Source: Candidatus Electrothrix aarhusensis
GTDB lineage: Bacteria > Desulfobacterota > Desulfobulbia > Desulfobulbales > Desulfobulbaceae
Length of the DNA stretch: 64,000 nt
Assembly (NCBI GenBank): GCA_004028505.1
Contig: MTKO01000081.1
Location: 1-64,000 of the forward strand
Reading direction: 5' to 3'
Part shown: in pieces, positions 1-64,000 of the stretch
Position numbering within the stretch: the stretch's first letter is position 1
Layout of the letters: each line of letters begins with the position of its first letter
Notes under the pieces: generated by a model
Databases searched by the model: none
What the model was told of the DNA's origin: nothing
The model's input: only the letters and a program-made list of their open reading frames with translations
Position numbers and translations under genes: made by a program

Positions 1-1
1 C

Positions 2-922
2 TGGAATGCCGCCCGTTTTGCTCAGATGCACATCAAGGACAGCGATCCAGGCATCGTGGTTGCCGCAGAAAAGCCTGCTGAACTCGCTCTGCCCCATCGC
101 TGGATTCTTAGTCGCACCAACGCGACTATCCTCGACGTGCGCAAGGCCTTGGACGGCTATGATTTCAACCTGATTGCCTCATCCATCTACCAGTTTACCT
201 GGCATGAGTTCTGCGACTGGTATGTGGAGTGGATCAAGTCGGACCTGTTCAGTGATGATGAAACCAAGCGCGAGCAGGCCAGAGGCGTGTTGCTCTGTGT
301 GCTGGAGAATATCCTGAAAATGCTCCATCCGATCTGCCCCTTTGTCACCGAGGAAATCTGGAGCCAGCTCCCTGGCGAGCGCGGCACCATCATGCTGGAA
401 GCCTTTCCCGAGGCCAACCCGGCTTGGCCGGATACTGCGGCGGATCAATCCATGCAGCTGTTGATGGATGTGATCTCTGCTACCCGTACCATCCGCAGCG
501 AGGCTGATGTCCACCCGAGTGCCAAGGTGCATGCCTCAATTATCTGCGCCGATGCGGCCAAGCGGGATCTGCTGCATGACTTTAACGATTCACTCTGCTC
601 CATGACCCGTTCTGAATCTCTCTCAATCATGGAAGCTGGCACTATTCCTGACGATGCCGGGCATATTCTTACCGAAAGCGGAGTCGAGGTTTTTGTTCCG
701 CTCAAGGATCTGATTGACGTGGAAGCGGAATTGGACAAGCTGGCTCGTGAGCGCAAGAAGATTGAGCAGGAACTCAAGCGGGTGCAGGGTAAGCTGGGGA
801 ATGAGAAATTCCTGAGCAATGCTCCTGATGCGGTGGTTGAGAAGGAAAAGGGCAAACAGGCGGAGCTGGAGACTCGGCTGGCTAAGAATGAGGAGTCAAG
901 GGAGCGACTGGGAAAGTTATGA
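2..922 (+). CDS. valS: Valine--tRNA ligase, C-terminal part (5' end outside window)
   Basis: This is the 3' part of cytoplasmic valyl-tRNA synthetase, which charges tRNA-Val. The frame is open to the left edge; the first visible residues (WNAARF) are a conserved stretch just before the anticodon-binding domain. That helical domain follows (residues about 40-200 of the visible part), then the charged C-terminal coiled coil that grips the tRNA (from about LKDLIDVEAELDKL to the end). The stop is TGA at 920-922. The next gene starts 10 bases later. A diverged second copy of the last 35 or so codons lies at 1943-2047. The family assignment is firm; the catalytic domain lies outside the window. Confidence 0.96.
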   Translation, partial: WNAARFAQMHIKDSDPGIVVAAEKPAELALPHRWILSRTNATILDVRKALDGYDFNLIASSIYQFTWHEFCDWYVEWIKSDLFSDDETKREQARGVLLCVLENILKMLHPICPFVTEEIWSQLPGERGTIMLEAFPEANPAWPDTAADQSMQLLMDVISATRTIRSEADVHPSAKVHASIICADAAKRDLLHDFNDSLCSMTRSESLSIMEAGTIPDDAGHILTESGVEVFVPLKDLIDVEAELDKLARERKKIEQELKRVQGKLGNEKFLSNAPDAVVEKEKGKQAELETRLAKNEESRERLGKL

Positions 923-932
923 GGATTGCCGG

Positions 933-1939
933 ATGAAAGTGGATAATGAAAGAATGCCAAATTCTGATATGGATAGCGACTGGAAGGATGTAATTGAGGA
1001 CTTCACCGAAGACTTCTTCCGTTTCTATCTGCCAGAAATACATCAAGGGATAGACTTTGCCCAAGGCGTAAAGTTTCTGGACAGAGAGCTGAATGAAATC
1101 CTCAGCGACAGCGACAATGTCAGGCGCGAGGCGGACAGACTGCTTGAGGTACGCCTGAACAACGGGCAGGCGGAATGGATACTCATTCACATCGAAGTGC
1201 AGGGTTGCCGGGACAAGAGCTTTGCCCAAAGGATGTATGTCTACAATTACAGGATATTTGACAAGCACCGCAGAAAGGTTGTCAGTATCGCCCTGCTGAT
1301 CGACAGCAACCGATCCTTCAGGCCTGCCCGTTTCCAGACGGAACTGTTCGGCTGCGAGATCAGGTTTACCTTCCCGGTGATCAAATTGATGGACTTTGAC
1401 CGTCCCGGCATCGAAGACAATGACAGCCCGTTCGCTATTATCACCAGAGTGCAGCTGGCGAAACTGAAGTCGGAGAAAGACCCGGACAAGCGGTACAGCT
1501 TCCGAATGGACCTGACTAAGGAGCTGTACAACAGAAATTACCGTAAGGAACAGGTTGTCAGGCTTTACCGCTTTATCGATTATGTGCTGAAACTGCCTAA
1601 ACCCAAGGCTTTGCAATTCAAGAAGGAAATGGAACTGTTTGAGGAGGCGCGGACAATGCCTATATTTCAAGTACAGAGAGAATAGCCAGAGAAGAAGGAA
1701 TGCTCCAGGGGATCCAGCAGGGAATCCAAAAAGGAATAAACGAGGGAATTGAACAGGGGAGAACCAGAGGACAGCTTGAGAAGGCGCAGGAAGATATTCT
1801 GGAGGTACTGGAGGTTCGTTTCGATGATGTTCCCTTTACCGTGAAGGAAAAAATCATCTGTTGCAGTGACCTGAACAGGCTGAACAAAGCGCATCGTCAT
1901 GCCCTGCTGATTGCATCCGTCGATGAGTTTAAGCTGTAA
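933..1939 (+). pseudogene. Rpn-family recombination-promoting nuclease / PD-(D/E)XK transposase-like, frameshifted
   Basis: This is an Rpn/YhgA-like nuclease of the PD-(D/E)XK fold, the family tied to RecA-independent recombination. I start it at ATG 933. The fold core is visible as READRLLEV followed by HIEVQ (the conserved acidic residue and the ExQ strand). The frame stops at 1683-1685, but the typical Rpn tail continues one frame back: TERIAREEG leads into a run of GIQQGIQKGINEGIEQG repeats and ends at 1939. Joining the parts needs one base restored near 1661, giving about 335 aa, normal for the family. Rpn genes are accessory and often decay, so this may be a true pseudogene, but other genes here show similar single-base losses. 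A duplicated valS tail follows. Confidence 0.85.
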
Positions 1940-1942
1940 ATT

Positions 1943-2047
1943 TTCAGCAATGCCTTGGCTGATGTGGTAGATAAAAGGAGCGAGCAGCTGGCGGAGCTGG
2001 AGAATCAGTTGACTAAAAATGAGGAGTCGAGAGAGAGGAGGGGGTAG
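1943..2047 (+). repeat. Diverged duplicate of the valS 3' end
   Basis: Reading from 1943 gives FSNALADVVDKR, then QLAELENQLTKNEESRERRG and a stop at 2045-2047. This matches the end of ValS at 815-922 (LSNAPDAVVEKEK, then QAELETRLAKNEESRERLGKL). There is no start codon and the rest of valS is absent. It is therefore a remnant lying just downstream of the rpn gene, so rpn is flanked by two copies of the valS tail. The copies differ at many positions, so the duplication is old or came from a related strain. Confidence 0.8.
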
Positions 2048-2188
2048 ACGCGGTGCCTGCCCTTTTTAACTATAGTTCTTGGTCATTATCCATGATGGCA
2101 TTGAACTATAGTTTTAATTTCTTTGTGATTTATATACAGAACGAGGGAGGAAGACAACTCCTACGGCAAAGGAGCGGTTAGCGACAGA

Positions 2189-3175
2189 TTAGTCTTCTTT
2201 GTCATCTCGTGAAACCATCAGGCCCTTCGGCTTCGCAAGCTGACAGAACTCTTCTGCGGAATATTTCATGGCAAGCGCAGCCAGGCCGCTCGCAATCATT
2301 GGAACGCCTATTCGATAATCTTTAAGTGCAGTAACTGCCGCAGCGGAAAAGTACCCTTCATTGAATACCTTCGGAACCTTCTTTGACCATAGCTTGTAAA
2401 TCGGACTTGATGGCTTACAAAATGTCTTCCACGCAATTCTCCCCAGTAACGCATATGTAGTGCGTCCAATATTTTTTGGTTGCTCCACCTTTTCAGGCGG
2501 CGGGAGCATCTTCTTGTCGGGAGGAGGTAATTGCTGAATAGAATACGTTCGGACATCAAGGAGAAGGTGCTTGGCTGCCGAAGGCACGCTGTTTCCGATA
2601 AATCTTAGGATTTCATCATCTGAGTTGTGCTGAACCAGCAGTATGGCCTTCGCTTCAATCTCTGCAGTATCAAGCGTTTCTTCCCCGGTATCAATCAACT
2701 CCGCGAGTATACACTCTTCCTCAATCCGAGCAATGAAGCGTTTTTGAAACTGGTGGCGGGTGCGATTCGAAACAATATTGTTGATATTGGCTATCACTTC
2801 ACAAATGATCTTCTTTGAATCAGCCACTTTCTTCTGTCGAAGTAAGGCCACTGCAAGGAGCGCACTGGCTTCAAGATACAATCGAGTGGACGGTGCGGCC
2901 AACTTACGAACACCAATCAAACCCGTCTCCGCATAATAAGGACGATTCGCATCAAGACATGCCTCGAAGGCCCAGAGTTTTGCCCGCAGGAGACGATGAT
3001 GTGATCGATCTCGATTATCTGGGAAAAGGGCTTGAATTTTCTTTGCTATCTCTATAGCGCTCTCTGGTTCCGCTTGAGCAACCGCCTTCCGTAACTGAGC
3101 CTCAAGAGGTCGCAAGGCTGTCAATTGGTACTCGTGAAGTTTTGTCATTGCAAATATTTCCGTACCACCCTGCAT
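2189..3175 (-). CDS. Hypothetical protein, helical, proline-linked C-terminal hydrophobic domain
   Basis: I do not recognise this 328-aa protein. The N-terminal two thirds look all-helical, with a TPR-like feel (AVAQAEPESAIEIAKKIQAL, then leucine-rich helices). A proline-rich linker (QQLPPPDKKMLPPPEK) leads to a C-terminal part with a mildly hydrophobic stretch (GVPMIASGLAALAM). A second start nine codons in (ATG at 3148, MTKLHEYQ) is equally possible; neither has a strong ribosome site. It is transcribed convergently toward the valS/rpn remnant and divergently from the AAA/Toprim pair. A linker followed by a possible membrane-active end would fit an accessory effector, but that is only a guess. 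Confidence 0.55.
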   Translation of the reverse strand: MQGGTEIFAMTKLHEYQLTALRPLEAQLRKAVAQAEPESAIEIAKKIQALFPDNRDRSHHRLLRAKLWAFEACLDANRPYYAETGLIGVRKLAAPSTRLYLEASALLAVALLRQKKVADSKKIICEVIANINNIVSNRTRHQFQKRFIARIEEECILAELIDTGEETLDTAEIEAKAILLVQHNSDDEILRFIGNSVPSAAKHLLLDVRTYSIQQLPPPDKKMLPPPEKVEQPKNIGRTTYALLGRIAWKTFCKPSSPIYKLWSKKVPKVFNEGYFSAAAVTALKDYRIGVPMIASGLAALAMKYSAEEFCQLAKPKGLMVSRDDKED

Positions 3176-3577
3176 TTTCTATCTAACACTATTGACACAT
3201 GAAAAATATCATGATCAAGTCATATAAACCGTTTTTACATGAAACGCAACTAAAGAATCGCTGCGTTTTTAACAAGTTGATCTGACACTCTGTATTGAGG
3301 AACCCCTTCCATTGCCGACGGAGCACCGGCGACGTAGAGAAAGAGCATCGCCGATTCTGCTCTGAACAGCCGCCTTGAGGTAACGGTGAACAGCTACGTC
3401 AAGCTGGAAAAATTGGTCAGGACAGAGTACACTGGCCGACTGATGGATAGATATATTTAATGTAACGACAGTGGGTTAGCAGTTGACACAGGGCCGGAGA
3501 TTTAGTTTCCAGCTACTGATCAATGCCAGACACCTATAAAAGAAGGATTGGCCGCAAGTAATTGGAGAGCATGTAAT
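3176..3577. other. Divergent intergenic region, 402 bases, no intact gene
   Basis: This separates two divergent genes and should hold both promoters, though I could not place a convincing -35/-10 pair. A short open stretch ends at the TAA near 3460 (plus frame, ending EYTGRLMDRYI). It has no start or recognisable family and may be the end of a lost gene. Confidence 0.4.
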
Positions 3578-4696
3578 ATGATAACACAGCTTGAGATTAA
3601 TAATTTTAGAGGGTTTTCTGGATACAAGATTGAGGATATCGGGCAGGTCAATCTGCTGGTTGGCACGAATAACTGCGGCAAGACATCAGTTTTAGAGGCT
3701 ATTCAACTGGTTAAAGCCCAAGGGAATCTATATGATATTTTTTCTGTCCTTTCCCGAAGAGGAGAACTGAAATATGAAAACGAAATAGATCGTCACGGAA
3801 CAGCTGAGTTGCGCAGATTGTTTCACGGTTTTCAGGTAATGCAAGATTTTGCGTTTACAGTTCTCTGCCTTGACACCAAACAACAGAATGAAGCATTGTC
3901 TGGCTCGATCGAATGTGTTGCTCATCAATCAAAATTAACAGAAAGAATCCCTGACTTTTACAGCCGTTTTCATGGATATGATGGCAACTCGTTGTTTAAT
4001 GTGTCCTGGACAGATGGAAAAGAATGTATAGACAGGGAAGTCCCCGTCACTGATGATAACAGCTTATTGTATGAGTATATTAAAAGAACAAACTCAAAAC
4101 CAAACTCTTTAGAAACCAAAAACTTGAAGTTTGTCCCAAGCTCATCATTATCTCCAGAAAGCACAGTGTCATTATTTGAAGAAATCGTCCTCTCCCCGGA
4201 TGAAGAGTCTGTTATAGAAGCATTGCAAATAATTGAACCCGACATTACTCGCCTTGCCACAATCGGAGGAAGCAACTTATCCTCTGGAGATTATACCCGT
4301 GGCGGCATCATCGTTAAAAGCAACAAGTGGGAGGAAAGAATCCCCATAGGTAGCTTCGGAGATGGAATTTGGAGATTACTCGGCCTCACCCTCTCTCTTG
4401 TCGCAGCAAAAAATGGCACCCTGCTGATTGACGAAATCGACACCGGCCTGCACCACACCGTTATGTCTAAAATGTGGAAGCTGATTTGTGTAACCGCAAA
4501 AAAACTCAACGTCCAGGTCTTCGCTACCACTCACAGCAGCGACTGCTGGAAAACGCTGGCAGATAATGCAGTTGAAGACGAATTTGCCGACATGTCCATT
4601 CGCATCCACCGTATCAATAAAGATAAAAAGAGACCGGAGACCTTTACCAATAAGGAAATGCACCTTGCCGCAGATCGCGAAATCGAGGTGCGTTAA
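3578..4696 (+). CDS. AAA ATPase, OLD/RecF-like (AAA_15/AAA_21 type)
   Basis: This is an ABC-type ATPase of the OLD/SMC-like group, 372 aa from ATG 3578 (MITQLEINNFRGF). That start has GGAG about 11 bases upstream and aligns with the family's usual first residues; an ATG 30 bases earlier is less likely. Visible motifs are Walker A GTNNCGKTS (residues 29-37), the signature-like SFGDGIWRLLGL, Walker B TLLIDEIDTGLHH (about 281-293) and the switch histidine in FATTHSSD. The protein ends there, without the Toprim domain of full-length OLD nucleases. That domain is supplied by the next gene, one base downstream. The arrangement resembles PARIS (AriA/AriB) and other split OLD-type defence systems. 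The ATPase family is certain; the defence role is inferred. Confidence 0.88.
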   Translation: MITQLEINNFRGFSGYKIEDIGQVNLLVGTNNCGKTSVLEAIQLVKAQGNLYDIFSVLSRRGELKYENEIDRHGTAELRRLFHGFQVMQDFAFTVLCLDTKQQNEALSGSIECVAHQSKLTERIPDFYSRFHGYDGNSLFNVSWTDGKECIDREVPVTDDNSLLYEYIKRTNSKPNSLETKNLKFVPSSSLSPESTVSLFEEIVLSPDEESVIEALQIIEPDITRLATIGGSNLSSGDYTRGGIIVKSNKWEERIPIGSFGDGIWRLLGLTLSLVAAKNGTLLIDEIDTGLHHTVMSKMWKLICVTAKKLNVQVFATTHSSDCWKTLADNAVEDEFADMSIRIHRINKDKKRPETFTNKEMHLAADREIEVR

Positions 4697-4697
4697 C

Positions 4698-5357
4698 ATG
4701 GCTCATGAAAAGGTACTGCTGGTCGAAGGAGATGAAGACAAACGAGTGATTCCTCAGCTTGTCGAGGCTAACGGCGTACAATGGGGTAATCGGAAAAAAG
4801 ACTGGATCGTTGAGATCAAGGCCTTGGGCAGCGTAGAGAGACTACTTGATAAGGAAGAAATCAATATTCAGCTGAAGGACTCAGGATTGAAGATCCTTGG
4901 TATCATCCTTGATGCGGACGACGCGCCTGCAAATCGTTGGCAAAGCATCCGTAACTGCCTGCTTGAAAGATATCCAGATATTCCGGAAGAATTACCCGCA
5001 ACTGGCTTGATCCATACCAGCCCGGAAGAAGATGTCAAAATCGGAGTATGGATGATGCCCGATAACAGAGCACGAGGCATGCTGGAAACCTTTCTCCAGT
5101 TCCTCCTGCCCGAAAACGACAAAGATCTCTGGGAGTTTGCCGAGCAGAGTTGCAGGCAAGCCGCCAACTGCGGAGCGCCTTACAAGGAAGCTCATCTGGA
5201 CAAGGCAAAAATCCACACTTGGCTGGCTTGGCAAAACCCACCGGGAAGACAGTTGCATAATGCGATCATGGAACGCATCCTCACCCCTGCCTCGCCCCAG
5301 GCGGCTCCTTTCATGCAATGGTTTCAAAGACTGTTTGAGATTCCCGCCGCTGAATAA
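4698..5357 (+). CDS. DUF3226 / Toprim-like protein, partner of the AAA ATPase
   Basis: This is a 219-aa protein of the DUF3226 type, related to Toprim nucleases. The N-terminus shows KVLLVEGDEDKRVI (the catalytic-type glutamate strand), followed by LGIILDADDAP (the DxD-type acidic motif). A middle segment GVWMMPDNRARGMLETFL is typical of the family, and the C-terminal WLAWQNPPGRQLHNAI helix resembles DUF3226/DUF4435 proteins. I use ATG 4698, one base after the ATPase stop, so the two are surely co-translated; the frame is open further upstream only as overlap. By analogy with PARIS AriB and OLD Toprim domains it would be the nuclease held in check by the ATPase. Domain call fairly sure; function inferred. 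Confidence 0.82.
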   Translation: MAHEKVLLVEGDEDKRVIPQLVEANGVQWGNRKKDWIVEIKALGSVERLLDKEEINIQLKDSGLKILGIILDADDAPANRWQSIRNCLLERYPDIPEELPATGLIHTSPEEDVKIGVWMMPDNRARGMLETFLQFLLPENDKDLWEFAEQSCRQAANCGAPYKEAHLDKAKIHTWLAWQNPPGRQLHNAIMERILTPASPQAAPFMQWFQRLFEIPAAE

Positions 5358-5625
5358 AACAAATCACTCTGTCTCCCCTCTCACTCCACCACAGGTCTTT
5401 TCATCCCAGTGAGATGCTTGGCCTCAGCATATCCCCCAAAAAAACGCCCTACTCGCCTTAATAGGTATCTCATTATTTTATCCCGTATATTTATGATCGA
5501 AGCGTCCCAGCATATTTTTTGCAATCTCTCTCTATTGTACAAATGAATTGAGAACAAGTATCATATAGGTAGAAGAAGGCGGTTGCACCGCCGCAAAGGA
5601 AATCGGACAGGAGGGAGGTAGAACC

Positions 5626-6966
5626 ATGACAAAAAAACACGTACGCAAATCATTCATCCTGGACACCAATGTCATTCTGCATGATTCAGCCTGTATAAAC
5701 CATTTTGATGAGCATGACATTATCGTGCCCATCACGGTGCTGGAAGAACTTGACCATTTTAAAAAAGGCAGCCAAAGCGTCAACTTCCATGCCCGTGAGT
5801 TTGTCCGCTCCCTGGACGATTTGAGTTCCAACAAGCTGTTTAACGGCGGAGTTTCACTAGGAGAGGGCAAGGGACGCTTATCAATCAAGCTGGAGCAGGA
5901 ACCTCATCCAGAACTGCGACGCCACTTCCCGGCTTCTGCCAAACCAGACCATCAGATCCTTAATATCTGCTATCATCTGTTCAAGGAGGACAGATCACAA
6001 TCGTTTATCCTTGTTACAAAGGATGTTAACCTGCGAATGAAGGCCAGGGCTGTGGGCTTGATGGCCGAGAACTACATCACTGATCATGTAAAGGATTTAG
6101 GCGCTCTTTACACCGGGACCCGCGTTATCAACGATAGTCCTTTCGGCCTGATTGATGAGCTGCACACCAGTGAGGAAATTCCAGCAAACGACCTCGACCT
6201 GCCCCAGGATGAATCTCTGATTGCCAATGAGTTCATCATCCTTCGCGAGGCCAATAAATCTGCCTTATCGACCTACCATTCCGGAGAAAACAAAATAAAG
6301 CTTGTCCGCAAACAGAAGGTCTGCGGGATCATGCCGCGTAATGCCGAGCAGAGCTTTGCAGTTCATGCCCTGTGTAATACCGAGGCACCCTTGGTGACCA
6401 TCAGCGGCAAGGCCGGAACCGGTAAAACCTTGCTGGCCCTTGCAGCGGCGCTTGAGCAGCGGAAGAACTATCGCCAAATTATGCTAGCCCGGCCTGTTGT
6501 CCCTCTGTCTAACAAAGACCTAGGCTTTCTCCCCGGAGATATCCAGTCAAAGATCGGCCCCTACATGCAGCCGCTCTACGATAACTTGGCGGTCATCCGC
6601 AGCCAGTTTCCGGAAAAAAGCAAGATGCATCAGAAAATCCAAGATCTGCTTGAAGAAAAGAAGCTCATCATCGAGCCTCTTGCCTATATCCGGGGCAGAA
6701 GTCTGGTCAAGATGTATATCATTATTGATGAGGCTCAGAACCTGACACCTCATGAGGTAAAGACTATTATCACACGGGCTGGAGAGGACACCAAAATCGT
6801 TTTTACTGGTGATGTTCACCAGATAGATCATCCCTATCTGGACTCCCAGTCCAACGGCCTGAGTTATTTGATCGAAAAAATGCGAGGACAGCACCTGTAC
6901 TCCCATATCACCTTGCAAAAAGGGGAACGATCTACTCTGTCTATGCTGGCCAGCGATCTGCTGTAG
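5626..6966 (+). CDS. PIN domain-PhoH family ATPase (YlaK-like)
   Basis: This is a 446-aa fusion of an N-terminal PIN RNase-type domain and a C-terminal PhoH-like ATPase. The PIN part starts at FILDTNVILHD and carries the acidic residues in VLEELD and LVTKDVNLRMKA. The PhoH part has Walker A GKAGTGKT, the RPVVPLSNKDLGFLPGD segment typical of PhoH, Walker B MYIIIDEAQNL, and the sensor region VFTGDVHQID. PIN-PhoH proteins act on RNA as unwinding nucleases. A strong GGAGGGAGGT ribosome site precedes the ATG. A Rho-independent terminator follows at 7019. No frame problem was seen. Confidence 0.94.
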   Translation: MTKKHVRKSFILDTNVILHDSACINHFDEHDIIVPITVLEELDHFKKGSQSVNFHAREFVRSLDDLSSNKLFNGGVSLGEGKGRLSIKLEQEPHPELRRHFPASAKPDHQILNICYHLFKEDRSQSFILVTKDVNLRMKARAVGLMAENYITDHVKDLGALYTGTRVINDSPFGLIDELHTSEEIPANDLDLPQDESLIANEFIILREANKSALSTYHSGENKIKLVRKQKVCGIMPRNAEQSFAVHALCNTEAPLVTISGKAGTGKTLLALAAALEQRKNYRQIMLARPVVPLSNKDLGFLPGDIQSKIGPYMQPLYDNLAVIRSQFPEKSKMHQKIQDLLEEKKLIIEPLAYIRGRSLVKMYIIIDEAQNLTPHEVKTIITRAGEDTKIVFTGDVHQIDHPYLDSQSNGLSYLIEKMRGQHLYSHITLQKGERSTLSMLASDLL

Positions 6967-7018
6967 AGTTAAAAAGTTCACACGACCTTCTCAACTCCTC
7001 TGAGAAGGATTTCAACCC

Positions 7019-7056
7019 GCCCGTTCACCGCTCCCCCGTTGAACGGGCATTTTTTC
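7019..7056 (+). terminator. Rho-independent terminator after the PIN-PhoH gene
   Basis: A perfect 9-bp stem (GCCCGTTCA at 7019-7027 with TGAACGGGC at 7040-7048) is followed by a T-rich run on the plus strand. Confidence 0.88.
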
Positions 7057-7106
7057 TCTTTGGCGGAACCCCATTGACGGGATCCGAAGATTATTAAAAA
7101 AATCTC

Positions 7107-7154
7107 AAAAAAAGAGCGGTAACGGCCTGAAAACATCTTCAGCCTTTACCGCCC
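7107..7154 (-). terminator. Rho-independent terminator after the acidic exported protein gene
   Basis: Read on the minus strand, GCGGTAAAGGCTGAA pairs with TTCAGGCCGTTACCGC around a short loop, with one bulge, and is followed by a run of seven T. It lies about 70 bases past the stop of the 7222-7611 gene. Confidence 0.85.
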
Positions 7155-7221
7155 CTTGAACTCCTGTTAACGCCGTTTCAAACCAAACAGCGTCAACAGA
7201 ACGTCAGTCTTCAATAAATAC

Positions 7222-7611
7222 TTAGTCGACGCTAGGTGATTCTTCCTCACCTTCAGCATCCCCCTCATCTTCTTCCGCTGCTGCAGTACCTTCGTCGTCG
7301 TCCTCACCTGTCATCTCGGAGACAGCCTCATCTGTATCCTCTTCAACATCCTCAATGACTTCGTCTGCTGCGTTGTCCATAGCATCTTCGGCAGCAGCGA
7401 CTTCCTCTTTTTTCTCCTCCATAGCGTTAGCCATAGCTTCACCGGCCTTTTCCTTGGCGGTTTCAAGAGCAGAATCTGTTGCACTGCCAACGACTGCTTC
7501 TGCCGCATCTGTAAGGCTCTTCGTAACGTCCGACGCAAAAGCTGTCAGGGTAATACAGAGTGAAAACAGTGCAACTATTGCCAGAGAAACAATTCCTTTC
7601 ACGCTTTTCAT
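7222..7611 (-). CDS. Small exported protein with highly acidic, low-complexity C-terminus
   Basis: The product is 129 aa from ATG 7611, chosen because AAGGAG lies about 9 bases upstream and a clear Sec signal peptide follows at once: a charged start, the hydrophobic core IVSLAIVALFSLCITL, and a likely cut after AFA. The mature part is an amphipathic alanine/glutamate helix (LTDAAEAVVGSATDSALETA) followed by a run of Asp/Glu with some Ala. There are no cysteines or catalytic motifs. It could be a periplasmic cation binder or spacer protein, but no function can be assigned. Terminators lie on both sides, so it is probably a single-gene transcript. Confidence 0.75.
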   Translation of the reverse strand: MKSVKGIVSLAIVALFSLCITLTAFASDVTKSLTDAAEAVVGSATDSALETAKEKAGEAMANAMEEKKEEVAAAEDAMDNAADEVIEDVEEDTDEAVSEMTGEDDDEGTAAAEEDEGDAEGEEESPSVD

Positions 7612-7644
7612 GAGAAAAAACTCCTTATAAATAGAACAGTGATA

Positions 7645-7674
7645 CAAAAAAAATCGGCTTTCACCATGAAAGCC
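7645..7674 (-). terminator. Terminator or leader hairpin upstream of the acidic protein gene
   Basis: On the minus strand a perfect 8-bp stem (GGCTTTCA / TGAAAGCC, 3-base loop) is followed by GA and eight T. It would end the transcript of the ArfB/phosphorylase genes. Because it sits only about 35 bases before the start of the next gene it could also act as an attenuator. Confidence 0.75.
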
Positions 7675-7931
7675 CTTTGATCACCTTACTCAGGCGATTG
7701 CCGAAAAAGAAGCGAGAAGCATCTGAGGCTTCTTTGCCGGAAAGCACCTGACTATACCACGCTGCATAGCCTAGGCTAACAAACCGCAATATAGAATATA
7801 AACCAGCTTTTGTCAGTAAATAACATCATTCGCAACTACCTATTGTAACGATAAAAATTGTTTTTCTCTTCCGGATTATTCAAAACTCATCATATTTTTA
7901 AACACCATATAGACAGCATCATCCTGACCTC

Positions 7932-8696
7932 TCAAGCATCCCACAACGTGTCGCAAAGGAGCGTCAGCAATCTTCGAGACTTCCTCTTAAATTCTTTCCG
8001 AGAAAATTGCGGTTGCCAAGGCTGTCTCCAAACCTCATCAGAGACCAACATGGCAGCAGCCAACTCAACCCCTCTGAAGGCTGCAACAGTACAGAGAGCG
8101 GAAAACTCCATATCCACCCCGTATATCCCCTGATCTGCATATTTCGCGACCTTGGTTCGGGTTTCCCTGTACGGGGCGTCTGTGGTCCAAACCTTTCCGC
8201 TCTGATAGGAAAACTCGGCAGCCGTCAGGATATTACCTAGGTGGGTATGCAACGTCGGCGAAGCAAGTATCCTCTCCTGCTGACTATTCTGACCCTTACT
8301 TTGAGCCTGACTTTGAGCCTGATAATGTCGACTGGTTCCTTCTTCAGACAAGGCTTCATTCGGAAGCAGGACGTCCATAGCCCGCAGTTCTTCCTGCAAG
8401 GAACCACACCAGCCATAAAGAATAATCTTCTTCGCACCCAGCGCGATCAGTTTTTCCAGGCACATGACCGCCACAGGAGCCCCGACAGCAGGCCCGGCTA
8501 AAAACAGCTTCTCGGAATAATACAGGTTGGAGTGAAAGAGAAAGGAGCGCTGCATCTCCGCTGTTTTGGCGTATGCGGCCAAGACAGGAGCCTCAGACGG
8601 GTTGACCGCCAGGATGCCGATTTCCGGGAGAGTCGGTTCTCCCCTGCCCCGCTCCGGTTTATAACACAGTCTTGCCTGTTCATCATTCCTGATCAA
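7932..8696 (-). CDS. Nucleoside phosphorylase-like protein (uridine/purine phosphorylase superfamily)
   Basis: This belongs to the PNP/UDP superfamily, which cleaves nucleosides with phosphate. Visible family features are the glycine-rich core GPAVGAPVAVMCLEKLIALGAKKIILYGWCGSL (split over two strands), KVWTTDAPYRET, and the ribose-binding VDMEFSALCTVAAFRGVELAA with the Met-Glu pair. ATG starts at 8768 and 8816 would overlap arfB by 86-134 bases. I prefer TTG 8696, which begins LIRNDEQARL and overlaps by only 14 bases; this start is uncertain. A Gln/Ser-rich insertion (YQAQSQAQSKGQNSQQE) is unusual and comes from a short repeated DNA motif. The substrate cannot be told from the sequence. Confidence 0.82.
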   Translation of the reverse strand: MIRNDEQARLCYKPERGRGEPTLPEIGILAVNPSEAPVLAAYAKTAEMQRSFLFHSNLYYSEKLFLAGPAVGAPVAVMCLEKLIALGAKKIILYGWCGSLQEELRAMDVLLPNEALSEEGTSRHYQAQSQAQSKGQNSQQERILASPTLHTHLGNILTAAEFSYQSGKVWTTDAPYRETRTKVAKYADQGIYGVDMEFSALCTVAAFRGVELAAAMLVSDEVWRQPWQPQFSRKEFKRKSRRLLTLLCDTLWDA

Positions 8697-9123
8697 AACC
8701 CCGTTTACCCCGTTGCTGCTTGAGCTGACCCCGTTTCTTTTTCCCCTGTAAACGTCGCTGCTTGGCATTGCGCGAGGGTTTAGTCTTCTTCCGAGTCGCC
8801 TGGACATGCAAGGCATCCCGCATCAAGAGGATAAAACGTTGTATCACCTCCTCCTGATTGCTCCGCTGGCTGCGTTGTCGATCCCCGTCCAGCCGTAAAA
8901 CCCCCTGCTTATTCAAACGATTGCTCAGTCGATATTTAAGCAGGCTCTTTTGCTCCTCAATCAGGCTCGGCGAGGCCTCAAGGTCAAAAGAGAGCGAGAC
9001 CTTGGTATTGACCTTGTTGACATGCTGCCCCCCCTTGCCGCTACTGCGGGAGTAACTAAAAAATAGCTCTGCAACCGGAATCGCACAGGATGAGGTTATA
9101 CGGTAATGCTCTCGGTTATCCAT
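8683..9123 (-). CDS. arfB: Alternative ribosome-rescue factor ArfB (peptidyl-tRNA hydrolase, YaeJ-like)
   Basis: This is a 146-aa class I release factor-like protein without codon-recognition domains. It hydrolyses peptidyl-tRNA on stalled ribosomes. The catalytic GGQ loop is visible in SRSSGKGGQHVNKVNTKV (about residues 27-44). The C-terminus is a basic tail (RKKTKPSRNAKQRRLQGKKKRGQLK) that in ArfB enters the empty mRNA channel. I start at ATG 9123; the GTG just before it is possible. It lies about 35 bases after the restored end of yhbY and overlaps the phosphorylase-like gene slightly, so the three look like one operon. Confidence 0.92.
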   Translation of the reverse strand: MDNREHYRITSSCAIPVAELFFSYSRSSGKGGQHVNKVNTKVSLSFDLEASPSLIEEQKSLLKYRLSNRLNKQGVLRLDGDRQRSQRSNQEEVIQRFILLMRDALHVQATRKKTKPSRNAKQRRLQGKKKRGQLKQQRGKRGFDQE

Positions 9124-9159
9124 CACAAAACTCTCTCTTCAATCTCTCTTTTCTGCGCT

Positions 9160-9512
9160 CTATTTTGGCAGAACAATACGCTGTTCCCGATCCAACTTCT
9201 TATTAGGCATGTACAACAGCACCATCTTGCCGATAAGCTGCACCAGGCTGCTCCAGATGCTTTAGCCAACAGCTCTGCTGCCTCTTTCTTGGGCACTTCA
9301 CAGTTTTGGCCCAGTTTTACCTTGATCAACTCACGGGTTCGTAGGGTATCCAGAACCGACTGGTTGACATTGGCGGTAAGCCCCTCTTTGCCCACATAAA
9401 CGATGGGGTCCACATGGTGCCCTAAACCGCGTAAATATTTTCTTTGTTTGCTGTTCAGGGTGATCTGTGGCTTTTTCTTTTCTTTTTTCTCAGGTTTTGT
9501 TTCTGTCTTCAT
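9160..9512 (-). CDS. yhbY: YhbY/CRS1-type RNA-binding protein, frameshifted near its C-terminus
   Basis: This small ribosome-assembly protein carries a CRM domain: ITLNSKQRKYLRGLGHHVDPIVYVGKEGLT, then RTRELIKVKLGQNCEVPKKEAAELLA. After KASGA the frame as given turns into nonsense (AWCSLSARWCCC). One base restored in the CC run near 9246 gives LVQLIGKMVLLYMPNKKLDREQRIVLPK and a stop at 9160-9162, the normal family ending, for 117 aa. Because the restored tail is perfectly conserved, I believe the break is a sequence error rather than decay. The N-terminus is Lys/Glu-rich. Confidence 0.88.
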
Positions 9513-9582
9513 ATCTTACCTTTTCCCCTTCTTAAAAGGGTGATGAATTCATTAATGAATTATCAAACGACTCATTTAACGA

Positions 9583-12187
9583 CTAATTTGCAAAAGTATA
9601 TCCCTCAAGCTCTTGAGACCTACATTTCATAATCCGAACAAGCTGGCTCTGTTCTTCGCTCAATCCCAGGACTTTTTCCAGAATCTCACGGGTGCTGGTC
9701 CCAGCTGATCCGTGCGGATGGAGTAAGTCTAGCAACAGCATCCTGTCGCCTTCCTCGCCTTCCTCGCCTTCCGCTTCCAGCTCCAATCTCTTGACCAGGG
9801 TCCGGAGATCAAGCTCACGCTTTTTCTGCTTGCGTATTCGTTCAATGACGAATTGATCCGCAGCAAGAAACTCTGTACTGCGTGCGACGAGCTGCTCCAG
9901 GTCAACCGATTCCGGCAAGGTGCATTGATAGCTGATGATCTGATCGACCGGGGGCTTCTTCCGAATAGCCTCAATCTCCTGCATAACAAGAAAATCCGGC
10001 AGATGTATATTCAGCAACGCAGCTGTCTCTAGGGGGTCTTTTAAGGGCGAAGACAGGTCCACATCAAAGTACTCAATATGGCTCTCCACCCCGACCGGCA
10101 GAGCAGGACTAAAGGAAACCTTGGGCGAAGGATTAAAGCCTTGGGAAAAGAGGATCGGCAAACCGGTTCGCTGCAAGCCCCGGAAAATCAGTTGCAGTAC
10201 TTCAAGATGGCCGAGGAACCGCCCATCTCCTACACGAGAATAATGGATCCGATAACGGAAGATAGGCTGCTGCCCCTGCTCTGTCCGTGTCCAAGAATTC
10301 CTGACCGACTCGCTCTCCTGCTCCGGTGGATGAGCTGGCTCTTTTTTAGATTCTTTTTTCTCTGGCGGTTCTTGGGTGAGCGGACGAATACTCTTGAAAT
10401 CACAGAGCCCGCATTTCTGGCAACCACTAGTGCGACAATCCGGGGTATAGACCTGATCTAGGGCCTTTTGCCATTCTTCCAGCAGAAAATCACGCCCGAC
10501 TCCGCAATTGAGATGATCCCAAGGCAAGACCTGCTCCTGATCCCTTGACCGTAAATATGCCTCAAGATCCATCCCGAGTTGCTCTGCCGCCTCCTGCCAA
10601 CGCTCCACCAAAAAATGATCCGACCAACCATCCAGCCGAGAACCAGCCCGCCACGCCGTCTCGATCAATGATGAGAGCCTACGATCTCCCCGCGAAAAGA
10701 GTCCTTCAAGAAAGGATTGATAGGGTTCGTGCCATTTCAGGCGAAATCCCTTATGGGGCAGCTTCCGCTTGAGGAAATCAATCCGCTCCTTGGTCTCGGC
10801 AATGGAGAGCTGACCATGCCATTGAAAAGGGGTATGGGGCTTAGGAACAAAGGTGGACACAGAAACATTAATCTGGATCCTGCCGCCCTTGGCCTCTTTT
10901 TTTGCTCGAACCGCCAGGTCTATAATTGCCTCCAGATCTTCCTGAGTCTCGGTGGGTAGGCCGATCATAAAGTAAAACTTGATCACATTCCAACCTGCTG
11001 CAAAGGCATCCCGACAACCGGTCAGCAGATCTTCCTCAGTAATGCCCTTATTGATCACCTCTCGCAGACGATCAGTGCCTGCCTCGGGTGCAACCGTAAA
11101 GCCGCTCTTGCGGACCCGCCTGATTTGCTCAATCACCTCCGGAGTCAGGGTTCCAACCCGCATAGATGGCAGGGCCACGGAGACACGCTCCTCGGCAAAA
11201 TGATCCATCAGCTCAACAAGCAATCCGGGCAGGTTGGAATAATCTCCGGTGGACAAAGATAAAAGAGCCAACTCATCAAAACCAGAATTATGCACGCCCT
11301 CCTTGGCAAGCTGCATGATCTGCTCAACACTGCGCTCCCGCACGTCGGTAGATCATCCCAGCCTGACAGAAACGACAGCCTCGGGTACAGCCCCGGGCAA
11401 TCTCCACCCCGAATCGATCATGAACTGGCTTAACCAGGGGCACAAGGGGATGGGTTAGGAGTTCCACCGGGGGCAACTCCGGCACAATCCGGCGGATCAC
11501 CTCTGTATAGCTCTCTTTGAGCGGCTCAATGGCGGTCAGCTGACCGTCATCATACCGAGGCTTAAACAGGGATGGCACATAGACTCCCTGAATCTCTGCG
11601 CAACGCTCTAAGGTCTTGGCGCGAGAAAGTCCCTTCTCACGGGCAGCACGCAGGGCCGCAATGATATCAAGTATCAGCTCTTCGCCGTCTCCCAGCGCAA
11701 TCAGGTCAAAGAAATCCGCCACCGGTTCCGGGTTCATAGAACAGGCCCCGCCACCGATCACCAGAGGAAACTTATCGCCCCGGTCTTCGGCTCGCAAAGG
11801 AAGCCCGGCAAGGTCGAGCACGGTCAGGATATTGGTGTAGCAGAGCTCATAGGGCAACGTGAAGCCGATCACATCAAACTCGGCCAACGGTCGCCGTGAT
11901 TCCAAAGAAAATAGGGGGAGATCATTCCGCCTCAGCTGCTCCTCCATATCCACATCCGGGGCATAACAGCGCTCGGCTGCCAGACCGGGCTGGCGATTGA
12001 TGATATGATAGAGGATCTGCAAGCCTTGGTGGGACATCCCGATCTCGTAGAGATCTGGAAAAACCAGGGCAAAGGAAAGATCGATTTGGCTGTAATCCGG
12101 GTGAACGGAATTTAATTCGCCGCCGATATATCGCCCCGGCTTTTTAACCAGGGGCAGGATGGAATCCAAGTTTACTTTTGTTGTCAT
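9583..12187 (-). CDS. Radical SAM protein, TIGR03960 family, fused to DUF2344 (TIGR03936); frame break near 11344
   Basis: This is one long gene in two frames. The N-terminal part (from ATG 12187, MTTKVNLDSILPLV) has the B12-binding-like domain and ends just past the radical SAM cluster motif GCTRGCRFCQAGMIYR. The second frame resumes at VRERSVEQIMQLA, the expected continuation, so about two bases are missing (or one is extra) at 11341-11350. The rest holds the SAM barrel, a linker with CRTSGCQKCGLC-type cysteines, and a C-terminal DUF2344 domain (RYRIHYSRVGDGRFLGHLEV). Total about 868 aa. DUF2344 is elsewhere a separate neighbour; here it is fused. The substrate is unknown. An alternative start lies at 12241. 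Confidence 0.88.
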
Positions 12188-12326
12188 GAACTCTTCTGTT
12201 AAAATAACGGTCTCTGGTGTTCTGCAATTGGGTCGACGCAATCTTTATGCGGGCCTTTGCAGGGGAAAAATATCGCCTTGCTTTGTAAAAGCTAAGGCTT
12301 GCAATTGACAAACCGATGAAAATTTG

Positions 12327-12356
12327 TTGACATCACGACGTTAGACGTTATATAAA
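12327..12356 (+). promoter_or_regulatory. Likely sigma-70 promoter for the AMIN-domain gene
   Basis: TTGACA at 12327-12332 is followed by TATATA/TATAAA at 12349-12356, a spacing of 16-18 bases, about 70 bases before the ATG. The match to consensus is very good. Confidence 0.7.
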
Positions 12357-12427
12357 TATAACTATTTACAGCGTAATATCTTATTTGTCCATGCTCCCTT
12401 ATTACCAGCAGCAATAACCGAGGAACA

Positions 12428-13495
12428 ATGCTTAAAAATATCTCAGCGGTGACCTTCGCTCTTGTCTTTCTGCTTTTCTACGGCTGGCAGGCAATGGCAG
12501 CCCAAAAGGTGATCGAAGACATCAATTTTGAATCCCCCGGCAATGGAGAAGAACGAATCGTTTTTAAACTAAACGGCACCTATATCCCGAAAATATTCAC
12601 TCTGCAAGGGAAACAACCCCGAGTGGTCTTTGATTTTCAGGATACAACTGCCGCTAAGATGATCAACAACATCATTAACACCAACGGCGAGCTGATCAAA
12701 CGCATCCGAGTCGGCATTCACAAAGGTGATAACCCAAAAACACGGGTTGTGCTCGACCTGCGACCCAATAAAAATATCAATATCCAACAGGACTTTGATA
12801 AAAAAGAAAAAGCTCTTGTTGTCTCCATCCATTACGCCGGTTCAAAGAAACAAACAGACAAGCAAAAGCCTGACGAACAGACTGTTCCCGCCCCAGGGGA
12901 ACAACAGGATGAGACAGAGAACACCACAGCCGTCGTACCGCCTGTGCAGCCAGAAAAGAAGCAAGCGTCTGGTGTAGTAAAGGCAGAACCCAAACCGGTT
13001 ACACAAGCAGAAAAAAAATCCCCGGCAAAGCAAGAGAAGAAGCGGCAAGCAGTGAAAGCAGCTGTGCAGACGCCAACAAAGAAGGCGGAGAAAAAAGCAA
13101 ATATCGAGAAAAATCCTGGGATGCCGATCCTAACCTCCATCACCTTTGACAATGACTCCAACCGGGGTGAGATGGTGCTTTTCAAGCTCAACGAATTTCA
13201 TCCCCCTATCGTCTTTGGCATTGAAGAAGGAAGGCCGAGAGTTGTCTGTGATTTTAAGGACACCGCAGTGGCAAAAGACATCCCAGAAAGTCTAAAAACA
13301 GCTGGAAAATACATCCAGACAATCCGGGTCGGCAACAACAAAGGAGAGAAAAAGGTGCGGGTTGTCTTAGATCTGGTCCCGAATTACAGCTATGACCTGC
13401 AACAAGTCTTTTTTAAGGAAGAAAATCTTTTTGTTATTATCATCAACACCCTAGGCAATGCGCCCACCGGTGATCCATCAGAGCTTCTGAAATAA
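12428..13495 (+). CDS. Exported protein with two AMIN domains
   Basis: This 355-aa periplasmic protein has a signal peptide (MLKNISAVTFALVFLLF, cut likely after AMA). Two AMIN domains flank a Lys/Ala/Pro/Gln-rich linker: the first at about residues 30-135 (RIVFKLNGTYIPKIFTLQG, then RVVFDFQDT), the second at about 235-345 (MVLFKLNEFHPPIVFGIEEG, then RVVCDFKDT). AMIN domains bind cell-wall-associated sites in amidases and in PilQ secretins. No amidase or secretin domain is present, so it is probably an accessory cell-wall or pilus-assembly factor. The start is preceded by CGAGGAAC. It stands alone between a divergent and a convergent gene. Confidence 0.9.
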   Translation: MLKNISAVTFALVFLLFYGWQAMAAQKVIEDINFESPGNGEERIVFKLNGTYIPKIFTLQGKQPRVVFDFQDTTAAKMINNIINTNGELIKRIRVGIHKGDNPKTRVVLDLRPNKNINIQQDFDKKEKALVVSIHYAGSKKQTDKQKPDEQTVPAPGEQQDETENTTAVVPPVQPEKKQASGVVKAEPKPVTQAEKKSPAKQEKKRQAVKAAVQTPTKKAEKKANIEKNPGMPILTSITFDNDSNRGEMVLFKLNEFHPPIVFGIEEGRPRVVCDFKDTAVAKDIPESLKTAGKYIQTIRVGNNKGEKKVRVVLDLVPNYSYDLQQVFFKEENLFVIIINTLGNAPTGDPSELLK

Positions 13496-13556
13496 CGGAT
13501 TCTGCTGCACGCATAAACAAAATAAGGGATGGGATAAATTCGCCTCCCCCTTTTCT

Positions 13557-13591
13557 ATCGATCAGAAAAAACTATTTTTTTTCTGATCGAT
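13557..13591. terminator. Convergent bidirectional terminator
   Basis: ATCGATCAGAAAAAA pairs perfectly with TTTTTTCTGATCGAT around a 5-base loop. The A/T-rich stem lets it serve both the AMIN gene (plus) and the small membrane protein gene (minus), whose last codons overlap it. Confidence 0.8.
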
Positions 13592-13802
13592 TCTCTTTCC
13601 AATCCTTGAACTCACGATACTTCTTTGGAAAATCAACCTCAAAATAACTCTTATACTTCCGATCCTTCGTTCTCAACCACTCCTCTATTTCAACAATAAA
13701 TGGATTCCTCTTCTCTTTGCTCATACCCTTGCATAAGGCAACGAGCGCCAACAACACAACAATTAAGATTGTGATTGCCAGCAGCCCGTTATTCTCATCC
13801 AT
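13572..13802 (-). CDS. Small single-span membrane protein, unknown
   Basis: A 76-aa product from ATG 13802 (or the adjacent ATG 13805); GGGAGGGGA just upstream is a strong ribosome site. One transmembrane helix (LLAITILIVVLLALVALCKG) is followed by a charged cytoplasmic tail rich in Lys/Glu and aromatic residues (KYKSYFEVDFPKKYREFKDW). It lies 44 bases upstream of the stop of the LolB-like gene, on the same strand, so it may be the last gene of that operon. No family is recognised. Confidence 0.6.
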   Translation of the reverse strand: MDENNGLLAITILIVVLLALVALCKGMSKEKRNPFIVEIEEWLRTKDRKYKSYFEVDFPKKYREFKDWKENRSEKK

Positions 13803-13846
13803 CATTCCCCTCCCAATCACCTTCTTGTCGCATCACTCAGAATCAC

Positions 13847-14668
13847 TCAAGGCTCATTGACAATTTTCCGGACTTCGAAATGGGGTGGGATTTTCACTTG
13901 AAAACGTTTTTGCTCCAGCGGCTTAAAATCAAAAATCTCCGTATAAGTCAAGCTAAAATCGGCTTCTAAGGCTTCCCCTGCAATCTCAACCCGCCCAGGC
14001 CAACTGCATGTCTTGGGCGTTGCTGAGTATTCGCTATACGTCGCTTCAAACTGAATATCTCCGTCCGCATCAAGCACCATATGCCGGACCAGTTGGTTCG
14101 CATCGTTCAGTGCCAGCTTATGGGTCATATCTTTACTGCTCCCGTCGGGATAAATAACCTCGTACCAGTACAGCTTATCCTTGGCATCCATCTTTGTCGA
14201 CAAGGTCTTCATCCCGCTCCGGTTGACCCTACCGCTGAGCCAGTAAAAAATATCGTCCCTGGGAATAAACTCCGGGAAAAATTTATGGACTACATCTAAA
14301 TCCATAGTGCCGGTATAGCCGATTGCCTCGTTATTATCTGCTAAGGTAAACGTGTTCCCGTGTACTCCCAGGAGAACCAGCGGCCTGCCGAGCGGATCAA
14401 TCATGGCAAGGCGCAATGAAGAGGGCTGCATCGCCTGCATAGTTGCGGAAAAAGTTTTTCCCTGACCATAGGCCTGCCAGTTGAGTTGCACATCACAATC
14501 CACTGCATTCACACAGGATTGTCCCGAAAAATCGGAGAGTTTGTTCTCCACCTGCCGCAATTCCGTGCTGTTGCTGATCTCCAAGGTTTTTGGCGGCGTT
14601 GCCGCGCAACCGCTCAATATCATCAACCCTGCGCAACACCACGATATCCCCTGCGCATTCAATCTCAT
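13847..14668 (-). CDS. Outer-membrane lipoprotein, LolB-like / DUF4292-like
   Basis: A 273-aa lipoprotein. The signal ends in a lipobox (LMILSGC), predicting lipidation of Cys21. The rest looks like the LolB/LppX-type half-barrel: QLNWQAYGQGKTFSATMQAMQP, LRLAMIDPLGRPLVLLGVHG and a C-terminal FKPLEQKRFQVKIPPHFEV. Related proteins carry lipids or lipoproteins to the outer membrane. Its ATG overlaps the stop of the TPR lipoprotein gene (ATGA-type), so the two are translationally coupled and probably work together. Whether it is a true LolB cannot be decided by eye. Confidence 0.75.
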   Translation of the reverse strand: MRLNAQGISWCCAGLMILSGCAATPPKTLEISNSTELRQVENKLSDFSGQSCVNAVDCDVQLNWQAYGQGKTFSATMQAMQPSSLRLAMIDPLGRPLVLLGVHGNTFTLADNNEAIGYTGTMDLDVVHKFFPEFIPRDDIFYWLSGRVNRSGMKTLSTKMDAKDKLYWYEVIYPDGSSKDMTHKLALNDANQLVRHMVLDADGDIQFEATYSEYSATPKTCSWPGRVEIAGEALEADFSLTYTEIFDFKPLEQKRFQVKIPPHFEVRKIVNEP

Positions 14669-16491
14669 TTGCTTTCTCCTTTTTCAAGACGATTAATTTT
14701 TCCCTGTATACGCTTACGTTCCCGATCTTCGCTGCCCTTTCCGGTCTGCTTCTGTTCCTTTTTGTATTCTCTGTACAGATCTAGGGCCTTGCGCCAGGTT
14801 TCCTTGGCCTTTTCAGGGAGCCTCAACGCCCGATAGGTCTCTGCTAGGTGATCAAGAATTGCCGGATCATCGGGTGCCAGCTCAATAGCCATTTCCAAAA
14901 CATCTCTGGCCTTTTTATACTCACCCTGTTGGTAATACACCCAACCGAGGCTGTCACGAATATACCCGTTATCAGGTTTCAGTTTTGCCGCACGGGATAT
15001 GTACTGCAAGGCATCAGGCAAATTCTCCTTCTTGTCAGCCCAAGTATAGCCGACATAATTCAATGCCCCGGCATGTTCTGAATCCATCGCAACAATTCGT
15101 TCCATGATTTCCAGAGCCGGGTCACGCTCTCCAATATAATCCAGGAAGAGACCATACTCATACAGCACCTGTTCACCCTCAGGGTACTCCTCAAGGGCAC
15201 GAAGGAAGGTCTTGCGACACTGCCCTTGCTGCCCGATAAACTGATATATGCCAGCAAGAAGAATGTATAAATCCGGGGTACGCCCCTCTTCTTCCGCAAG
15301 AGCAGATTCTAAAATTTGCACAGCCTGCTTATGCCGATTCAGTGCTTTCAGGGTTCGTACCAACAAGAAGAGACCATCTTCATATTCCTTTGCCTCTGAT
15401 CCGATTTTCTCAAGATCCAACAGAACCTTTTCGTATTGCTTTTCCTGAAATCGAAGAGCTGCAAGAAGATAACGGGCCTCGGAGCGCTCATGCTTTTGGA
15501 GAAATTCCTCAAGCAGGGCGATCGCCTTGTCGTATTCTCCCCAGCGAGCATGAAGTCGAATAATGGTCAACTCGGCCACCTCTGGGTTCTTGATGCTTTT
15601 CTTCAGGCGCTGCAACTCCTTCATTGCCTTGCGCTCTTTTCCCTGTAACAGATACAAATGAATAAGAGCTATCTGCGCCTCCTCGTTCTGTTCATCATGG
15701 TGCAGAATCTCCTGATACAACGTAACAGCCTGGGAATATTTTTTTTGTCTGGTCAGGACATCCGCCAGTTCCAGCTGCAATCCCTCGGACCAAGTGACAT
15801 CAAGAGCTTGCTTGTAATGTCGTTGAGCAGTTTCAAAATTTTCCTCAGTAACCAAGAGACGAGCCAAAAGGAGATGGGCCGAGTATGAACGGCTATCAAC
15901 AGCCAGCACGTCATGCAAAGCTATTTTTGCCATATCATATTTATTCTCAGCAAGATACAGCTCGCTGAGCAGGAGCAATGAAGTGATATCCTGCGTATCC
16001 AACTGATGGATTTTTCGGTACTGAGCAGCTGCCTTTTGAAAATCACCTTGGTGGATATAAACCTTGGCCAGCAACATCCTGGATATGGTATCATCCGGGT
16101 GATGGACGAGATACTGCTTCAGACGAAGAATAGCCTCTTCGCCACGATTGAGGCGCAGGAGGAGCAAAGGCACCTTGCGCAGAACAAATTCTGCATCTGG
16201 ATTGTATTCCAAAGATTTCTCGTACAAGGCAAGGGCCTTTTCATACTCTGCTGCTAGCTCAGCATGGCGTCCCCAGAGAAAATGAAAATAACTGGACCCC
16301 TTATCTCCTGCGATCTCCTGCTCTGAAGATTTAGGGGACTTATCTGTTTTGACAAGAGTTGCGGACTTCTGCCCCTTATGGTTAACAGCCATGTGCTGAC
16401 CGCAGCCACTGAGTCCTGTGACAAGAGCAAGCAAGAGCAAGCTCATCTTCAATTTTTGAGAGGAGAAATCCGTACGAGACAGATACAACAT
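14665..16491 (-). CDS. TPR-repeat outer-membrane lipoprotein
   Basis: The product is about 608 aa from ATG 16491. A signal with lipobox (LALVTGLSGC) predicts lipidation at Cys30. An ATG 54 bases further upstream is open but would put the signal too far inside. The body is a long series of tetratricopeptide repeats (for example AELAAEYEKALALYEKSLEYNPD, split over repeats, and GEYKKARDVLEMAIELAPDD near the end), at least twelve by eye. The end is a basic coiled tail. Such proteins act as scaffolds in envelope assembly or in exopolysaccharide export. It is coupled to the LolB-like gene. Confidence 0.86.
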   Translation of the reverse strand: MLYLSRTDFSSQKLKMSLLLLALVTGLSGCGQHMAVNHKGQKSATLVKTDKSPKSSEQEIAGDKGSSYFHFLWGRHAELAAEYEKALALYEKSLEYNPDAEFVLRKVPLLLLRLNRGEEAILRLKQYLVHHPDDTISRMLLAKVYIHQGDFQKAAAQYRKIHQLDTQDITSLLLLSELYLAENKYDMAKIALHDVLAVDSRSYSAHLLLARLLVTEENFETAQRHYKQALDVTWSEGLQLELADVLTRQKKYSQAVTLYQEILHHDEQNEEAQIALIHLYLLQGKERKAMKELQRLKKSIKNPEVAELTIIRLHARWGEYDKAIALLEEFLQKHERSEARYLLAALRFQEKQYEKVLLDLEKIGSEAKEYEDGLFLLVRTLKALNRHKQAVQILESALAEEEGRTPDLYILLAGIYQFIGQQGQCRKTFLRALEEYPEGEQVLYEYGLFLDYIGERDPALEIMERIVAMDSEHAGALNYVGYTWADKKENLPDALQYISRAAKLKPDNGYIRDSLGWVYYQQGEYKKARDVLEMAIELAPDDPAILDHLAETYRALRLPEKAKETWRKALDLYREYKKEQKQTGKGSEDRERKRIQGKINRLEKGESK

Positions 16492-16781
16492 AGATTCTTT
16501 GCCAACCCTGCTATTTCTTAGAAATTCCCGGTTACCCACAAGCACCGACGTTTACACAAACTTATTTATATAGCATGAAAGAAGATTTCACAACAGAAGA
16601 GAGAAATATTTCTCTGGAAGGATGAAAATACCACAGGAGTATAGATTACATATCCTCTTTTTTATACAATGAGAGCAAGCTCCTGTACAACCACCCCGCA
16701 TCATGGTAACAGGTGAAACAGGTGAACACGTTCAAGCTGCTTATATATTTTCACAAGCTGTAAAAAAATCGGGACCATCAA

Positions 16782-17711
16782 ATGAAACAACATTTTGATA
16801 TGAAATATACTTTTTGCAAAAAGATAACATTACCCGCTCTTCTGTTGTTCCTTCTTGCCTCTCCCGTGGTTGCACCTGGCTACACGGCTACCGATCAATC
16901 AAGCACTGAACAACAAGGAGATCTGATCAAGAAAAGTCGTTGGGAGAATCGCCTCCATTTTTCAATCACTGGTCGCCAGCTTGATTTCGAGAAATTGAAC
17001 GAGACCTTAACCAGCAGCCCACTGGACCGTTTTGTAACTTCTTCTGATCAGCTTTGGACCATTGATTGGCAGCAGGACATGTTCTACGGGAGCCTTGTCT
17101 ACGATTTTATTGACGCCCCTCTTTTCACCCTTTCTTCCGGTCTTCATTTCGGGGTGAGCCAAGGGGAGTTTTCCGCAACGAATACAGTTACCGGGTTTAA
17201 TGAGTGGTGGCGAACAGAACCGGCCTTTCTTTGGGGAGTCCATTCAGCTGCCGAGATCTTCTCCAAAAAAAAACAAGGCCTCTTCATGCGATTACGTTAT
17301 AATTATTTTTCCGCACGCGGCGATGAAGAAGAAGAGATTGTTCGCAATGCTCTGCCCCGCAATAATGTTGATGCGAGAACAGCCACTTTCCAGTGGAAAA
17401 ACCTGGAAACTGAGGCACTCGTAGGGTGGCGTTTTAGTTCTCTCACCCCATTAACCGGCCTGAACTACTCCCGCTTCAAATTACAAAAAAAGATGTCGCA
17501 TCATATTACGAAAACAGGAGAAACGCCCTTTGAATCATTATTGATAGCAGCTCTCAATGCAGAAGATGCCAGATACGAATATAAGAATACCGAAGAGCTT
17601 GCCTGGATAATTGGTTTAGAGTGGCAGCCAACAGAATATTTTCGCTGTGTTGCCACATCAGGTATCAACAGCCACCTTGGTTGGCAGCTTGAAGCACAAT
17701 TCAGCTTTTAG
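16782..17711 (+). CDS. Predicted outer-membrane beta-barrel protein, unknown
   Basis: A 309-aa protein with a signal peptide (KITLPALLLFLLASPVVA) and no lipobox. The mature part has alternating aromatic strands (NRLHFSITGRQLDFEKL, FYGSLVYDFIDAPLFTLSSG, LFMRLRYNYFSARGD) and ends in phenylalanine (WQLEAQFSF), the usual beta-barrel C-terminal signal. ATG 16782 has CGGGA upstream; an ATG six codons in is possible. No named porin family is recognised. The next gene starts 72 bases downstream, so the two may be co-transcribed. Confidence 0.72.
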   Translation: MKQHFDMKYTFCKKITLPALLLFLLASPVVAPGYTATDQSSTEQQGDLIKKSRWENRLHFSITGRQLDFEKLNETLTSSPLDRFVTSSDQLWTIDWQQDMFYGSLVYDFIDAPLFTLSSGLHFGVSQGEFSATNTVTGFNEWWRTEPAFLWGVHSAAEIFSKKKQGLFMRLRYNYFSARGDEEEEIVRNALPRNNVDARTATFQWKNLETEALVGWRFSSLTPLTGLNYSRFKLQKKMSHHITKTGETPFESLLIAALNAEDARYEYKNTEELAWIIGLEWQPTEYFRCVATSGINSHLGWQLEAQFSF

Positions 17712-17782
17712 CCAAAGAGCATCACCCCTAAAGATAAAACAAGCGAAGAGGCTCGCAAAAAAACTCAAACAAAGCAAATAGA

Positions 17783-18961
17783 ATGTCTTCCTCCATACTT
17801 TTTTTTCTTGGTTTTCTGGCTGTCGCTCTAGGAGTTTTCGCCTTTATGCATTATTACTTTTGGCGACACATGGTGAAGGATCCCGGCTTCAGTCGCCCTG
17901 TACAACGACTCGGTACTACTGCGGTTATGGCCCTTTTTCTCCTCTTGCCGATTTCTCGCATCTTGGCAAAGCAATTTTCCTTTCAACAGCTCTTTCCTCT
18001 GTTATGGTTTGCCTATCTCTGGCTCGGCATCCTGATGCTTTTCTTTTTCTTCTTTCTGTTCACGGACAGTCTCAAATTTTTTTATTATACTTCCCATCGC
18101 CTTCTCCAGAGAAAGAATAATCTCCCAGATCCGAGTCGGAGACGCTTTCTTGCCCGCATTCTTGCCGCTTCTGCCTCTGTATCAGTGCTCGGTATTTCCG
18201 CCTTTGGCGTCAAGAAATGCCTTGATCCGCCCACGGTTAATCGGTTGTCCGTCAAACTATCAGGACTACTACCCAGCTTTAAGGGATTCTCCATTGTCCA
18301 GATATCAGATATTCACATCGGTGCCATGTCCATGCAAGCTGAACTGGCGGAGATCGTCGCAATCGTGAACAACTTGCAGCCTGATCTTGTTGCCATAACA
18401 GGAGACTTAGTTGACGGCGATGCAGCGGAACTGGCTGGAGAACTTGCTCCTTTGGCCAAACTCAAAGCCCGGCACGGCGTATTTTTTGTCACTGGAAATC
18501 ATGAATATTACAGCGACGCTGAGCAATGGATACCCGAGATAGAGCAGCTGGGTATCACGGTCCTCAACAACAGCAAAACAGAAATACGGCGGGGAGAGGA
18601 TACATTCATCCTTGCAGGGGTAACAGATTATAATGCCGGGAGATTCGGAAAGCAATACGCTCCTGATTATGCAAAGGCTTTAGGAGGGATTGCCAAAACA
18701 AGTCCGGTCATTCTCCTAGCTCATCAGCCCAGAGCTGTCAAGGAGGCAGCTCAATACGGGGTAGATCTTGTTCTTTCCGGGCATATGCACGGCGGCCAAA
18801 TCTGGCCATTCAACTATCTGACCCCTTTGCAGCAGCCCTATTCGAAGGGATTTTACCAACATAAAAGTACCCTGCTTTACGTCAATCAGGGCACTGCATA
18901 CTGGGGACCACCCATGCGGGTCGGCACATATAAGGAAATCACCGAGTTTATCCTGAGCTGA
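17783..18961 (+). CDS. Membrane-anchored metallophosphoesterase
   Basis: A 392-aa protein. Three hydrophobic segments come first (residues about 3-27, 48-65, 72-95), then a twin-arginine-like RRRFLARILAASASVSV helix. The calcineurin-like domain has all metal-binding motifs: SDIHIG, GDLVDG, GNHEYY, HQPR and GHMHGGQ. This matches the YkuE/YaeI-type group, of which E. coli YaeI acts on lipid A or UDP-diacylglucosamine-like substrates. The substrate here is unknown. The active site should face the periplasm if the helix before it is the last one (inference). Confidence 0.9.
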   Translation: MSSSILFFLGFLAVALGVFAFMHYYFWRHMVKDPGFSRPVQRLGTTAVMALFLLLPISRILAKQFSFQQLFPLLWFAYLWLGILMLFFFFFLFTDSLKFFYYTSHRLLQRKNNLPDPSRRRFLARILAASASVSVLGISAFGVKKCLDPPTVNRLSVKLSGLLPSFKGFSIVQISDIHIGAMSMQAELAEIVAIVNNLQPDLVAITGDLVDGDAAELAGELAPLAKLKARHGVFFVTGNHEYYSDAEQWIPEIEQLGITVLNNSKTEIRRGEDTFILAGVTDYNAGRFGKQYAPDYAKALGGIAKTSPVILLAHQPRAVKEAAQYGVDLVLSGHMHGGQIWPFNYLTPLQQPYSKGFYQHKSTLLYVNQGTAYWGPPMRVGTYKEITEFILS

Positions 18962-19051
18962 TGAACGTCCCCCGTCAATCGAGATACTTTTGACGGCAAT
19001 GAGCAATCTTGCCCCTCTCTTGAACCATAAGAAAAAAACTGAAAACAAAAC

Positions 19052-19795
19052 ATGAATCTTCTTCTCTTTGAACAATATGAACAAGAGGCAGATCGCCTAC
19101 TCCTGATAGATCATCGGGCCAAGCATATCCATACTGTCCTTAAACTCAACGTCGGAGATACCTTACGCATCGGTATGGTACATGGCAAGATGGGCCGAGG
19201 AAAAATTATCAGTATGGATGATAATGCGGTCGAACTGGAGGTACAGCTGGACTCCGCCCCTCCCACGCCACCTGATGTCGAGCTGATTCTCGCCCTGCCG
19301 CGCCCGATTATGCTCCAACGCATCCTGAAACAGGCAACGGTCATGGGTGTGCGCCGCTTTCATCTGATCAGATCCGCCAAGGTGGAAAAATCTTTTTTTC
19401 AAACCCCGGTGCTGGAGCCGAAGAAAATCAAGGAACTTCTCCTGGAGGGACTGAGCCAGGCTGTGGATACCCATTTACCCGAGGTGCTCATCCATCGCCG
19501 TTTCAAACCCTTTGTGCAGGATATTGTGCCGACCTTAGCCGGTTGCGGCCTGATTGCCCATCCGGGAGGTGCGGCAGAGCTGCCGGACGTTTATCCGGGT
19601 TCTGGAGAAAAGAAAAAAATCCTGCTGGCTGTCGGACCGGAAGGGGGATGGAATGATTTTGAAGTGGAGAACTTTCTTGAGCAGGGCTTTTTGCCGTTTT
19701 CGATGGGGAGCAGAATCCTGCATGTGGATACTGCGGTTGTGGCCTTGCTGGCGCAGTTACAGCTACTACGAACAATTCAGCAAGCTCATCTTTAA
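19052..19795 (+). CDS. rsmE: 16S rRNA (uracil1498-N3)-methyltransferase
   Basis: A 247-aa SPOUT-class enzyme that methylates N3 of U1498 in 16S rRNA. The N-terminal PUA-like domain is visible in DHRAKHIHTVLKLNVGDTLRIG. The knotted domain follows with LILALPRPIMLQRILKQATVMGV, LLAVGPEGGWNDFEVENF and SMGSRILHVDTAVVALLAQ; the latter two form the SAM-binding knot. Length is normal. The stop lies one base from the stop of the convergent comM gene, with no room for a terminator between them. Confidence 0.95.
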   Translation: MNLLLFEQYEQEADRLLLIDHRAKHIHTVLKLNVGDTLRIGMVHGKMGRGKIISMDDNAVELEVQLDSAPPTPPDVELILALPRPIMLQRILKQATVMGVRRFHLIRSAKVEKSFFQTPVLEPKKIKELLLEGLSQAVDTHLPEVLIHRRFKPFVQDIVPTLAGCGLIAHPGGAAELPDVYPGSGEKKKILLAVGPEGGWNDFEVENFLEQGFLPFSMGSRILHVDTAVVALLAQLQLLRTIQQAHL

Positions 19796-19796
19796 C

Positions 19797-21329
19797 TCAC
19801 CCCACATCAAATTGTTGCCGTCGATACTGCACGGCTTCAGCAACATGAGACACATCAATCCGCTCAGCACCAGCAAGATCGGCAATAGTGCGAGCGATCT
19901 TAATGATACGGTGATAGGCACGGGCTGACAAGCCAAGTCGCTCAATAGCACTGTTAAGTAGGGTCTTACCCGGCTGATCCAACGGGCAGAAGCTCTCGAT
20001 TTGGCGGGAACCCATCTGAGCATTGCAGTTGATTAAAGGCGCAGAGGCAAATCGTTGCTGCTGGAGCTTGCGGGCCTTATTGACCCGCTCGCGAATTTTT
20101 TCCGACGACTCACCCGGCTTTTGGGCGCTGATCTCCTCCACCTGAACCGGTGGCACCTCAATATGCATATCAATCCGATCAAGCAGAGGACCTGATAACT
20201 GATTTCGGTAGCGCTGCACCTGCATCGGTGTGCAGGAACATTTCTTGACCTTATCGCCGAGAAAACCGCAGGGGCAGGGATTCATGGCAGCAACCAACAT
20301 GAATTGTGCCGGAAAGCGGAGGCTGGCCGCAGCCCTGGCAATGGTGACAATGCCGTCCTCCAGGGGCTGGCGCATGACCTCCAAGACATGCTTGCGGAAT
20401 TCCGGCATCTCATCAAGAAAGAGCACGCCGTTATGAGCCAAGGATACCTCGCCGGGTCGGGGAATTCGTCCGCCACCGATCAGGCCTGCATCGGAAATGG
20501 TATGGTGAGGGGTACGAAAAGGCCGGGTCACCAGCAGAGGCATATCTTCCGGGAGCAGACCCGTGGTGGAATAAATCTTGGTGGTTTCTAAGGCTTCTTC
20601 TAGGCAAAGATCCGGCAGAATAGTCGGCAATCTGCGGGCCATCATGGTTTTGCCGGTGCCGGGTACGCCGCTGAGCAGGATATTATGGCCTCCGGCAGCT
20701 GCTACTTCAAAGGCTCGTTTGGCATGCTCTTGCCCTCGCACCTCGGAAAAATCAACAGCATATTGATTTCGCCGAGCGAACAGAGCCTGTACGTCGGTCC
20801 GGGAAGGCCCAATGATCTCCCGCCCTGCCAGAAAGTCTACAGCCTGTTGCAACCGTTCTACAGCAATGATCTCAATCCCGCTGACCACAGCAGCCTCATG
20901 GGCATTATCTGCCGGGACCAGAAAACGTTTGATCTTGTTCTGCTTGGCCTCCAGTACCATGGGGAGGACACCCCGTACCGGACGGACTGCTCCGTCAAGG
21001 GACAGTTCTCCTACAATAGCGGTATGTTCCAAATCAGGGCAGGTCAGCGTGCCCGAAGCAGCAAGAATGCCTAATGCGATGGGAAGATCATAGCCAGCCC
21101 CTTCCTTTTTCACCGCTGCCGGGGCCAGATTGACCGTGATCCTGCGAGGAGGGAATTGATAGCCGGAGTTTTTAATTGCCGCCTTGACCCGGTCCTTGGA
21201 CTCACGTACTGCTCCCTCAGCCAGACCCACTGTAAAAAAACCGGGCAGGCCTAATGCCAGATCAACCTCCACACGAACTATAAGACCGTCGACACCTGCG
21301 ACGGCACCGCTGAGTGTTTTGGAGAGCAT
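19797..21329 (-). CDS. comM: YifB/ComM family Mg-chelatase-like AAA+ ATPase
   Basis: A 510-aa protein. The N-terminal ChlI-like (Lon S5-fold) domain has ARVDLALGLPGFFTVGL-type sequence and RITVNLAPAAVKKEG. The AAA+ core has Walker A LSGVPGTGKTMMARRLP, the FRTPHHTISDAGLIGGG insertion, Walker B GVLFLDEMPEF, and the zinc-like CPCGFLGDKVKKCSC. The C-terminal Mg_chelatase_C helices end the protein. ComM is a hexameric helicase that promotes branch migration during natural transformation. It is not close to other competence genes here. Confidence 0.93.
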   Translation of the reverse strand: MLSKTLSGAVAGVDGLIVRVEVDLALGLPGFFTVGLAEGAVRESKDRVKAAIKNSGYQFPPRRITVNLAPAAVKKEGAGYDLPIALGILAASGTLTCPDLEHTAIVGELSLDGAVRPVRGVLPMVLEAKQNKIKRFLVPADNAHEAAVVSGIEIIAVERLQQAVDFLAGREIIGPSRTDVQALFARRNQYAVDFSEVRGQEHAKRAFEVAAAGGHNILLSGVPGTGKTMMARRLPTILPDLCLEEALETTKIYSTTGLLPEDMPLLVTRPFRTPHHTISDAGLIGGGRIPRPGEVSLAHNGVLFLDEMPEFRKHVLEVMRQPLEDGIVTIARAAASLRFPAQFMLVAAMNPCPCGFLGDKVKKCSCTPMQVQRYRNQLSGPLLDRIDMHIEVPPVQVEEISAQKPGESSEKIRERVNKARKLQQQRFASAPLINCNAQMGSRQIESFCPLDQPGKTLLNSAIERLGLSARAYHRIIKIARTIADLAGAERIDVSHVAEAVQYRRQQFDVG

Positions 21330-21371
21330 TTAATCAAATTTCAAATAAGCATCATACAACGTTATTTATTA

Positions 21372-22415
21372 TTACAAAAACGAACGAAAGATATCTACCA
21401 GTTGCGGCACAATCTTTTTTACCGAGTAATACTGTTCAACAATCTCTCTTCCTTTATTCCCCATCTGTTTGCGTAGCTCTGGATTTACAATCAAGGCGGT
21501 AAGGGCATCTATCCATTCTGAATGATTTCTGGGACCAAACCCTACCCTACCTCTTTGAAGAACCTCACGATTCATTCCTACAGGAGAAACAACAACCGGA
21601 ATCCCTGTTGACATATAAAGTAGCATTTTGAAAGCACATTTCCCTCTTTCCCAATCACTATCTTGCAACGGCATGATACCGATATGCATCTGCTGTACAG
21701 CCTGAACTTCTATATCTTGAGACCACGGCAAAAATTGAATATTTTTTTCAGGCAGGCAAGAAAAATGAGGGGGGGTATCCGCAATAATAAGTAATTTTAC
21801 AGAAGGAAACTTTTTAAAAAATTGAAACAGAGCCTGTTCTATCTCATAAAGATACTGATAGTTTCCTGATGTGCCAATCCATCCAATATACAACTCTTTT
21901 CGGGACGTCAAACAATCTGGTCGCCATCTCTCTGTATCGACTCCTGTCGGTATAACCCATGTTGGAGTATTACAGTCAGAAAAATAATCAGCGAGCCATG
22001 AATTTCCGCAGATAAGCCCATCCATCCTGCGCACAATTTTTTTCGAAAAACTCTCTGTCGCTTTAAGTCGTAACCATATCGCATCATCTACATCAAATAC
22101 TCTAGGGCTCTTGGTCAGTCCTTCCGTTGTTGAAAAAGCTGTTAAAAATTCTCTTTGAATCCACGTAAGATTTGTTTTATAACTTTCAATAATTGCAGGA
22201 AGCCGTGCTGCTATTCTAAGCCCTGCTGTACCTAATTGAGGAAGAATTTGTGCGGGGACAGGGTACTTATGATACCAATACCTCCCCGACTTAGCAATAA
22301 ATGGATAATGCTCGTTGACGTTAATATTATGTTCAGCGAGTCCAGGCAAATATTGACGAACACGAAACCTTGCAGAAGGCTCGTTCTCCCCACCTGTTAT
22401 TGCAGAAACGTTCAA
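21372..22415 (-). CDS. Glycosyltransferase, GT4-like
   Basis: A 347-aa protein of the GT-B fold. The C-terminal donor-binding half is recognisable: ELYIGWIGTSGNYQYLYEIEQAL, VQQMHIGIMPLQDSDWERGKCAFKMLLYMSTGIPVVVSPVGMNREVL, and NKGREIVEQYYS. The N-terminal half begins SAITGGENEPSARFRVRQYLPGL, common in GT4 enzymes that read surface-polysaccharide clusters. It is the last gene of a minus-strand cluster (GT2, flippase, methyltransferase, GT4), with 21 bases between it and the methyltransferase. Sugar donor and acceptor cannot be predicted. Confidence 0.82.
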   Translation of the reverse strand: MNVSAITGGENEPSARFRVRQYLPGLAEHNINVNEHYPFIAKSGRYWYHKYPVPAQILPQLGTAGLRIAARLPAIIESYKTNLTWIQREFLTAFSTTEGLTKSPRVFDVDDAIWLRLKATESFSKKIVRRMDGLICGNSWLADYFSDCNTPTWVIPTGVDTERWRPDCLTSRKELYIGWIGTSGNYQYLYEIEQALFQFFKKFPSVKLLIIADTPPHFSCLPEKNIQFLPWSQDIEVQAVQQMHIGIMPLQDSDWERGKCAFKMLLYMSTGIPVVVSPVGMNREVLQRGRVGFGPRNHSEWIDALTALIVNPELRKQMGNKGREIVEQYYSVKKIVPQLVDIFRSFL

Positions 22416-22436
22416 AACTTACGACTTATCAAAATA

Positions 22437-23165
22437 TTATTTCTTCCTCCCAACAGCAATCAAATTCACCGAAACAATTTTTTGCCAGTCACTCTCACTT
22501 AAATAAATCATTACCTTTAAAAAAAAACGTGCCGCTATGACCATAGATTTTTTGAGGACAAAAAGTAGATTATAAAGTCCGATTTCTTCTTGATAACAGC
22601 GTATGTCTGAAAATTTTGTGTGCCGCAACAACTGAGTAAGAGACTTTTCATGAAAAGCGACAGTATGCGTAAAGTCATTATATCGCTGAGAAAAACCAAG
22701 CGGATATGCCGCATTAACAGTCTTAATTATAACTCTACCATTTGACTTAAGGGAATAATGTATTGCATCCAAAATAGAAATTACTTGTTTTTTTTCTATA
22801 TGTTCCAATACATCATTCATTACAATAATGTCGTAATGGTTCGGCCTGTTACGGAGAAAATCGACAGGGTTTCCCGTATGACGGAAATCCATTTCAGGCT
22901 GCATTTGCAAAGCCAGTTCTATCTGTGACTTGGAAAGATCAATTCCAGTAACATTATGAAAATTTTCTTTCTTCATATAATAAAGAAATTGTCCCTGACC
23001 GCAACCTACATCAAGAATTGTTGCCTCGCAGGGCAATAAATTAAAAAAACGCTTGTAATTATACTTGTATTTTCGGGAAGATAGTTCAAATGTCTTTTTA
23101 TCAGGACGTTGACTGTTGCTTTGGGACCCTGATTCACTATAATAGTTATCAAACAATTCTTTCAC
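22437..23165 (-). CDS. Class I SAM-dependent methyltransferase
   Basis: A 242-aa protein with the Rossmann motifs TILDVGCGQGQFLYYM (motif I), VTGIDLSKSQIELA (motif II) and DIIVMNDVLEHIEKKQVISIL (the post-II VLEH segment). It belongs to the broad UbiG-like group that caps or modifies glycans in polysaccharide clusters. Its start overlaps the end of the flippase gene by 17 bases, so the two are coupled. The DNA is more A/T-rich than the flanking housekeeping genes, as in many surface-polysaccharide loci, which suggests transfer. Confidence 0.86.
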   Translation of the reverse strand: MKELFDNYYSESGSQSNSQRPDKKTFELSSRKYKYNYKRFFNLLPCEATILDVGCGQGQFLYYMKKENFHNVTGIDLSKSQIELALQMQPEMDFRHTGNPVDFLRNRPNHYDIIVMNDVLEHIEKKQVISILDAIHYSLKSNGRVIIKTVNAAYPLGFSQRYNDFTHTVAFHEKSLTQLLRHTKFSDIRCYQEEIGLYNLLFVLKKSMVIAARFFLKVMIYLSESDWQKIVSVNLIAVGRKK

Positions 23166-24423
23166 ATGAATTCCTATGTTCTGATCTTATCAGATAAGCT
23201 AGAGAGCTGCATGCAGCTATTAACAAAGATACTCCGCCAGCAACTATACCTATATTCTCTATCAAAGTTATAAGCATAAGCACGTTGACGGATAAAAAAA
23301 TTAACTGCGATTGAAATAAGATTTTGCTTTCACTTACACCCCTGCTGGCAAGATACCATGTTTTCAATTGAACATGAAACTGAACAGCATTAAACAGACA
23401 AAGACTGCCGAACAACGCAAGGGAGACAGGATAAGAGTACATCCATAACACCAGACCACCTATAATTATAGAAATGAGCACAGTAACAGGATACTGAATT
23501 TTATTAATTTTATTCAACACAACCTGCATATTGTTATTTCTGCAAAATATAGGGAATATATAAGTTATCAGAATTGTCATGAATGCGCTCATGATCCCGT
23601 AAGTCGACAAGAAATGTGCCTGGTAAATACCTACTTCTTCCACCCCGAGGCTCCTGTTCAGGAGTACGCGATCAATACTGAATGTTGCAACACCAACCAA
23701 TCCGTTGAGCAATAAAAAACTGCCATGTGAAGAGATATCTTTGACATATTCTCTTCTGATTTTGACAAAAAAAGATTGCCAAATCTTCTTCAAAACAACA
23801 ATTCCCGACAGAAGATATCCTATAAAAAAGGTTCCGCTAACCGTAACAAGATCACATTTCGACCATACAATCAAAACAACAAGACCTGCAAGTACAAGTA
23901 ATGCCCATATATTTTCAATTACAACATACTGATGCCAATTTTGAAATCCCTGTGCAATCTGTTTGGTTAATATCCACCAAGCATAGCATACTGTCATGCC
24001 AAGAGAAAGCTGCATCATTCGAGTGTCTATGCCCAGCACGCTTGCAAGCGGTCTCTGTAGAAAAAAAAGAAGGGTCACCGTTAAAAGGCAGGATAAAGAA
24101 ACAATAAGCAGTAGAGATTTGAGAGCCTGACTCCTTTTCACCCTGTCAGGATCTTGGGCGGCAATCTTAGTGAATACCAACCCCCATCCATTGGATATCG
24201 GCATAGCGAAGTAACTGGATATGAGCAAAATCATGGTGATCTGCCCATAGACTTCCGGTCCGAATTCTCGCCCCATGATGATCTGTGAGGCTGTGGACAG
24301 AAATCTTGCGAACACCATTCCAACCCCGAAGGTTAAAAATTTTCTCGCTTGCTGTATTGCTTCGGGGGAAGGGTCTGCGTGAAATATGATTTTCCAGGAT
24401 CGAGTTATCAAGTCTATGATCAT
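23149..24423 (-). CDS. Oligosaccharide flippase, Wzx/MATE-like
   Basis: A 424-aa integral membrane protein with about 12 hydrophobic helices. It begins ARKFLTFGVGMVFARFLSTASQIIMGREFGPEVYGQITMI (seen in two parts), the start typical of the polysaccharide biosynthesis (MOP) family that flips lipid-linked sugars across the inner membrane. The mid-protein GSFLLLNGLVGVATFSIDRVLLNRSLG repeat-half signature also fits. It lies between the GT2 and methyltransferase genes on the same strand, so the cluster assembles and exports a surface glycan. Confidence 0.85.
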   Translation of the reverse strand: MIIDLITRSWKIIFHADPSPEAIQQARKFLTFGVGMVFARFLSTASQIIMGREFGPEVYGQITMILLISSYFAMPISNGWGLVFTKIAAQDPDRVKRSQALKSLLLIVSLSCLLTVTLLFFLQRPLASVLGIDTRMMQLSLGMTVCYAWWILTKQIAQGFQNWHQYVVIENIWALLVLAGLVVLIVWSKCDLVTVSGTFFIGYLLSGIVVLKKIWQSFFVKIRREYVKDISSHGSFLLLNGLVGVATFSIDRVLLNRSLGVEEVGIYQAHFLSTYGIMSAFMTILITYIFPIFCRNNNMQVVLNKINKIQYPVTVLISIIIGGLVLWMYSYPVSLALFGSLCLFNAVQFHVQLKTWYLASRGVSESKILFQSQLIFLSVNVLMLITLIENIGIVAGGVSLLIAACSSLAYLIRSEHRNSCERIV

Positions 24424-24457
24424 GACGTTAACACTTTTTCCTCGATAACAATATTTG

Positions 24458-25404
24458 TCATTTCAAATCCTTATTACACTCCATATCAAACCACATAGCA
24501 AACAATGTAAACAAACTGGAACTCATAAAAGAAAACATGGCTGCCAAGGTATTAATAGGAGGCAAGTGACCATCAATACCAAGATAAATAAAGGCACGAA
24601 TGGTCAAAATGATACCAAAAAATAAGAAAAGCCCACCAAGGAAATAGAAAAAGATAAGCGGATGAAAATCCCGAATAATATATTTTTCCACCATCCTTCG
24701 GGCAAATCCTTTAACGAGAATCAAAGGAATGGTGCATATCACTTTTTTAACTTTAATACCAGATACTTCCCCTACATTATAAACAGGTCGGATTGAAATG
24801 TCCCGCACCCGCATATTAGCGATATTCAAACTAATCAGAAGATCGTTCGGCATTCCGTAACGCGGATAGATTGCTTCAAGCTTGAGTGCGTTTAAAGCCT
24901 CTAAAGATAGAGCAGTATATCCGCTTTGCGAATCAGCCACATGCCAGTAGCCAGATGCTATTTTTGTAAAGAGAGAAAGAAAGGAGTTGCCAATATAACG
25001 ATACTTGGGAATCATTCCCCATGACTCGCCTCGAAACAATCTATTACCTTTTGTATAATCACACTCACCCTACAGACGGGCTCTAAAATATTTGGGAGGT
25101 CTTCCGGATCCATCTGAAAATCAGCAGCCATAACAGCGGTTACGTCCACCTGATGATCCCGTGCCCAGATATATCCTGTTGCAATAGCTGCCCCGACACC
25201 TCTGTTCTGCTCGTGCTCCAGACAGACAATCTTTTTATTTGATATTGCCAAAGATTGAACAATAGCCACTGTCTGATCCTGGCTTTGATCATCAACCACC
25301 ACGATGAAATCCACATAATCGGGCATAGTCTCAATGACCTTGCCGATGAGTTTTTCTTCGTTATGCGCCGGGATAACAACGGCTATTTTTTTTTCAAGAT
25401 GCAT
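24458..25404 (-). CDS. GT2 glycosyltransferase (polyprenyl-phosphate sugar transferase type) with C-terminal membrane helices; frameshifted near 25068
   Basis: The N-terminal part (from ATG 25381 or 25404) is a GT2 catalytic domain: KIAVVIPAHNEEKLIGKV, DFIVVVDDQSQDQT, and AVMAADFQMDPEDLPNIL with the metal-binding acidic pair. After EPVC the frame is lost. Restoring one G in the GGG run at 25068-25070 gives RGECDYTKGNRLFRGESWG and leads straight into the second half (PKYRYIGNSFLSLFTKIA, SQSGYTAL). Two or three membrane helices end the protein, which totals about 315 aa. This is a DPM1-like enzyme that loads a sugar on undecaprenyl phosphate. The four-to-three G change suggests a sequence error. 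Confidence 0.85.
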
Positions 25405-25814
25405 GCAATGAAACCACAGGTAAATACTGAACGATATTGAAAGGTTTAATGTCTATTAAAAAAGAGTATAGCACCACAACCCGTCAATAGCAAGTCGTCA
25501 TCTGCGCCGAAATCAAGAAATAGCACAAGGTGTAGGAAACGTGTAGGCATTCCATGTAAAACGCCATAACATCACGGCATAAAACAATAACTCAATATCA
25601 AGCTATTAATAAAACAAGTGAGTCGTAGTACCCCCTCATTTTACGCAGCACGATGTCTAAAAATCGAACTGAAAAAAAACAGCGTTTACACACCTTACTT
25701 AATGAAAAAAAGCTGGCTTTATGGTTAACTCAATGAGCGTATTTTGCAAGCACTATAACAGCATGCCCCGGTTGGCACCATGCTGTCTCCTCTATACAAC
25801 AAGTAAGCAATCCA
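25405..25814. other. Divergent intergenic region, 410 bases
   Basis: This region lies between the surface-glycan cluster and gyrA and must hold promoters in both directions. It is A/T-rich, with no open frame of note and no hairpin with a T-run. I could not place a clear promoter. Confidence 0.4.
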
Positions 25815-28436
25815 ATGACAACAGCAACAGATCAGGAAAACAACTCGCCCGAACTCCCCTCCGTCGACATTGAACAGGAGCTGCGCAAATCCTATCTGGA
25901 TTATGCCATGTCCGTTATCGTCGGTCGGGCCTTGCCCGACGTGCGCGACGGCCTGAAACCAGTACACCGGCGTACCCTATACGCCATGCGGGAACTGGGG
26001 ACCACCTATAATCGACCTTACGTGAAATCCGCCCGTATTGTCGGTGATGTCATCGGTAAATATCACCCCCACGGCGATTCTGCCGTGTACGATACTTTAG
26101 TACGAATGGCCCAGGATTTTTCGTTGCGCTATCCCTTAGTAGATGGTCAAGGAAACTTCGGTTCCATGGACGGCGATCCGCCAGCTGCTATGCGTTATAC
26201 CGAAGCGCGAATGACCAAGCTGGACCAGGAACTTGTTGCTGACCTTGAGAAGGATACCGTTGACTTTATCCCGACATACGACAACTCGCAGATGGAGCCC
26301 ACAGTCCTTCCGTCCAAGATTCCTAATATTCTGATCAACGGGTCAGAAGGAATTGCAGTGGGCATGGCAACCAAAATTCCGCCGCATAACCTGACCGAGG
26401 TTATCGATGGCCTGACGGCTCTGGTTGATGATCCAGAGCTTTCTGTGCATCAACTGATGGATATTATTACCGGGCCGGATTTCCCCACAGGAGGCTTTAT
26501 TTGTGGTCGAGCCGGGATTCGGGAGGCCTATGAGACTGGGCGCGGTGTGATTGTGATGCGGGCTCGCCTACATGTTGAGAAGAGAAAAAAAGGCGGTGAA
26601 GCCATCGTGGTTACCGAGATTCCTTTTCAGCAGAACAAGGCTAAGCTGGTCAAAAAAATAGCTATACTGATGAAGGAAAAACGGATCACCTCCATTGCCG
26701 AGGTGCGGGACGAATCAGACAGGGATGGCCTGCGCGTGGTCATGGATCTGAAAAAAGACGAGATACCGGATGTGACCATCAATCAGCTCTACAAAATGAC
26801 ACCGCTGCAAAAAAGTTTCGGTATCATTATGCTCTGCATTGTCAATAACAAGCCGGAGATCCTCAACCTGAAAGAAGTGCTGCTCCATTTCATAGATCAT
26901 CGGCGCACGGTCATCTATCGCCGTACCGCCTTTGAGCTGCGCAAGGCCGAAGAGCGCGCCCATTTGCTGGAAGGGCTAAAGATCTCCCTGGATAATCTTG
27001 ACGAGGTAGTCAAGCTCATCAGAGCTTCGGCCAGCCCGGCAGAGGCAAAAAACGGCTTGATTGAACGCTTTGAACTCTCCGAACTCCAGGCCCAGGTTAT
27101 CCTGGACATGCGCCTGCAAAAGCTCACCGGTTTGGAACGCGATAAGATCATTCAGGAATACACTGAACTCATGGAGCGCATCGCTTGGCTGACAGAAGTG
27201 CTCTCTGATGACGCCTTAGTCATGCAGATTATCCAGGAGGAATTCGAGACAATTAAGGAACAGTATGGGGATGAACGTCGCTCAGAAATTATTGACGCAC
27301 CTGATGAAATCCTCCCTGAGGACATGATAACCCCGGAAGAAATGGTGGTGACTATTTCCCTTAACGGCTATATCAAGCGCAATCAGTTATCCCTGTACCG
27401 GGCCCAGCGCCGAGGCGGCAAAGGCGTCACCGGCATGGCCTCTACTGAGGACGATTTTGTCACTGATCTGTACAGCGCTTCCACCTTGGACACCTTCCTC
27501 TTTTTTACCAATAAAGCACGGGTGTTCTGGCGCAAGGTGTATGAACTCCCTATGGCTGGTCGCACGGCACGGGGTCGGGCTGTGGTTAATCTCCTGGAAC
27601 TGGGTGAAGGAGAAAAATTAGCTACTATTCTCTCGATTCCCGGCTTGGCTGATGCGGACGAGAGCCATACCATCCTCACGGTGACCAAGAAAGGCAGGGT
27701 CAAGAAAACCAGTATTGCCGAGTACAAAAAACCTGTCCGCAAGGGCAAGTTGGGCCTGACTATTAAGGATGACGACGAGATGCTCTGCGCCGCCATGACC
27801 TCCGGTGATGACCACGTCTTTCTGGTCACGAAAAATGGCCTGTCCATCCAATTCCATGAGAATAATGTCCGAACTATGGGACGCACTGCCGCTGGTGTGA
27901 AAGGGATTACCCTTGCTGAAAATGATGAGGTGGTGGCTGCTGTTGTCTTGAAAAATCATGAAGAGGATGACTCCATTCTTACGGTCACGGAAAATGGCTA
28001 CGGAAAACGAACTGCGGCGTCCGATTATCGCCTCCAGAAACGAGGTGGTAAGGGTATCTTTGCCATTAAAACCAGCGAGCGGAACGGCAAGGTGGTCGGG
28101 GCGCTCCAGGTGGTGGATGAGGATCAGGTTATGCTCATTGCGGATTCAGCCAAGGTTATCCGGCTGCCTATGGACTCTATGCGGATCATCGGGCGCAATA
28201 CCCTGGGTGTCAAGATGATCAATCTCAATGAAGGAGAGAAGGTCGTGGCTCTGTCCATGCTGGCCCGCAATAGCGATGATGACCTAGAGGAGGATTCCTC
28301 AGAGGGCGATGCAGATAATCAGGATGGTGTAATTGATCAGATCGATCAGACGGATCGAACGGATCTGACCGACGACATCCAGCAAGATACTGAGCAGGAC
28401 ACGGACAAGGGCGCTGATGGAACACCGATCGATTAA
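25815..28436 (+). CDS. gyrA: DNA gyrase subunit A
   Basis: An 873-aa gyrase A subunit, which cuts and reseals DNA during negative supercoiling. The catalytic tyrosine is Tyr128 in [10 protein letters not shown]. The quinolone-pocket helix reads [13 protein letters not shown], with Ser89 and Asp93 at the positions of E. coli Ser83 and Asp87, so it looks drug-sensitive there. The C-terminal pinwheel starts with the GyrA box QRRGGKG near residue 530, which separates gyrase from topoisomerase IV. A second RGGKG blade motif lies near residue 745. The tail is very acidic ([17 protein letters not shown] and on). The last 20 bases overlap the restored start of gpsA. Confidence 0.97.
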
Positions 28437-29447
28437 ACAGACAGCGGTTATCGGGCAGGCAGTTGGGGAACTGCCTTAGCCAAGCTCTTGGCGGATAAGG
28501 TCGCGGACAAAGGAGAGCAGGTTCTTCTTTGGAGTCACAGGGCCGAGCATGTAGATGCCTTGCGCCGGGACCGGGAAAATCGAAAATACCTGCCCGGTGC
28601 CACCTTACCGAGCAATTTACAAGCGGTGAAGACCTTTGACGACCTGCCTTCCTGTCAATGCGTGGTCATGGTCGTGCCGTCTCACGGATTTCGTGAAGTA
28701 TTCCGCCAACTCGTCCCCCGTCTTCAGGATGGGACGCATCTTGTCTCTGCTGTTAAGGGCATTGAGATCGAAACCCGTGAGACCATGTGCGAGGTTATGC
28801 AGGAGGAGCTTGCCCGGCAGAACAGAGCCGACACTATGTTTACCGGGGTATTGAGTGGTCCTAGCTTTGCCGATGAAGTCGCCACAGGTCAACCCACTGC
28901 GGTCACTGTCGGTTTTTCAGACCGCAAGGCTGCCAAGACCGTACAGCATCTTTTCTCCACATCGTTTTTCAGGGTCTACACCAGTTCGGATACCATCGGT
29001 CTGGAGATATCCGCAGCCATGAAAAATGTCATCGCTATTGCTGCCGGTATTTCCGACGGCTTAGGATATGGGCTCAACACACGGGCAGCCTTAATTACCC
29101 GTGGCCTTGCGGAAATTACCCGCTTGGGCATTGCACTGGGAGCAGACCCCCTCACCTTCTCCGGGCTCGGCGGGATGGGCGACTTGGTCCTGACCTGCAC
29201 CGGCAGCCTGAGCCGCAACCGGACTGTGGGGCTCAAGCTCGGTGAAGGCCGTACCCTGCAACAGGCCTTGGCAGAGATGACGATGGTCGCTGAAGGCGTC
29301 AGGACAACAAAATCCTGCTATAATCTGGCTGCCACAGTCGGCGTTGAGATGCCCATCCTGGAACAGACCTACCAGATCCTCTATGAGGATAAGCCCTGCC
29401 GGGCAGCTGTTCAGGATTTGTTTGGACGGAGCTTGAAAGAGGAATAG
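28417..29447 (+). CDS. gpsA: Glycerol-3-phosphate dehydrogenase [NAD(P)+], frameshifted near its start
   Basis: This makes sn-glycerol 3-phosphate for phospholipids. The uninterrupted frame starts only at 28488 and lacks the nucleotide-binding loop. From ATG 28417 ([13 protein letters not shown]) with AAGG upstream, one G restored in the GGG run at 28453-28455 gives [13 protein letters not shown], the full Rossmann loop, for 343 aa. Downstream the normal motifs are present: [23 protein letters not shown], and [20 protein letters not shown] with the catalytic lysine. The start lies inside the end of gyrA. A broken gpsA would normally be lethal, so a consensus error is far more likely than decay. 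Confidence 0.92.
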
Positions 29448-30240
29448 GCACTCCACAGTACTGCTTCGTAAGTTTTTACGTTTGCCCCCTTCAACGGAAC
29501 GGGACTCTTCTGTTTGTTATTGAGTCTTTCTTTAGCAACCCCTCAGTAGTTCATCACACCAAATTTTCAGCGTATCCAAATCTCAGAAGGAACGCCCTGT
29601 GTTTTACGTCACACCTCTCCCAAACGCTCCAATGCAGGGCAACTCATTTTTCCCACTCATCTTCAATGAACCTTATTAAAAAAATGCGACTTTCCCTTCT
29701 TTATGTGTGTATAAAATATACATGCAATATGGAACGAGCGTTTATTGGATTGTCAAGAAAAATTAAAATAATATCTTTTTCCTTTTAAAAACAAACGGTA
29801 AAAACAAATAATACACCCACCTGTTAAAACAGGCACAATTCTAGCTTTACCAAAGATGATTGCGTAACATGTTAAATTTATTAAACATAACAAAGATAAC
29901 AAATAAACACCACGCTGCGGTACATAATGTCATTATTGATAAACTTTTTATTGACCTCAAAAAAAGAAGTTACTGTCTTCGTAAAAGCCAAAAACAAAGG
30001 GTAAGTGTACTTCATGAGGATATTTTCAGATGACCATCTGTTGCTCATTGTCGCCAATAAAAAACAAACATTTGATACTGATATTTTTCACTGCATATTT
30101 TATTGATGTAAGATGTAACCTTTTTCCCCAGCAGGCTACTTAAAAGTCTGTGAGTTTTAAAATCGAAGAAAAACCGACTGCTCACGCCTTAAAGCATTTC
30201 TAACCGGGTGCAGTTGTATTTTAACAAATGGCAATCCTTA
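29448..30240. other. Long A/T-rich intergenic stretch before the riboswitch
   Basis: About 790 bases with no convincing open frame or RNA signature. T and A runs are frequent. It should contain the promoter for the riboswitch transcript, but none stands out. The first 100 bases could hold the end of the gyrA-gpsA transcript; no clear terminator hairpin was found. Confidence 0.4.
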
Positions 30241-30248
30241 GTTAAACT

Positions 30249-30362
30249 AAGCGGGTGCCTGCTTTCCGGTCGAAAACGGAAAGTTGATAAAGCCACAGCC
30301 GTCGCGAGACGGTGTCGGAAAGCCACGGGTCTCCATAAAGGAGACAGCCGGGTTGCCTGCTT
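30249..30362 (+). promoter_or_regulatory. GEMM-type riboswitch aptamer (c-di-GMP-I or cGAMP class)
   Basis: The 3' half matches the GEMM consensus: AAAGCCACGGGTCT, a short stem (GTCTCC 30329-30334 / GGAGAC 30340-30345), then CAGCCGGGTTGCC. Just before it is the second GEMM helix, CCGTC-GCGA-GACGG (30299-30312), capped by a GNRA tetraloop that would dock in the other arm. AAGCGGG (30249-30255) can pair with CCTGCTT (30356-30362) to close the whole element, and an extra hairpin (CTTTCCG 30262-30268 / CGGAAAG 30277-30283) sits inside that closing helix. The 5' half is less canonical. The next gene is about 310 bases downstream on the same strand. Whether c-di-GMP or cGAMP is bound cannot be decided by eye. 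Confidence 0.75.
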
Positions 30363-30442
30363 TTATCTGTAACCTCTATCGGAAAGTATGTTATGAGAAC
30401 TCTATTCCATTCAAGTAGTTTTTCACTCGTATCGGCAAGCCA

Positions 30443-30593
30443 GCACCCGCCACCCTCCTCAGTCTTTCGCACAGTACCGTTTACCGGTTTCAGGCAGCAG
30501 AACGAGAACAGAACCAGAATCGTACTGCTCTAATATCCTTTTTCAGGATCCCTAAGACTATAGCAACCCGCAAAAATCCATACCGGATTTTTT
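30443..30593 (+). promoter_or_regulatory. Probable expression platform: competing helix and terminator
   Basis: GCACCCGC at 30443-30450 is the exact complement of GCGGGTGC at 30251-30258, which overlaps the 5' strand of the aptamer's closing helix, so the two pairings exclude each other. Further on, AAAAATCC (30572-30579) pairs with GGATTTTT (30585-30592), with a T-run inside and after the stem: a weak terminator about 80 bases before the gene. Together these would let ligand binding decide read-through. The pairings are visible; the switching is inferred. Confidence 0.5.
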
Positions 30594-30673
30594 GTTTACA
30601 TTACTTTTTTCATACGAAATAACAATTCATTTCGTACAATTAACAATACTGTCAAGAGGTAGTAAAAAGCATC

Positions 30674-31588
30674 ATGAAACAAACACACGTCACTAAAAAA
30701 CTCATATATCTGCCAGCCAGATATCTTTTGGCCTTAACAGCCGTCACAGCTCTATTTTTCTGCACAGAAGTATCAGCAAATGCATCAGCAGATGACGTAC
30801 ATGAAATGGCTAACATTTGCATGCAGGCCAACCGCATCTTAAAGGATTATGCCCTTGTCGGCATGGGGGTGGAGTATCACGATCCAGCCAAAGACTTAAA
30901 AGAAGATCTTGATCTTATTGAAAAAGAAATTAAGGATCTTGAAGGGCATAAGCAGAACGAAAAATTGGCCGCAGAGATTGTGGAGATCGAAACGTCTTGG
31001 CATGCCATTAAGCCTGAATTCGAGAAGACACCTGACAAAACCAAAATGCAGAATCTTCACGATATGGTTGAGAAATTTACCGGTCGCTGTGAGGAAATCG
31101 CCGAAGATATATCCAAGGACACCGGTATAAAGGGAGAGCATGATGTGGTTTTGGTGGCTGAGCTGGGCATGGAATCACAACGTCTGGCCGCACTCTATCT
31201 GATGAAATCATGGGGAGTAGTTGATCCTAACTATGATAAAGAGATTAAAGGGATCGTTGATCAAACAGAGAACATATATAAAGAGCTTCTGAACGCAGAT
31301 GAAAAATTTGTTTCCAAGGAGATTAAAGAACAGCTACAAAAAGTTGAAAAAGATTTCATCGCCTTCAGTGTGATGGCAACCAGTACAACAGGACGCTTCA
31401 TGCCTTCAGCTGCTGAAAAAATGGCGACAAAAATCTTCAAGACCCTTCATGAGATCCTGAATAAGGAACAAAAGTTCGTTGAGGGGAATGTATCATATTT
31501 TACACCGATCGCTGACGAAAAAACAGCAGGTGAAATTTTTAGAGTACTAACCGGAATTGTACGTGTAGAGGGAGAAATCAAATCATGA
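30674..31588 (+). CDS. Exported helical protein, PilJ/NarX-type sensor domain-like (copy 1, gene A)
   Basis: A 304-aa protein with a signal peptide (LLALTAVTALFFCTEVSA; likely cut before NASADD). The mature part is all helix. It resembles the type IV pilus PilJ / nitrate-sensor four-helix domain: ICMQANRILKDYALVGMG, and ELGMESQRLAALYLMKSWGV in the middle. It has no transmembrane or signalling domain after the signal, so it would be free in the periplasm. It overlaps gene B of its pair by 4 bases (ATGA). The pair is repeated downstream at 32478-34195 with roughly 80 percent identity by eye. It is probably controlled by the upstream riboswitch. Family call is tentative; function unknown. Confidence 0.7.
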   Translation: MKQTHVTKKLIYLPARYLLALTAVTALFFCTEVSANASADDVHEMANICMQANRILKDYALVGMGVEYHDPAKDLKEDLDLIEKEIKDLEGHKQNEKLAAEIVEIETSWHAIKPEFEKTPDKTKMQNLHDMVEKFTGRCEEIAEDISKDTGIKGEHDVVLVAELGMESQRLAALYLMKSWGVVDPNYDKEIKGIVDQTENIYKELLNADEKFVSKEIKEQLQKVEKDFIAFSVMATSTTGRFMPSAAEKMATKIFKTLHEILNKEQKFVEGNVSYFTPIADEKTAGEIFRVLTGIVRVEGEIKS

Positions 31589-32385
31589 AATTAGCCATTA
31601 TGAAAACACTGAAGATATCGACAGCAGCAGTTATCTGCGCACTGTACTTTACCCCTGCAATAGCCTCTGAAAAAACGCATGAGCTTCTTATGCTGGAGGC
31701 TGCAAAAAATATTGAATTTCTCAGTCAGAGGGTCACCAAGGCATATTTTTACAAACAGCAAGGCGTCCGCCCGGACCATGCGGCAGAGGATTTGAAAAAA
31801 AGCCTTATTTTGTTGCAAGAAGATATGACCATTATTCAGGATGGTATTGATAATGATAAGAAAGAAAAGAATATATCTGTCTTCCTTGAATACACCATGA
31901 GTGAGTTGAAAAGTATTGTTGAAAACCCCTATAGCCAAGAGAACGGGGCATTAATGATCGATTACAGTGAGTCTCTATTGGAAGGCGCTGAATTTATAGC
32001 AGAAGTTCATACACATAAGAATCAGGCCGAAGAAGCAATGCTGGTCTCAGCAGAGCATTCACTTTTCCTCCTGGAGCGTATCAATAAATTCTACATTGCT
32101 TACCAGGCGGGATTTAAAGACTACAATAACATCGTGCAGCTGAAGCAGGCTGTGCAGGATTTTGAGACCACACTGGCCAAAATTAATGCATATACTAAAT
32201 ACTCGGGAAATATTTTAGCCAGTAGGAATAAAATAAACGATTTCTGGCCTGTAGCTAAAGAATTTTTCGTCGATATTCAAAGAGGTGCCCTGCCGGTCAT
32301 CGTCCAGGCTTCAGTTGAAAAGTTGGAAAAAGAGCTGAAGGTATTGAAAGACTTCCACCATAATAATGCGAGTTCGGGCAAATAA
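31585..32385 (+). CDS. Exported helical protein, PilJ-like (copy 1, gene B)
   Basis: A 266-aa product starting at the overlap ATG 31585. A signal peptide (ISTAAVICALYFTPAIA) is followed by an all-helical body with the PilJ-like opening LMLEAAKNIEFLSQRVTKAYF. Further features are LLEGAEFIAEVHTHK and SLFLLERINKFYIAYQAGF, which read like paired antiparallel helices of a sensor bundle. It is only weakly similar to gene A, but the same two-helix patterns recur, so the two may form a heteromer. A close paralogue is at 33392-34195. There is no membrane anchor or enzyme motif. Confidence 0.68.
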   Translation: MKLAIMKTLKISTAAVICALYFTPAIASEKTHELLMLEAAKNIEFLSQRVTKAYFYKQQGVRPDHAAEDLKKSLILLQEDMTIIQDGIDNDKKEKNISVFLEYTMSELKSIVENPYSQENGALMIDYSESLLEGAEFIAEVHTHKNQAEEAMLVSAEHSLFLLERINKFYIAYQAGFKDYNNIVQLKQAVQDFETTLAKINAYTKYSGNILASRNKINDFWPVAKEFFVDIQRGALPVIVQASVEKLEKELKVLKDFHHNNASSGK

Positions 32386-32428
32386 CATACCCCATCCCGG
32401 AGGGCCGGGGCAACAAACAATAAAAATG

Positions 32429-32454
32429 GCGGGTGGCACGCCGACCCGCTTTTA
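32429..32454 (+). terminator. Hairpin with short T-run between the two gene pairs
   Basis: GCGGGT (32429-32434) pairs with ACCCGC (32444-32449), followed by TTTTAT. This looks like a weak, possibly leaky terminator 25 bases before the second pair, which may lower expression of copy 2. Confidence 0.55.
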
Positions 32455-32477
32455 TATAAAAGGAAGCAGAGAGTATT

Positions 32478-33395
32478 ATGAAGAGAAAACACAGCGGTAA
32501 AAAACACACCTATTTGGCAGTCAGATATCTCCTCACCTTAACAGCCTTCACAACGTTATTTTTTTGTAGCGAGGTGTCGGCAAATGCATCAGCCAAAGAT
32601 GTCCATGAAATGGCTGATATTTGTATGCAGGCCAATCGTATCTTAAAGGACTATGCTCTGGTCGGCATGGGTGTAAAGCATCATGATCCTGCTCAGGACT
32701 TGAAAGAGAATCTTGAGATTATTGAGAAAGAAATCAAGGATCTTGAAGGGCATAAGCAGAACGAAAAAATAACAGCAGAGATTGTGGAGATCGAAAAATC
32801 CTGGCATGCCATAAAGCCTGAATTCGAGAAAACGCCGGGCAAATCAAAAATGCACGATCTGTTTGTTATGGTGGGAAATTTTACTGATCGATGTGAGGAG
32901 ATCGCCGATGATATCGCCAAGGACACCGGCATCAAGGGGGAGCATAATGTCGTTCTTGTCGCCGAACTGGGCATGGAGTCACAGCGGATGGCTGCCCTTT
33001 ACCTGATAAAGGCATGGGGTGTGGATGATCCTGACTACGAAAAAGAGGTCAAAAATATCGTTGAACAAACCGAAAAAATATACAAAGAGCTCCTTGAAGC
33101 AGATGAAAAACTTGTTTCTAAAGAGATCAAAGAACAACTGCAAAAGGTTGAAAAAGATTTCATCGCCTTCAGTGTGATGGCGACCAGTACAACAGGTCGT
33201 TTTATGCCTTCAGCCGCTGAGAAAATGGCGACAAAAATTTTCAAGGCACTTCGTGACATCTTGAAAAAGGAACAGAAACTGGTTGAGGGGACTGTATCAG
33301 GATATTTTACGCCAATCGCTGACGAGAAAACAGCAGGCGAAATTTTCAGGGTACTCACCGAAATTGTCCATGTAAAGGGAGAGATCGGATCATGA
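32478..33395 (+). CDS. Exported helical protein, PilJ-like (copy 2, gene A)
   Basis: A 305-aa paralogue of the 30674 gene; long stretches are identical, such as EQLQKVEKDFIAFSVMATST and the helix around ELGMESQRMAALYLIKAWGV. It has a signal peptide (LLTLTAFTTLFFCSEVSA). ATG 32478 has GGAAGCAGAG upstream. Changes concentrate in the loop after WGV and in helix two, as expected if ligand preference has drifted. It overlaps its gene B by 4 bases exactly as copy 1 does, so the whole two-gene unit was duplicated in tandem. Confidence 0.7.
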   Translation: MKRKHSGKKHTYLAVRYLLTLTAFTTLFFCSEVSANASAKDVHEMADICMQANRILKDYALVGMGVKHHDPAQDLKENLEIIEKEIKDLEGHKQNEKITAEIVEIEKSWHAIKPEFEKTPGKSKMHDLFVMVGNFTDRCEEIADDIAKDTGIKGEHNVVLVAELGMESQRMAALYLIKAWGVDDPDYEKEVKNIVEQTEKIYKELLEADEKLVSKEIKEQLQKVEKDFIAFSVMATSTTGRFMPSAAEKMATKIFKALRDILKKEQKLVEGTVSGYFTPIADEKTAGEIFRVLTEIVHVKGEIGS

Positions 33396-34195
33396 AATTT
33401 GGAATTATAAAGATACTGAAGATATTGATAGCAGCATTTATCTGTGCTCTGTGCTTTACTCCCGCATTTGCCGCAGAAAAAAATCACGATCTCTTTATGC
33501 TGGAGGCTGCAAAGAATATTGAATTTCTTAGCCAAAGGGTAGCAAAAGGATATTTTTACAGACGACTGGGTATCCGTCCGGATCGTGCGGCTGAGGATCT
33601 GAAAAAAAGCCTTGTCCTTTTGCAAAAAGACATGATAATCCTTCAGGAAGGTATTGGTAATGACAAGGAAGAACAGAATATATCTGTCTTTCTTGAATAC
33701 ACCATGAGTGAGCTGAAAAGTATTATTGAAACCCCCTATAGCAAAAAGAACGGGGCACTGATGATTGACTACAGCGAGTCTCTACTAGAGGGAGCTGAAT
33801 TTATAGTAGAGCGCCATAAGCATAAAAACAAAAGCGAAGAAGTTATGCTGGTCGCTGTGGAGCATTCGCTTTTCCTTTTAGAGCGTATTAATAAATTCTA
33901 CATTGCCTATCAGGCGGGCTTTAAAGACTACAACAACGTTGTGCAGTTGAAGCAGGCTGTGCAAGATTTTGAAATTACGCTGGCAAAAATTAATGTATAC
34001 ACCAAGTATTCGGACACCACCCTGGTAAGCAGAAGTAAAATTAACGAGTTCTGGCCGGTTGCTAAAGAGTTTTTTATTGATATCCAAAAAGGTGCCTTGC
34101 CCGTCATTGTCTTAGCATCAGTTGAAAAGCTGGAAAAAGAGCTGACAGTATTGGAAAACTTCCACCATAACAATGCACGTTCGGACAAAAGCTAA
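33392..34195 (+). CDS. Exported helical protein, PilJ-like (copy 2, gene B)
   Basis: A 267-aa paralogue of the 31585 gene, nearly the same length, with the same signal layout (LIAAFICALCFTPAFAAEK) and the same body (FMLEAAKNIEFLSQRVAKGYF; SLFLLERINKFYIAYQAGF identical). It ends the transcript: a strong terminator lies 45 bases past its stop. Divergence from copy 1 is spread evenly, so both copies seem to be kept under selection (inference). Confidence 0.68.
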   Translation: MKFGIIKILKILIAAFICALCFTPAFAAEKNHDLFMLEAAKNIEFLSQRVAKGYFYRRLGIRPDRAAEDLKKSLVLLQKDMIILQEGIGNDKEEQNISVFLEYTMSELKSIIETPYSKKNGALMIDYSESLLEGAEFIVERHKHKNKSEEVMLVAVEHSLFLLERINKFYIAYQAGFKDYNNVVQLKQAVQDFEITLAKINVYTKYSDTTLVSRSKINEFWPVAKEFFIDIQKGALPVIVLASVEKLEKELTVLENFHHNNARSDKS

Positions 34196-34238
34196 TTAAA
34201 AGTACTCTGATTTATCTCTGAGGAGAGTCGCTGATTGA

Positions 34239-34277
34239 AAAAGCCCTACCGGGGCAAAGAACGGTAGGGCTTCTTCA
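34239..34277 (+). terminator. Rho-independent terminator after the PilJ-like gene block
   Basis: AAGCCCTACCG (34241-34251) pairs perfectly with CGGTAGGGCTT (34262-34272), followed by CTTCATT. The stem is strong and the T-run modest. Confidence 0.82.
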
Positions 34278-34322
34278 TTAAATCGACAAGAACATCAGTC
34301 AGTACGGTAAAAAGAGTGGATC

Positions 34323-34636
34323 TTACCGCTTTTGTCGTATCTCCTTTAAAATGGATAATCCGATTTTGAAATTCGGTTCCTCCTCCCTTTTCACTATGCC
34401 ATAAAAATCGCATTTCTGGCAATCTCCGCTAAACTTCTCCACATAAGAGCCTTGGGCGTTTGCCCCCTTACATAAGGTTCCAGAAACCACCCAGCAGCAG
34501 CGGCCACCGTTTTCGCCATCATGAATTCCGTCAGCCTTCCCCTCTTCAGCAGCAGGACAGACGCCGAACTCATCAGCTTTTATCCCACCGGCTCCCGTCC
34601 GCATTTTTTTACTTCCCAGCAATTTTGCTTTTTCAT
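34323..34636 (-). CDS. Two-CW domain protein, frameshifted near 34588
   Basis: This is a small cysteine-rich protein of the two-CW family, common in Deltaproteobacteria. From ATG 34636 (AGGA upstream) it reads MKKQNCWEVKKCGREP, then hits a stop. One G restored near 34588 gives GGIKADEFGVCPAAEEGKAD and the rest: GENGGRCCWVVSGTLC, FSGDCQKCDFYGIVKREEE, 104 aa in all. The conserved CW pairs and CxxCDFY end are present. Function of the family is unknown; it may bind metal or act as a small module in signalling proteins. An intact paralogue is at 53147-53416. It sits at the end of the chemosensory operon, past a terminator. Confidence 0.8.
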
Positions 34637-34680
34637 TTCCTCGTATCCTTTTTTTTACAATCTTATTCCTTTTAAAAAAT

Positions 34681-34710
34681 AAAAACCGATTCCAAAGGAG
34701 TCGGTTTTTT
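34681..34710. terminator. Terminator at the end of the chemosensory operon, possibly bidirectional
   Basis: AAAAACCGATTCC pairs with GGAGTCGGTTTTTT around an AAA loop. Runs of A on one side and T on the other allow termination on both strands. It lies about 110 bases past the stop of the binding-protein gene on the minus strand. Confidence 0.8.
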
Positions 34711-34816
34711 AGTATCCTAGATGTTGTCCTGGCGTTTTATCGTCCCCGGTATCAGTGTATTTCATAAAAGCACCTTTTCGGTGCGGATACTTACCAGATA
34801 ACGGAGCAAACAAAGA

Positions 34817-36022
34817 TCATTTCTCTGAAGGCAAAGGCGGTAGTGTGTCAATATAAGAGAACTTAATTGTGTCACCGGACTTATCTACCTTGGTCAGATA
34901 AACCGAATCCATGCCGCGATGATCATCTTTCCCAAAGGAGACATTCACTCCGCCTGCATCATATTTCGACATCGCCTCAATCGAATCCTTCAGTGTTGCT
35001 GCTGTTACCTCGCCGTTAACCCCTGCGAGAGCCTGATGAAACACCTTGGCACTGAGATATCCTTCCAAACTGGCAAAACCGTATTCATCAGAGTCCATAT
35101 CCTGCTGATACTGTTTCACCAGCGGGATACTCTCACCCCAAGGATCCGGTACCACCTGACTAATATAGACATTATCTGTCTTTCGCAAACGACGAGCTAA
35201 GGCTGTTGAACCGACAAAGGAAATATTCAGCATAGGCACGTTAAACCCCATCTTATGCCATTGATTAATGGCCAGCGCACAGGGTCTACTGGACCCAACT
35301 AAGATCACGGCTTCTACTGCCTGTCCTCTAATCTGACGAACTCCTCCTCCTACTGAAACCGTATTCCTCCGATAATTGGGCACACTCTTCCAGAACTCGC
35401 TCCATTCGTCCATAGAGCTTTCCTTATTGGGCACCTTAGGGATAGCCGGAATAATTTTGACTCCCTCAATCTTTTCCTGTGCCTGCACAACTGCACGCAC
35501 CCCGGCCATACCAAAGGAATCCCGCTGTACAAAAATTCCTATCCGACTTATCCCCAGATCTTCTTTCAAGTGCCGCATCATATTTTCTACTTCGGTATCA
35601 TAGCTGGCACGTAGAGAAAAGGCATAGGGATTTACCGTGACATCACTTAAAAAGCTCGCCCCGGTAAAGGGAGCAAAAAACAAAACCTTATTTTCTGTTG
35701 ACAGGGGGACTGCAACTTTTGATGTAGGGGTTCCCACATAACCGAACAGAGCATCAACACCGTCCTGAAGAAAGGCTTGTGTATTTTCAAGGCAGCGAGT
35801 CGGTTCATAGCCGTCATCTTTTACGATCAATTCAATGTCGTCCCTGGCATGTGCTTTTAAATAGGCGGTTGCACCCTTATTCAGCTGTTGTCCGAGAAAT
35901 GCTGTGGCTCCTGTTAATGCACAGGATTGGCCGATTCTGGTTTTAGCATAACTCTGTCCGGGTAATACCGCCATAATACACAGGCAGCAACCCCACAAGA
36001 TATTCCATCTGTTTTTCTTCAT
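34817..36022 (-). CDS. Periplasmic binding protein, Leu/Ile/Val-type (Peripla_BP_6)
   Basis: The product is 401 aa from ATG 36022 (a TTG three codons earlier is open but less likely). It has a signal peptide (ILWGCCLCIMAVLPGQSYA). The mature part is the type I bilobed fold: TRIGQSCALTGATAFLGQQLNKGA, DALFGYVGTPTSKVAVPL, VLFFAPFTGASFL, GIFVQRDSFGMAGVRAV and EAVILVGSSRPCALAINQW. No permease or ATPase gene is nearby. It is instead the last gene after the chemoreceptor, 84 bases past its stop, so it may present a ligand to that receptor rather than feed a transporter (inference). Confidence 0.88.
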   Translation of the reverse strand: MKKNRWNILWGCCLCIMAVLPGQSYAKTRIGQSCALTGATAFLGQQLNKGATAYLKAHARDDIELIVKDDGYEPTRCLENTQAFLQDGVDALFGYVGTPTSKVAVPLSTENKVLFFAPFTGASFLSDVTVNPYAFSLRASYDTEVENMMRHLKEDLGISRIGIFVQRDSFGMAGVRAVVQAQEKIEGVKIIPAIPKVPNKESSMDEWSEFWKSVPNYRRNTVSVGGGVRQIRGQAVEAVILVGSSRPCALAINQWHKMGFNVPMLNISFVGSTALARRLRKTDNVYISQVVPDPWGESIPLVKQYQQDMDSDEYGFASLEGYLSAKVFHQALAGVNGEVTAATLKDSIEAMSKYDAGGVNVSFGKDDHRGMDSVYLTKVDKSGDTIKFSYIDTLPPLPSEK

Positions 36023-36106
36023 CCCTTTCAACCTTTTTCAATTGTCCAATTATATTTTTTATCGAGTAAGATTAACATAATACAACTAAGCATGATACAG
36101 CTAAAC

Positions 36107-39100
36107 TTAGGCGTCAAATAGACCAGCTTCTGCTGACAAAACTTCAGCAGCATCGTCGGCCTGCTCTTCCCCCTCAAGTTTAAACGAGGCAACAGCCTGC
36201 AACATATCATCGCCCATAACCGCCATTTCCTGCATAGAAACCGAGGCTCCCATAGCCTCTTCAGCTGTTTCCAGACTGATACTGCCGATCTCGCCCATTG
36301 ATGTCGCCAGGATCGCCGTTGTATCTGCCTGCTGCTGAGATGCAGCAGCAACCCCCTGAATAAGTTCAAAGACCTCATTGGAACGCTCTGTAATTTCATC
36401 CAATCGTGCAAGAGCGTTTTGGGAAAGTGTCGTTCCTTGAACCACCTCCTGGATACTGGAATCCATGCTGACACCGGCCTCAGTGATCTCGCCGAGAATA
36501 TTTTTAATTAAGGTTTCAATCTGTCTGGTGGACACAGCGGCCCGCTCAGCCAGACGCTGAATTTCTTCGGCAACAACCGCAAAACCACGCCCTTCTTCGC
36601 CAGCTGCTGCTGCCTGAATGGAGGCGTTTAGAGCCAAGATAGAGGTACGATCAGAAATTTCGTTAATTGTCCGAGCAAAGTCGCTGATCTCCTGTGAACT
36701 CTCACCGAGACGCTTAATAGACCGAGCTGTATTCTGCACATTGCCTCGGATAGCTTCCATAGCTTGACTGGTCTCGCGTACCGCCTTTGCACCCTCTGTA
36801 GCAACCTGGCTGGATTCTCTGGAAAAGCTTGCTGACTGATTTGCCTGATCAGCGGCTTCCCTGATGGCCCCGGTCAGCAAATTAATTTCCTGTACAGCCT
36901 CATTAATCATGCTTGCCTGATTATTATTCTGGCCAGCAAGCTCTCCTGTGGAAGCACTCAGAATGTTCGCCGTTGAACCTACCTGCTCAGCTGACTGTTT
37001 AATCCTGACAAAGGCCGTTCCCAGCTCCTCAAGCATCAAATTCAGTGAGTCAGCCAAGGTGCCGATAACGTCTTCTGTAACAGTAGCTCGAATACTCAAG
37101 TCACCGTCAGCCAGCTCGGTAATCTCTTCAAGAAGTCGAATAATGGAGTCCTGCAACTCATCATGCTCTTTCTGTCTGGACTCAATAAGACCCTGAATAG
37201 TTGTTGTCATCTGATTAAAGGAACCGGCCATCTGACCCAGCTCATCCTCACTGGTCACCTTAACCTGCTCACCGTATTCGCCTTTTTCAACCTTTGCAAT
37301 ACCGTGCATAATCTCATCAACCTGCTTGGTCACTCCGCCAGCAACACGCAAACTGACGAAAATAACCGCCACAGCAGCGACAAGGGCAAGAAGGCCGACA
37401 ATTCGTAGCAACTGCATAACAGGACGATCAACTTCTTCCTGCGATACCTCGCTAATAACAGCCCAGTTAAGTCCCTTATATCGAACCGGCGCCCAAGAGG
37501 TCAGCACCTTTTCTCCCAGACTGTTCACCATGATTTTTGTATCACTCTTGCCAGCAAGAGCCTGTTTCACAGCCTCGGTATCCACCTTAGCCTTGGGATT
37601 CAAGAGCGTGGATTTTACCTTATACTTCTTGGCATCCCGTGCTTCTGAACGCCATAATTTATCAGGGCCGATTAAATAGGTCTCAATATGAACCATCTCA
37701 GTATGCCCTTCCACGTCAGTGTGCCCAACCTCTTCTTCAAAATGATACCGAGTTTCCATGATTTGGTTAATCGGCTCATTGGAGATTTGCAGGACAACAA
37801 TCATTGAAATTGTTTCCTTGTTCATTACCGGTACAGCCATGAAGGCCTCTGCCTCTCCGCCTGCTGGTTCATAAAACGCGTAATCACTGACCGCCATCTC
37901 CTTGGTTTCCAGCACTTCCTTAATTGTCTTGCCAAACATTGAATCGGCATAAGGACCGGAAAGAATATTGGTCAGATAATCCTTCTTCCGCTCAGCAGAA
38001 GCAAAAATATACCCGTCAGTGGACACAAGATAGAGATCAGAAAATTTATATGTCTTGGCAAGCTGTGTGAGAAGATCTATTTCACCTTCCTTCGCATTAG
38101 GCACCACAGCCTCCCCCTGATCGATTTCAACCATGAGAACCCAAGTAGCACCGTAAAGGCTGATAGCTGTATAGGCCGAAAGAACATTATCACCGCGATA
38201 GTTCACAACTGTTGTCTCTCCGTCCTCGCCAGCCAGCGCATAAACAATGCTTTCAGTATCAACAAGAAAGGAGGGGTTGGCGATGGTTGGTTCCTCGAAA
38301 TGGCGAGAGTTGGATCGAAACATACCATCCATACCGACCATGTAGTTTCACCGGTTTCACCCAATCCAGTCGTATCCTTCATGATACTGTCCAAGGCATT
38401 ATCTTTGAGGCGAAAAAGGAGAAGGCCGGGTGATTGATCTGCATTGAACAAAGGAGTGGAAAAATAAGCAACATGCTCCAATCCCGAAAAAGAAGAGAGA
38501 CGATAATCTATAAAGCGTGTTTCTAACATACCCTTTTGAACCGCTTCCCACTCTGATGTTCCTTCCTTAACTGGTGCCCCTCGCTCCACATTCCCATCCG
38601 TAGAAAAAACGACCTTTCCATCGTGATTGAGCAGGGTAATCGAATCGAAATCCCGATTAACAAGCCAATCTTGCAGGAATTCGACGAAATCTGCACTCGG
38701 CTCTATACTCGCCTCTGCACCCGGCTCTGCACTCAACTCTACACCCAGCTCTGCATTCGGCTCTACACTAGGCTTGATACTCGTATTATTCAGAAGATCA
38801 CTGAAGACCTGCTGCTGTTGAGGACTTTCACCAAACATTTTTACGTCCTCAAAACGCATCTTAAAATAAGATTTCACCTGCCTTTTCTGCAGCGCCCTAA
38901 CAGCAGAGAGCTTTGTATACGCCTCTTCCTGGAAGGCTTGCATTGTACCAGAAATATTTTCCAATTTTTTGCCCTGCTCGTCAAAATATCGCCGCAACGC
39001 TTGATACTGGAATGCCAGAGTTGTCTCCAACTGTTCAAAGGACTGACGCTGCAGTGAGGAAGACGAGTATTTATAACTGACAAAGCCGATTGCAGCCATT

Positions 39101-39213
39101 GGCACTAGCGAGATAATCAGAAGCCAAAACAGCAGTTTTCCCCTAATAGTCCGTCCGCCGCGAAACAGCTTTTTTTTATTCAACATCTTTTTTTCTTTAG
39201 CCTTCTGCGCCAT
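36107..39213 (-). CDS. Methyl-accepting chemotaxis protein with large periplasmic sensor; frameshifted near 38344
   Basis: This receptor is about 1035 aa in two frames. From ATG 39213 (AAAGGAG upstream) there is a first membrane helix (LLFWLLIISLVPMAAIGFVSY), a double Cache-type sensor with a repeat-rich loop (ELGVELSAEPGAEASIEPS), then a break after GETGET. One T restored near 38344 gives YMVGMDGMFRSNSRHF, as expected inside a Cache domain. The second helix (LLRIVGLLALVAAVAVIFVSL), a HAMP domain, and the signalling helices follow, with the hairpin tip EISDRTSILALNASIQAAAAGEEGRGFAVVAEEI (seen in two parts). The tip matches the Pil/Chp-like class. It should signal to the CheA encoded upstream in the operon. 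Confidence 0.9.
38699..38779. repeat. Degenerate 12-base tandem repeat inside the receptor gene
   Basis: About seven units of a 12-base motif (consensus CTCTGCACTCGG on the plus strand) encode alternating Glu/Ala/Ser/Pro four-residue units in the sensor domain. Length variation here would change a loop without breaking the frame. Confidence 0.6.
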
Positions 39214-39269
39214 TTTTTCTCCTTTGAAAAAATTACCCGACACGAGTCTTCGAACAGGTAACTGCTTTT

Positions 39270-39806
39270 TTATTCCACACCGCCCAGGGAATTCGAACGT
39301 ATTATTGCTGCAATATCAGGAAGAATAAATACTTCCTTCTCACCTCGAAAGAGTCCTCGAACAAAAATCGGGGCAAAGCCTACTTGTTTTGGATAAAGAG
39401 GTTCGCAGTCTGCAGGGATGTCTCCATTAATAATCTGATCCGAAACTTTGAGGACACAACGCAGAAGTACCTTTTCTGAACGAAAATCTCCATCATCCAC
39501 GAGTGATACTGTGTCGACTGTACGCACGACTACGTATCGCTCCCCCCCTTTTTTTTCTAATGAGCTCAGTCCAAAGAATCGAACAAGGTCAATTATCGGT
39601 AACGCTTGTTCTCGCCATGCGCAAAGGCCAAGAAGATACTCTGGTGCAAAAGGTAGCATTTGAATTTTAGCCTCTGCCAGTACTTCATCAATCTGGCTGG
39701 CAGTAAAAAGCAAAACAGGTTTTCTTCCTTGGATTTCGTCAGCCTCCAAGTGTATAGATACTGTTTTCGCCTTTGCCCTGGCAAAACTTTTTTTCTTAAC
39801 CGCCAT
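39270..39806 (-). CDS. CheW-like coupling protein
   Basis: A 178-aa protein whose core is a CheW domain: PVLLFTASQIDEVLAEAKIQMLPFAPEYLLGLCAWREQALPIIDLVRFF (seen in parts) and RYVVVRTVD. The C-terminal part FVRGLFRGEKEVFILPDIAAI is the usual last strand and helix. The N-terminus is basic (VKKKSFARAKAKTV). It overlaps the upstream CheW-like gene by 11 bases and lies 56 bases before the receptor gene. It should link receptor and CheA, or serve as one of several alternative adaptors. Confidence 0.85.
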   Translation of the reverse strand: MAVKKKSFARAKAKTVSIHLEADEIQGRKPVLLFTASQIDEVLAEAKIQMLPFAPEYLLGLCAWREQALPIIDLVRFFGLSSLEKKGGERYVVVRTVDTVSLVDDGDFRSEKVLLRCVLKVSDQIINGDIPADCEPLYPKQVGFAPIFVRGLFRGEKEVFILPDIAAIIRSNSLGGVE

Positions 39807-40632
39807 GATGTTCTCCCGGTCTACTCAGAGTGATACTTTCCTGACAACGGAGAGATATCTGATCAATCAAATACTGGATAACCGTATCACTCAGCCCTTC
39901 CTGCTGCACCAGTCCCGGAGGAAGTTGGTCCGCAGTAAGCTGTTTAGTGCCGACCTTGCCTTGCTTAAACTGGGCAACAGTCCAAGACATAACGCGTTTA
40001 AAGGTTTCCTCATCTACCGACTTGGGTCTTTTCTTGTTTTTTTGAACCTGCTTTTTTGAGACGGTCGGGCTAGAATTTTTCACGGCCTCAGCTGCAGTTT
40101 CCGAACTCCTCTTCCTACCCGTTCCTTTTGTTTCTTTTGCAGGCTGCTGAGCAACACAATCGACAGGGGTAGGAGGTTGTTCAGGCAATTTTTCCTTTCT
40201 TTTTTGTGACCAATACTCTGAGGGAAGAAGCCCAATACCTTGACCTAGTTGTCGAGCAATAGGAATAACCTGCGCAGGATCCAACAGCAGCACAACGAGA
40301 TTCATACAAACTGCAACCTGCGGACATAATTGCTCAGCAAGTTCAGGAGAAGGAGGAGGTAAACGGGTTGGTTGCTCAGAAAATTCTATATCGTCAATCA
40401 CCTTATCAACCAGTAAAAAAAAGGTTTTTTCTCCCTTCTGCAGCTGAAGAAAAACCGAGTCGGGTTCCGGGTGTTCACAATGTGTTCGTGCGAGGAGAGA
40501 GCCGAGGTGAAATATTTCTCTTTCTTTGCTCGCTCTTTTATGAGGCAACGTCCCATTTTGGCGAGAGAGAATGTAACGGGCCTCAATCCCCAAAACAAAA
40601 TCCCCGCCCCTTACCAAGCAAACTTTTTTCAT
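39796..40632 (-). CDS. CheW-like protein with C-terminal basic linker and helical tail
   Basis: A 278-aa protein. The first 150 residues look like a divergent CheW fold (VCLVRGGDFVLGIEARYILSRQNG, FFLLVDKVIDDIEFSEQP, CMNLVVLLLDPAQVIPIAR). A Lys/Gln/Ser-rich linker follows, then a C-terminal helix pair (ETFKRVMSWTVAQFKQGKV, TVIQYLIDQISLRCQESI) I do not recognise. Divergent CheW proteins of this kind occur in Pil-Chp clusters (ChpC-like). It sits 42 bases after cheA. Confidence 0.7.
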   Translation of the reverse strand: MKKVCLVRGGDFVLGIEARYILSRQNGTLPHKRASKEREIFHLGSLLARTHCEHPEPDSVFLQLQKGEKTFFLLVDKVIDDIEFSEQPTRLPPPSPELAEQLCPQVAVCMNLVVLLLDPAQVIPIARQLGQGIGLLPSEYWSQKRKEKLPEQPPTPVDCVAQQPAKETKGTGRKRSSETAAEAVKNSSPTVSKKQVQKNKKRPKSVDEETFKRVMSWTVAQFKQGKVGTKQLTADQLPPGLVQQEGLSDTVIQYLIDQISLRCQESITLSRPGEHHGG

Positions 40633-40674
40633 TTTTTTAAATCAGTAAGATTAACGGCATGGCTATACCTATAC

Positions 40675-43600
40675 CTATTCATCTGATGTCACCTTACGAA
40701 TAAAACCAATGACCTCTTCAGGCTTAAAGGGCTTTGTCATAAAGCCCCGCGCTCCCAACTCCCTTGCCTTTTCTTGATACTTATCAGCACTTCTCGACGT
40801 CAGCATAGCAACCGGGAGATCACGTAACTCTGGCTGGGCCTGCAGGGCCTGTAACACCTCAAAACCATTCATTCGCGGCATCTCAACATCAAGAAGAACA
40901 ACATCTGGTTTTTCTTCGCGTATTTTTTCTATAGCCTCAATACCGTTCCGGGCTGCGACGGGAATCCACCCCTGCTGAACAATAAGATTAGAGACCACTT
41001 TTCTCACACTGATAGAGTCGTCAACAACAAGAACGCGTAGCGGCCCACGTTCTTTAACTGGCCGTATTACAGATCCCTCATCCCGCCTCTTGATCACAGA
41101 GGTCCATTTCCGGAGAACTTCTTCTACCTGAAGAATAGGTATCAACGCACCATTACCCATAATGGTAACACCTGAAATACAGGGCACATTATGTAAATGC
41201 GTTCCTAGGTCCTTAAAAACAATGTCTCTCTGTCCAATGAGCTGCTCACAGAGAACAGCAGCCCGCTTTCTTCCGGCATGCACAATGAGAAGGGCTTGGT
41301 CATCTTCAGTGAGATGTTCTTTAACATACCCAGCATCTGTCTCGAATCCTGGAACGTTGGCAATATGTAAGAGCGGTATGCTCTCTCCCTCAAAGCTATA
41401 TTCAGGTCCCTTTTTTTCTTCAGGAGTGGCCCGAGCAACACTGGCTACATCGTGCATCGGAATAGCGTAAATCTGGGTTCCAAATCGGGCAAAAATAGCT
41501 GGCAGCTGAGCAACAGCAACAGGTAGACGCATGATAAATTCCGTTCCCTGCCCTTGTTCGGAAACAAGTTCGATTGAGCCGTTCAGCTGATCAATCGCAT
41601 CACGAACAACATCCATACCAACACCGCGACCGGCAATATTGGTTATTGAACCAGTACTGGAAAAACCGTGCCTGAAAATTAGCTCGGCCAAGTCATCGTC
41701 GTTCATGAGATTAACCCGATCATTCGGGTACAACTTCATGCCTTTGACCCGTATCGCCTCGTAGTTCAATCCTTTTCCATCGTCACTCACCAGGAGAGTA
41801 CACTGTCCCCCCTTTCTTGTCGCTTGAAGAGTAATAGAGAGAGGTTTCCAGCCCGCCTTCTGAGGTAAACTTCCGCCATGCGCCACAGAATTACGGAGAA
41901 TATGCATGAGTGGATCCGCCATAACCTCCCAAACGCGGGTATCCATCATGATGGACTCGCCTTCAATGGTTAATTGTGCAGGATGCCCGGTTGTTCGTTC
42001 AGCTTCCCGAACAGTTCGGTGCATCCTGCTTGACAGAGTTGAGAAAGGTGTCATACGGACGCCCATCATTCTATTCTGCAATTCTTTCAGAACCATGCCC
42101 TGTCGTTCAACCGTTTTCTGCCAAGCAACATTATCCAAGACGTTCTGAGCCATAATGGAATCAAGGTCACTGACCGCCTCACTCAGGGAACGAATCAGAA
42201 TATTAAGCTCCGAGTACCTATCCATCTCCAACGGGTCAAAATCCTCTGTAATGCCAGAGTTTTGCGCATTTTCTTGACTACCGAGATGGGGGATAGAGGC
42301 CAGTTCATAACCTGCCTCTAAGCTGGAGTTAATATTTTTAAAACGCTGGAGGATCATGTCGAGCTCTTTCATTGTCCCGGACATGGCATCCATAGAGCCC
42401 TCAAAACTGCTCAGGTTAATGACCATGTCACCACTGAGACCTACCATCTGATCAATCCTGTTAACATCTACGCGCAAGGTTGCGTTTTTCTTGAGTGGGC
42501 CTTGCCGGACAGGAGGAGTTTTCCTTTTTTCTTCAGCTACAACATGTTGAGAGGATGCTGGCAAGTCTGAATCAAGTAACGTCTCATCTATAGCTGTAGC
42601 ATGAAAAGCAGATTCCCCAAGGTCACCTGCTTTAATCGCCGCAAATTTTTTCAGATTTTTTTGCTGATCAGCATAAACAGCACAATTTGGATCTTCGACA
42701 AGCCGAACAAGGATATCTGCGCCCCCTTGCATTGCCTTCACCACTTCAGGCTGTATGATTTGTGCCTCATCATGCAGCCAATCAAGAAAATCCTCAAAAT
42801 CATGGCCCCAAGCCGCAACCTGTTCAACGCCGATGACGCTGCCGCCCCCTTAAGGGTATGTACTGAGCGTCGGATAGAATGTAGTGAGTCTCGTTTAAGA
42901 TCTGAGAGTTCCGTCTCACCAGAGACCGTCATGCCGAGATGATTCAGCTGTCGATTAATACTGTCCAAATGCTCTTCTGCTTCTTCATGAAAACACTGAA
43001 GAAGCTCTGCATCAATATCCTCTCCCAATTCCAGTCCAATAGAGGATGCTACTTGAGGTGATGAGTTAACAATATTATCTACGTTGTTATCTACATCGAT
43101 CTCAAAAAGATCACCTAGCGGATCATCGGATACATCAACCGGCAATTCATCAAAGAAATTATCAGCTGCCTCTCTGCTCTCCTGCTCCCTTGCAATTATC
43201 TCCTTAAAACGTTTTGTTAAGTCTTTTTTTCTCTGCTCAACAGTACAGGCAGGATTTTCAGCGAGTTCTGCCAGTAAATCAGTCCCTTCCCGAAGAAGAA
43301 GAATAATGTGGGCATCCAGCTTTCGCGCTTCATCATGCAGCCAATCAAGAAAATCTTCAAGATCATGGCCCCAGGCTGCAATCTGTTCAATACCGATAAC
43401 TGCGGCTGCGCCTTTGAGAGTATGCACGGAACGACGGAGGGAGTGCAATGTCTCCCGAGTGGTGGTAGTGAGCTCCACAGGTGCGGTAATCTGGACACCA
43501 AGTCGATTGAGGCAATCATCAATATTTTCCAGATGTTCTTCTGTTTCCTCATGAAAACATTCCAGAAGTTCTGGGTCAATCGCCTCAGCTTCAGCCACAA

Positions 43601-45799
43601 CTGTGGCTCCGCTTTGCTCTTTTTCTGGTATTCCGGCAGTAACAAAGGGATCTTCAGAATCTTCTGGCGACACAGGTAGTCCTGCAACAACAGACCCAAA
43701 CAAATCATCTTCTTCATCAGCATCCTGAAGAAAAAGATCGTCTTCTCTTGCCTCTTCAAGTGATGAATCAGATGGAGCAATCTCGTCAAAAAGGCTGGTT
43801 GCCTCTTCCGAGTCTTCGCTGTCGTCCTGAGCAAAAAAATCAGCTGCGCTGTCTTTACTTAGGTCTAACGCATTCTCCGCTTCATCTCGCTCATTATCCT
43901 CATCATATTCACGGTTCGTTCCCTCAGAGCCTGCGGAAAAAGCCTCGGCAATACCATCAAACTGAGCTATGATTCGTTGTTTTTTCTGCTCTGCCGGAGA
44001 TGTTGGTTCCTCGGCAAGGGACGCCAGAAGATCAGCTCCATCACGGAGAGCAGCAACAGTCGGAGGGTCCAGTCTTCTCGCCTCATCATGCAACCAATCA
44101 AGAAAATCTTCAAAATCATGGCCCCAAGCCGCTACCTGTTCAATACCTATAACAGCTGCGGCTCCCTTGAGGGTATGCACGGAACGGCGAAGGGAATGGA
44201 GTGTCTCTTTGGTGGACGGGGTCAGTTCGACCGAGTCGGTGATATCTCCAAGGGTGTTCAGACAGCTGTCGATATTTTCTAAATGATCTTCTGTTTCCTC
44301 ACGAAAGCATTCCAGAAGTTCCGGATCAATCTCCTCCGTGTCGGCATCCTCTTGGGTTATTTGCCCTGCTCCGTCAGAAGTAAGGGTATCTTCAGGTGTC
44401 TTATCAAAATGTTCTGTGACAGCAGTACCAAATAAATCATCCTCTTCTTCCTCAACCGATGAAGCAGGTAAAGCAATCTCGTCAAAAAGATTGGCGGCCT
44501 CTTCCGAGTCTTCGCTGTCGTCCTGAGCAAAAAAATCAGCTGCCCTGTCTTTGCTTAGGTCTAACGCATTCTCACGGCCCGTTCTCGCAGAGTCTGCGGA
44601 AAAAGCTCAGTAATACCCTCAAACTGAGCTATGATTCGTTGCTTTCTCTGCTCTGTCGGGGACGTTGGCTCCTCGGCAAGGGATGCCAGAAGATCAGCTC
44701 CATCACGGAGAGCAGCAACAGTCGGAGGGTCCAGTCTTCTCGCCTCATCATGCAACCAATCAAGAAAATCTTCAAAATCATGACCCCAAGCCGCTACCTG
44801 TTCAATACCTATAACAGCTGCGGCTCCCTTGAGGGTATGCACGGAACGGCGAAGGGAATGGAGTGTCTCTTTGGTGGATGGGGTCAGTTCGACCGAGTCG
44901 GTGATATCGATACCAAAGCTGTTCAGGCAGCTGTCGATATTTTCCAGATGTTCTTCTGTTTCCTCACGAAAGCATTCCAGCAATTCCGGGTCAATATCCT
45001 CTGCTCCGGTATTATCCTGGTCTGTTTGACCCGTTTGCTCTATACCACCAAAGCCAGGGACCTCTTCAGATATTTCAGACGGTTCCATGACAGCGGAACC
45101 AAACAAGTCATCCTCTTCTTCCGCAACATCCTGAAAAAGAAGATCGTCATCTATAGCTTCTTCAACTGGTGAAACAGGTGAAACAGGTGAAGATGTTTCG
45201 TCAAACAAGCTCCCGGCATCAGAAAAAAAATCGTCCGTATCCTCTTCTGAAAAACCTTCTGCCAAACCAAGATCGTTATCCAACGCATCCGGTGATGCTT
45301 CAGTTATTGAGGGCTCTTCTTCTATGCTTTCCTCTCTTTCCTCAAAGAGAATAGTTTCGGGATTGCAATTCTCTGAGCTTCCCTCAATATCGCATGATTC
45401 AACAGTGCTCTTGCAAAGTTTTTCCTCAATTTCTGCAATGGTTTGCTGAAAAAGCTGGCCTTCATCCGGCTTTCCGGCTCGCTGCATCATGCAGTAGCTG
45501 TCAATACGCTGGGTCGCATTTCCCAAAAGGGTGATGGTTTCATCGTCCAAAGCCAGAGAAGCTCCGAGAATATTCTCCATCACTTTTTCCAGAACTTCAC
45601 CAATACCACTCAAATCGTCCAAGCCAACCATTGCGGCTGCGCCCTTGATGGTATGCGTTATCCTATGCAGTTCTGCTAATGACGGTCTATGCGCTCTATC
45701 CTGCTGCAGGGTCTGAAGGCAACGGCTCATATCAGGCAGGTATCCTTCTACCTCCTCGATAAATCCAGTCACGATTTCACTGCCCACGCTGCTATTCAT
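40675..45799 (-). CDS. cheA: Hybrid CheA/ChpA-like histidine kinase with five Hpt domains and C-terminal receiver; two frameshifts
   Basis: The product is about 1708 aa in three frames, joined at 44606 (one base lost; GITEAFSAD restored) and 42838 (one base lost; KGAAAVIGVEQVAAWGHDFE restored). Order: Hpt1 with HTIKGAAAMVG; Hpt2, Hpt3, Hpt4 and Hpt5, each with SLRRSVHTLKGAAA or close to it, separated by acidic linkers; a dimerisation helix; the kinase domain (WEVMADPLMHILRNSVAHGG, then LVSDDGKGL and GRGVGMDVVRDAIDQLNGS); a CheW-like domain; and a REC domain (VLVVDDSISVRK, VVLLDVEMPRMNGFEVL, FMTKPFKP). Multi-Hpt hybrids of this kind are the ChpA kinases of type IV pilus systems. Hpt2 and Hpt3 units are nearly identical in DNA. 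Confidence 0.88.
43777..44330 (-). repeat. Internal repeat copy A (Hpt3 unit of cheA)
   Basis: Very similar in DNA to 44473-44992, about 660 bases upstream in the gene. Identity runs for tens of bases at a time around the Hpt helix (SLRRSVHTLKG) and the tail DPPTVAALRDGADLLASLAEE. This is a recent in-frame duplication of an Hpt-plus-linker unit. Confidence 0.85.
44473..44992 (-). repeat. Internal repeat copy B (Hpt2 unit of cheA)
   Basis: Partner of copy A. The offset between copies is 662 bases at the conserved Hpt core, one short of a multiple of three, which independently supports a lost base between them at 44606. Confidence 0.85.
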
Positions 45800-45823
45800 C
45801 TACTCTCTCCGATCCACTTCTCA

Positions 45824-46414
45824 TTATATCCGTATAGATGAGAGTAATTGTTCACCGTCAAAAAGTTGGACCACTTCCTCTTTTCTACCAGAATGATACA
45901 CCGCTAGACCGGAAAGAAAATCATCTAAAACAATACGTTCCACTTGCCGCCCTTCTTCGACCTCTTTCTTTCTGTACAGCATACGGGTTGCCGTTATACG
46001 ATCAACAACAACCGCAGTTTTCACCTCGCCATTATAAATAATGATAACCGCACGATTTCTCTTCTTGTTTGATTTTTTGGAAATATTTAAATAAAGTGCA
46101 ACATCAGTAACAGAAACTATTTCTCCACGTATATTGGTCACTCCTTGAACCCACTCAGGCAAAAAAGGCAAAGGACGGACACTCTCCAGCTCTCCTACTT
46201 CAACGACCAGCGATAGAGGCAATGCTAATTGTCTACCACCAAGCTCGAAGCATATATGTCTCCCAATTTCCTGCTGTTTATCTTCAGAGGTGTTTTTGAG
46301 ACCGTCGCCATATACCAGCACGCCCTCTGTTATTTCCTGATCAATATTGCGCAGCAATTCCGAAAGATCAGAAGAAGAGTCTATCCGGCCGCTTATATCG
46401 TTACCCATTGTCAT
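45824..46414 (-). CDS. CheW/PilI-like coupling protein
   Basis: A 196-aa protein with a full CheW domain: HICFELGGRQLALPLSLVVEV, VRPLPFLPEWVQGVTNIRGEIVSVTDVALYLNI (seen in parts), AVIIIYNGEVKTAVVVDRITA. The 50-residue N-terminal extension (GRIDSSSDLSELLRNIDQ) resembles PilI-type adaptors. It lies 24 bases upstream of cheA and 20 bases after the response regulator. Of the three CheW-like proteins in the operon this is the most canonical, so it is the likely main adaptor. Confidence 0.9.
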   Translation of the reverse strand: MTMGNDISGRIDSSSDLSELLRNIDQEITEGVLVYGDGLKNTSEDKQQEIGRHICFELGGRQLALPLSLVVEVGELESVRPLPFLPEWVQGVTNIRGEIVSVTDVALYLNISKKSNKKRNRAVIIIYNGEVKTAVVVDRITATRMLYRKKEVEEGRQVERIVLDDFLSGLAVYHSGRKEEVVQLFDGEQLLSSIRI

Positions 46415-46434
46415 TCTCGAATAAATCGAAAAAA

Positions 46435-46803
46435 TCAGGAAAGAAGCTTAGTTACCGCCTCCAACACCTCATCTGTATTAAAGGGCTTTGTCAGGTATAC
46501 ATTAGCGCCCTGCTTTTTCCCCCAGAATTCATCCGACTTTTGATTCTTGCTGGTCAGCAAAATAACCGGTATATTTTCTAGCTCGGGTATGGATTTAATC
46601 TTTCTACACGCCTGAAATCCATTCATTTTTGGCATAACAACGTCAAGAATAATCAGCTCAGGTTTTTCCGCGATAGCCATTTCCACGCCAGCCTCACCGT
46701 CCCCGGCTGTGACAACGTTATATTCAGGTGTATTAAACACATCGGTTATCAACTTAAGCTCTGTCGGACTGTCATCAACAATCAGTAATTTTCTTGCAGA
46801 CAT
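46435..46803 (-). CDS. Single-domain response regulator (PilH/CheY-like)
   Basis: A 122-aa stand-alone receiver. The acidic pocket is in LLIVDDSPTELKLI, the phospho-aspartate in ELIILDVVMPKMNGFQACR, the conserved Thr in VILLTSKNQ and the Lys in YLTKPFN. There is no output domain, so it acts by binding or as a phosphate sink, like PilG or PilH. It is 20 bases upstream of the CheW gene in the chemosensory operon. Confidence 0.93.
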   Translation of the reverse strand: MSARKLLIVDDSPTELKLITDVFNTPEYNVVTAGDGEAGVEMAIAEKPELIILDVVMPKMNGFQACRKIKSIPELENIPVILLTSKNQKSDEFWGKKQGANVYLTKPFNTDEVLEAVTKLLS

Positions 46804-46858
46804 ATTTTCCTTTTTTTATTTTGTTAAAAATCAGTAAAAGATTACCGTTCCGTAACGG

Positions 46859-48694
46859 TCATTCAGCTGGTGTATCAGTTGAATGTTCAGCATTCGTACC
46901 GTCTTTGACAATTATCGAGTTCACCATATCAATAAGCTCAGCAGGCTTGAACGGTTTAGTCAGATAAGCACTAGCAGCAGACAGCCTCCCTTTCACCTTA
47001 TCAATTATCCTGTTTTTACTTGTCAACATAACAACAGGTATATCTTTTGTATCACTATTCTTTTTAAGAATAGAAAGAACTCGATATCCATCAATTTTCG
47101 GCAGCATGATATCAAGCAGAACGAGATCTGGACGTTCCTCATTCAACCTACTTAACGCCTCTACACCGTCAGCAGCTTCAACTACTCGGAAATCACCGCT
47201 GGTAAGGGTCATTTTAATAACCTTCCTCGTTGTCGGGCTATCTTCAACAACCAAAACGGTTTTACTGGAGGAACGATTCGTAATCAAACGTTTTTCTTTC
47301 TTTTCTTTTTGCTCGTGCCAGCTATTTTTCGCTTCAGTTCCTCCTGATTCCAGCTTCTGATTTGAAGCTATATAATCAACTATTTCACGAACCTGCACGG
47401 AAACCTTCTGGTATTTACTTTCAACCTGAACAATGGGCATCAAAAGGTCGAAATAGTTCAGTGCTTTTTCAAAATCATTCAGATTAAGGTAAGCGGCTCC
47501 AGCATAATAGAGCAATCGTGGGTTTACTTCATCAGTCAAGACTCGTTCAAAACGTTTCGCAGCCTGCTGAACCATCTTTCGTTCTACTTTATAGGGATCA
47601 ATTTGAGAGAGCGTTGAAGAGTCTGAAAGAGCATTTGCCCTACAATACGAGCAAAACACAGCGTGTTGCTCCATAGGCGCATAACAAAAAGGGCAGCGGA
47701 CAACCTTTTCTCCACCTTTGAAAATACGAGTCTTTTCAACATCTTCAAGAATACTTGGTTCTTTAGGAGAACATTTATATGCCTCGCCCAATGCCTTTTT
47801 AATTTTCGGTAACTCTGTCAACGAACGAGAAAGCCACAGCCAGCCTTGAGCACTCTGTCGGTTATCACGAACAAAGTCCATAAGCTTTTTTTGGGCCTTT
47901 TTCAGTTCTAGTCGCTCACAAAGTTGGATACCTTCATCTAAAAGAACCTGCCGGGGAGCCGTATCTTCCTCTACATCCTCGCATTGATTATCCTTTTGGA
48001 TCATGGCGTTGATCAGTAAATTCTGATTGCTTTTATGTACTCTTCTGACCACATCGCCTTTGAGTGTGCAACTGCTAACCTGAACTCCTTCCATGCTGAG
48101 CAGTTTAAGAACTGCTTCTTCACCAATCAGTTTGCCGCAAATAGCATCGTAAATTTTTCCCTGAACAAGAAAAAGACTCCCTTTGTATTCGGGACATTTA
48201 TTCTCAATGCAATGATCAATATCTTGATGCTCGCCGCAATTATGGACATCCAGACGGCAGGTAGTCTCCTCTGTCTCCATCAGCTGCACAATACCGACAA
48301 CGGAAAACTTGCCCAAATCCCCCTTCTTCTGTTGGGTTTTTAAACCTCTAATAATCGCATCAGCAAGTTCTTCGGAAGCGAGCGGCTTTTTAAAAACCTG
48401 AAAAGCTTTACCCATTAACCTCGTCTTCAACTCAGGAAGATCATAAGAGGTGATAACTATCCTCGGTATATCAGGGTGTTTTTTTTGAATATACGATAAG
48501 AGCTGAAAGCCATCCCCTCCTGGCATAACCAGATCAGTAATAACAAGAGAAATATCCCCCCTCTCTACCTGTCTAACTGCCTCCTTAATATCGTAAGCAT
48601 GTGATACCTGAAATATTTTTCTGTAATCACCCAATGTAGAATCTACAATCTCATGGATCATTTCGTCGTCATCTACCAACAATACCTTTTTCAT
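46859..48694 (-). CDS. Double-receiver scaffold protein: REC - PATAN-like - TPR/zinc ribbon - REC
   Basis: A 611-aa protein and first gene of the chemosensory operon. Domain 1 (1-125) is a REC (KVLLVDDDEMIHEIV, LVITDLVMPGGDGFQLL, FKKPLAS). Residues about 130-230 resemble the PATAN/DUF4388 domain (VVGIVQLMETEETTCRLDV, GSLFLVQGKIYDAICGKLIGEEAVLKLL), with a cysteine-rich insertion. Helical TPR-like repeats follow, interrupted by a zinc ribbon (CPFCYAPMEQHAVFCSYC). The C-terminal REC (485-600) has VLVVEDSPTTRKVI, LVLLDIMLPKIDGY and YLTKPFKP. Both receivers keep the phosphorylation residues. No DNA-binding output is present. Such proteins have been tied to gliding and EPS control in other bacteria. 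Confidence 0.85.
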   Translation of the reverse strand: MKKVLLVDDDEMIHEIVDSTLGDYRKIFQVSHAYDIKEAVRQVERGDISLVITDLVMPGGDGFQLLSYIQKKHPDIPRIVITSYDLPELKTRLMGKAFQVFKKPLASEELADAIIRGLKTQQKKGDLGKFSVVGIVQLMETEETTCRLDVHNCGEHQDIDHCIENKCPEYKGSLFLVQGKIYDAICGKLIGEEAVLKLLSMEGVQVSSCTLKGDVVRRVHKSNQNLLINAMIQKDNQCEDVEEDTAPRQVLLDEGIQLCERLELKKAQKKLMDFVRDNRQSAQGWLWLSRSLTELPKIKKALGEAYKCSPKEPSILEDVEKTRIFKGGEKVVRCPFCYAPMEQHAVFCSYCRANALSDSSTLSQIDPYKVERKMVQQAAKRFERVLTDEVNPRLLYYAGAAYLNLNDFEKALNYFDLLMPIVQVESKYQKVSVQVREIVDYIASNQKLESGGTEAKNSWHEQKEKKEKRLITNRSSSKTVLVVEDSPTTRKVIKMTLTSGDFRVVEAADGVEALSRLNEERPDLVLLDIMLPKIDGYRVLSILKKNSDTKDIPVVMLTSKNRIIDKVKGRLSAASAYLTKPFKPAELIDMVNSIIVKDGTNAEHSTDTPAE

Positions 48695-49422
48695 TGAACA
48701 GCTCTTATACGTTTGCCTTTAACAAGAAAACACCCGTTTCGTTTCTTCATTTGGCTAAATTTGGAACATTCCACGAGGGCAATCAGTATCTACGGAGAGG
48801 CTTTCTTAGAATTGAAAAAAAGAAACTTATACAGGTATAAAGGGGAATATAGCCCTTATATTGCATGAAGAGCATGTGTACGCCCATTGTTATATTTTCA
48901 TGACTCTCTGGTCAGTAATGTCTCTAGTACTTTTAATAAAAAATAACTTTAAATATAAAACAATAAAAATCAAATTTGTCAAATAAATTCACTGTATTTC
49001 AATATTTAATCCCATCGCAACATCTATTTCACGACAAGTATCCGGCACAGGCAAAAAAATCAACGTGTTAGTTCTAAAAAGAACGTATGTTAAAAAAATA
49101 AAATTAAGTATAAAATACTATACATTGTCGAGACTATTAATAAATAATATCAATTTCAAGAGAAAGATATTATCCTTTCGATAGAACTAAGGTAGTATTA
49201 AAAATTGTTCCTAATCAGACGGTCAACTCAATAATACACCGAGTGCCATTTTGTATTATAGACTGAAATTGCAGCGTAATCCTTTCCTGCTTTTTCGCTA
49301 GTATAAAAAATAATACTAGCGAGTTTCTTCTTTGCTTTTTACCCGCTATCGGATAACATAAGTTCATTAGAATAGCATCCATAAGACTTCTCTCTAGGCG
49401 AATCAAAAAAAGGAAGAGCGTT
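48695..49422. other. A/T-rich divergent intergenic region, about 730 bases
   Basis: Between the chemosensory operon and a beta-barrel gene. It is strongly A/T-rich with no credible open frame. Both promoters should be here. The A/T content is higher than elsewhere in the window. Confidence 0.4.
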
Positions 49423-50225
49423 ATGAAAAAAATATTAAGCACAGCGGCACTATCAGCCTGATATTTACAGCAGATCCCGGACTGGCCGGTAATATGAAAA
49501 TCATGCCGCCCTCACTGGGTATGGATTGCCCTGCTGACTGTCAGGATCAAATCGATCAGCTCAATTCGAGCCAAGCCCGGCAGGATGAACAGCTTGGAGC
49601 CTTAGAGGATAGCCAAGCCCGCCAGGATCAGGCTATAGAGGCCAATGCTGCCGATATCCAAACCAATCTTCAGGAAATCGAAAAACTGAAAACCCATAAA
49701 GAGTATAACCCCTGGTATGTTAAAGGCACAATCCAGATGACCTGGATGGGCTCTATGGATCTTGACAAAGAATCTTACGGCTACAAAGCAGATACAGATA
49801 CTGGATATGGCTTCGGCATCTCAGCAGGACGACAATTTGGTAATCTTCGCCTTGAAGGCGAACTTGCTGGCCGATCATCTGACCTTAAAGAAGAAGGGCT
49901 TTCTGATGTAACCATCAGCACGGCTATGCTGAACGGATTTTATGGTGTTCCTGTCTACGGCCCCTTTTCTGTTTACGGGACCGCTGGTGCAGGTACGGCC
50001 AAGGTAGAGATGGCTTTTGCCAATGGAGTCGATGACAGCGAAGTAACCTTTGCGTACAAAGCTGGCGCAGGTGTGGCTATGGATATTGCTCAGAATATGG
50101 CTGTGGATCTGGGCTATGAATATCTGCGCACCGGTGATGTGGAATTCGGGCGGGACCATGATACCCTGCGACTTGATGACCTGAAAAGCAGTGCGGTCAA
50201 CGCCTCTGTTCGCTATTCATTCTAA
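49423..50225 (+). CDS. Outer-membrane beta-barrel protein with coiled-coil stalk, frameshifted in the signal peptide
   Basis: ATG 49423 (AGGAAGAG upstream) reads MKKILSTAALSA, then stops. One C restored in the CC run at 49457-49458 gives LIFTADPGLAGNMKIMPP, a complete signal peptide, and 267 aa in all. The next part is a heptad-like coiled coil (QIDQLNSSQARQDEQLGALE, repeated). The rest is a small OmpA/porin-type barrel (WYVKGTIQMTWMGSMDL, GYGFGISAGRQFGNLRLEGELAGRS, SAVNASVRYSF with C-terminal Phe). The coiled coil may trimerise the barrel, as in some S-layer-like porins. Specific function unknown. Confidence 0.82.
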
Positions 50226-50293
50226 GAGTATCTCAGCAGGACAAGATGCTGCAAATCCCCAGCATGGGATAAAAAACGATAAGCAATTTTGTA

Positions 50294-50325
50294 AATCTCT
50301 TCTCCGCACCTGCGGAGTAGAGATT
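50294..50325. repeat. Inverted repeat after the beta-barrel gene
   Basis: AATCTCTTCTCCGCA pairs with TGCGGAGTAGAGATT, one mismatch, 2-base gap. There is no T-run, so it is not a standard terminator. It could stabilise the transcript end or bind a dimeric protein. Confidence 0.5.
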
Positions 50326-50496
50326 CATGCACTTTCCTTCCCATCCTCTTTTTTTCACGAAAGCACCCTCATTCGCCTTTATCATCCCCTTATCATCCAC
50401 TTCTCTCTTTGCCCTTTTCCGATTTTGCGGTATCATTGAAAAATAATGATCTCTCTGTACTCTGTAATACACGTTCACTAAAATACTTTTTCATTT

Positions 50497-52911
50497 ATGG
50501 ATGCTCAACCCAAAAAAATAATCGTCTCAGCCTCACGGCTCCTCGCTATAACCTGCCTCTTCTCCCTTTGTTTTCTCTTTACCCCGATTCATATTCAGGC
50601 GGCAGGAACAGGCTCCAGTGATATTGTGGTAAAAAAAACCATGGTGAGCTTTTCCAGAATACCAGGCCTGAATGAACGAGAGTTGGAGTACGGGAGGCAG
50701 GTCATTAAACAAATGAACTATAACTCCCAGCGTATTACTCGCCAAATCAGCCTTCTGCCCGGAGCAAACTTTGCCCAGTGTAAAGAGATATGGGAGGAGC
50801 TGGAGAGCAAGAATGCCTCCTACGACCAAATTCTTGCCTTTGAAGAATGGACCAAACTGCCTGACGCGACTATGCCTCTGGCAGTTCAAGTACTCAAAAC
50901 AATCAGAGATCTGACGCGTGAAGAGGTAAAATGTCTCCGTGCCTTTCTGGGCATTTCCAGACAAAGGGCCGATGCAATTCTCTCCCTCATTCCTCCCATT
51001 GTAGCGATGAAGCCTTCAGCTAATTTTGCCGCTCGCAAGCTGTTCGCAGTGCGGGGAATAACCGTTGAACAGGCCCTGAACAACCTTAGCCTTCTTGAAA
51101 AATTTACAGATAAACAAGCATGGGCCTATGCCGCCTTTGCAGAAAGCAAAAGGATGGACGCACGAACTGTTACTGATGCTTTATCCCTTTTTCAGCAATT
51201 ACGTGATGATGCGGCCTGGAATATACGCACCTTAATAAAAAAAGATAAATTAAACCGCAATGCAGCATGGAGATGGCTGATCAGTTATTTTGCACATCCC
51301 GTCCATGTGCAGGAGAAGCAGTATTATCGCTATGACGGTCGGGAACGGACCCAGCTGCTGGACACTTTTTATGCTGCCGGTGAAGAACTGGTCTGGAAAA
51401 TTAACAGCCTGCATGCTGTTTCCGATGAATATGGCATGGAAATTTCCAGCGCCAGTCTGAAAGCAATGTCCAAAAAAGAACTGCAAGGGCTTTTTGCCAA
51501 GCTGTCTCAAAAAACCAAGGTAAACTATGGTGGTCATTTTCTTGATGCATACAAGGCTGGCAAGAAAAATAGCATGATCAGGATATTGCGTAAAGCCACC
51601 ACAGCGGACCGCACCCAGGTCTCGGAAGATCTGACCTCGGCAAACATCTATGCCCTACTGGCCCAAGGAAGCGAACTATATGACTCCTCGTTTCGAGATA
51701 TCCTCGTCCCTATCCTTAAAAAACGAATCAAGAAAAAATATGAGAATAATCTGCTCACCTTTCTTAAGGCAACAGACCCGGCAAACCTCTTAGTTTCCAG
51801 CTTTATTGTCAGCTTGGCCCAGAAAGGTAAATTAACCACCTTTTTCCCAAAAGAAGCTGCTGAGCAGGGGGAAATTCTTGATCTGGTTGCAGCTTCCGCG
51901 TTTAAGGATGAGGATACCATCCTCCTTTTTTCAGCCACCTTTCGCCATCTGCTCAAGGTACTAGAGCCAGATATTCGATATTATCTGATCAAAAAAATGG
52001 TTTTGGCCGATAACGGACGAGGCGGTTTCAGCAAACTCATTACTGTTATCCTTCAGTACTATTTACAGGAGTACCCTGACCTCCTCAATGCCTCGTCACG
52101 GCAGCTTATCCAGCAGACTGTTGAACGAAACGGTGCAGTGAATCTGGAGAAGTACCTGTTGACCCCCTTTGCTGAATGGAAGAAGGATAAGCGGCTGGGC
52201 TCCATCTCAGTCTTTCATCCTGACGATGACGGACGCAAATCCTTTGTCTCCAATGGACAAAACCTCCTTAATCATGGCTACAAAATGGCCTTGTCCAAGG
52301 AATATACCCCGTACCAAAACACAAGTATGCAGGAACTAAGCAAACGGGCAATTCAACGTGCCGACTCAGGCAAGGGGCTGGCAGCACTCTTTGACACTAT
52401 GCGTCGCAATCCCTTTTCAGTTGTTTTTCTTAAAAAAGTCAATGGTATAATTATTAGCCATTCAGTTTATGTCTATGCCAATGAAGCAGACCAGGAATTA
52501 CTGATAAAGCGTTTTCTCCAAGGTGATGATGAAATGTTTGCCCAGCGCGGTCACTCTTACTGGCGTTCAGAACAAATCACTGATCCTCTGGAGAAGCTCA
52601 AGGAGAATAAACAGATCGCTGCCTCTGATCTTACCAAGAGGCAGCGTTTTCTCAGTCTGGGCTCCTGCGGCGGTGTAAAAGCCTACACCAAACTGACCCG
52701 AATGTTTCTTGGCCATATTGATATCCTTGCCACCATTGGGACAGGAATGGCACTTATCAACGACCCCTATAACCGGAACTTCTTTGAAACCGTGGCCAAG
52801 AATCCCTCAACTATTACCTGGGAAGACATGGCAGCAAAATCCTCCTTTATTTTTGCCAACGGTCGGGGACAAGATTACCTTCAGCGGTTGCCTGACAGCC
52901 ATTCTCCATAA
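50497..52911 (+). CDS. Large exported protein of unknown function, helical repeats
   Basis: An 804-aa protein with a signal peptide (LLAITCLFSLCFLFTPIHIQA). I recognise no family. The first half looks like a series of paired helices with recurring motifs (NERELEYGRQVIKQM, LTREEVKCLRAFLGISRQRADAIL, GITVEQALNNLSLLEKF). The second half has SLAQKGKLTTFFPKEAAEQG and an unusual segment LFDTMRRNPFSVVFLKKVNG followed by strands and GHSYWRSEQI. RFLSLGSCGGVKAYTKL near the end looks conserved, with a Cys in a Gly-rich turn. It may be a periplasmic protease-like or lipid-anchored scaffold, but this is only a guess. The 3' end may be broken (see 52912-53036). Confidence 0.65.
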   Translation: MDAQPKKIIVSASRLLAITCLFSLCFLFTPIHIQAAGTGSSDIVVKKTMVSFSRIPGLNERELEYGRQVIKQMNYNSQRITRQISLLPGANFAQCKEIWEELESKNASYDQILAFEEWTKLPDATMPLAVQVLKTIRDLTREEVKCLRAFLGISRQRADAILSLIPPIVAMKPSANFAARKLFAVRGITVEQALNNLSLLEKFTDKQAWAYAAFAESKRMDARTVTDALSLFQQLRDDAAWNIRTLIKKDKLNRNAAWRWLISYFAHPVHVQEKQYYRYDGRERTQLLDTFYAAGEELVWKINSLHAVSDEYGMEISSASLKAMSKKELQGLFAKLSQKTKVNYGGHFLDAYKAGKKNSMIRILRKATTADRTQVSEDLTSANIYALLAQGSELYDSSFRDILVPILKKRIKKKYENNLLTFLKATDPANLLVSSFIVSLAQKGKLTTFFPKEAAEQGEILDLVAASAFKDEDTILLFSATFRHLLKVLEPDIRYYLIKKMVLADNGRGGFSKLITVILQYYLQEYPDLLNASSRQLIQQTVERNGAVNLEKYLLTPFAEWKKDKRLGSISVFHPDDDGRKSFVSNGQNLLNHGYKMALSKEYTPYQNTSMQELSKRAIQRADSGKGLAALFDTMRRNPFSVVFLKKVNGIIISHSVYVYANEADQELLIKRFLQGDDEMFAQRGHSYWRSEQITDPLEKLKENKQIAASDLTKRQRFLSLGSCGGVKAYTKLTRMFLGHIDILATIGTGMALINDPYNRNFFETVAKNPSTITWEDMAAKSSFIFANGRGQDYLQRLPDSHSP

Positions 52912-53036
52912 GATACTGGACGAGGAAAAGGTAAGCCGAGGCGATATTACCGACTCAAGTGAGGATATTTAGCTGAACTGGAGCAAGAGCTCAGCGCACC
53001 CTAAGCGAAATTTTGGATGTGCTGAGCAACTTATAA
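52912..53036 (+). other. Decayed or frameshifted 3' continuation of the preceding gene
   Basis: Past the stop, coding-like sequence continues in shifting frames: LTAILHKILDEEKVSRGDITDSSEDI, then AELEQELSA, then LSEILDVLSNL and a stop. The pieces read as one acidic helical tail if two or three bases are restored or removed. This may be the true C-terminus of the 804-aa protein or a separate remnant. Confidence 0.35.
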
Positions 53037-53085
53037 CCTTATAAGCTATACACTGTCCCTGAAAAGTTCACGGAGAAGGAAGGAA

Positions 53086-53101
53086 ACCGGGGCAACCCGG
53101 T
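53086..53101 (+). other. GNRA-capped hairpin in a structured-looking segment
   Basis: ACCGGG-GCAA-CCCGGT is a perfect 6-bp stem with a GCAA tetraloop, preceded by GGAAGGAA and followed by AGGCAGTGCCCGAATGAG. Such hairpins occur in riboswitches and in group II intron domain I. No complete RNA could be traced around it. Confidence 0.35.
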
Positions 53102-53146
53102 AGGCAGTGCCCGAATGAGCTCTGAATGCTTTTATTTACCTTAACG

Positions 53147-53416
53147 CTAGAGAAAAACCAGTAAGCCTTCAGAAGCTTTTGCTGAATTGTAAAAGTCACA
53201 CTTGCTACATCCTGCTATTTTTTTTTCAAAATTTTTCAGTTCCTCTGCTCCGCAAGAAAAAATCCAGCAGCAACGTCCGCCATTTTTACCATCATGGATG
53301 CCGTTCAGGTCATGCTCTATAGTCACAGGACATATCCCTCGTGCAGATACATTTATTCCGCCCGGCTCCCTACCGCACTCTTTGAACTCCCAACAATTTA
53401 TCACGCTCTCATTCAT
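53147..53416 (-). CDS. Two-CW domain protein
   Basis: An 89-aa intact paralogue of the 34323 gene, started at ATG 53416 (MNESVINCWEF). It shows the family pattern: NCWEFKECGREPGG, ARGICPV, GIHDGKNGGRCCWIFSCG and GCSKCDFYNSAKASEG. Eight cysteines suggest metal or disulfide bonding. It lies alone between the large exported protein gene (convergent) and the GAF gene (divergent). Function unknown in the family. Confidence 0.82.
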   Translation of the reverse strand: MNESVINCWEFKECGREPGGINVSARGICPVTIEHDLNGIHDGKNGGRCCWIFSCGAEELKNFEKKIAGCSKCDFYNSAKASEGLLVFL

Positions 53417-53953
53417 TATTCTAACCTCAAAAATTGATACCATCTTTTTGAAAAAAATTCACATTTATCGCTGAATTCGGCACCGTAAAAGGACGCAGAG
53501 ATATTAACCGTATCTTTTTTATTCAGGATAAGAATCATAATAAAAATTACTTCTATTCTCAATAAGCATTAATTATGCCATATCTGGTAATATATATTTA
53601 TTTCATCTTGTTAGCACTGTATCCCTTCGCAATAAAAACAAATTCCTACTCAATATTTATAGAAAATGTTATTTCCTACTCTCATGAATTCCTCATAAAA
53701 TCTGAGTAGCTGTTACCCATTGATAAAGAAATTCTATACAATTCTGCCATTTTTTACCCAGCAGAGGATAATGACCTCCTCAGCAACGTATGCCCAAAGG
53801 GAAATTTGGCAATCTTCCTTTCGTGTATGAATAACATCAAATAAAATATGCTTCGAACACAGCCGGTTACTGTTGACTTTTTTGGGCGACCATGTTCAAA
53901 CAAGAGAGTATTGGTAATCCTTTTCCCTTCAGCATGATGAAATAATATCCTTG
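53417..53953. other. A/T-rich divergent intergenic region, about 540 bases
   Basis: No open frame with coding character. It should hold promoters for the two-CW gene and the GAF-membrane gene. A short open frame at 53754-53960 on the minus strand has no ribosome site and no recognisable content. Confidence 0.4.
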
Positions 53954-55081
53954 ATGGCAAAGCTTAGTAAATTTCTCGTTCTCTACCTTGTTCAGGCGGT
54001 CTGTCTTTGGATTGGCCTAGAAGTATCCACTTATCTCCAGGGTGATGCCCTTAAAGTCTTTATTCAGGGTTATTGGCTATATTTCTATGCCATTCCCCTG
54101 CTGACAACAGTACTTATCTTTAAAGAAGTTCAGGATGCACCTCTTTCCGCCCTTATTGGCGGGACAGACCAGCAATGCCTTACAGCATACACTGAAGGAA
54201 AAACAGCTTGGCAATATAACCAATTTGCCTTTTTTTTTCGCAGACGTTGGATACTCTATCTGCTCATCTCCTCCATACTTGTTTTTCTTAGTCTCCATGC
54301 TGTATTTTTCCCTGACCTCAGCTCTGCTCTTAAAAACGGAGTTATTCTTTTCTTGGCTTTCTTTTTTTTCGCCGCCAATTTTTTCGCCCTCCGCAGGCGA
54401 ATGCACCGTCTGCTGGACATGCAGGAAACCCTGCACCAACTTGCCCATCAGATGCGAAATGAACATTCTCAGCTCCTGAAAAGACTTGCCGCGAAAGAAA
54501 AAGCCTTGCCGGAAGACTGCCTCCGGCATCTTTCTGAATCCCTAGAATTGATCAAGGGATACCTGCGAATAATCACCAGTGAAAAAAACATTGAACTGGC
54601 TATCCGCATCGCTCTCCCGCACCAGGAAGAACAGGGCAATATTATCTATCAGACCCTTACCCAGACCGACGGTTTACAGGACAGCGCATGGCTTACCAAA
54701 CCGGTCCCAGCCAACCAAGGGATTCCGCGTTACTTGATTGAAGAACGTAATACCTGCAATGTCCTGGTCTACAGGGACATCAAAAAAGCTCTTCAAGAAA
54801 AGATTTTTCAGGAAGCAGAGGATGACTCGTTTACCGAGATAGTCGGATCCTTGGCAATTGCTCCCTTAAAGGCGTGGGACGGAAAAAAGAAAAGTATGAT
54901 AGGAATGGTGTATCTGACCTCAGGACAAAAAAAGACCTTTCGTGAGGAACACATTGATGGGATTCGCTTTCTTGCAGATATCCTGAGTGATGCTGTTGCC
55001 ACTTCCATAACAGTAAATCATATGCTTATTATGAAGGGAAATAAAAATGCACGACGCAGACAACTTCTCGAAAAATATTGA
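53954..55081 (+). CDS. Four-helix membrane protein with cytoplasmic GAF-like domain
   Basis: A 375-aa protein with four hydrophobic helices in the first 150 residues (FLVLYLVQAVCLWIGL; YWLYFYAIPLLTTVLIF; ILYLLISSILVFLSL; NGVILFLAFFFFAANFFAL). A coiled coil follows (MQETLHQLAHQMRNEHSQLL), where a histidine kinase would begin, but no kinase domain. Residues 200-360 look like a GAF fold (ITSEKNIELAIRIALP, then EIVGSLAIAPLKAWDGKKKSMIGMVYLTS and RFLADILSDAVA). It is probably a sensor or regulatory protein that signals by protein contact. Its stop lies inside the start of the next small gene. Confidence 0.75.
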   Translation: MAKLSKFLVLYLVQAVCLWIGLEVSTYLQGDALKVFIQGYWLYFYAIPLLTTVLIFKEVQDAPLSALIGGTDQQCLTAYTEGKTAWQYNQFAFFFRRRWILYLLISSILVFLSLHAVFFPDLSSALKNGVILFLAFFFFAANFFALRRRMHRLLDMQETLHQLAHQMRNEHSQLLKRLAAKEKALPEDCLRHLSESLELIKGYLRIITSEKNIELAIRIALPHQEEQGNIIYQTLTQTDGLQDSAWLTKPVPANQGIPRYLIEERNTCNVLVYRDIKKALQEKIFQEAEDDSFTEIVGSLAIAPLKAWDGKKKSMIGMVYLTSGQKKTFREEHIDGIRFLADILSDAVATSITVNHMLIMKGNKNARRRQLLEKY

Positions 55082-55229
55082 TTATTTTCGCGAAAAAATG
55101 GAAAGACGGGAAGACTATATGAGTATGCATCTTCCGAGAATTTTTGCCAATAAGGCGGATGATCTGTTTGGGGCACTTTTGTTTCCCTCCAGAAAGAGAA
55201 ACGATGAGGATTCGGAGCAATTGGACTGA
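55047..55229 (+). CDS. Small protein, 60 aa, between the GAF and pseudo-protease genes
   Basis: Starts within the end of the GAF-membrane gene with GAAGGGA upstream, and ends five bases before a possible downstream start. The sequence is charged with one amphipathic stretch (NFSKNIDYFREKMERRED) and a hydrophobic patch (DDLFGALLF). It has no signal or membrane helix. Its tight spacing on both sides argues for a real gene of a three-gene operon, perhaps an adaptor. No family recognised. Confidence 0.6.
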   Translation: MHDADNFSKNIDYFREKMERREDYMSMHLPRIFANKADDLFGALLFPSRKRNDEDSEQLD

Positions 55230-55241
55230 ATAAGATGAGCG

Positions 55242-56342
55242 TTGCTCTCACACTTGAATCTCGGGCAATACATTTCCGCAGAAGAGTTGAAAAGGAAAAA
55301 ACAAAAAGATTCATACAGTTCCGTAAATATGAGTGGTTCGGCAAAGGAGCTACCTTTTTCCAATATTGGCAATTACATACAACTGCTCGGCTTATTGTTA
55401 GCATTTGGCGTGATAGGCTCTTCTTATATGAAAAAAGAGAGGATAGGACCCTATTCAGCTGCTCAAGCCCCTGATGACCTTACAGGCTCGTTGAGACAGG
55501 AGCTATCTCGTGCAGCAGGATTGGCAGGGTTGGACCCGAGAACAGTCCTATCCACCGTAGAACAGGTTCGTCCGGTAATCGTTTCCGTAAAAACACCTTG
55601 GGGAAGAGGTGCCGGTTTTTTTATCAAGAAAAGCTTCATTATTACCAGTAAGCAGGTGGTTGAACCTGATTCGGAAAAGCTGGCTGTACTGCAGGAGCAG
55701 GTGCAACGCAACAGACAGCTCTTAGATTTTGAGGAAGAAAAATTGAGCAGCTATCGAGCACGCTTTAAAAAAGTGGGCAGGGGCAGCTCAAGAGATGGGT
55801 TGAAGCTCTTGATTCTTGAGCGGGAAAGATATCTTGTTAATTTCAAGGTCAGGCAGGAAAAAGATGAACTACGCTTGACCGAACAGCAAAGGGCTCTGAA
55901 ACATCCTGCTCTAAAAATCGGTTTGTCTGATGGTTCTGAACAGAGCGCATCCTTGGTGCAAATGAGTCAAAATTATGATCTCGCCCTGTTGACTGTCACC
56001 TCGGTTCAGAACAATTTTGTTCTTGAACCTTCCCCCTCGGGCTCCTTTAGATTGGGTGACCCTATATTTGTTTTCGGCGATTCTGCTGGCTCTGAAAAGA
56101 ATGTGATCGCTGGGAATTTTATACCAGGAAATTTTTCCGGGTATCGGCGAGTCGGTGTGTTCAATCAGATGTTTCTTCAAATTGATGTGGAGATCCCTCT
56201 GAATAAAAGTGGCGGGCCTGTTCTGGATGCTACTGGATATGTACGAGGGATTGCTACCAGGACTGAGCGGAATGGCAAAAATGTCGGTTTTGCCATTCCC
56301 ATTGAAAGAGTATTTTATGAATTTACAGCAGTTCTTCGGTAA
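55242..56342 (+). CDS. Trypsin-like protein with lost catalytic histidine and inserted coiled coil (probable pseudoprotease)
   Basis: A 366-aa protein if started at TTG 55242; ATG 55329 (MSGSAKELPF) is an alternative and still precedes the membrane helix LLGLLLAFGVIGSSY. The trypsin/HtrA fold shows in IVSVKTPWGRGAGFFIKKSFIITSKQVV, where HtrA has a histidine and this protein has glutamine. YDLALLTV keeps the Asp region, and NKSGGPVLD keeps the serine. A coiled coil of about 75 residues (EQVQRNRQLLDFEEEKLSS and on) is inserted between them. No PDZ domain. It is membrane-anchored with the domain probably periplasmic. It should bind peptides rather than cut them. A terminator follows. Confidence 0.78.
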   Translation: MLSHLNLGQYISAEELKRKKQKDSYSSVNMSGSAKELPFSNIGNYIQLLGLLLAFGVIGSSYMKKERIGPYSAAQAPDDLTGSLRQELSRAAGLAGLDPRTVLSTVEQVRPVIVSVKTPWGRGAGFFIKKSFIITSKQVVEPDSEKLAVLQEQVQRNRQLLDFEEEKLSSYRARFKKVGRGSSRDGLKLLILERERYLVNFKVRQEKDELRLTEQQRALKHPALKIGLSDGSEQSASLVQMSQNYDLALLTVTSVQNNFVLEPSPSGSFRLGDPIFVFGDSAGSEKNVIAGNFIPGNFSGYRRVGVFNQMFLQIDVEIPLNKSGGPVLDATGYVRGIATRTERNGKNVGFAIPIERVFYEFTAVLR

Positions 56343-56371
56343 CAGGAAGTACAGGAGCTTCAGCATACTCT

Positions 56372-56403
56372 AAAAAAGGGGGACATCAAGCCCCCCTTTT
56401 TTT
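56372..56403. terminator. Convergent terminator
   Basis: AAAAAAGGGGG and CCCCCCTTTTTTT pair around an 8-base loop, with T-runs on both strands. It ends the pseudoprotease operon and could stop the glutamate synthase transcript from the other side. Confidence 0.85.
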
Positions 56404-56449
56404 AATAATCTCCTTTTAGGAGCTTCCACATGTTGCCGTACCGTATTAT

Positions 56450-58805
56450 TTAATACGGCCTCATTGTCCAAATACCGCAAGGGCAAGTATCAGCGCAAAA
56501 TCCGCAGGCGATACACTTGCTGTCATCAGACACATACTCAAAGCTGACTCCCTCCGGCTCGGTAGCCAGAACCTCTCGTCGAGAAATGGCATGGGTCGGA
56601 CAAATGGTCTCGCAGAGATGGCAGTCACGACAGGAACCGCAACTCAGGCAACGAGCTGCCTGCTGGTTTTCAGTATCGCCCTTATCTTCCTCTGGATCAT
56701 AATGGGCAATGGTCAAGGCTTCGTACTGGATCAGCTTCTGGGCAAAGGGCTTCCACTCTTTTCCTTCCAAAACAGAGGCCAGATACTCTGCTGTCCGCTT
56801 AGCCGCACCCAAGGCATTGGTAGCCAAACCAGGACGCTCAACATCGCCTATAGCAAGAATTTTTTCATCACTGGTCCGACCAGCATCATCGGTTTTAATC
56901 CAGGAACCACCAGCAATATTGACTACCTCGACGCTCCCTGGCAGGAAGCAGATTCGGCACATCACCAATGGAGATAATCACAGTCTGGGCTGGAATCAGC
57001 TCATCTTTATCCGTAACCAAACCCTCTTCAGTGACTTCCTTGGTCATGACAGGCCACTTGAAAGTCGCTCCCAGAGCCTCAGCTGCATCACGCTCTTTAC
57101 CAAAAGCTAAAGGCTTCTGGATATCCACCAAGGTCACTTCTTGAGCACCAAGACGGTAGCATTCCGCTGCCACGTCACAGCCCACATTGCCAGCACCGAT
57201 AACCACCACCTGTTTGCCGGTTTTCATGGGTGAATCACTTTTGGCCGCCTTCAGATAATCCAGGGCTGGGACAACCCGCTCATGACCGGTAAAGGGGATG
57301 GTCTTCGGCTGATGAGTACCAACGGCAACGATAACATAATCGTATGCCTCCTTCAGCTCTTCCATCTTCTCCGTGGTCATTTCCACGCCGAGGCTGACCG
57401 TGATGAGCTCATTCTTAAGAAAACGCTCAACCTCCATCTGCCAAACCGCCTTGGTCATGCGTTCCCAGGGAATGGTCTGGGCCAGCTTACCGCCGAGTTC
57501 TCCACCCCGTTCAAAAATATGGGCCTCAATTCCTGCCAAAGCCAGATGCCAAGCAGCACCCATACCTGCCGGACCACCGCCAATAATGGCGACCTTATGA
57601 CCGGTAGCAGGCTTGCACTTGGGCGGATCGACGTTATGCACCGCTTGGCCAAGCACGGCAACATCAATGGAATGATCCACCTTTTTGCGGGAGCAATTCT
57701 GGATGCAGAGATTGGGACAGATGGTTCCGCAAACCGACGCCGGAAACGGGGTATAGCGGAGCAGCATCTCGTAAGCTTCATCATTTTTGCCCTCCCGAAT
57801 CATACGCAGCCGATCAATGGTCGGGATATGCATGGGGCAGTAATAGGTACAAGGCGCGGCAGAATCACGATTTACCCAGTAGGGGCTCCTTCGCCGCATA
57901 TTACCGGTTTCCACCACTCCGATGACCGACCGGTCCAAGCCCGGAGCTAAATCGCGCAGAGGATCACCACCGCCGAAACCGTTGTTCCAGACGCGGGCCG
58001 CAAACTCGGACATAGGCATAGGACCGGAGAACATCAGAGCCCGCTCCTGAGCGGTTACTGCGGTAAGCAGATTCCATTCCTCGCGCTTACTTAAGGTCTC
58101 CAAGAGTTCCGGACGACCAATGGCCTCAAGGTAACCCGGTAAGCGATCCATGAGCCACTGCCATTCCTCGTCCGAGGGCTTGGTCAATTTTGCATTCTTC
58201 CGTGAGTAGCTGTCATCGGTCTTGCCGCGAAAATAGACCTGACCGCCGACCATACCTACGCAGGGACGATAGCCCAGAACATTGTCCGGGTTCTTGGCTT
58301 CATGACCACAGACAACCGCAATTCCGCCGCAGTTGAACTCGGCAAAGGTGTCACCCACAGAGCCCATGACCCACATTTCCGGCTTTTCATACACCGGATT
58401 CCACTTGGTCATGGTCAGGCCACGAGCACCGATGGAACCGCCGATCATCACCCGACCGCCAGCCATTGCGCTACAGATACCGTTGGTGGCATCGCCTTTA
58501 ACAATGACGTCCGCACCGATGTTGAGGTAGCCCACGTCGTCCGAGGCTGAGCCTTCGCAGATGATCGTAGAACCGGCCATGCCCATACAGCCCACGCGCT
58601 GTCCTACCGGACCAGTAATTCGGAGCGTCAAAGGACGCTCTACATTACCGAGTCGCAGGCCGATATTATGCTGCCCAAAGGACTCCAGAATCAATTCGTC
58701 GGCATCAGCGGCTGCACCGCGTACCTCTTCTTCGAAAATCTTGGATGTCAGGCGCAGGCCCTTTGCATCTTTGCCGCTTACTGTTATTATTTTTTGCTCA
58801 CTCAT
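56450..58805 (-). CDS. Glutamate synthase GXGXG domain fused to GltD-like NAD(P)H oxidoreductase; frame break near 56948
   Basis: The product is about 785 aa in two frames. Residues 1-240 are the GXGXG beta-helix of GltB (ICEGSASDDVGYLNIGADVIVKG, MAGGRVMIGGSIG, CGGIAVVCG). A GltD-like part follows: cysteine-rich start (CTYYCPMHIP, CGTICPNLCIQNCSRKKVD), FAD loop VAIIGGGPAGMGAAWHLA, NAD(P) loop VVVIGAGNVGCDVAAE. After IISIGDVPNL the frame shifts (two bases lost or one gained at 56948) and resumes as FLPGSVEVVNIAGG, ending with two 4Fe-4S motifs (CLSCGSCRDCHLCETICP and CIACGFCADTCPCG). It would take electrons for the ammonia-to-glutamate step in the FMN subunit encoded upstream. Confidence 0.9.
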
Positions 58806-58815
58806 AGGTATAAAA

Positions 58816-59538
58816 TCAGTGATTATGGGCAGCCTGCCCTTGTATCTGGTTTTCTTTCATTATATTGATAATTTTCTCATCCAAGCAGGAACGAAGAAAA
58901 TTGTTCATCGCGTCCTGATCCCCGGTTGCGTAGAAATCAAGCATCAGCCGGTTGAATTCTAATTGTCGCTTTGCCGGAAGATTGATCGCCGGATAGCCGT
59001 TGTGCAGCAAAAAACCGTTCATCATAAAACGACCCATCCGCTTATTAACGTCATAAAAAAACTGACTCCGAGCCATCCTGAGAAAGTAGAAAATAGCCCG
59101 GTCGTATACATCCGAAATCTGCTCTGCTTTTTCGATCATCTCGGCAAACAGTTTTGACAGCTGGTCCGCCGGTGGCGGCATATACTCTGTTCCTGCTATG
59201 CTCACCCCGCCGGAACGAAATTGGCCCCATTCTAAGGCATCTTCTTTTGCCGCGATTCCGTGCAGCTCGCAGGCAACCTCGGCAGTAACAGCAAACTGGT
59301 CATTTTTTACCAAAGCAAAAACTTTCTGCCAAGCATTGGACTGATTCAGAACAATCTGCTGATCACTCAGCTTATGACCGCCAACGGTTATGCCGTCCAG
59401 CAGGGTTTGCACTTCCGGCAGGGTATAGTTGATTCCCTCAAGATTGACCGCATCGCAGACCAATTCAGATAATTGCCGCTTGGCCAGCATCAGGGCCTTA
59501 GCCTTGTTGGGCGGCATGTGCCAGCGGGCGTCTTGCAT
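58816..59538 (-). CDS. Fic-family protein with altered catalytic motif
   Basis: A 240-aa protein. The N-terminal part (ARWHMPPNKAKALMLAKRQL, then NLEGINYTLPEVQTLL) looks like the helical segment before Fic domains, with an inhibitory-helix-like EG. The Fic motif reads RSQFFYDVNKRMGRFMMNGFLL. Compared with the usual HPFxDGNxR, the catalytic His is Gln (or Ser) and a Gly is Val, while Asn-Lys-Arg is kept. Classic AMP transfer is therefore doubtful; phosphocholine, de-AMPylation or a non-catalytic role is possible. It is 10 bases from the glutamate synthase gene but clearly not part of that pathway. A small gene lies 20 bases upstream. Confidence 0.8.
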   Translation of the reverse strand: MQDARWHMPPNKAKALMLAKRQLSELVCDAVNLEGINYTLPEVQTLLDGITVGGHKLSDQQIVLNQSNAWQKVFALVKNDQFAVTAEVACELHGIAAKEDALEWGQFRSGGVSIAGTEYMPPPADQLSKLFAEMIEKAEQISDVYDRAIFYFLRMARSQFFYDVNKRMGRFMMNGFLLHNGYPAINLPAKRQLEFNRLMLDFYATGDQDAMNNFLRSCLDEKIINIMKENQIQGQAAHNH

Positions 59539-59558
59539 TTATATCGCGTCCAACAGCA

Positions 59559-59756
59559 TCAGCTTTCCCTTCCCGGCAAGGAACGTTCTTTTCGTATTTC
59601 ACGTTGCCATTCAGCAGGATTTTTAATATCGGCAAACAGGTTCTTTTTTGATGCTTCTTCCATCAGCTGGGCAAGCTTTGTGGCGTTAAGTTCGCTTTTC
59701 TTTTGCTTCATCAGTTTACTGTTGAGCAGCTTCTGCTTTAACAAATTGTATGACAT
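59559..59756 (-). CDS. Small protein upstream of fic, possible antitoxin or partner
   Basis: A 65-aa basic protein with no family I can name. The first 40 residues are helical (NLLKQKLLNSKLMKQKKSEL, then ATKLAQLMEEASKK). The end (NPAEWQREIRKERSLPGRES) looks conserved, with a Trp and a PGRE motif. It lies 20 bases upstream of fic on the same strand, an arrangement usual for Fic toxin-antitoxin pairs in which the short protein comes first. The typical inhibitory SxxxEG sequence is not visible, so the antitoxin role is only a possibility. Confidence 0.6.
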   Translation of the reverse strand: MSYNLLKQKLLNSKLMKQKKSELNATKLAQLMEEASKKNLFADIKNPAEWQREIRKERSLPGRES

Positions 59757-59774
59757 TAAACAGTAACAGATATT

Positions 59775-59817
59775 TTAAACCGCCTTGTTTGCTGGCATGT
59801 TCCAGCGGGAGTCTTTT
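59775..59817 (-). repeat. Duplicated fragment of the fic 5' end
   Basis: On the minus strand this reads KDSRWNMPANKAV and a stop, matching the start of the Fic protein (QDARWHMPPNKAK). DNA identity is obvious. It sits just upstream of the small partner gene, so a fic gene once started here or the segment was copied during rearrangement. Confidence 0.6.
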
Positions 59818-60469
59818 ATGCTCCGCTGTTCAGGCCACCGGAATGAATAATCCTATCAATCAAAAGCTGTGTATGGCGCAGAATGCCGACAATCTGCATG
59901 ATATCATCTTTTGTCGCGTCATAGGCCAGACTTTCCGCGTATGTCTTTCCTTCCAATACAACAAAATACCAATGCCTGCCGATGATATAGGCCCCGTAAA
60001 TCGGATGGGGTCGGCTGTTCAATGCCTGCGCGGCGACCATCTCCGCCAGCAGCTGTCCAAGCGGGTCATTTGATGTATCCAGTTGCTTCTTATACTCGTG
60101 GAGAAAAAAGACCGGTTCTTTGGGGAACTGCGTTCCTGATGCCACCAAAAAATCAACAATGCCCCAAATTTTTTTATCTTCAGCATAGTTGACCGACAAT
60201 TCACGTTCCAGAAAAGGTCGATACGAAGGCTGATAAAATTCTACAAAATCCAGTAAAAAAGCTATGAAGTAAATTTTTAATTCTTCTTCGTTCCAATCGT
60301 GAGCATGGGTGCGCAATTTTTCCGCCAGCCGCCCTAACCGGGCAGCCTCGTCATCAGATACCGCCTGGATATTGGTCAGCCATGTCTGAAGCGTCGGGCT
60401 ATCCCTTACAGATGAAAGTCCAAATTCTTCCTCAACATCCTGTTTTGTCCATTTGGAAAAAGGTTTCAT
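59816..60469 (-). CDS. Hypothetical protein, PD-(D/E)XK nuclease-like
   Basis: A 217-aa protein. A possible nuclease core is GIVDFLVASGTQ followed by VFFLHEYKKQ, matching the D and ExK pattern of the PD-(D/E)XK fold; ELKIYFIAFLLDFVEF is a helix before it. Other segments (AEMVAAQALN, YGAYIIGRHWYFVVLEGKTYAESLAYDAT) look like those seen in uncharacterised restriction-like families. It is in the accessory block inside the glutamate synthase operon, beside Fic and antitoxin-like genes. Nuclease assignment is by eye only. Confidence 0.6.
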   Translation of the reverse strand: MKPFSKWTKQDVEEEFGLSSVRDSPTLQTWLTNIQAVSDDEAARLGRLAEKLRTHAHDWNEEELKIYFIAFLLDFVEFYQPSYRPFLERELSVNYAEDKKIWGIVDFLVASGTQFPKEPVFFLHEYKKQLDTSNDPLGQLLAEMVAAQALNSRPHPIYGAYIIGRHWYFVVLEGKTYAESLAYDATKDDIMQIVGILRHTQLLIDRIIHSGGLNSGA

Positions 60470-60498
60470 AACATATTCTCATGCCAAGTAAGGTTTGG

Positions 60499-60747
60499 CT
60501 AACTCTTTTCGAGCCGGGAAAATTCCAGAGTCAGCAACACAGCTCCGTCTTCCAAGGTAAAATATTGAGTGGCAATGCTACCGTCCTCTTTCTGAACTCT
60601 AACTGTATAACCTTGCTGGTAAGCATGATAGTATTTACCGCGAACGCCTTTTTTGCCGCTGAAGTCATACTCTGGCAGCATATTGCTCTCAGATCTTATT
60701 GAGCAACGTAAACGCGGAGGACGAGTTACAACTTTACCTTTTGACAT
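60499..60747 (-). CDS. Antitoxin-like small protein (YDFSGKKGVRGKYY family)
   Basis: An 82-aa product from ATG 60747 (MSKGKVVTRPP; AGGTA upstream). It carries PEYDFSGKKGVRGKYYHAYQQGYTVRVQKEDGS (seen in two parts) and YFTLEDGAVLLTLE. Proteins with this YDFSGxxRGKYxxxYxxG motif are widespread in accessory regions and often sit beside toxin-like genes. No toxin of matching type is directly next to it here, unless the nuclease-like gene 30 bases downstream plays that part. An earlier in-frame start at 60795 would overlap the upstream gene. Confidence 0.6.
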   Translation of the reverse strand: MSKGKVVTRPPRLRCSIRSESNMLPEYDFSGKKGVRGKYYHAYQQGYTVRVQKEDGSIATQYFTLEDGAVLLTLEFSRLEKS

Positions 60748-60755
60748 TACCTGAT

Positions 60756-61046
60756 TTACAATCGACCTTTTGCTGACAATTCTTGTTTTATGCAACTCTC
60801 CATAATCTGATAGCTTCCACCAACAACTTTACCAACTTCATCACAATATTTTTTAATTCTTTTGGAAATTGTCATCTTTGAAATATTTTTTTTGGACTGC
60901 TTCTCCATCTTCCTACAGGCCTCCTCAATTTGATAGCTACCTCCCGCGACCTCTGACACAGACTTACAATACGCATTAATATCATAAGAATAAGCTATTT
61001 CTGTAGTGCAAAATATAGTAAATAAAATAATAGCTGCTAATTTCAT
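60756..61046 (-). CDS. Small exported cysteine-containing protein with internal repeat
   Basis: The product is 96 aa from ATG 61046 (GGGGGACA upstream). It has a signal peptide (LAAIILFTIFCTTEIAYS). The mature protein is two copies of one motif: YCKSVSEVAGGSYQIEEACRKME and YCDEVGKVVGGSYQIMESCIKQE, each with a Cys pair 16-17 residues apart that would form a disulfide in a helical hairpin. The function is unknown. It is 15 bases downstream of the zinc-ribbon protein gene, so the two are probably co-expressed. Confidence 0.7.
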   Translation of the reverse strand: MKLAAIILFTIFCTTEIAYSYDINAYCKSVSEVAGGSYQIEEACRKMEKQSKKNISKMTISKRIKKYCDEVGKVVGGSYQIMESCIKQELSAKGRL

Positions 61047-61061
61047 TATTGTCCCCCTCAA

Positions 61062-62030
61062 TCAGTTAATTTCTAAAACAATACGGGCCCTATCAGATAT
61101 GGATCTCTTCACCCCTGTTTTCCAATCGATAACATTATATGTGCAGGCATCATTCGGAAATTGAAAATATCTCACACCATCTTCATACAATTTTGCTCTT
61201 ACGTTCCCAACTTCAGCAAACACTTTAATTGAAGCAAATTTGTTTGTATTACGGGTCCAATCAATTTTAAGTGTTTTCCTAAATATGCCAGAGACCTCTG
61301 CATGACAACTTTCTCCGTATAATGCATTCAACAAGACTGCTACAGTTTCAGCATACCCAGTTGAGGTAACTGATGACTTAGGACTGCTAGTCGGCTGGAG
61401 AGTATATTTTATATCCTTTGTGTAGAATTTTGGTTCAAGGCTGCTGTTATCTCCTTGAGACAATATTATTACGGCAATAAATAATACTGTAACGAGCGAA
61501 ATCGTTTCCTTTTTGGATATTTTTCTATTACTGAACTCATTCCAATTTAAAGATTTTCGATTTTTTGGCGTTGATGCAACACTTTTTTCTTTTACCTCAG
61601 TTGTGGAGGTATCTCCAGATTCGCATTGATCAAACTTTTTTCCCTGAATCTCTTTTTGTTCCAGAAAAGGAATGATTGCTTGGTGTAACGCAGGTTGTTT
61701 CTCTAAAAGCTTTTCAAAATAACCCGTTGATAAATTGTATTTTTCATCTGCATATTTTTTTAAAGCATGATTAATAAATGCAGTGTATTGATCGCAAGTT
61801 TTTCTCAATGCTGGAAAACGATTCGCCAACCTACTTAATTCATTTTCTGCGTGTTCAAGCCCTTTATTACCAATGGTTGCAATCGTGTCCTTAAATGCTT
61901 TTTCAATAATTTTTCTGTAGATTACACCACATTCCGGACATTCAACTTGACATTCTGTAGTGTTAATATACCCACATTTTGGGCATTTGGTGCGTTTACT
62001 GATTCTCTTCTTTGTGTTATCAGAAACCAC
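61062..62030 (-). CDS. Zinc-ribbon membrane protein, unknown
   Basis: A 322-aa protein. The N-terminus is a zinc ribbon (CPKCGYINTTECQVECPECGVIY, four Cys). A helical part follows (residues 45-130), then one membrane helix (ISLVTVLFIAVIILSQ, about 178-195) and a C-terminal, probably periplasmic, domain with two or three beta strands (KIDWTRNTNKFASIKVFAEVG, ARIVLEIN) and two Cys. The layout (cytoplasmic ribbon, anchor, outer domain) resembles small stress or envelope-sensor proteins. The DNA is more A/T-rich than the glutamate synthase genes, pointing to acquisition. Confidence 0.65.
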   Translation of the reverse strand: MVSDNTKKRISKRTKCPKCGYINTTECQVECPECGVIYRKIIEKAFKDTIATIGNKGLEHAENELSRLANRFPALRKTCDQYTAFINHALKKYADEKYNLSTGYFEKLLEKQPALHQAIIPFLEQKEIQGKKFDQCESGDTSTTEVKEKSVASTPKNRKSLNWNEFSNRKISKKETISLVTVLFIAVIILSQGDNSSLEPKFYTKDIKYTLQPTSSPKSSVTSTGYAETVAVLLNALYGESCHAEVSGIFRKTLKIDWTRNTNKFASIKVFAEVGNVRAKLYEDGVRYFQFPNDACTYNVIDWKTGVKRSISDRARIVLEIN

Positions 62031-62051
62031 CTTCCGCCTCCTTACAAGGAC

Positions 62052-62079
62052 TACACTGCCCTATAACTAGGGCAGTGTA
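62052..62079. repeat. Perfect inverted repeat at the accessory-block boundary
   Basis: TACACTGCCCTA and TAGGGCAGTGTA form a perfect 12-bp stem around a 4-base gap. No T-run follows on either strand. It lies between the stop of the glutamate synthase FMN gene and the first accessory gene, exactly at the junction. Confidence 0.65.
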
Positions 62080-62095
62080 CCGGTAAATCCAACCG

Positions 62096-63736
62096 TTAAC
62101 AAGCGTACTTAATCCCCAACCGTTTAGCCGCATCAGCATCATCAATGCCAAGGGCATCGGACATACCGATAGGCAAACTCTGCGAACGACCAAGCGGAGC
62201 CATAATCTTCTTCATCTCAGTTTTGATGGAGGAGAAGGTATCAGCAACCCGCTGGGCCACATCATCAGGATCCAACCGACGGAACAATTTCTCGTTCTGG
62301 CTGGTAATACCCTTCGGACAAATACCCACGTTACAGACATTACAGCGACCCATCTCATTGCCGAGACAGCCTGCGCAGGCCTGCATGATGTACTTGCCAA
62401 TATGGACGCCGGAAGCACCGAGCATGATCAAGGCCATACCGTTCTGCGTCACATTACCGTTTTTGCCCACACCACCGGCAGCAAAGAGCGGAATCTCATT
62501 CTGGCGACCTTGGGCAACCAACTCCTGATAACACTCACGCAGGTTTGAGGCGATGGGATAGCCGGTCGCATCCATAGACACGTTATAGGCTGCACCGGTT
62601 CCACCATCAATACCGTCAATCAGCAGAGCACCAGCATACGGATTACGGACCAGATTATTGAGCACAGACTTAGCCGAGGTCGATCCAGAAATTTTCGGAT
62701 ACACCGGTACCCGGAAATTAAAGGCCATAGACAGGGTCTGGATCATCTTCATAACACTCTCCTCAATGGAGTAGAGCGTCTGATGGACCGGCGGCGAAGG
62801 CAAATCAACACCTTCCGGTACCCCGCGCAAACGGGCGATGAGCTTAGAGACTTTGAACCACATCAGCAGTCCGCCGTCACCAGGCTTGGCACCCTGGCCG
62901 TACTTGATCTCAATGGCTGCCGGATCGCATTGCATATCCGGGATGGCCCGGATAATCTCATCCCAGCCAAAATAACCGGAAGCGATCTGAAGAATGATGT
63001 ATTTCAGGAACGGGCTTTTGAGAACCCACGGCGGACAACCGCCCTCACCGGTGGCCATGACCACGGGAATACCCAGCACCTCATTACAATAGGCCACACC
63101 CTGAAGCAGGCCCAACCACATATTGGGCGACAACGCACCAAAGGACATGGAGCCGATCACAAAGGGGAAAATCTCACGGGTCGGCGGAATCCACTCGCCC
63201 GAGGCCTTACGGCGAAGAAATTCTTCTGGCGGCAGTACCCGGCCCAAGATGGTGTTGGTGCTGAACTCATGCCGACCCGCATCCAAAGCAGGATCGGTGA
63301 GCATGGAAATCCTGCCAAAGGAAATACGATCCAGAATGGTCTTGCCCGGAGCATTGCGGCGACCGCCTCGCTTCCAGGAATCACCTTTCTGATCCATATG
63401 AAAGCGGGAACGATGCTCATTAGGATTGGGCACCGGAGCGATGGCCTCATTGGGACAAACCGAGGAACACATGCCGCAACCGATGCACATCTTGTCCACT
63501 TCAGTATTCTGACGAATGCCGACAAAATGACGATAATCGTTGCCGCGTTTTTTCTTGAGGATATCCAGCTTGGGCACCCGCTGTCTGCGGTAGGTCAGGT
63601 AAATAGCCTGCTTGGGGCAGACCGCTGTGCATTTCCCGCAGAGGGTGCAACGATCCTCACGGTGCTTGATGATCCAAGGCAGATCGTTGGCGGTCAGGCT
63701 GCTTGGCTGAGTGTAAACTGATCGAACTGAGACCAT
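62096..63736 (-). CDS. Glutamate synthase FMN-binding (central) domain protein with two N-terminal 4Fe-4S clusters
   Basis: This 546-aa subunit makes glutamate from 2-oxoglutarate and ammonia. The N-terminal ferredoxin part has CTLCGKCTAVCPKQAI and CIGCGMCSSVCPNEAI. The FMN barrel follows: FVIGSMSFGALSP, EGGCPPWVLKSP, EIKYGQGAKPGDGGLL, GIDGGTGAAYNV and AAGGVGKNGNV. Near the end is CAGCLGNEMGRCNVCNVGICP, a Cys-rich segment of the 3Fe-4S type. It is the archaeal-style split GltB. The start overlaps the stop of the amidotransferase gene by 43 bases. The GXGXG/GltD-like gene of the same enzyme is 3.3 kb downstream, past the accessory block. Confidence 0.94.
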   Translation of the reverse strand: MVSVRSVYTQPSSLTANDLPWIIKHREDRCTLCGKCTAVCPKQAIYLTYRRQRVPKLDILKKKRGNDYRHFVGIRQNTEVDKMCIGCGMCSSVCPNEAIAPVPNPNEHRSRFHMDQKGDSWKRGGRRNAPGKTILDRISFGRISMLTDPALDAGRHEFSTNTILGRVLPPEEFLRRKASGEWIPPTREIFPFVIGSMSFGALSPNMWLGLLQGVAYCNEVLGIPVVMATGEGGCPPWVLKSPFLKYIILQIASGYFGWDEIIRAIPDMQCDPAAIEIKYGQGAKPGDGGLLMWFKVSKLIARLRGVPEGVDLPSPPVHQTLYSIEESVMKMIQTLSMAFNFRVPVYPKISGSTSAKSVLNNLVRNPYAGALLIDGIDGGTGAAYNVSMDATGYPIASNLRECYQELVAQGRQNEIPLFAAGGVGKNGNVTQNGMALIMLGASGVHIGKYIMQACAGCLGNEMGRCNVCNVGICPKGITSQNEKLFRRLDPDDVAQRVADTFSSIKTEMKKIMAPLGRSQSLPIGMSDALGIDDADAAKRLGIKYAC

Positions 63737-64000
63737 ATCTGAAGTTCCTTTCTTTCGGGTGGAATAATTACTGTGTGTTCACGCATGGGCTGAAAATCAA
63801 GGGAGGGGTCACGATCTGGAACCAAGGCCTCCACACCGCACATTTCCGAAGCAATAGCCCAGGCACCAGGACGACCGCCGACCGTGGCGGGCCGCAGTTT
63901 TTTCGCATCCATGGCCAGCATACAGGTTTCATCCGGCAGGGTGCCGATGACTGCATTAGGGCCGTCAATGATCAGACGACGACAAGCTGTACGCAGGCCC
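63694..64000 (-). CDS. Glutamine amidotransferase subunit of split glutamate synthase, C-terminal part (5' end outside window)
   Basis: The frame is open to the right edge. The visible end contains GPNAVIGTLPDETCMLAMDAKKLRP (in parts) and ALVPDRDPSLDFQPMREHTVIIPP, matching the end of the class II amidotransferase domain of GltB. This subunit would release ammonia from glutamine for the FMN subunit. The gene overlaps the next one (stop at 63694-63696), so they are coupled. The catalytic N-terminal Cys lies outside the window. Confidence 0.82.
   Translation of the reverse strand, partial: GLRTACRRLIIDGPNAVIGTLPDETCMLAMDAKKLRPATVGGRPGAWAIASEMCGVEALVPDRDPSLDFQPMREHTVIIPPERKELQIWSQFDQFTLSQAA

Follow-up and report, generated by a model that had tools for sequence, protein, structure and literature searches.

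In the genome of Candidatus Electrothrix aarhusensis, a riboswitch of GEMM type stands upstream of a duplicated block of genes for PilJ-like exported proteins, raising the question of which ligand it binds, how it is connected to an output and whether it controls these genes. The locus lies in a stretch of 64,000 nucleotides, referred to here as the window (assembly GCA_004028505.1, contig MTKO01000081.1, positions 1 to 64,000). An earlier note on this DNA, made from the sequence alone, had proposed a strand exchange and a terminator as the output and had drawn a comparison with Geobacter-like bacteria; the organism is a cable bacterium.

Scoring against Rfam covariance models, which the earlier note had proposed, gave a significant match and bore out the GEMM assignment. 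The segment at 30283-30361 (+) is a GEMM/c-di-GMP-I aptamer, with 66.8 bits for RF03168 (gathering cut-off 65.9, E 2.8e-12) and 60.3 bits for RF01051 (gathering cut-off 35), and was the sole Rfam match at gathering level in the 64-kb window. The GEMM 3' core strings and the GNRA helix described before are both present, the latter with a GCGA loop (Table 1). The aptamer fold, the GNRA loop and the contact nucleotides G20, A47 and C92 are shared with RF01051 (GEMM-I) riboswitches such as Vc2 of Vibrio cholerae, in which these three positions contact c-di-GMP (PMC4744006). Judging from the model consensus, the names GGC and UAU of the Rfam models appear to spell out the three contact nucleotides. 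RF03168 (c-di-GMP-I-UAU) is the best-scoring model for the window, where its top score exceeds the cut-off by merely 0.9 bit, and the window aptamer reads G-A-C at the naming positions in contrast to the U-A-U of that model. By its letters, the label 'UAU' is misleading for this copy. Given these contacts, a ligand of the UAU variant is unsupported and c-di-GMP is the expected ligand.

Riboswitches for cGAMP (GEMM-Ib) carry A at the position of G20. The diagnostic position of the window copy is G30292, and the earlier suggestion of cGAMP sensing is therefore unsupported here; c-di-GMP, not cGAMP, is what the sequence leads us to expect. Rfam searches found 27 c-di-GMP-I riboswitches in the genome, and G occupies position 20 in all of them. 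Elsewhere, the aptamer L085 (G018) resembles cGAMP-type aptamers in carrying A at position 20, and orthologous copies in three species (L083 in G018, L097 in G027 and L121 in G055) have U in place of C at C92 (GUUGUCUGC), with which their ligand preference may differ. One GGDEF domain encoded in the E. aarhusensis genome (L075, G000:C62:29181-29648) has Thr (GHHAGT) where most others have the canonical Asp, and might make another dinucleotide, so that a cGAMP enzyme is conceivable in this genome.

The output was addressed by comparing copies. An alignment of the 27 copies from the same genome showed CUUUCYGG ... GGAAAG immediately 5' of the aptamer, and a Shine-Dalgarno site and start codon usually 20-35 nt past it. 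Strand A (CUUUCYGG) has two alternative partners, the GGAAAG strand B, with which it forms the hairpin P0, and strand D in the Shine-Dalgarno region, typically CCAGGAGG or CCGGGAGG across copies. In a set of 65 distinct A/D pairs drawn from 12 genomes, the pairing energy was -12.7 kcal/mol for true partners vs -10.9 kcal/mol for permuted ones (0/2000 permutations), in a statistic that, like the other permutations and shuffles reported here, ignores kinship among copies; the support held separately for the window genome alone and for the other genomes alone. On a 26-copy alignment, 96.2% of the A:D cells held standard pairs and double changes numbered 14 (0/500 shuffles), compared with 41-63% of cells paired in slid versions. 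The A:B pairing was likewise supported by covariation, both by permutation (0/2000, 65 copies) and in the alignment test. Furthermore, a single column of A, holding either C or U, changes together with one column of B and also with one of D, the pattern that two helices excluding each other would give. The helix P1 (B:C) was paired in 96.9% of cells in 26 copies with almost no covariation; the permutation test for B:C gave 11/2000. Pairing of C, which follows the aptamer, with the Shine-Dalgarno site in D was unsupported, 1992 of 2000 permutations being at least as good. The comparison of sequences supports A:B and A:D as two helices that are both kept by covariation and unable to coexist, the alternative pairing by which a translational riboswitch with an anti-Shine-Dalgarno strand is recognised.

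Table 1. Features of the riboswitch, its leader and the downstream gene block (positions in the window).
Feature	Position	Strand	Basis
Inverted repeat GGCA...UGCC, either an RNA hairpin or a piece of the promoter region	30230..30259	+	In many of 27 copies, paired changes judged by eye
Strand A, GCUUUCCGGU (P0, 5' arm; anti-Shine-Dalgarno strand)	30261..30270	+	Covaries with B and D
Strand B, CGGAAAG (P0, 3' arm; P1, 5' strand)	30277..30283	+	A:B, 0/2000 permutations
c-di-GMP-I aptamer	30283..30361	+	Rfam matches, position mapping
Putative ligand contacts G30292 (G20), A30319 (A47), C30356 (C92)	within 30283..30361	+	Rfam alignments
P2 GCGA (GNRA) loop	30304-30307	+	Sequence
Strand C, CUUUU (P1, 3' strand, opposite B)	30360..30364	+	Pairing conserved
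Strand D, AUCGGAAAGU, Shine-Dalgarno region	30378..30387	+	10-bp pairing with A, -15.2 kcal/mol
Shine-Dalgarno site GGAAAG	30381-30386	+	Inside strand D
Leader ORF, 46 codons, with the controlled start codon	30393..30533	+	Translation; frame not conserved among relatives
AT-rich hairpin before the gene, AAAAATCC-ATACC-GGATTTTT	30572..30592	+	Paired changes by eye in several orthologues
PilJ-like exported protein, 304 aa	30674..31588	+	PF13675 22.5 bits (cut-off 26.6); structural matches PilJ, McpN
Second exported protein of the pair, 266 aa	31585..32385	+	ORF list
Duplicate of the first protein, 305 aa, 81% identical	32478..33395	+	PF13675 28.6 bits, above cut-off; alignment
Duplicate of the second protein, 267 aa	33392..34195	+	ORF list

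The window riboswitch is probably a c-di-GMP-I riboswitch with an anti-Shine-Dalgarno strand on its 5' side that works as an OFF switch. P0 would fold first and, without ligand, B would hold A and leave the Shine-Dalgarno site open. By bridging both sides of the aptamer, c-di-GMP would stabilise P1 and take B, and A, once released, would capture D and block translation. The exclusive pairing itself rests on sequence, and the OFF direction is what we infer from it. The unconstrained fold of the window segment contained A:D plus most of P1. When P1 and the aptamer were forced, mean accessibility of the Shine-Dalgarno site was 0.10 vs 0.38 with P0 forced, and the site was less accessible under P1 in 60 of 67 copies. 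The site of the window copy, at 0.00 (P1 forced) vs 0.17 (P0 forced), was not very open in either state. In the energy model the closed state was favoured by about 5 kcal/mol, averaged over copies, even without ligand, so switching may rest on kinetics. The same two helices could also make an ON switch, in which the ligand-bound aptamer would keep P0 and leave the site open. The terminator-type copies of relatives resemble the ON design of the pilM type (PMC9262584), from which an ON output could be ancestral, and P1 has little covariation; however, the ligand ties the 5' side of the aptamer to its 3' side, which should give the enclosing helices (A:D and P1) the advantage over a local hairpin, and in the model the site closes when P1 is forced. 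We regard an ON switch as rather unlikely.

The strand exchange put forward in the earlier note was a different one, in which GCGGGTGC (30251-30258) would pair either with the aptamer end or with GCACCCGC (30443-30450), followed by a terminator before the gene. The two strands are indeed exact complements over 8 bp, and their helix is present in the unconstrained fold of the full leader. However, a complement of at least 8 between the aptamer region and the leader occurred in 38.5% of dinucleotide shuffles, among the other orthologous leaders only that of E. marina (L066) has GCACCCGC, and this strand was absent near the other copies of the same genome that share the 5' strand. Given this chance rate and the scarce conservation among orthologues and paralogues, the helix was rejected as a conserved switch, and with a hairpin before the gene that does not qualify as a terminator, we consider the scheme as a whole very improbable. 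Comparison across copies also speaks against the GCGGG strand (30251 on) as the closing strand of the aptamer. A P1 formed by GCGGGU and the aptamer end is possible in a subset of copies only, and B:C is preferred. The strand 30251-30258 lies within the inverted repeat at 30230..30259. A further complement joins CGGGTTGC at the aptamer end to GCAACCCG near 30563, at a length (8-mers) expected by chance.

The duplicated gene block with PilJ-like proteins was upheld by the ORF list, the PF13675 search, the alignment and structural matches. In the first pair, the start of the second gene overlaps the stop of the first. No significant family match was found for the second exported protein (31585..32385), and an NCBIfam search of the gene block gave no informative match. 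The AlphaFold model of the PilJ-like protein is all helical, with moderate confidence (pLDDT 60), and its best structural matches were NasR (Z 13.5), McpN (12.2) and PilJ (11.9). The match to McpN and PilJ covers about 115 residues (about 36-150) at Z 11.9-12.2, which is below the safe level for helical bundles, and Foldseek E-values for the model were not significant. The predicted bundle over these residues is suggestive of a PilJ-type ligand-binding fold. It may correspond to the ligand-binding domain of PilJ and McpN (PF13675), but in contrast to that type the window protein is exported and has no signalling domain in the same ORF.

The earlier note proposed control of the PilJ-like gene; the riboswitch does lie ahead of that gene, but the first start codon after the aptamer belongs elsewhere. 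The controlled start at 30393 opens a 46-codon leader ORF ending at 30533, and the PilJ-like gene begins at 30674, so control of that gene would be indirect. Lost translation of the leader might act on the gene through polarity, Rho-type termination or RNA decay; translational riboswitches of E. coli are coupled to Rho (PMC11487190). Among the copies of the genome, some have a real gene directly at the controlled start, and many have a short ORF first, for which control would have to go through polarity. The leader ORFs of the window (30393-30440), L014, L016, L017 and L037 begin alike (M..LFHSS.FS.RIGK). The window ORF is frameshifted by one base after about 10 codons relative to some paralogues, and its product is therefore probably not conserved.

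Orthologues of the PilJ-like gene were found in 8/8 Electrothrix genomes and in 5/5 genomes of the sister genus, its closest named relatives being in Ca. Electrothrix gigas, E. marina and a Desulfobulbaceae MAG. The placement ahead of PilJ-like exported proteins reported earlier recurs, in that a riboswitch with P0 precedes the orthologue in 7/8 Electrothrix genomes. It is missing in E. gigas, and none was seen before the orthologues of the sister genus. A diverged paralogue in the E. aarhusensis genome (contig C98, 47% identity) also lies downstream of a P0-type copy. These observations bear on the alternative that the riboswitch controls the leader ORF only, leaving the PilJ-like genes on their own promoter and outside c-di-GMP control. 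That the controlled start codon is the leader ORF's and that E. gigas has the gene without the riboswitch would agree with it, but it is at odds with the retention of the riboswitch before the orthologues and before the C98 paralogue, with a leader frame so poorly kept that its product is an unlikely target, and with the outcome of a promoter search, which found no match between the riboswitch and the gene in the window. On balance this alternative seems unlikely. Of the terminator-like hairpin claimed before the gene, the AT-rich hairpin at 30572-30592 exists, but it fails the criteria for an intrinsic terminator. A second inverted repeat (TACGAAAT...ATTTCGTA, 30610-30640) just 5' of the PilJ-like gene recurs in altered form in orthologues. 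Many copies (L012, L013, L015, L019, L023, L024, L026, L033) have a promoter resembling TTGACA-N16-18-TATAAT about 58-90 nt before the aptamer; no good promoter of this kind was found 5' of the window copy. At the start of the diverged paralogue (L061 near 1504, G000:C98:20565), the frame shifts after a run of nine A, which could reflect an assembly error, slippage or decay.

Copies per genome range from 9 to 27 in the genus Ca. Electrothrix (g1), vs 0 to 9 in most other family members, with one exception at 25. P0 was present in 71 of 83 copies from Electrothrix and the sister genus (g10), which is probably Ca. Electronema, compared with 0/47 copies from the other genera of the family. In those genera 39/47 copies were terminator-type, most of them pairing the aptamer 3' strand with a terminator arm, by a loose test that flags some copies of the two cable bacterial genera too. 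A strict DNA pattern, P0 plus aptamer start, was run over genomes of the order (258) and the phylum (395) and gave riboswitch-like matches solely in Electrothrix (8/8 genomes) and the sister genus (3/5); the remaining matches look like isolated chance matches. Genes downstream of other copies in the E. aarhusensis genome encode a GspH-type pilin-like protein, a hemerythrin, a CAP protein, a phosphonate-binding protein and three PEP-CTERM proteins, which fits the expectation for c-di-GMP control. We give roughly even chances to a history in which cable bacteria (Electrothrix and its sister genus) swapped a terminator output for a translational OFF hairpin with an anti-Shine-Dalgarno strand at the 5' side, and in which multiplication of this hairpin built a large regulon, comprising surface, secreted, PEP-CTERM, pilin-like and PilJ-like genes and controlled partly via short leader ORFs.

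The aptamer family is known, and the output device is unusual and restricted to this lineage. Compared with Vc2, the window riboswitch adds the upstream A/B hairpin and the anti-Shine-Dalgarno output 5' of the aptamer; the mechanism of Vc1 and Vc2 was described as unknown (PMC4744006). The pilM cGAMP riboswitch of Geobacter (GEMM-Ib) belongs to the same aptamer clan and also exchanges strands between aptamer and output (PMC9262584), but it senses cGAMP and controls a terminator, whereas the window copy has G at position 20 and its output at the Shine-Dalgarno site. In the literature searched, which left most subscription journals outside, no papers linking cable bacteria with c-di-GMP riboswitches were found. 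If correct, our reading would make a c-di-GMP regulon readable in these hard-to-culture bacteria, with at least 27 sites in a single genome, and would name genes that are candidates for roles in attachment, at the filament surface and in sensing. It would also be a case of a riboswitch family that swaps its output device in one lineage, keeping the aptamer and placing the anti-Shine-Dalgarno strand 5' of it.

A few Electrothrix copies retain a terminator, namely L034 and the triple arrays L108 and L115. Two copies of the E. aarhusensis genome, L034 (G000:C2:8610-8684) and L032 (G000:C64:1951-2029), have a terminator-type output and no P0. The arrays L108 (G047:C1:4045900-4046545) and L115 (G052:C1:4928568-4929213) each consist of three tandem c-di-GMP-I aptamers, most with their own terminator, and the G047 array lies upstream of type VI secretion genes encoding Hcp and a VgrG-like protein (L176:702-4533).
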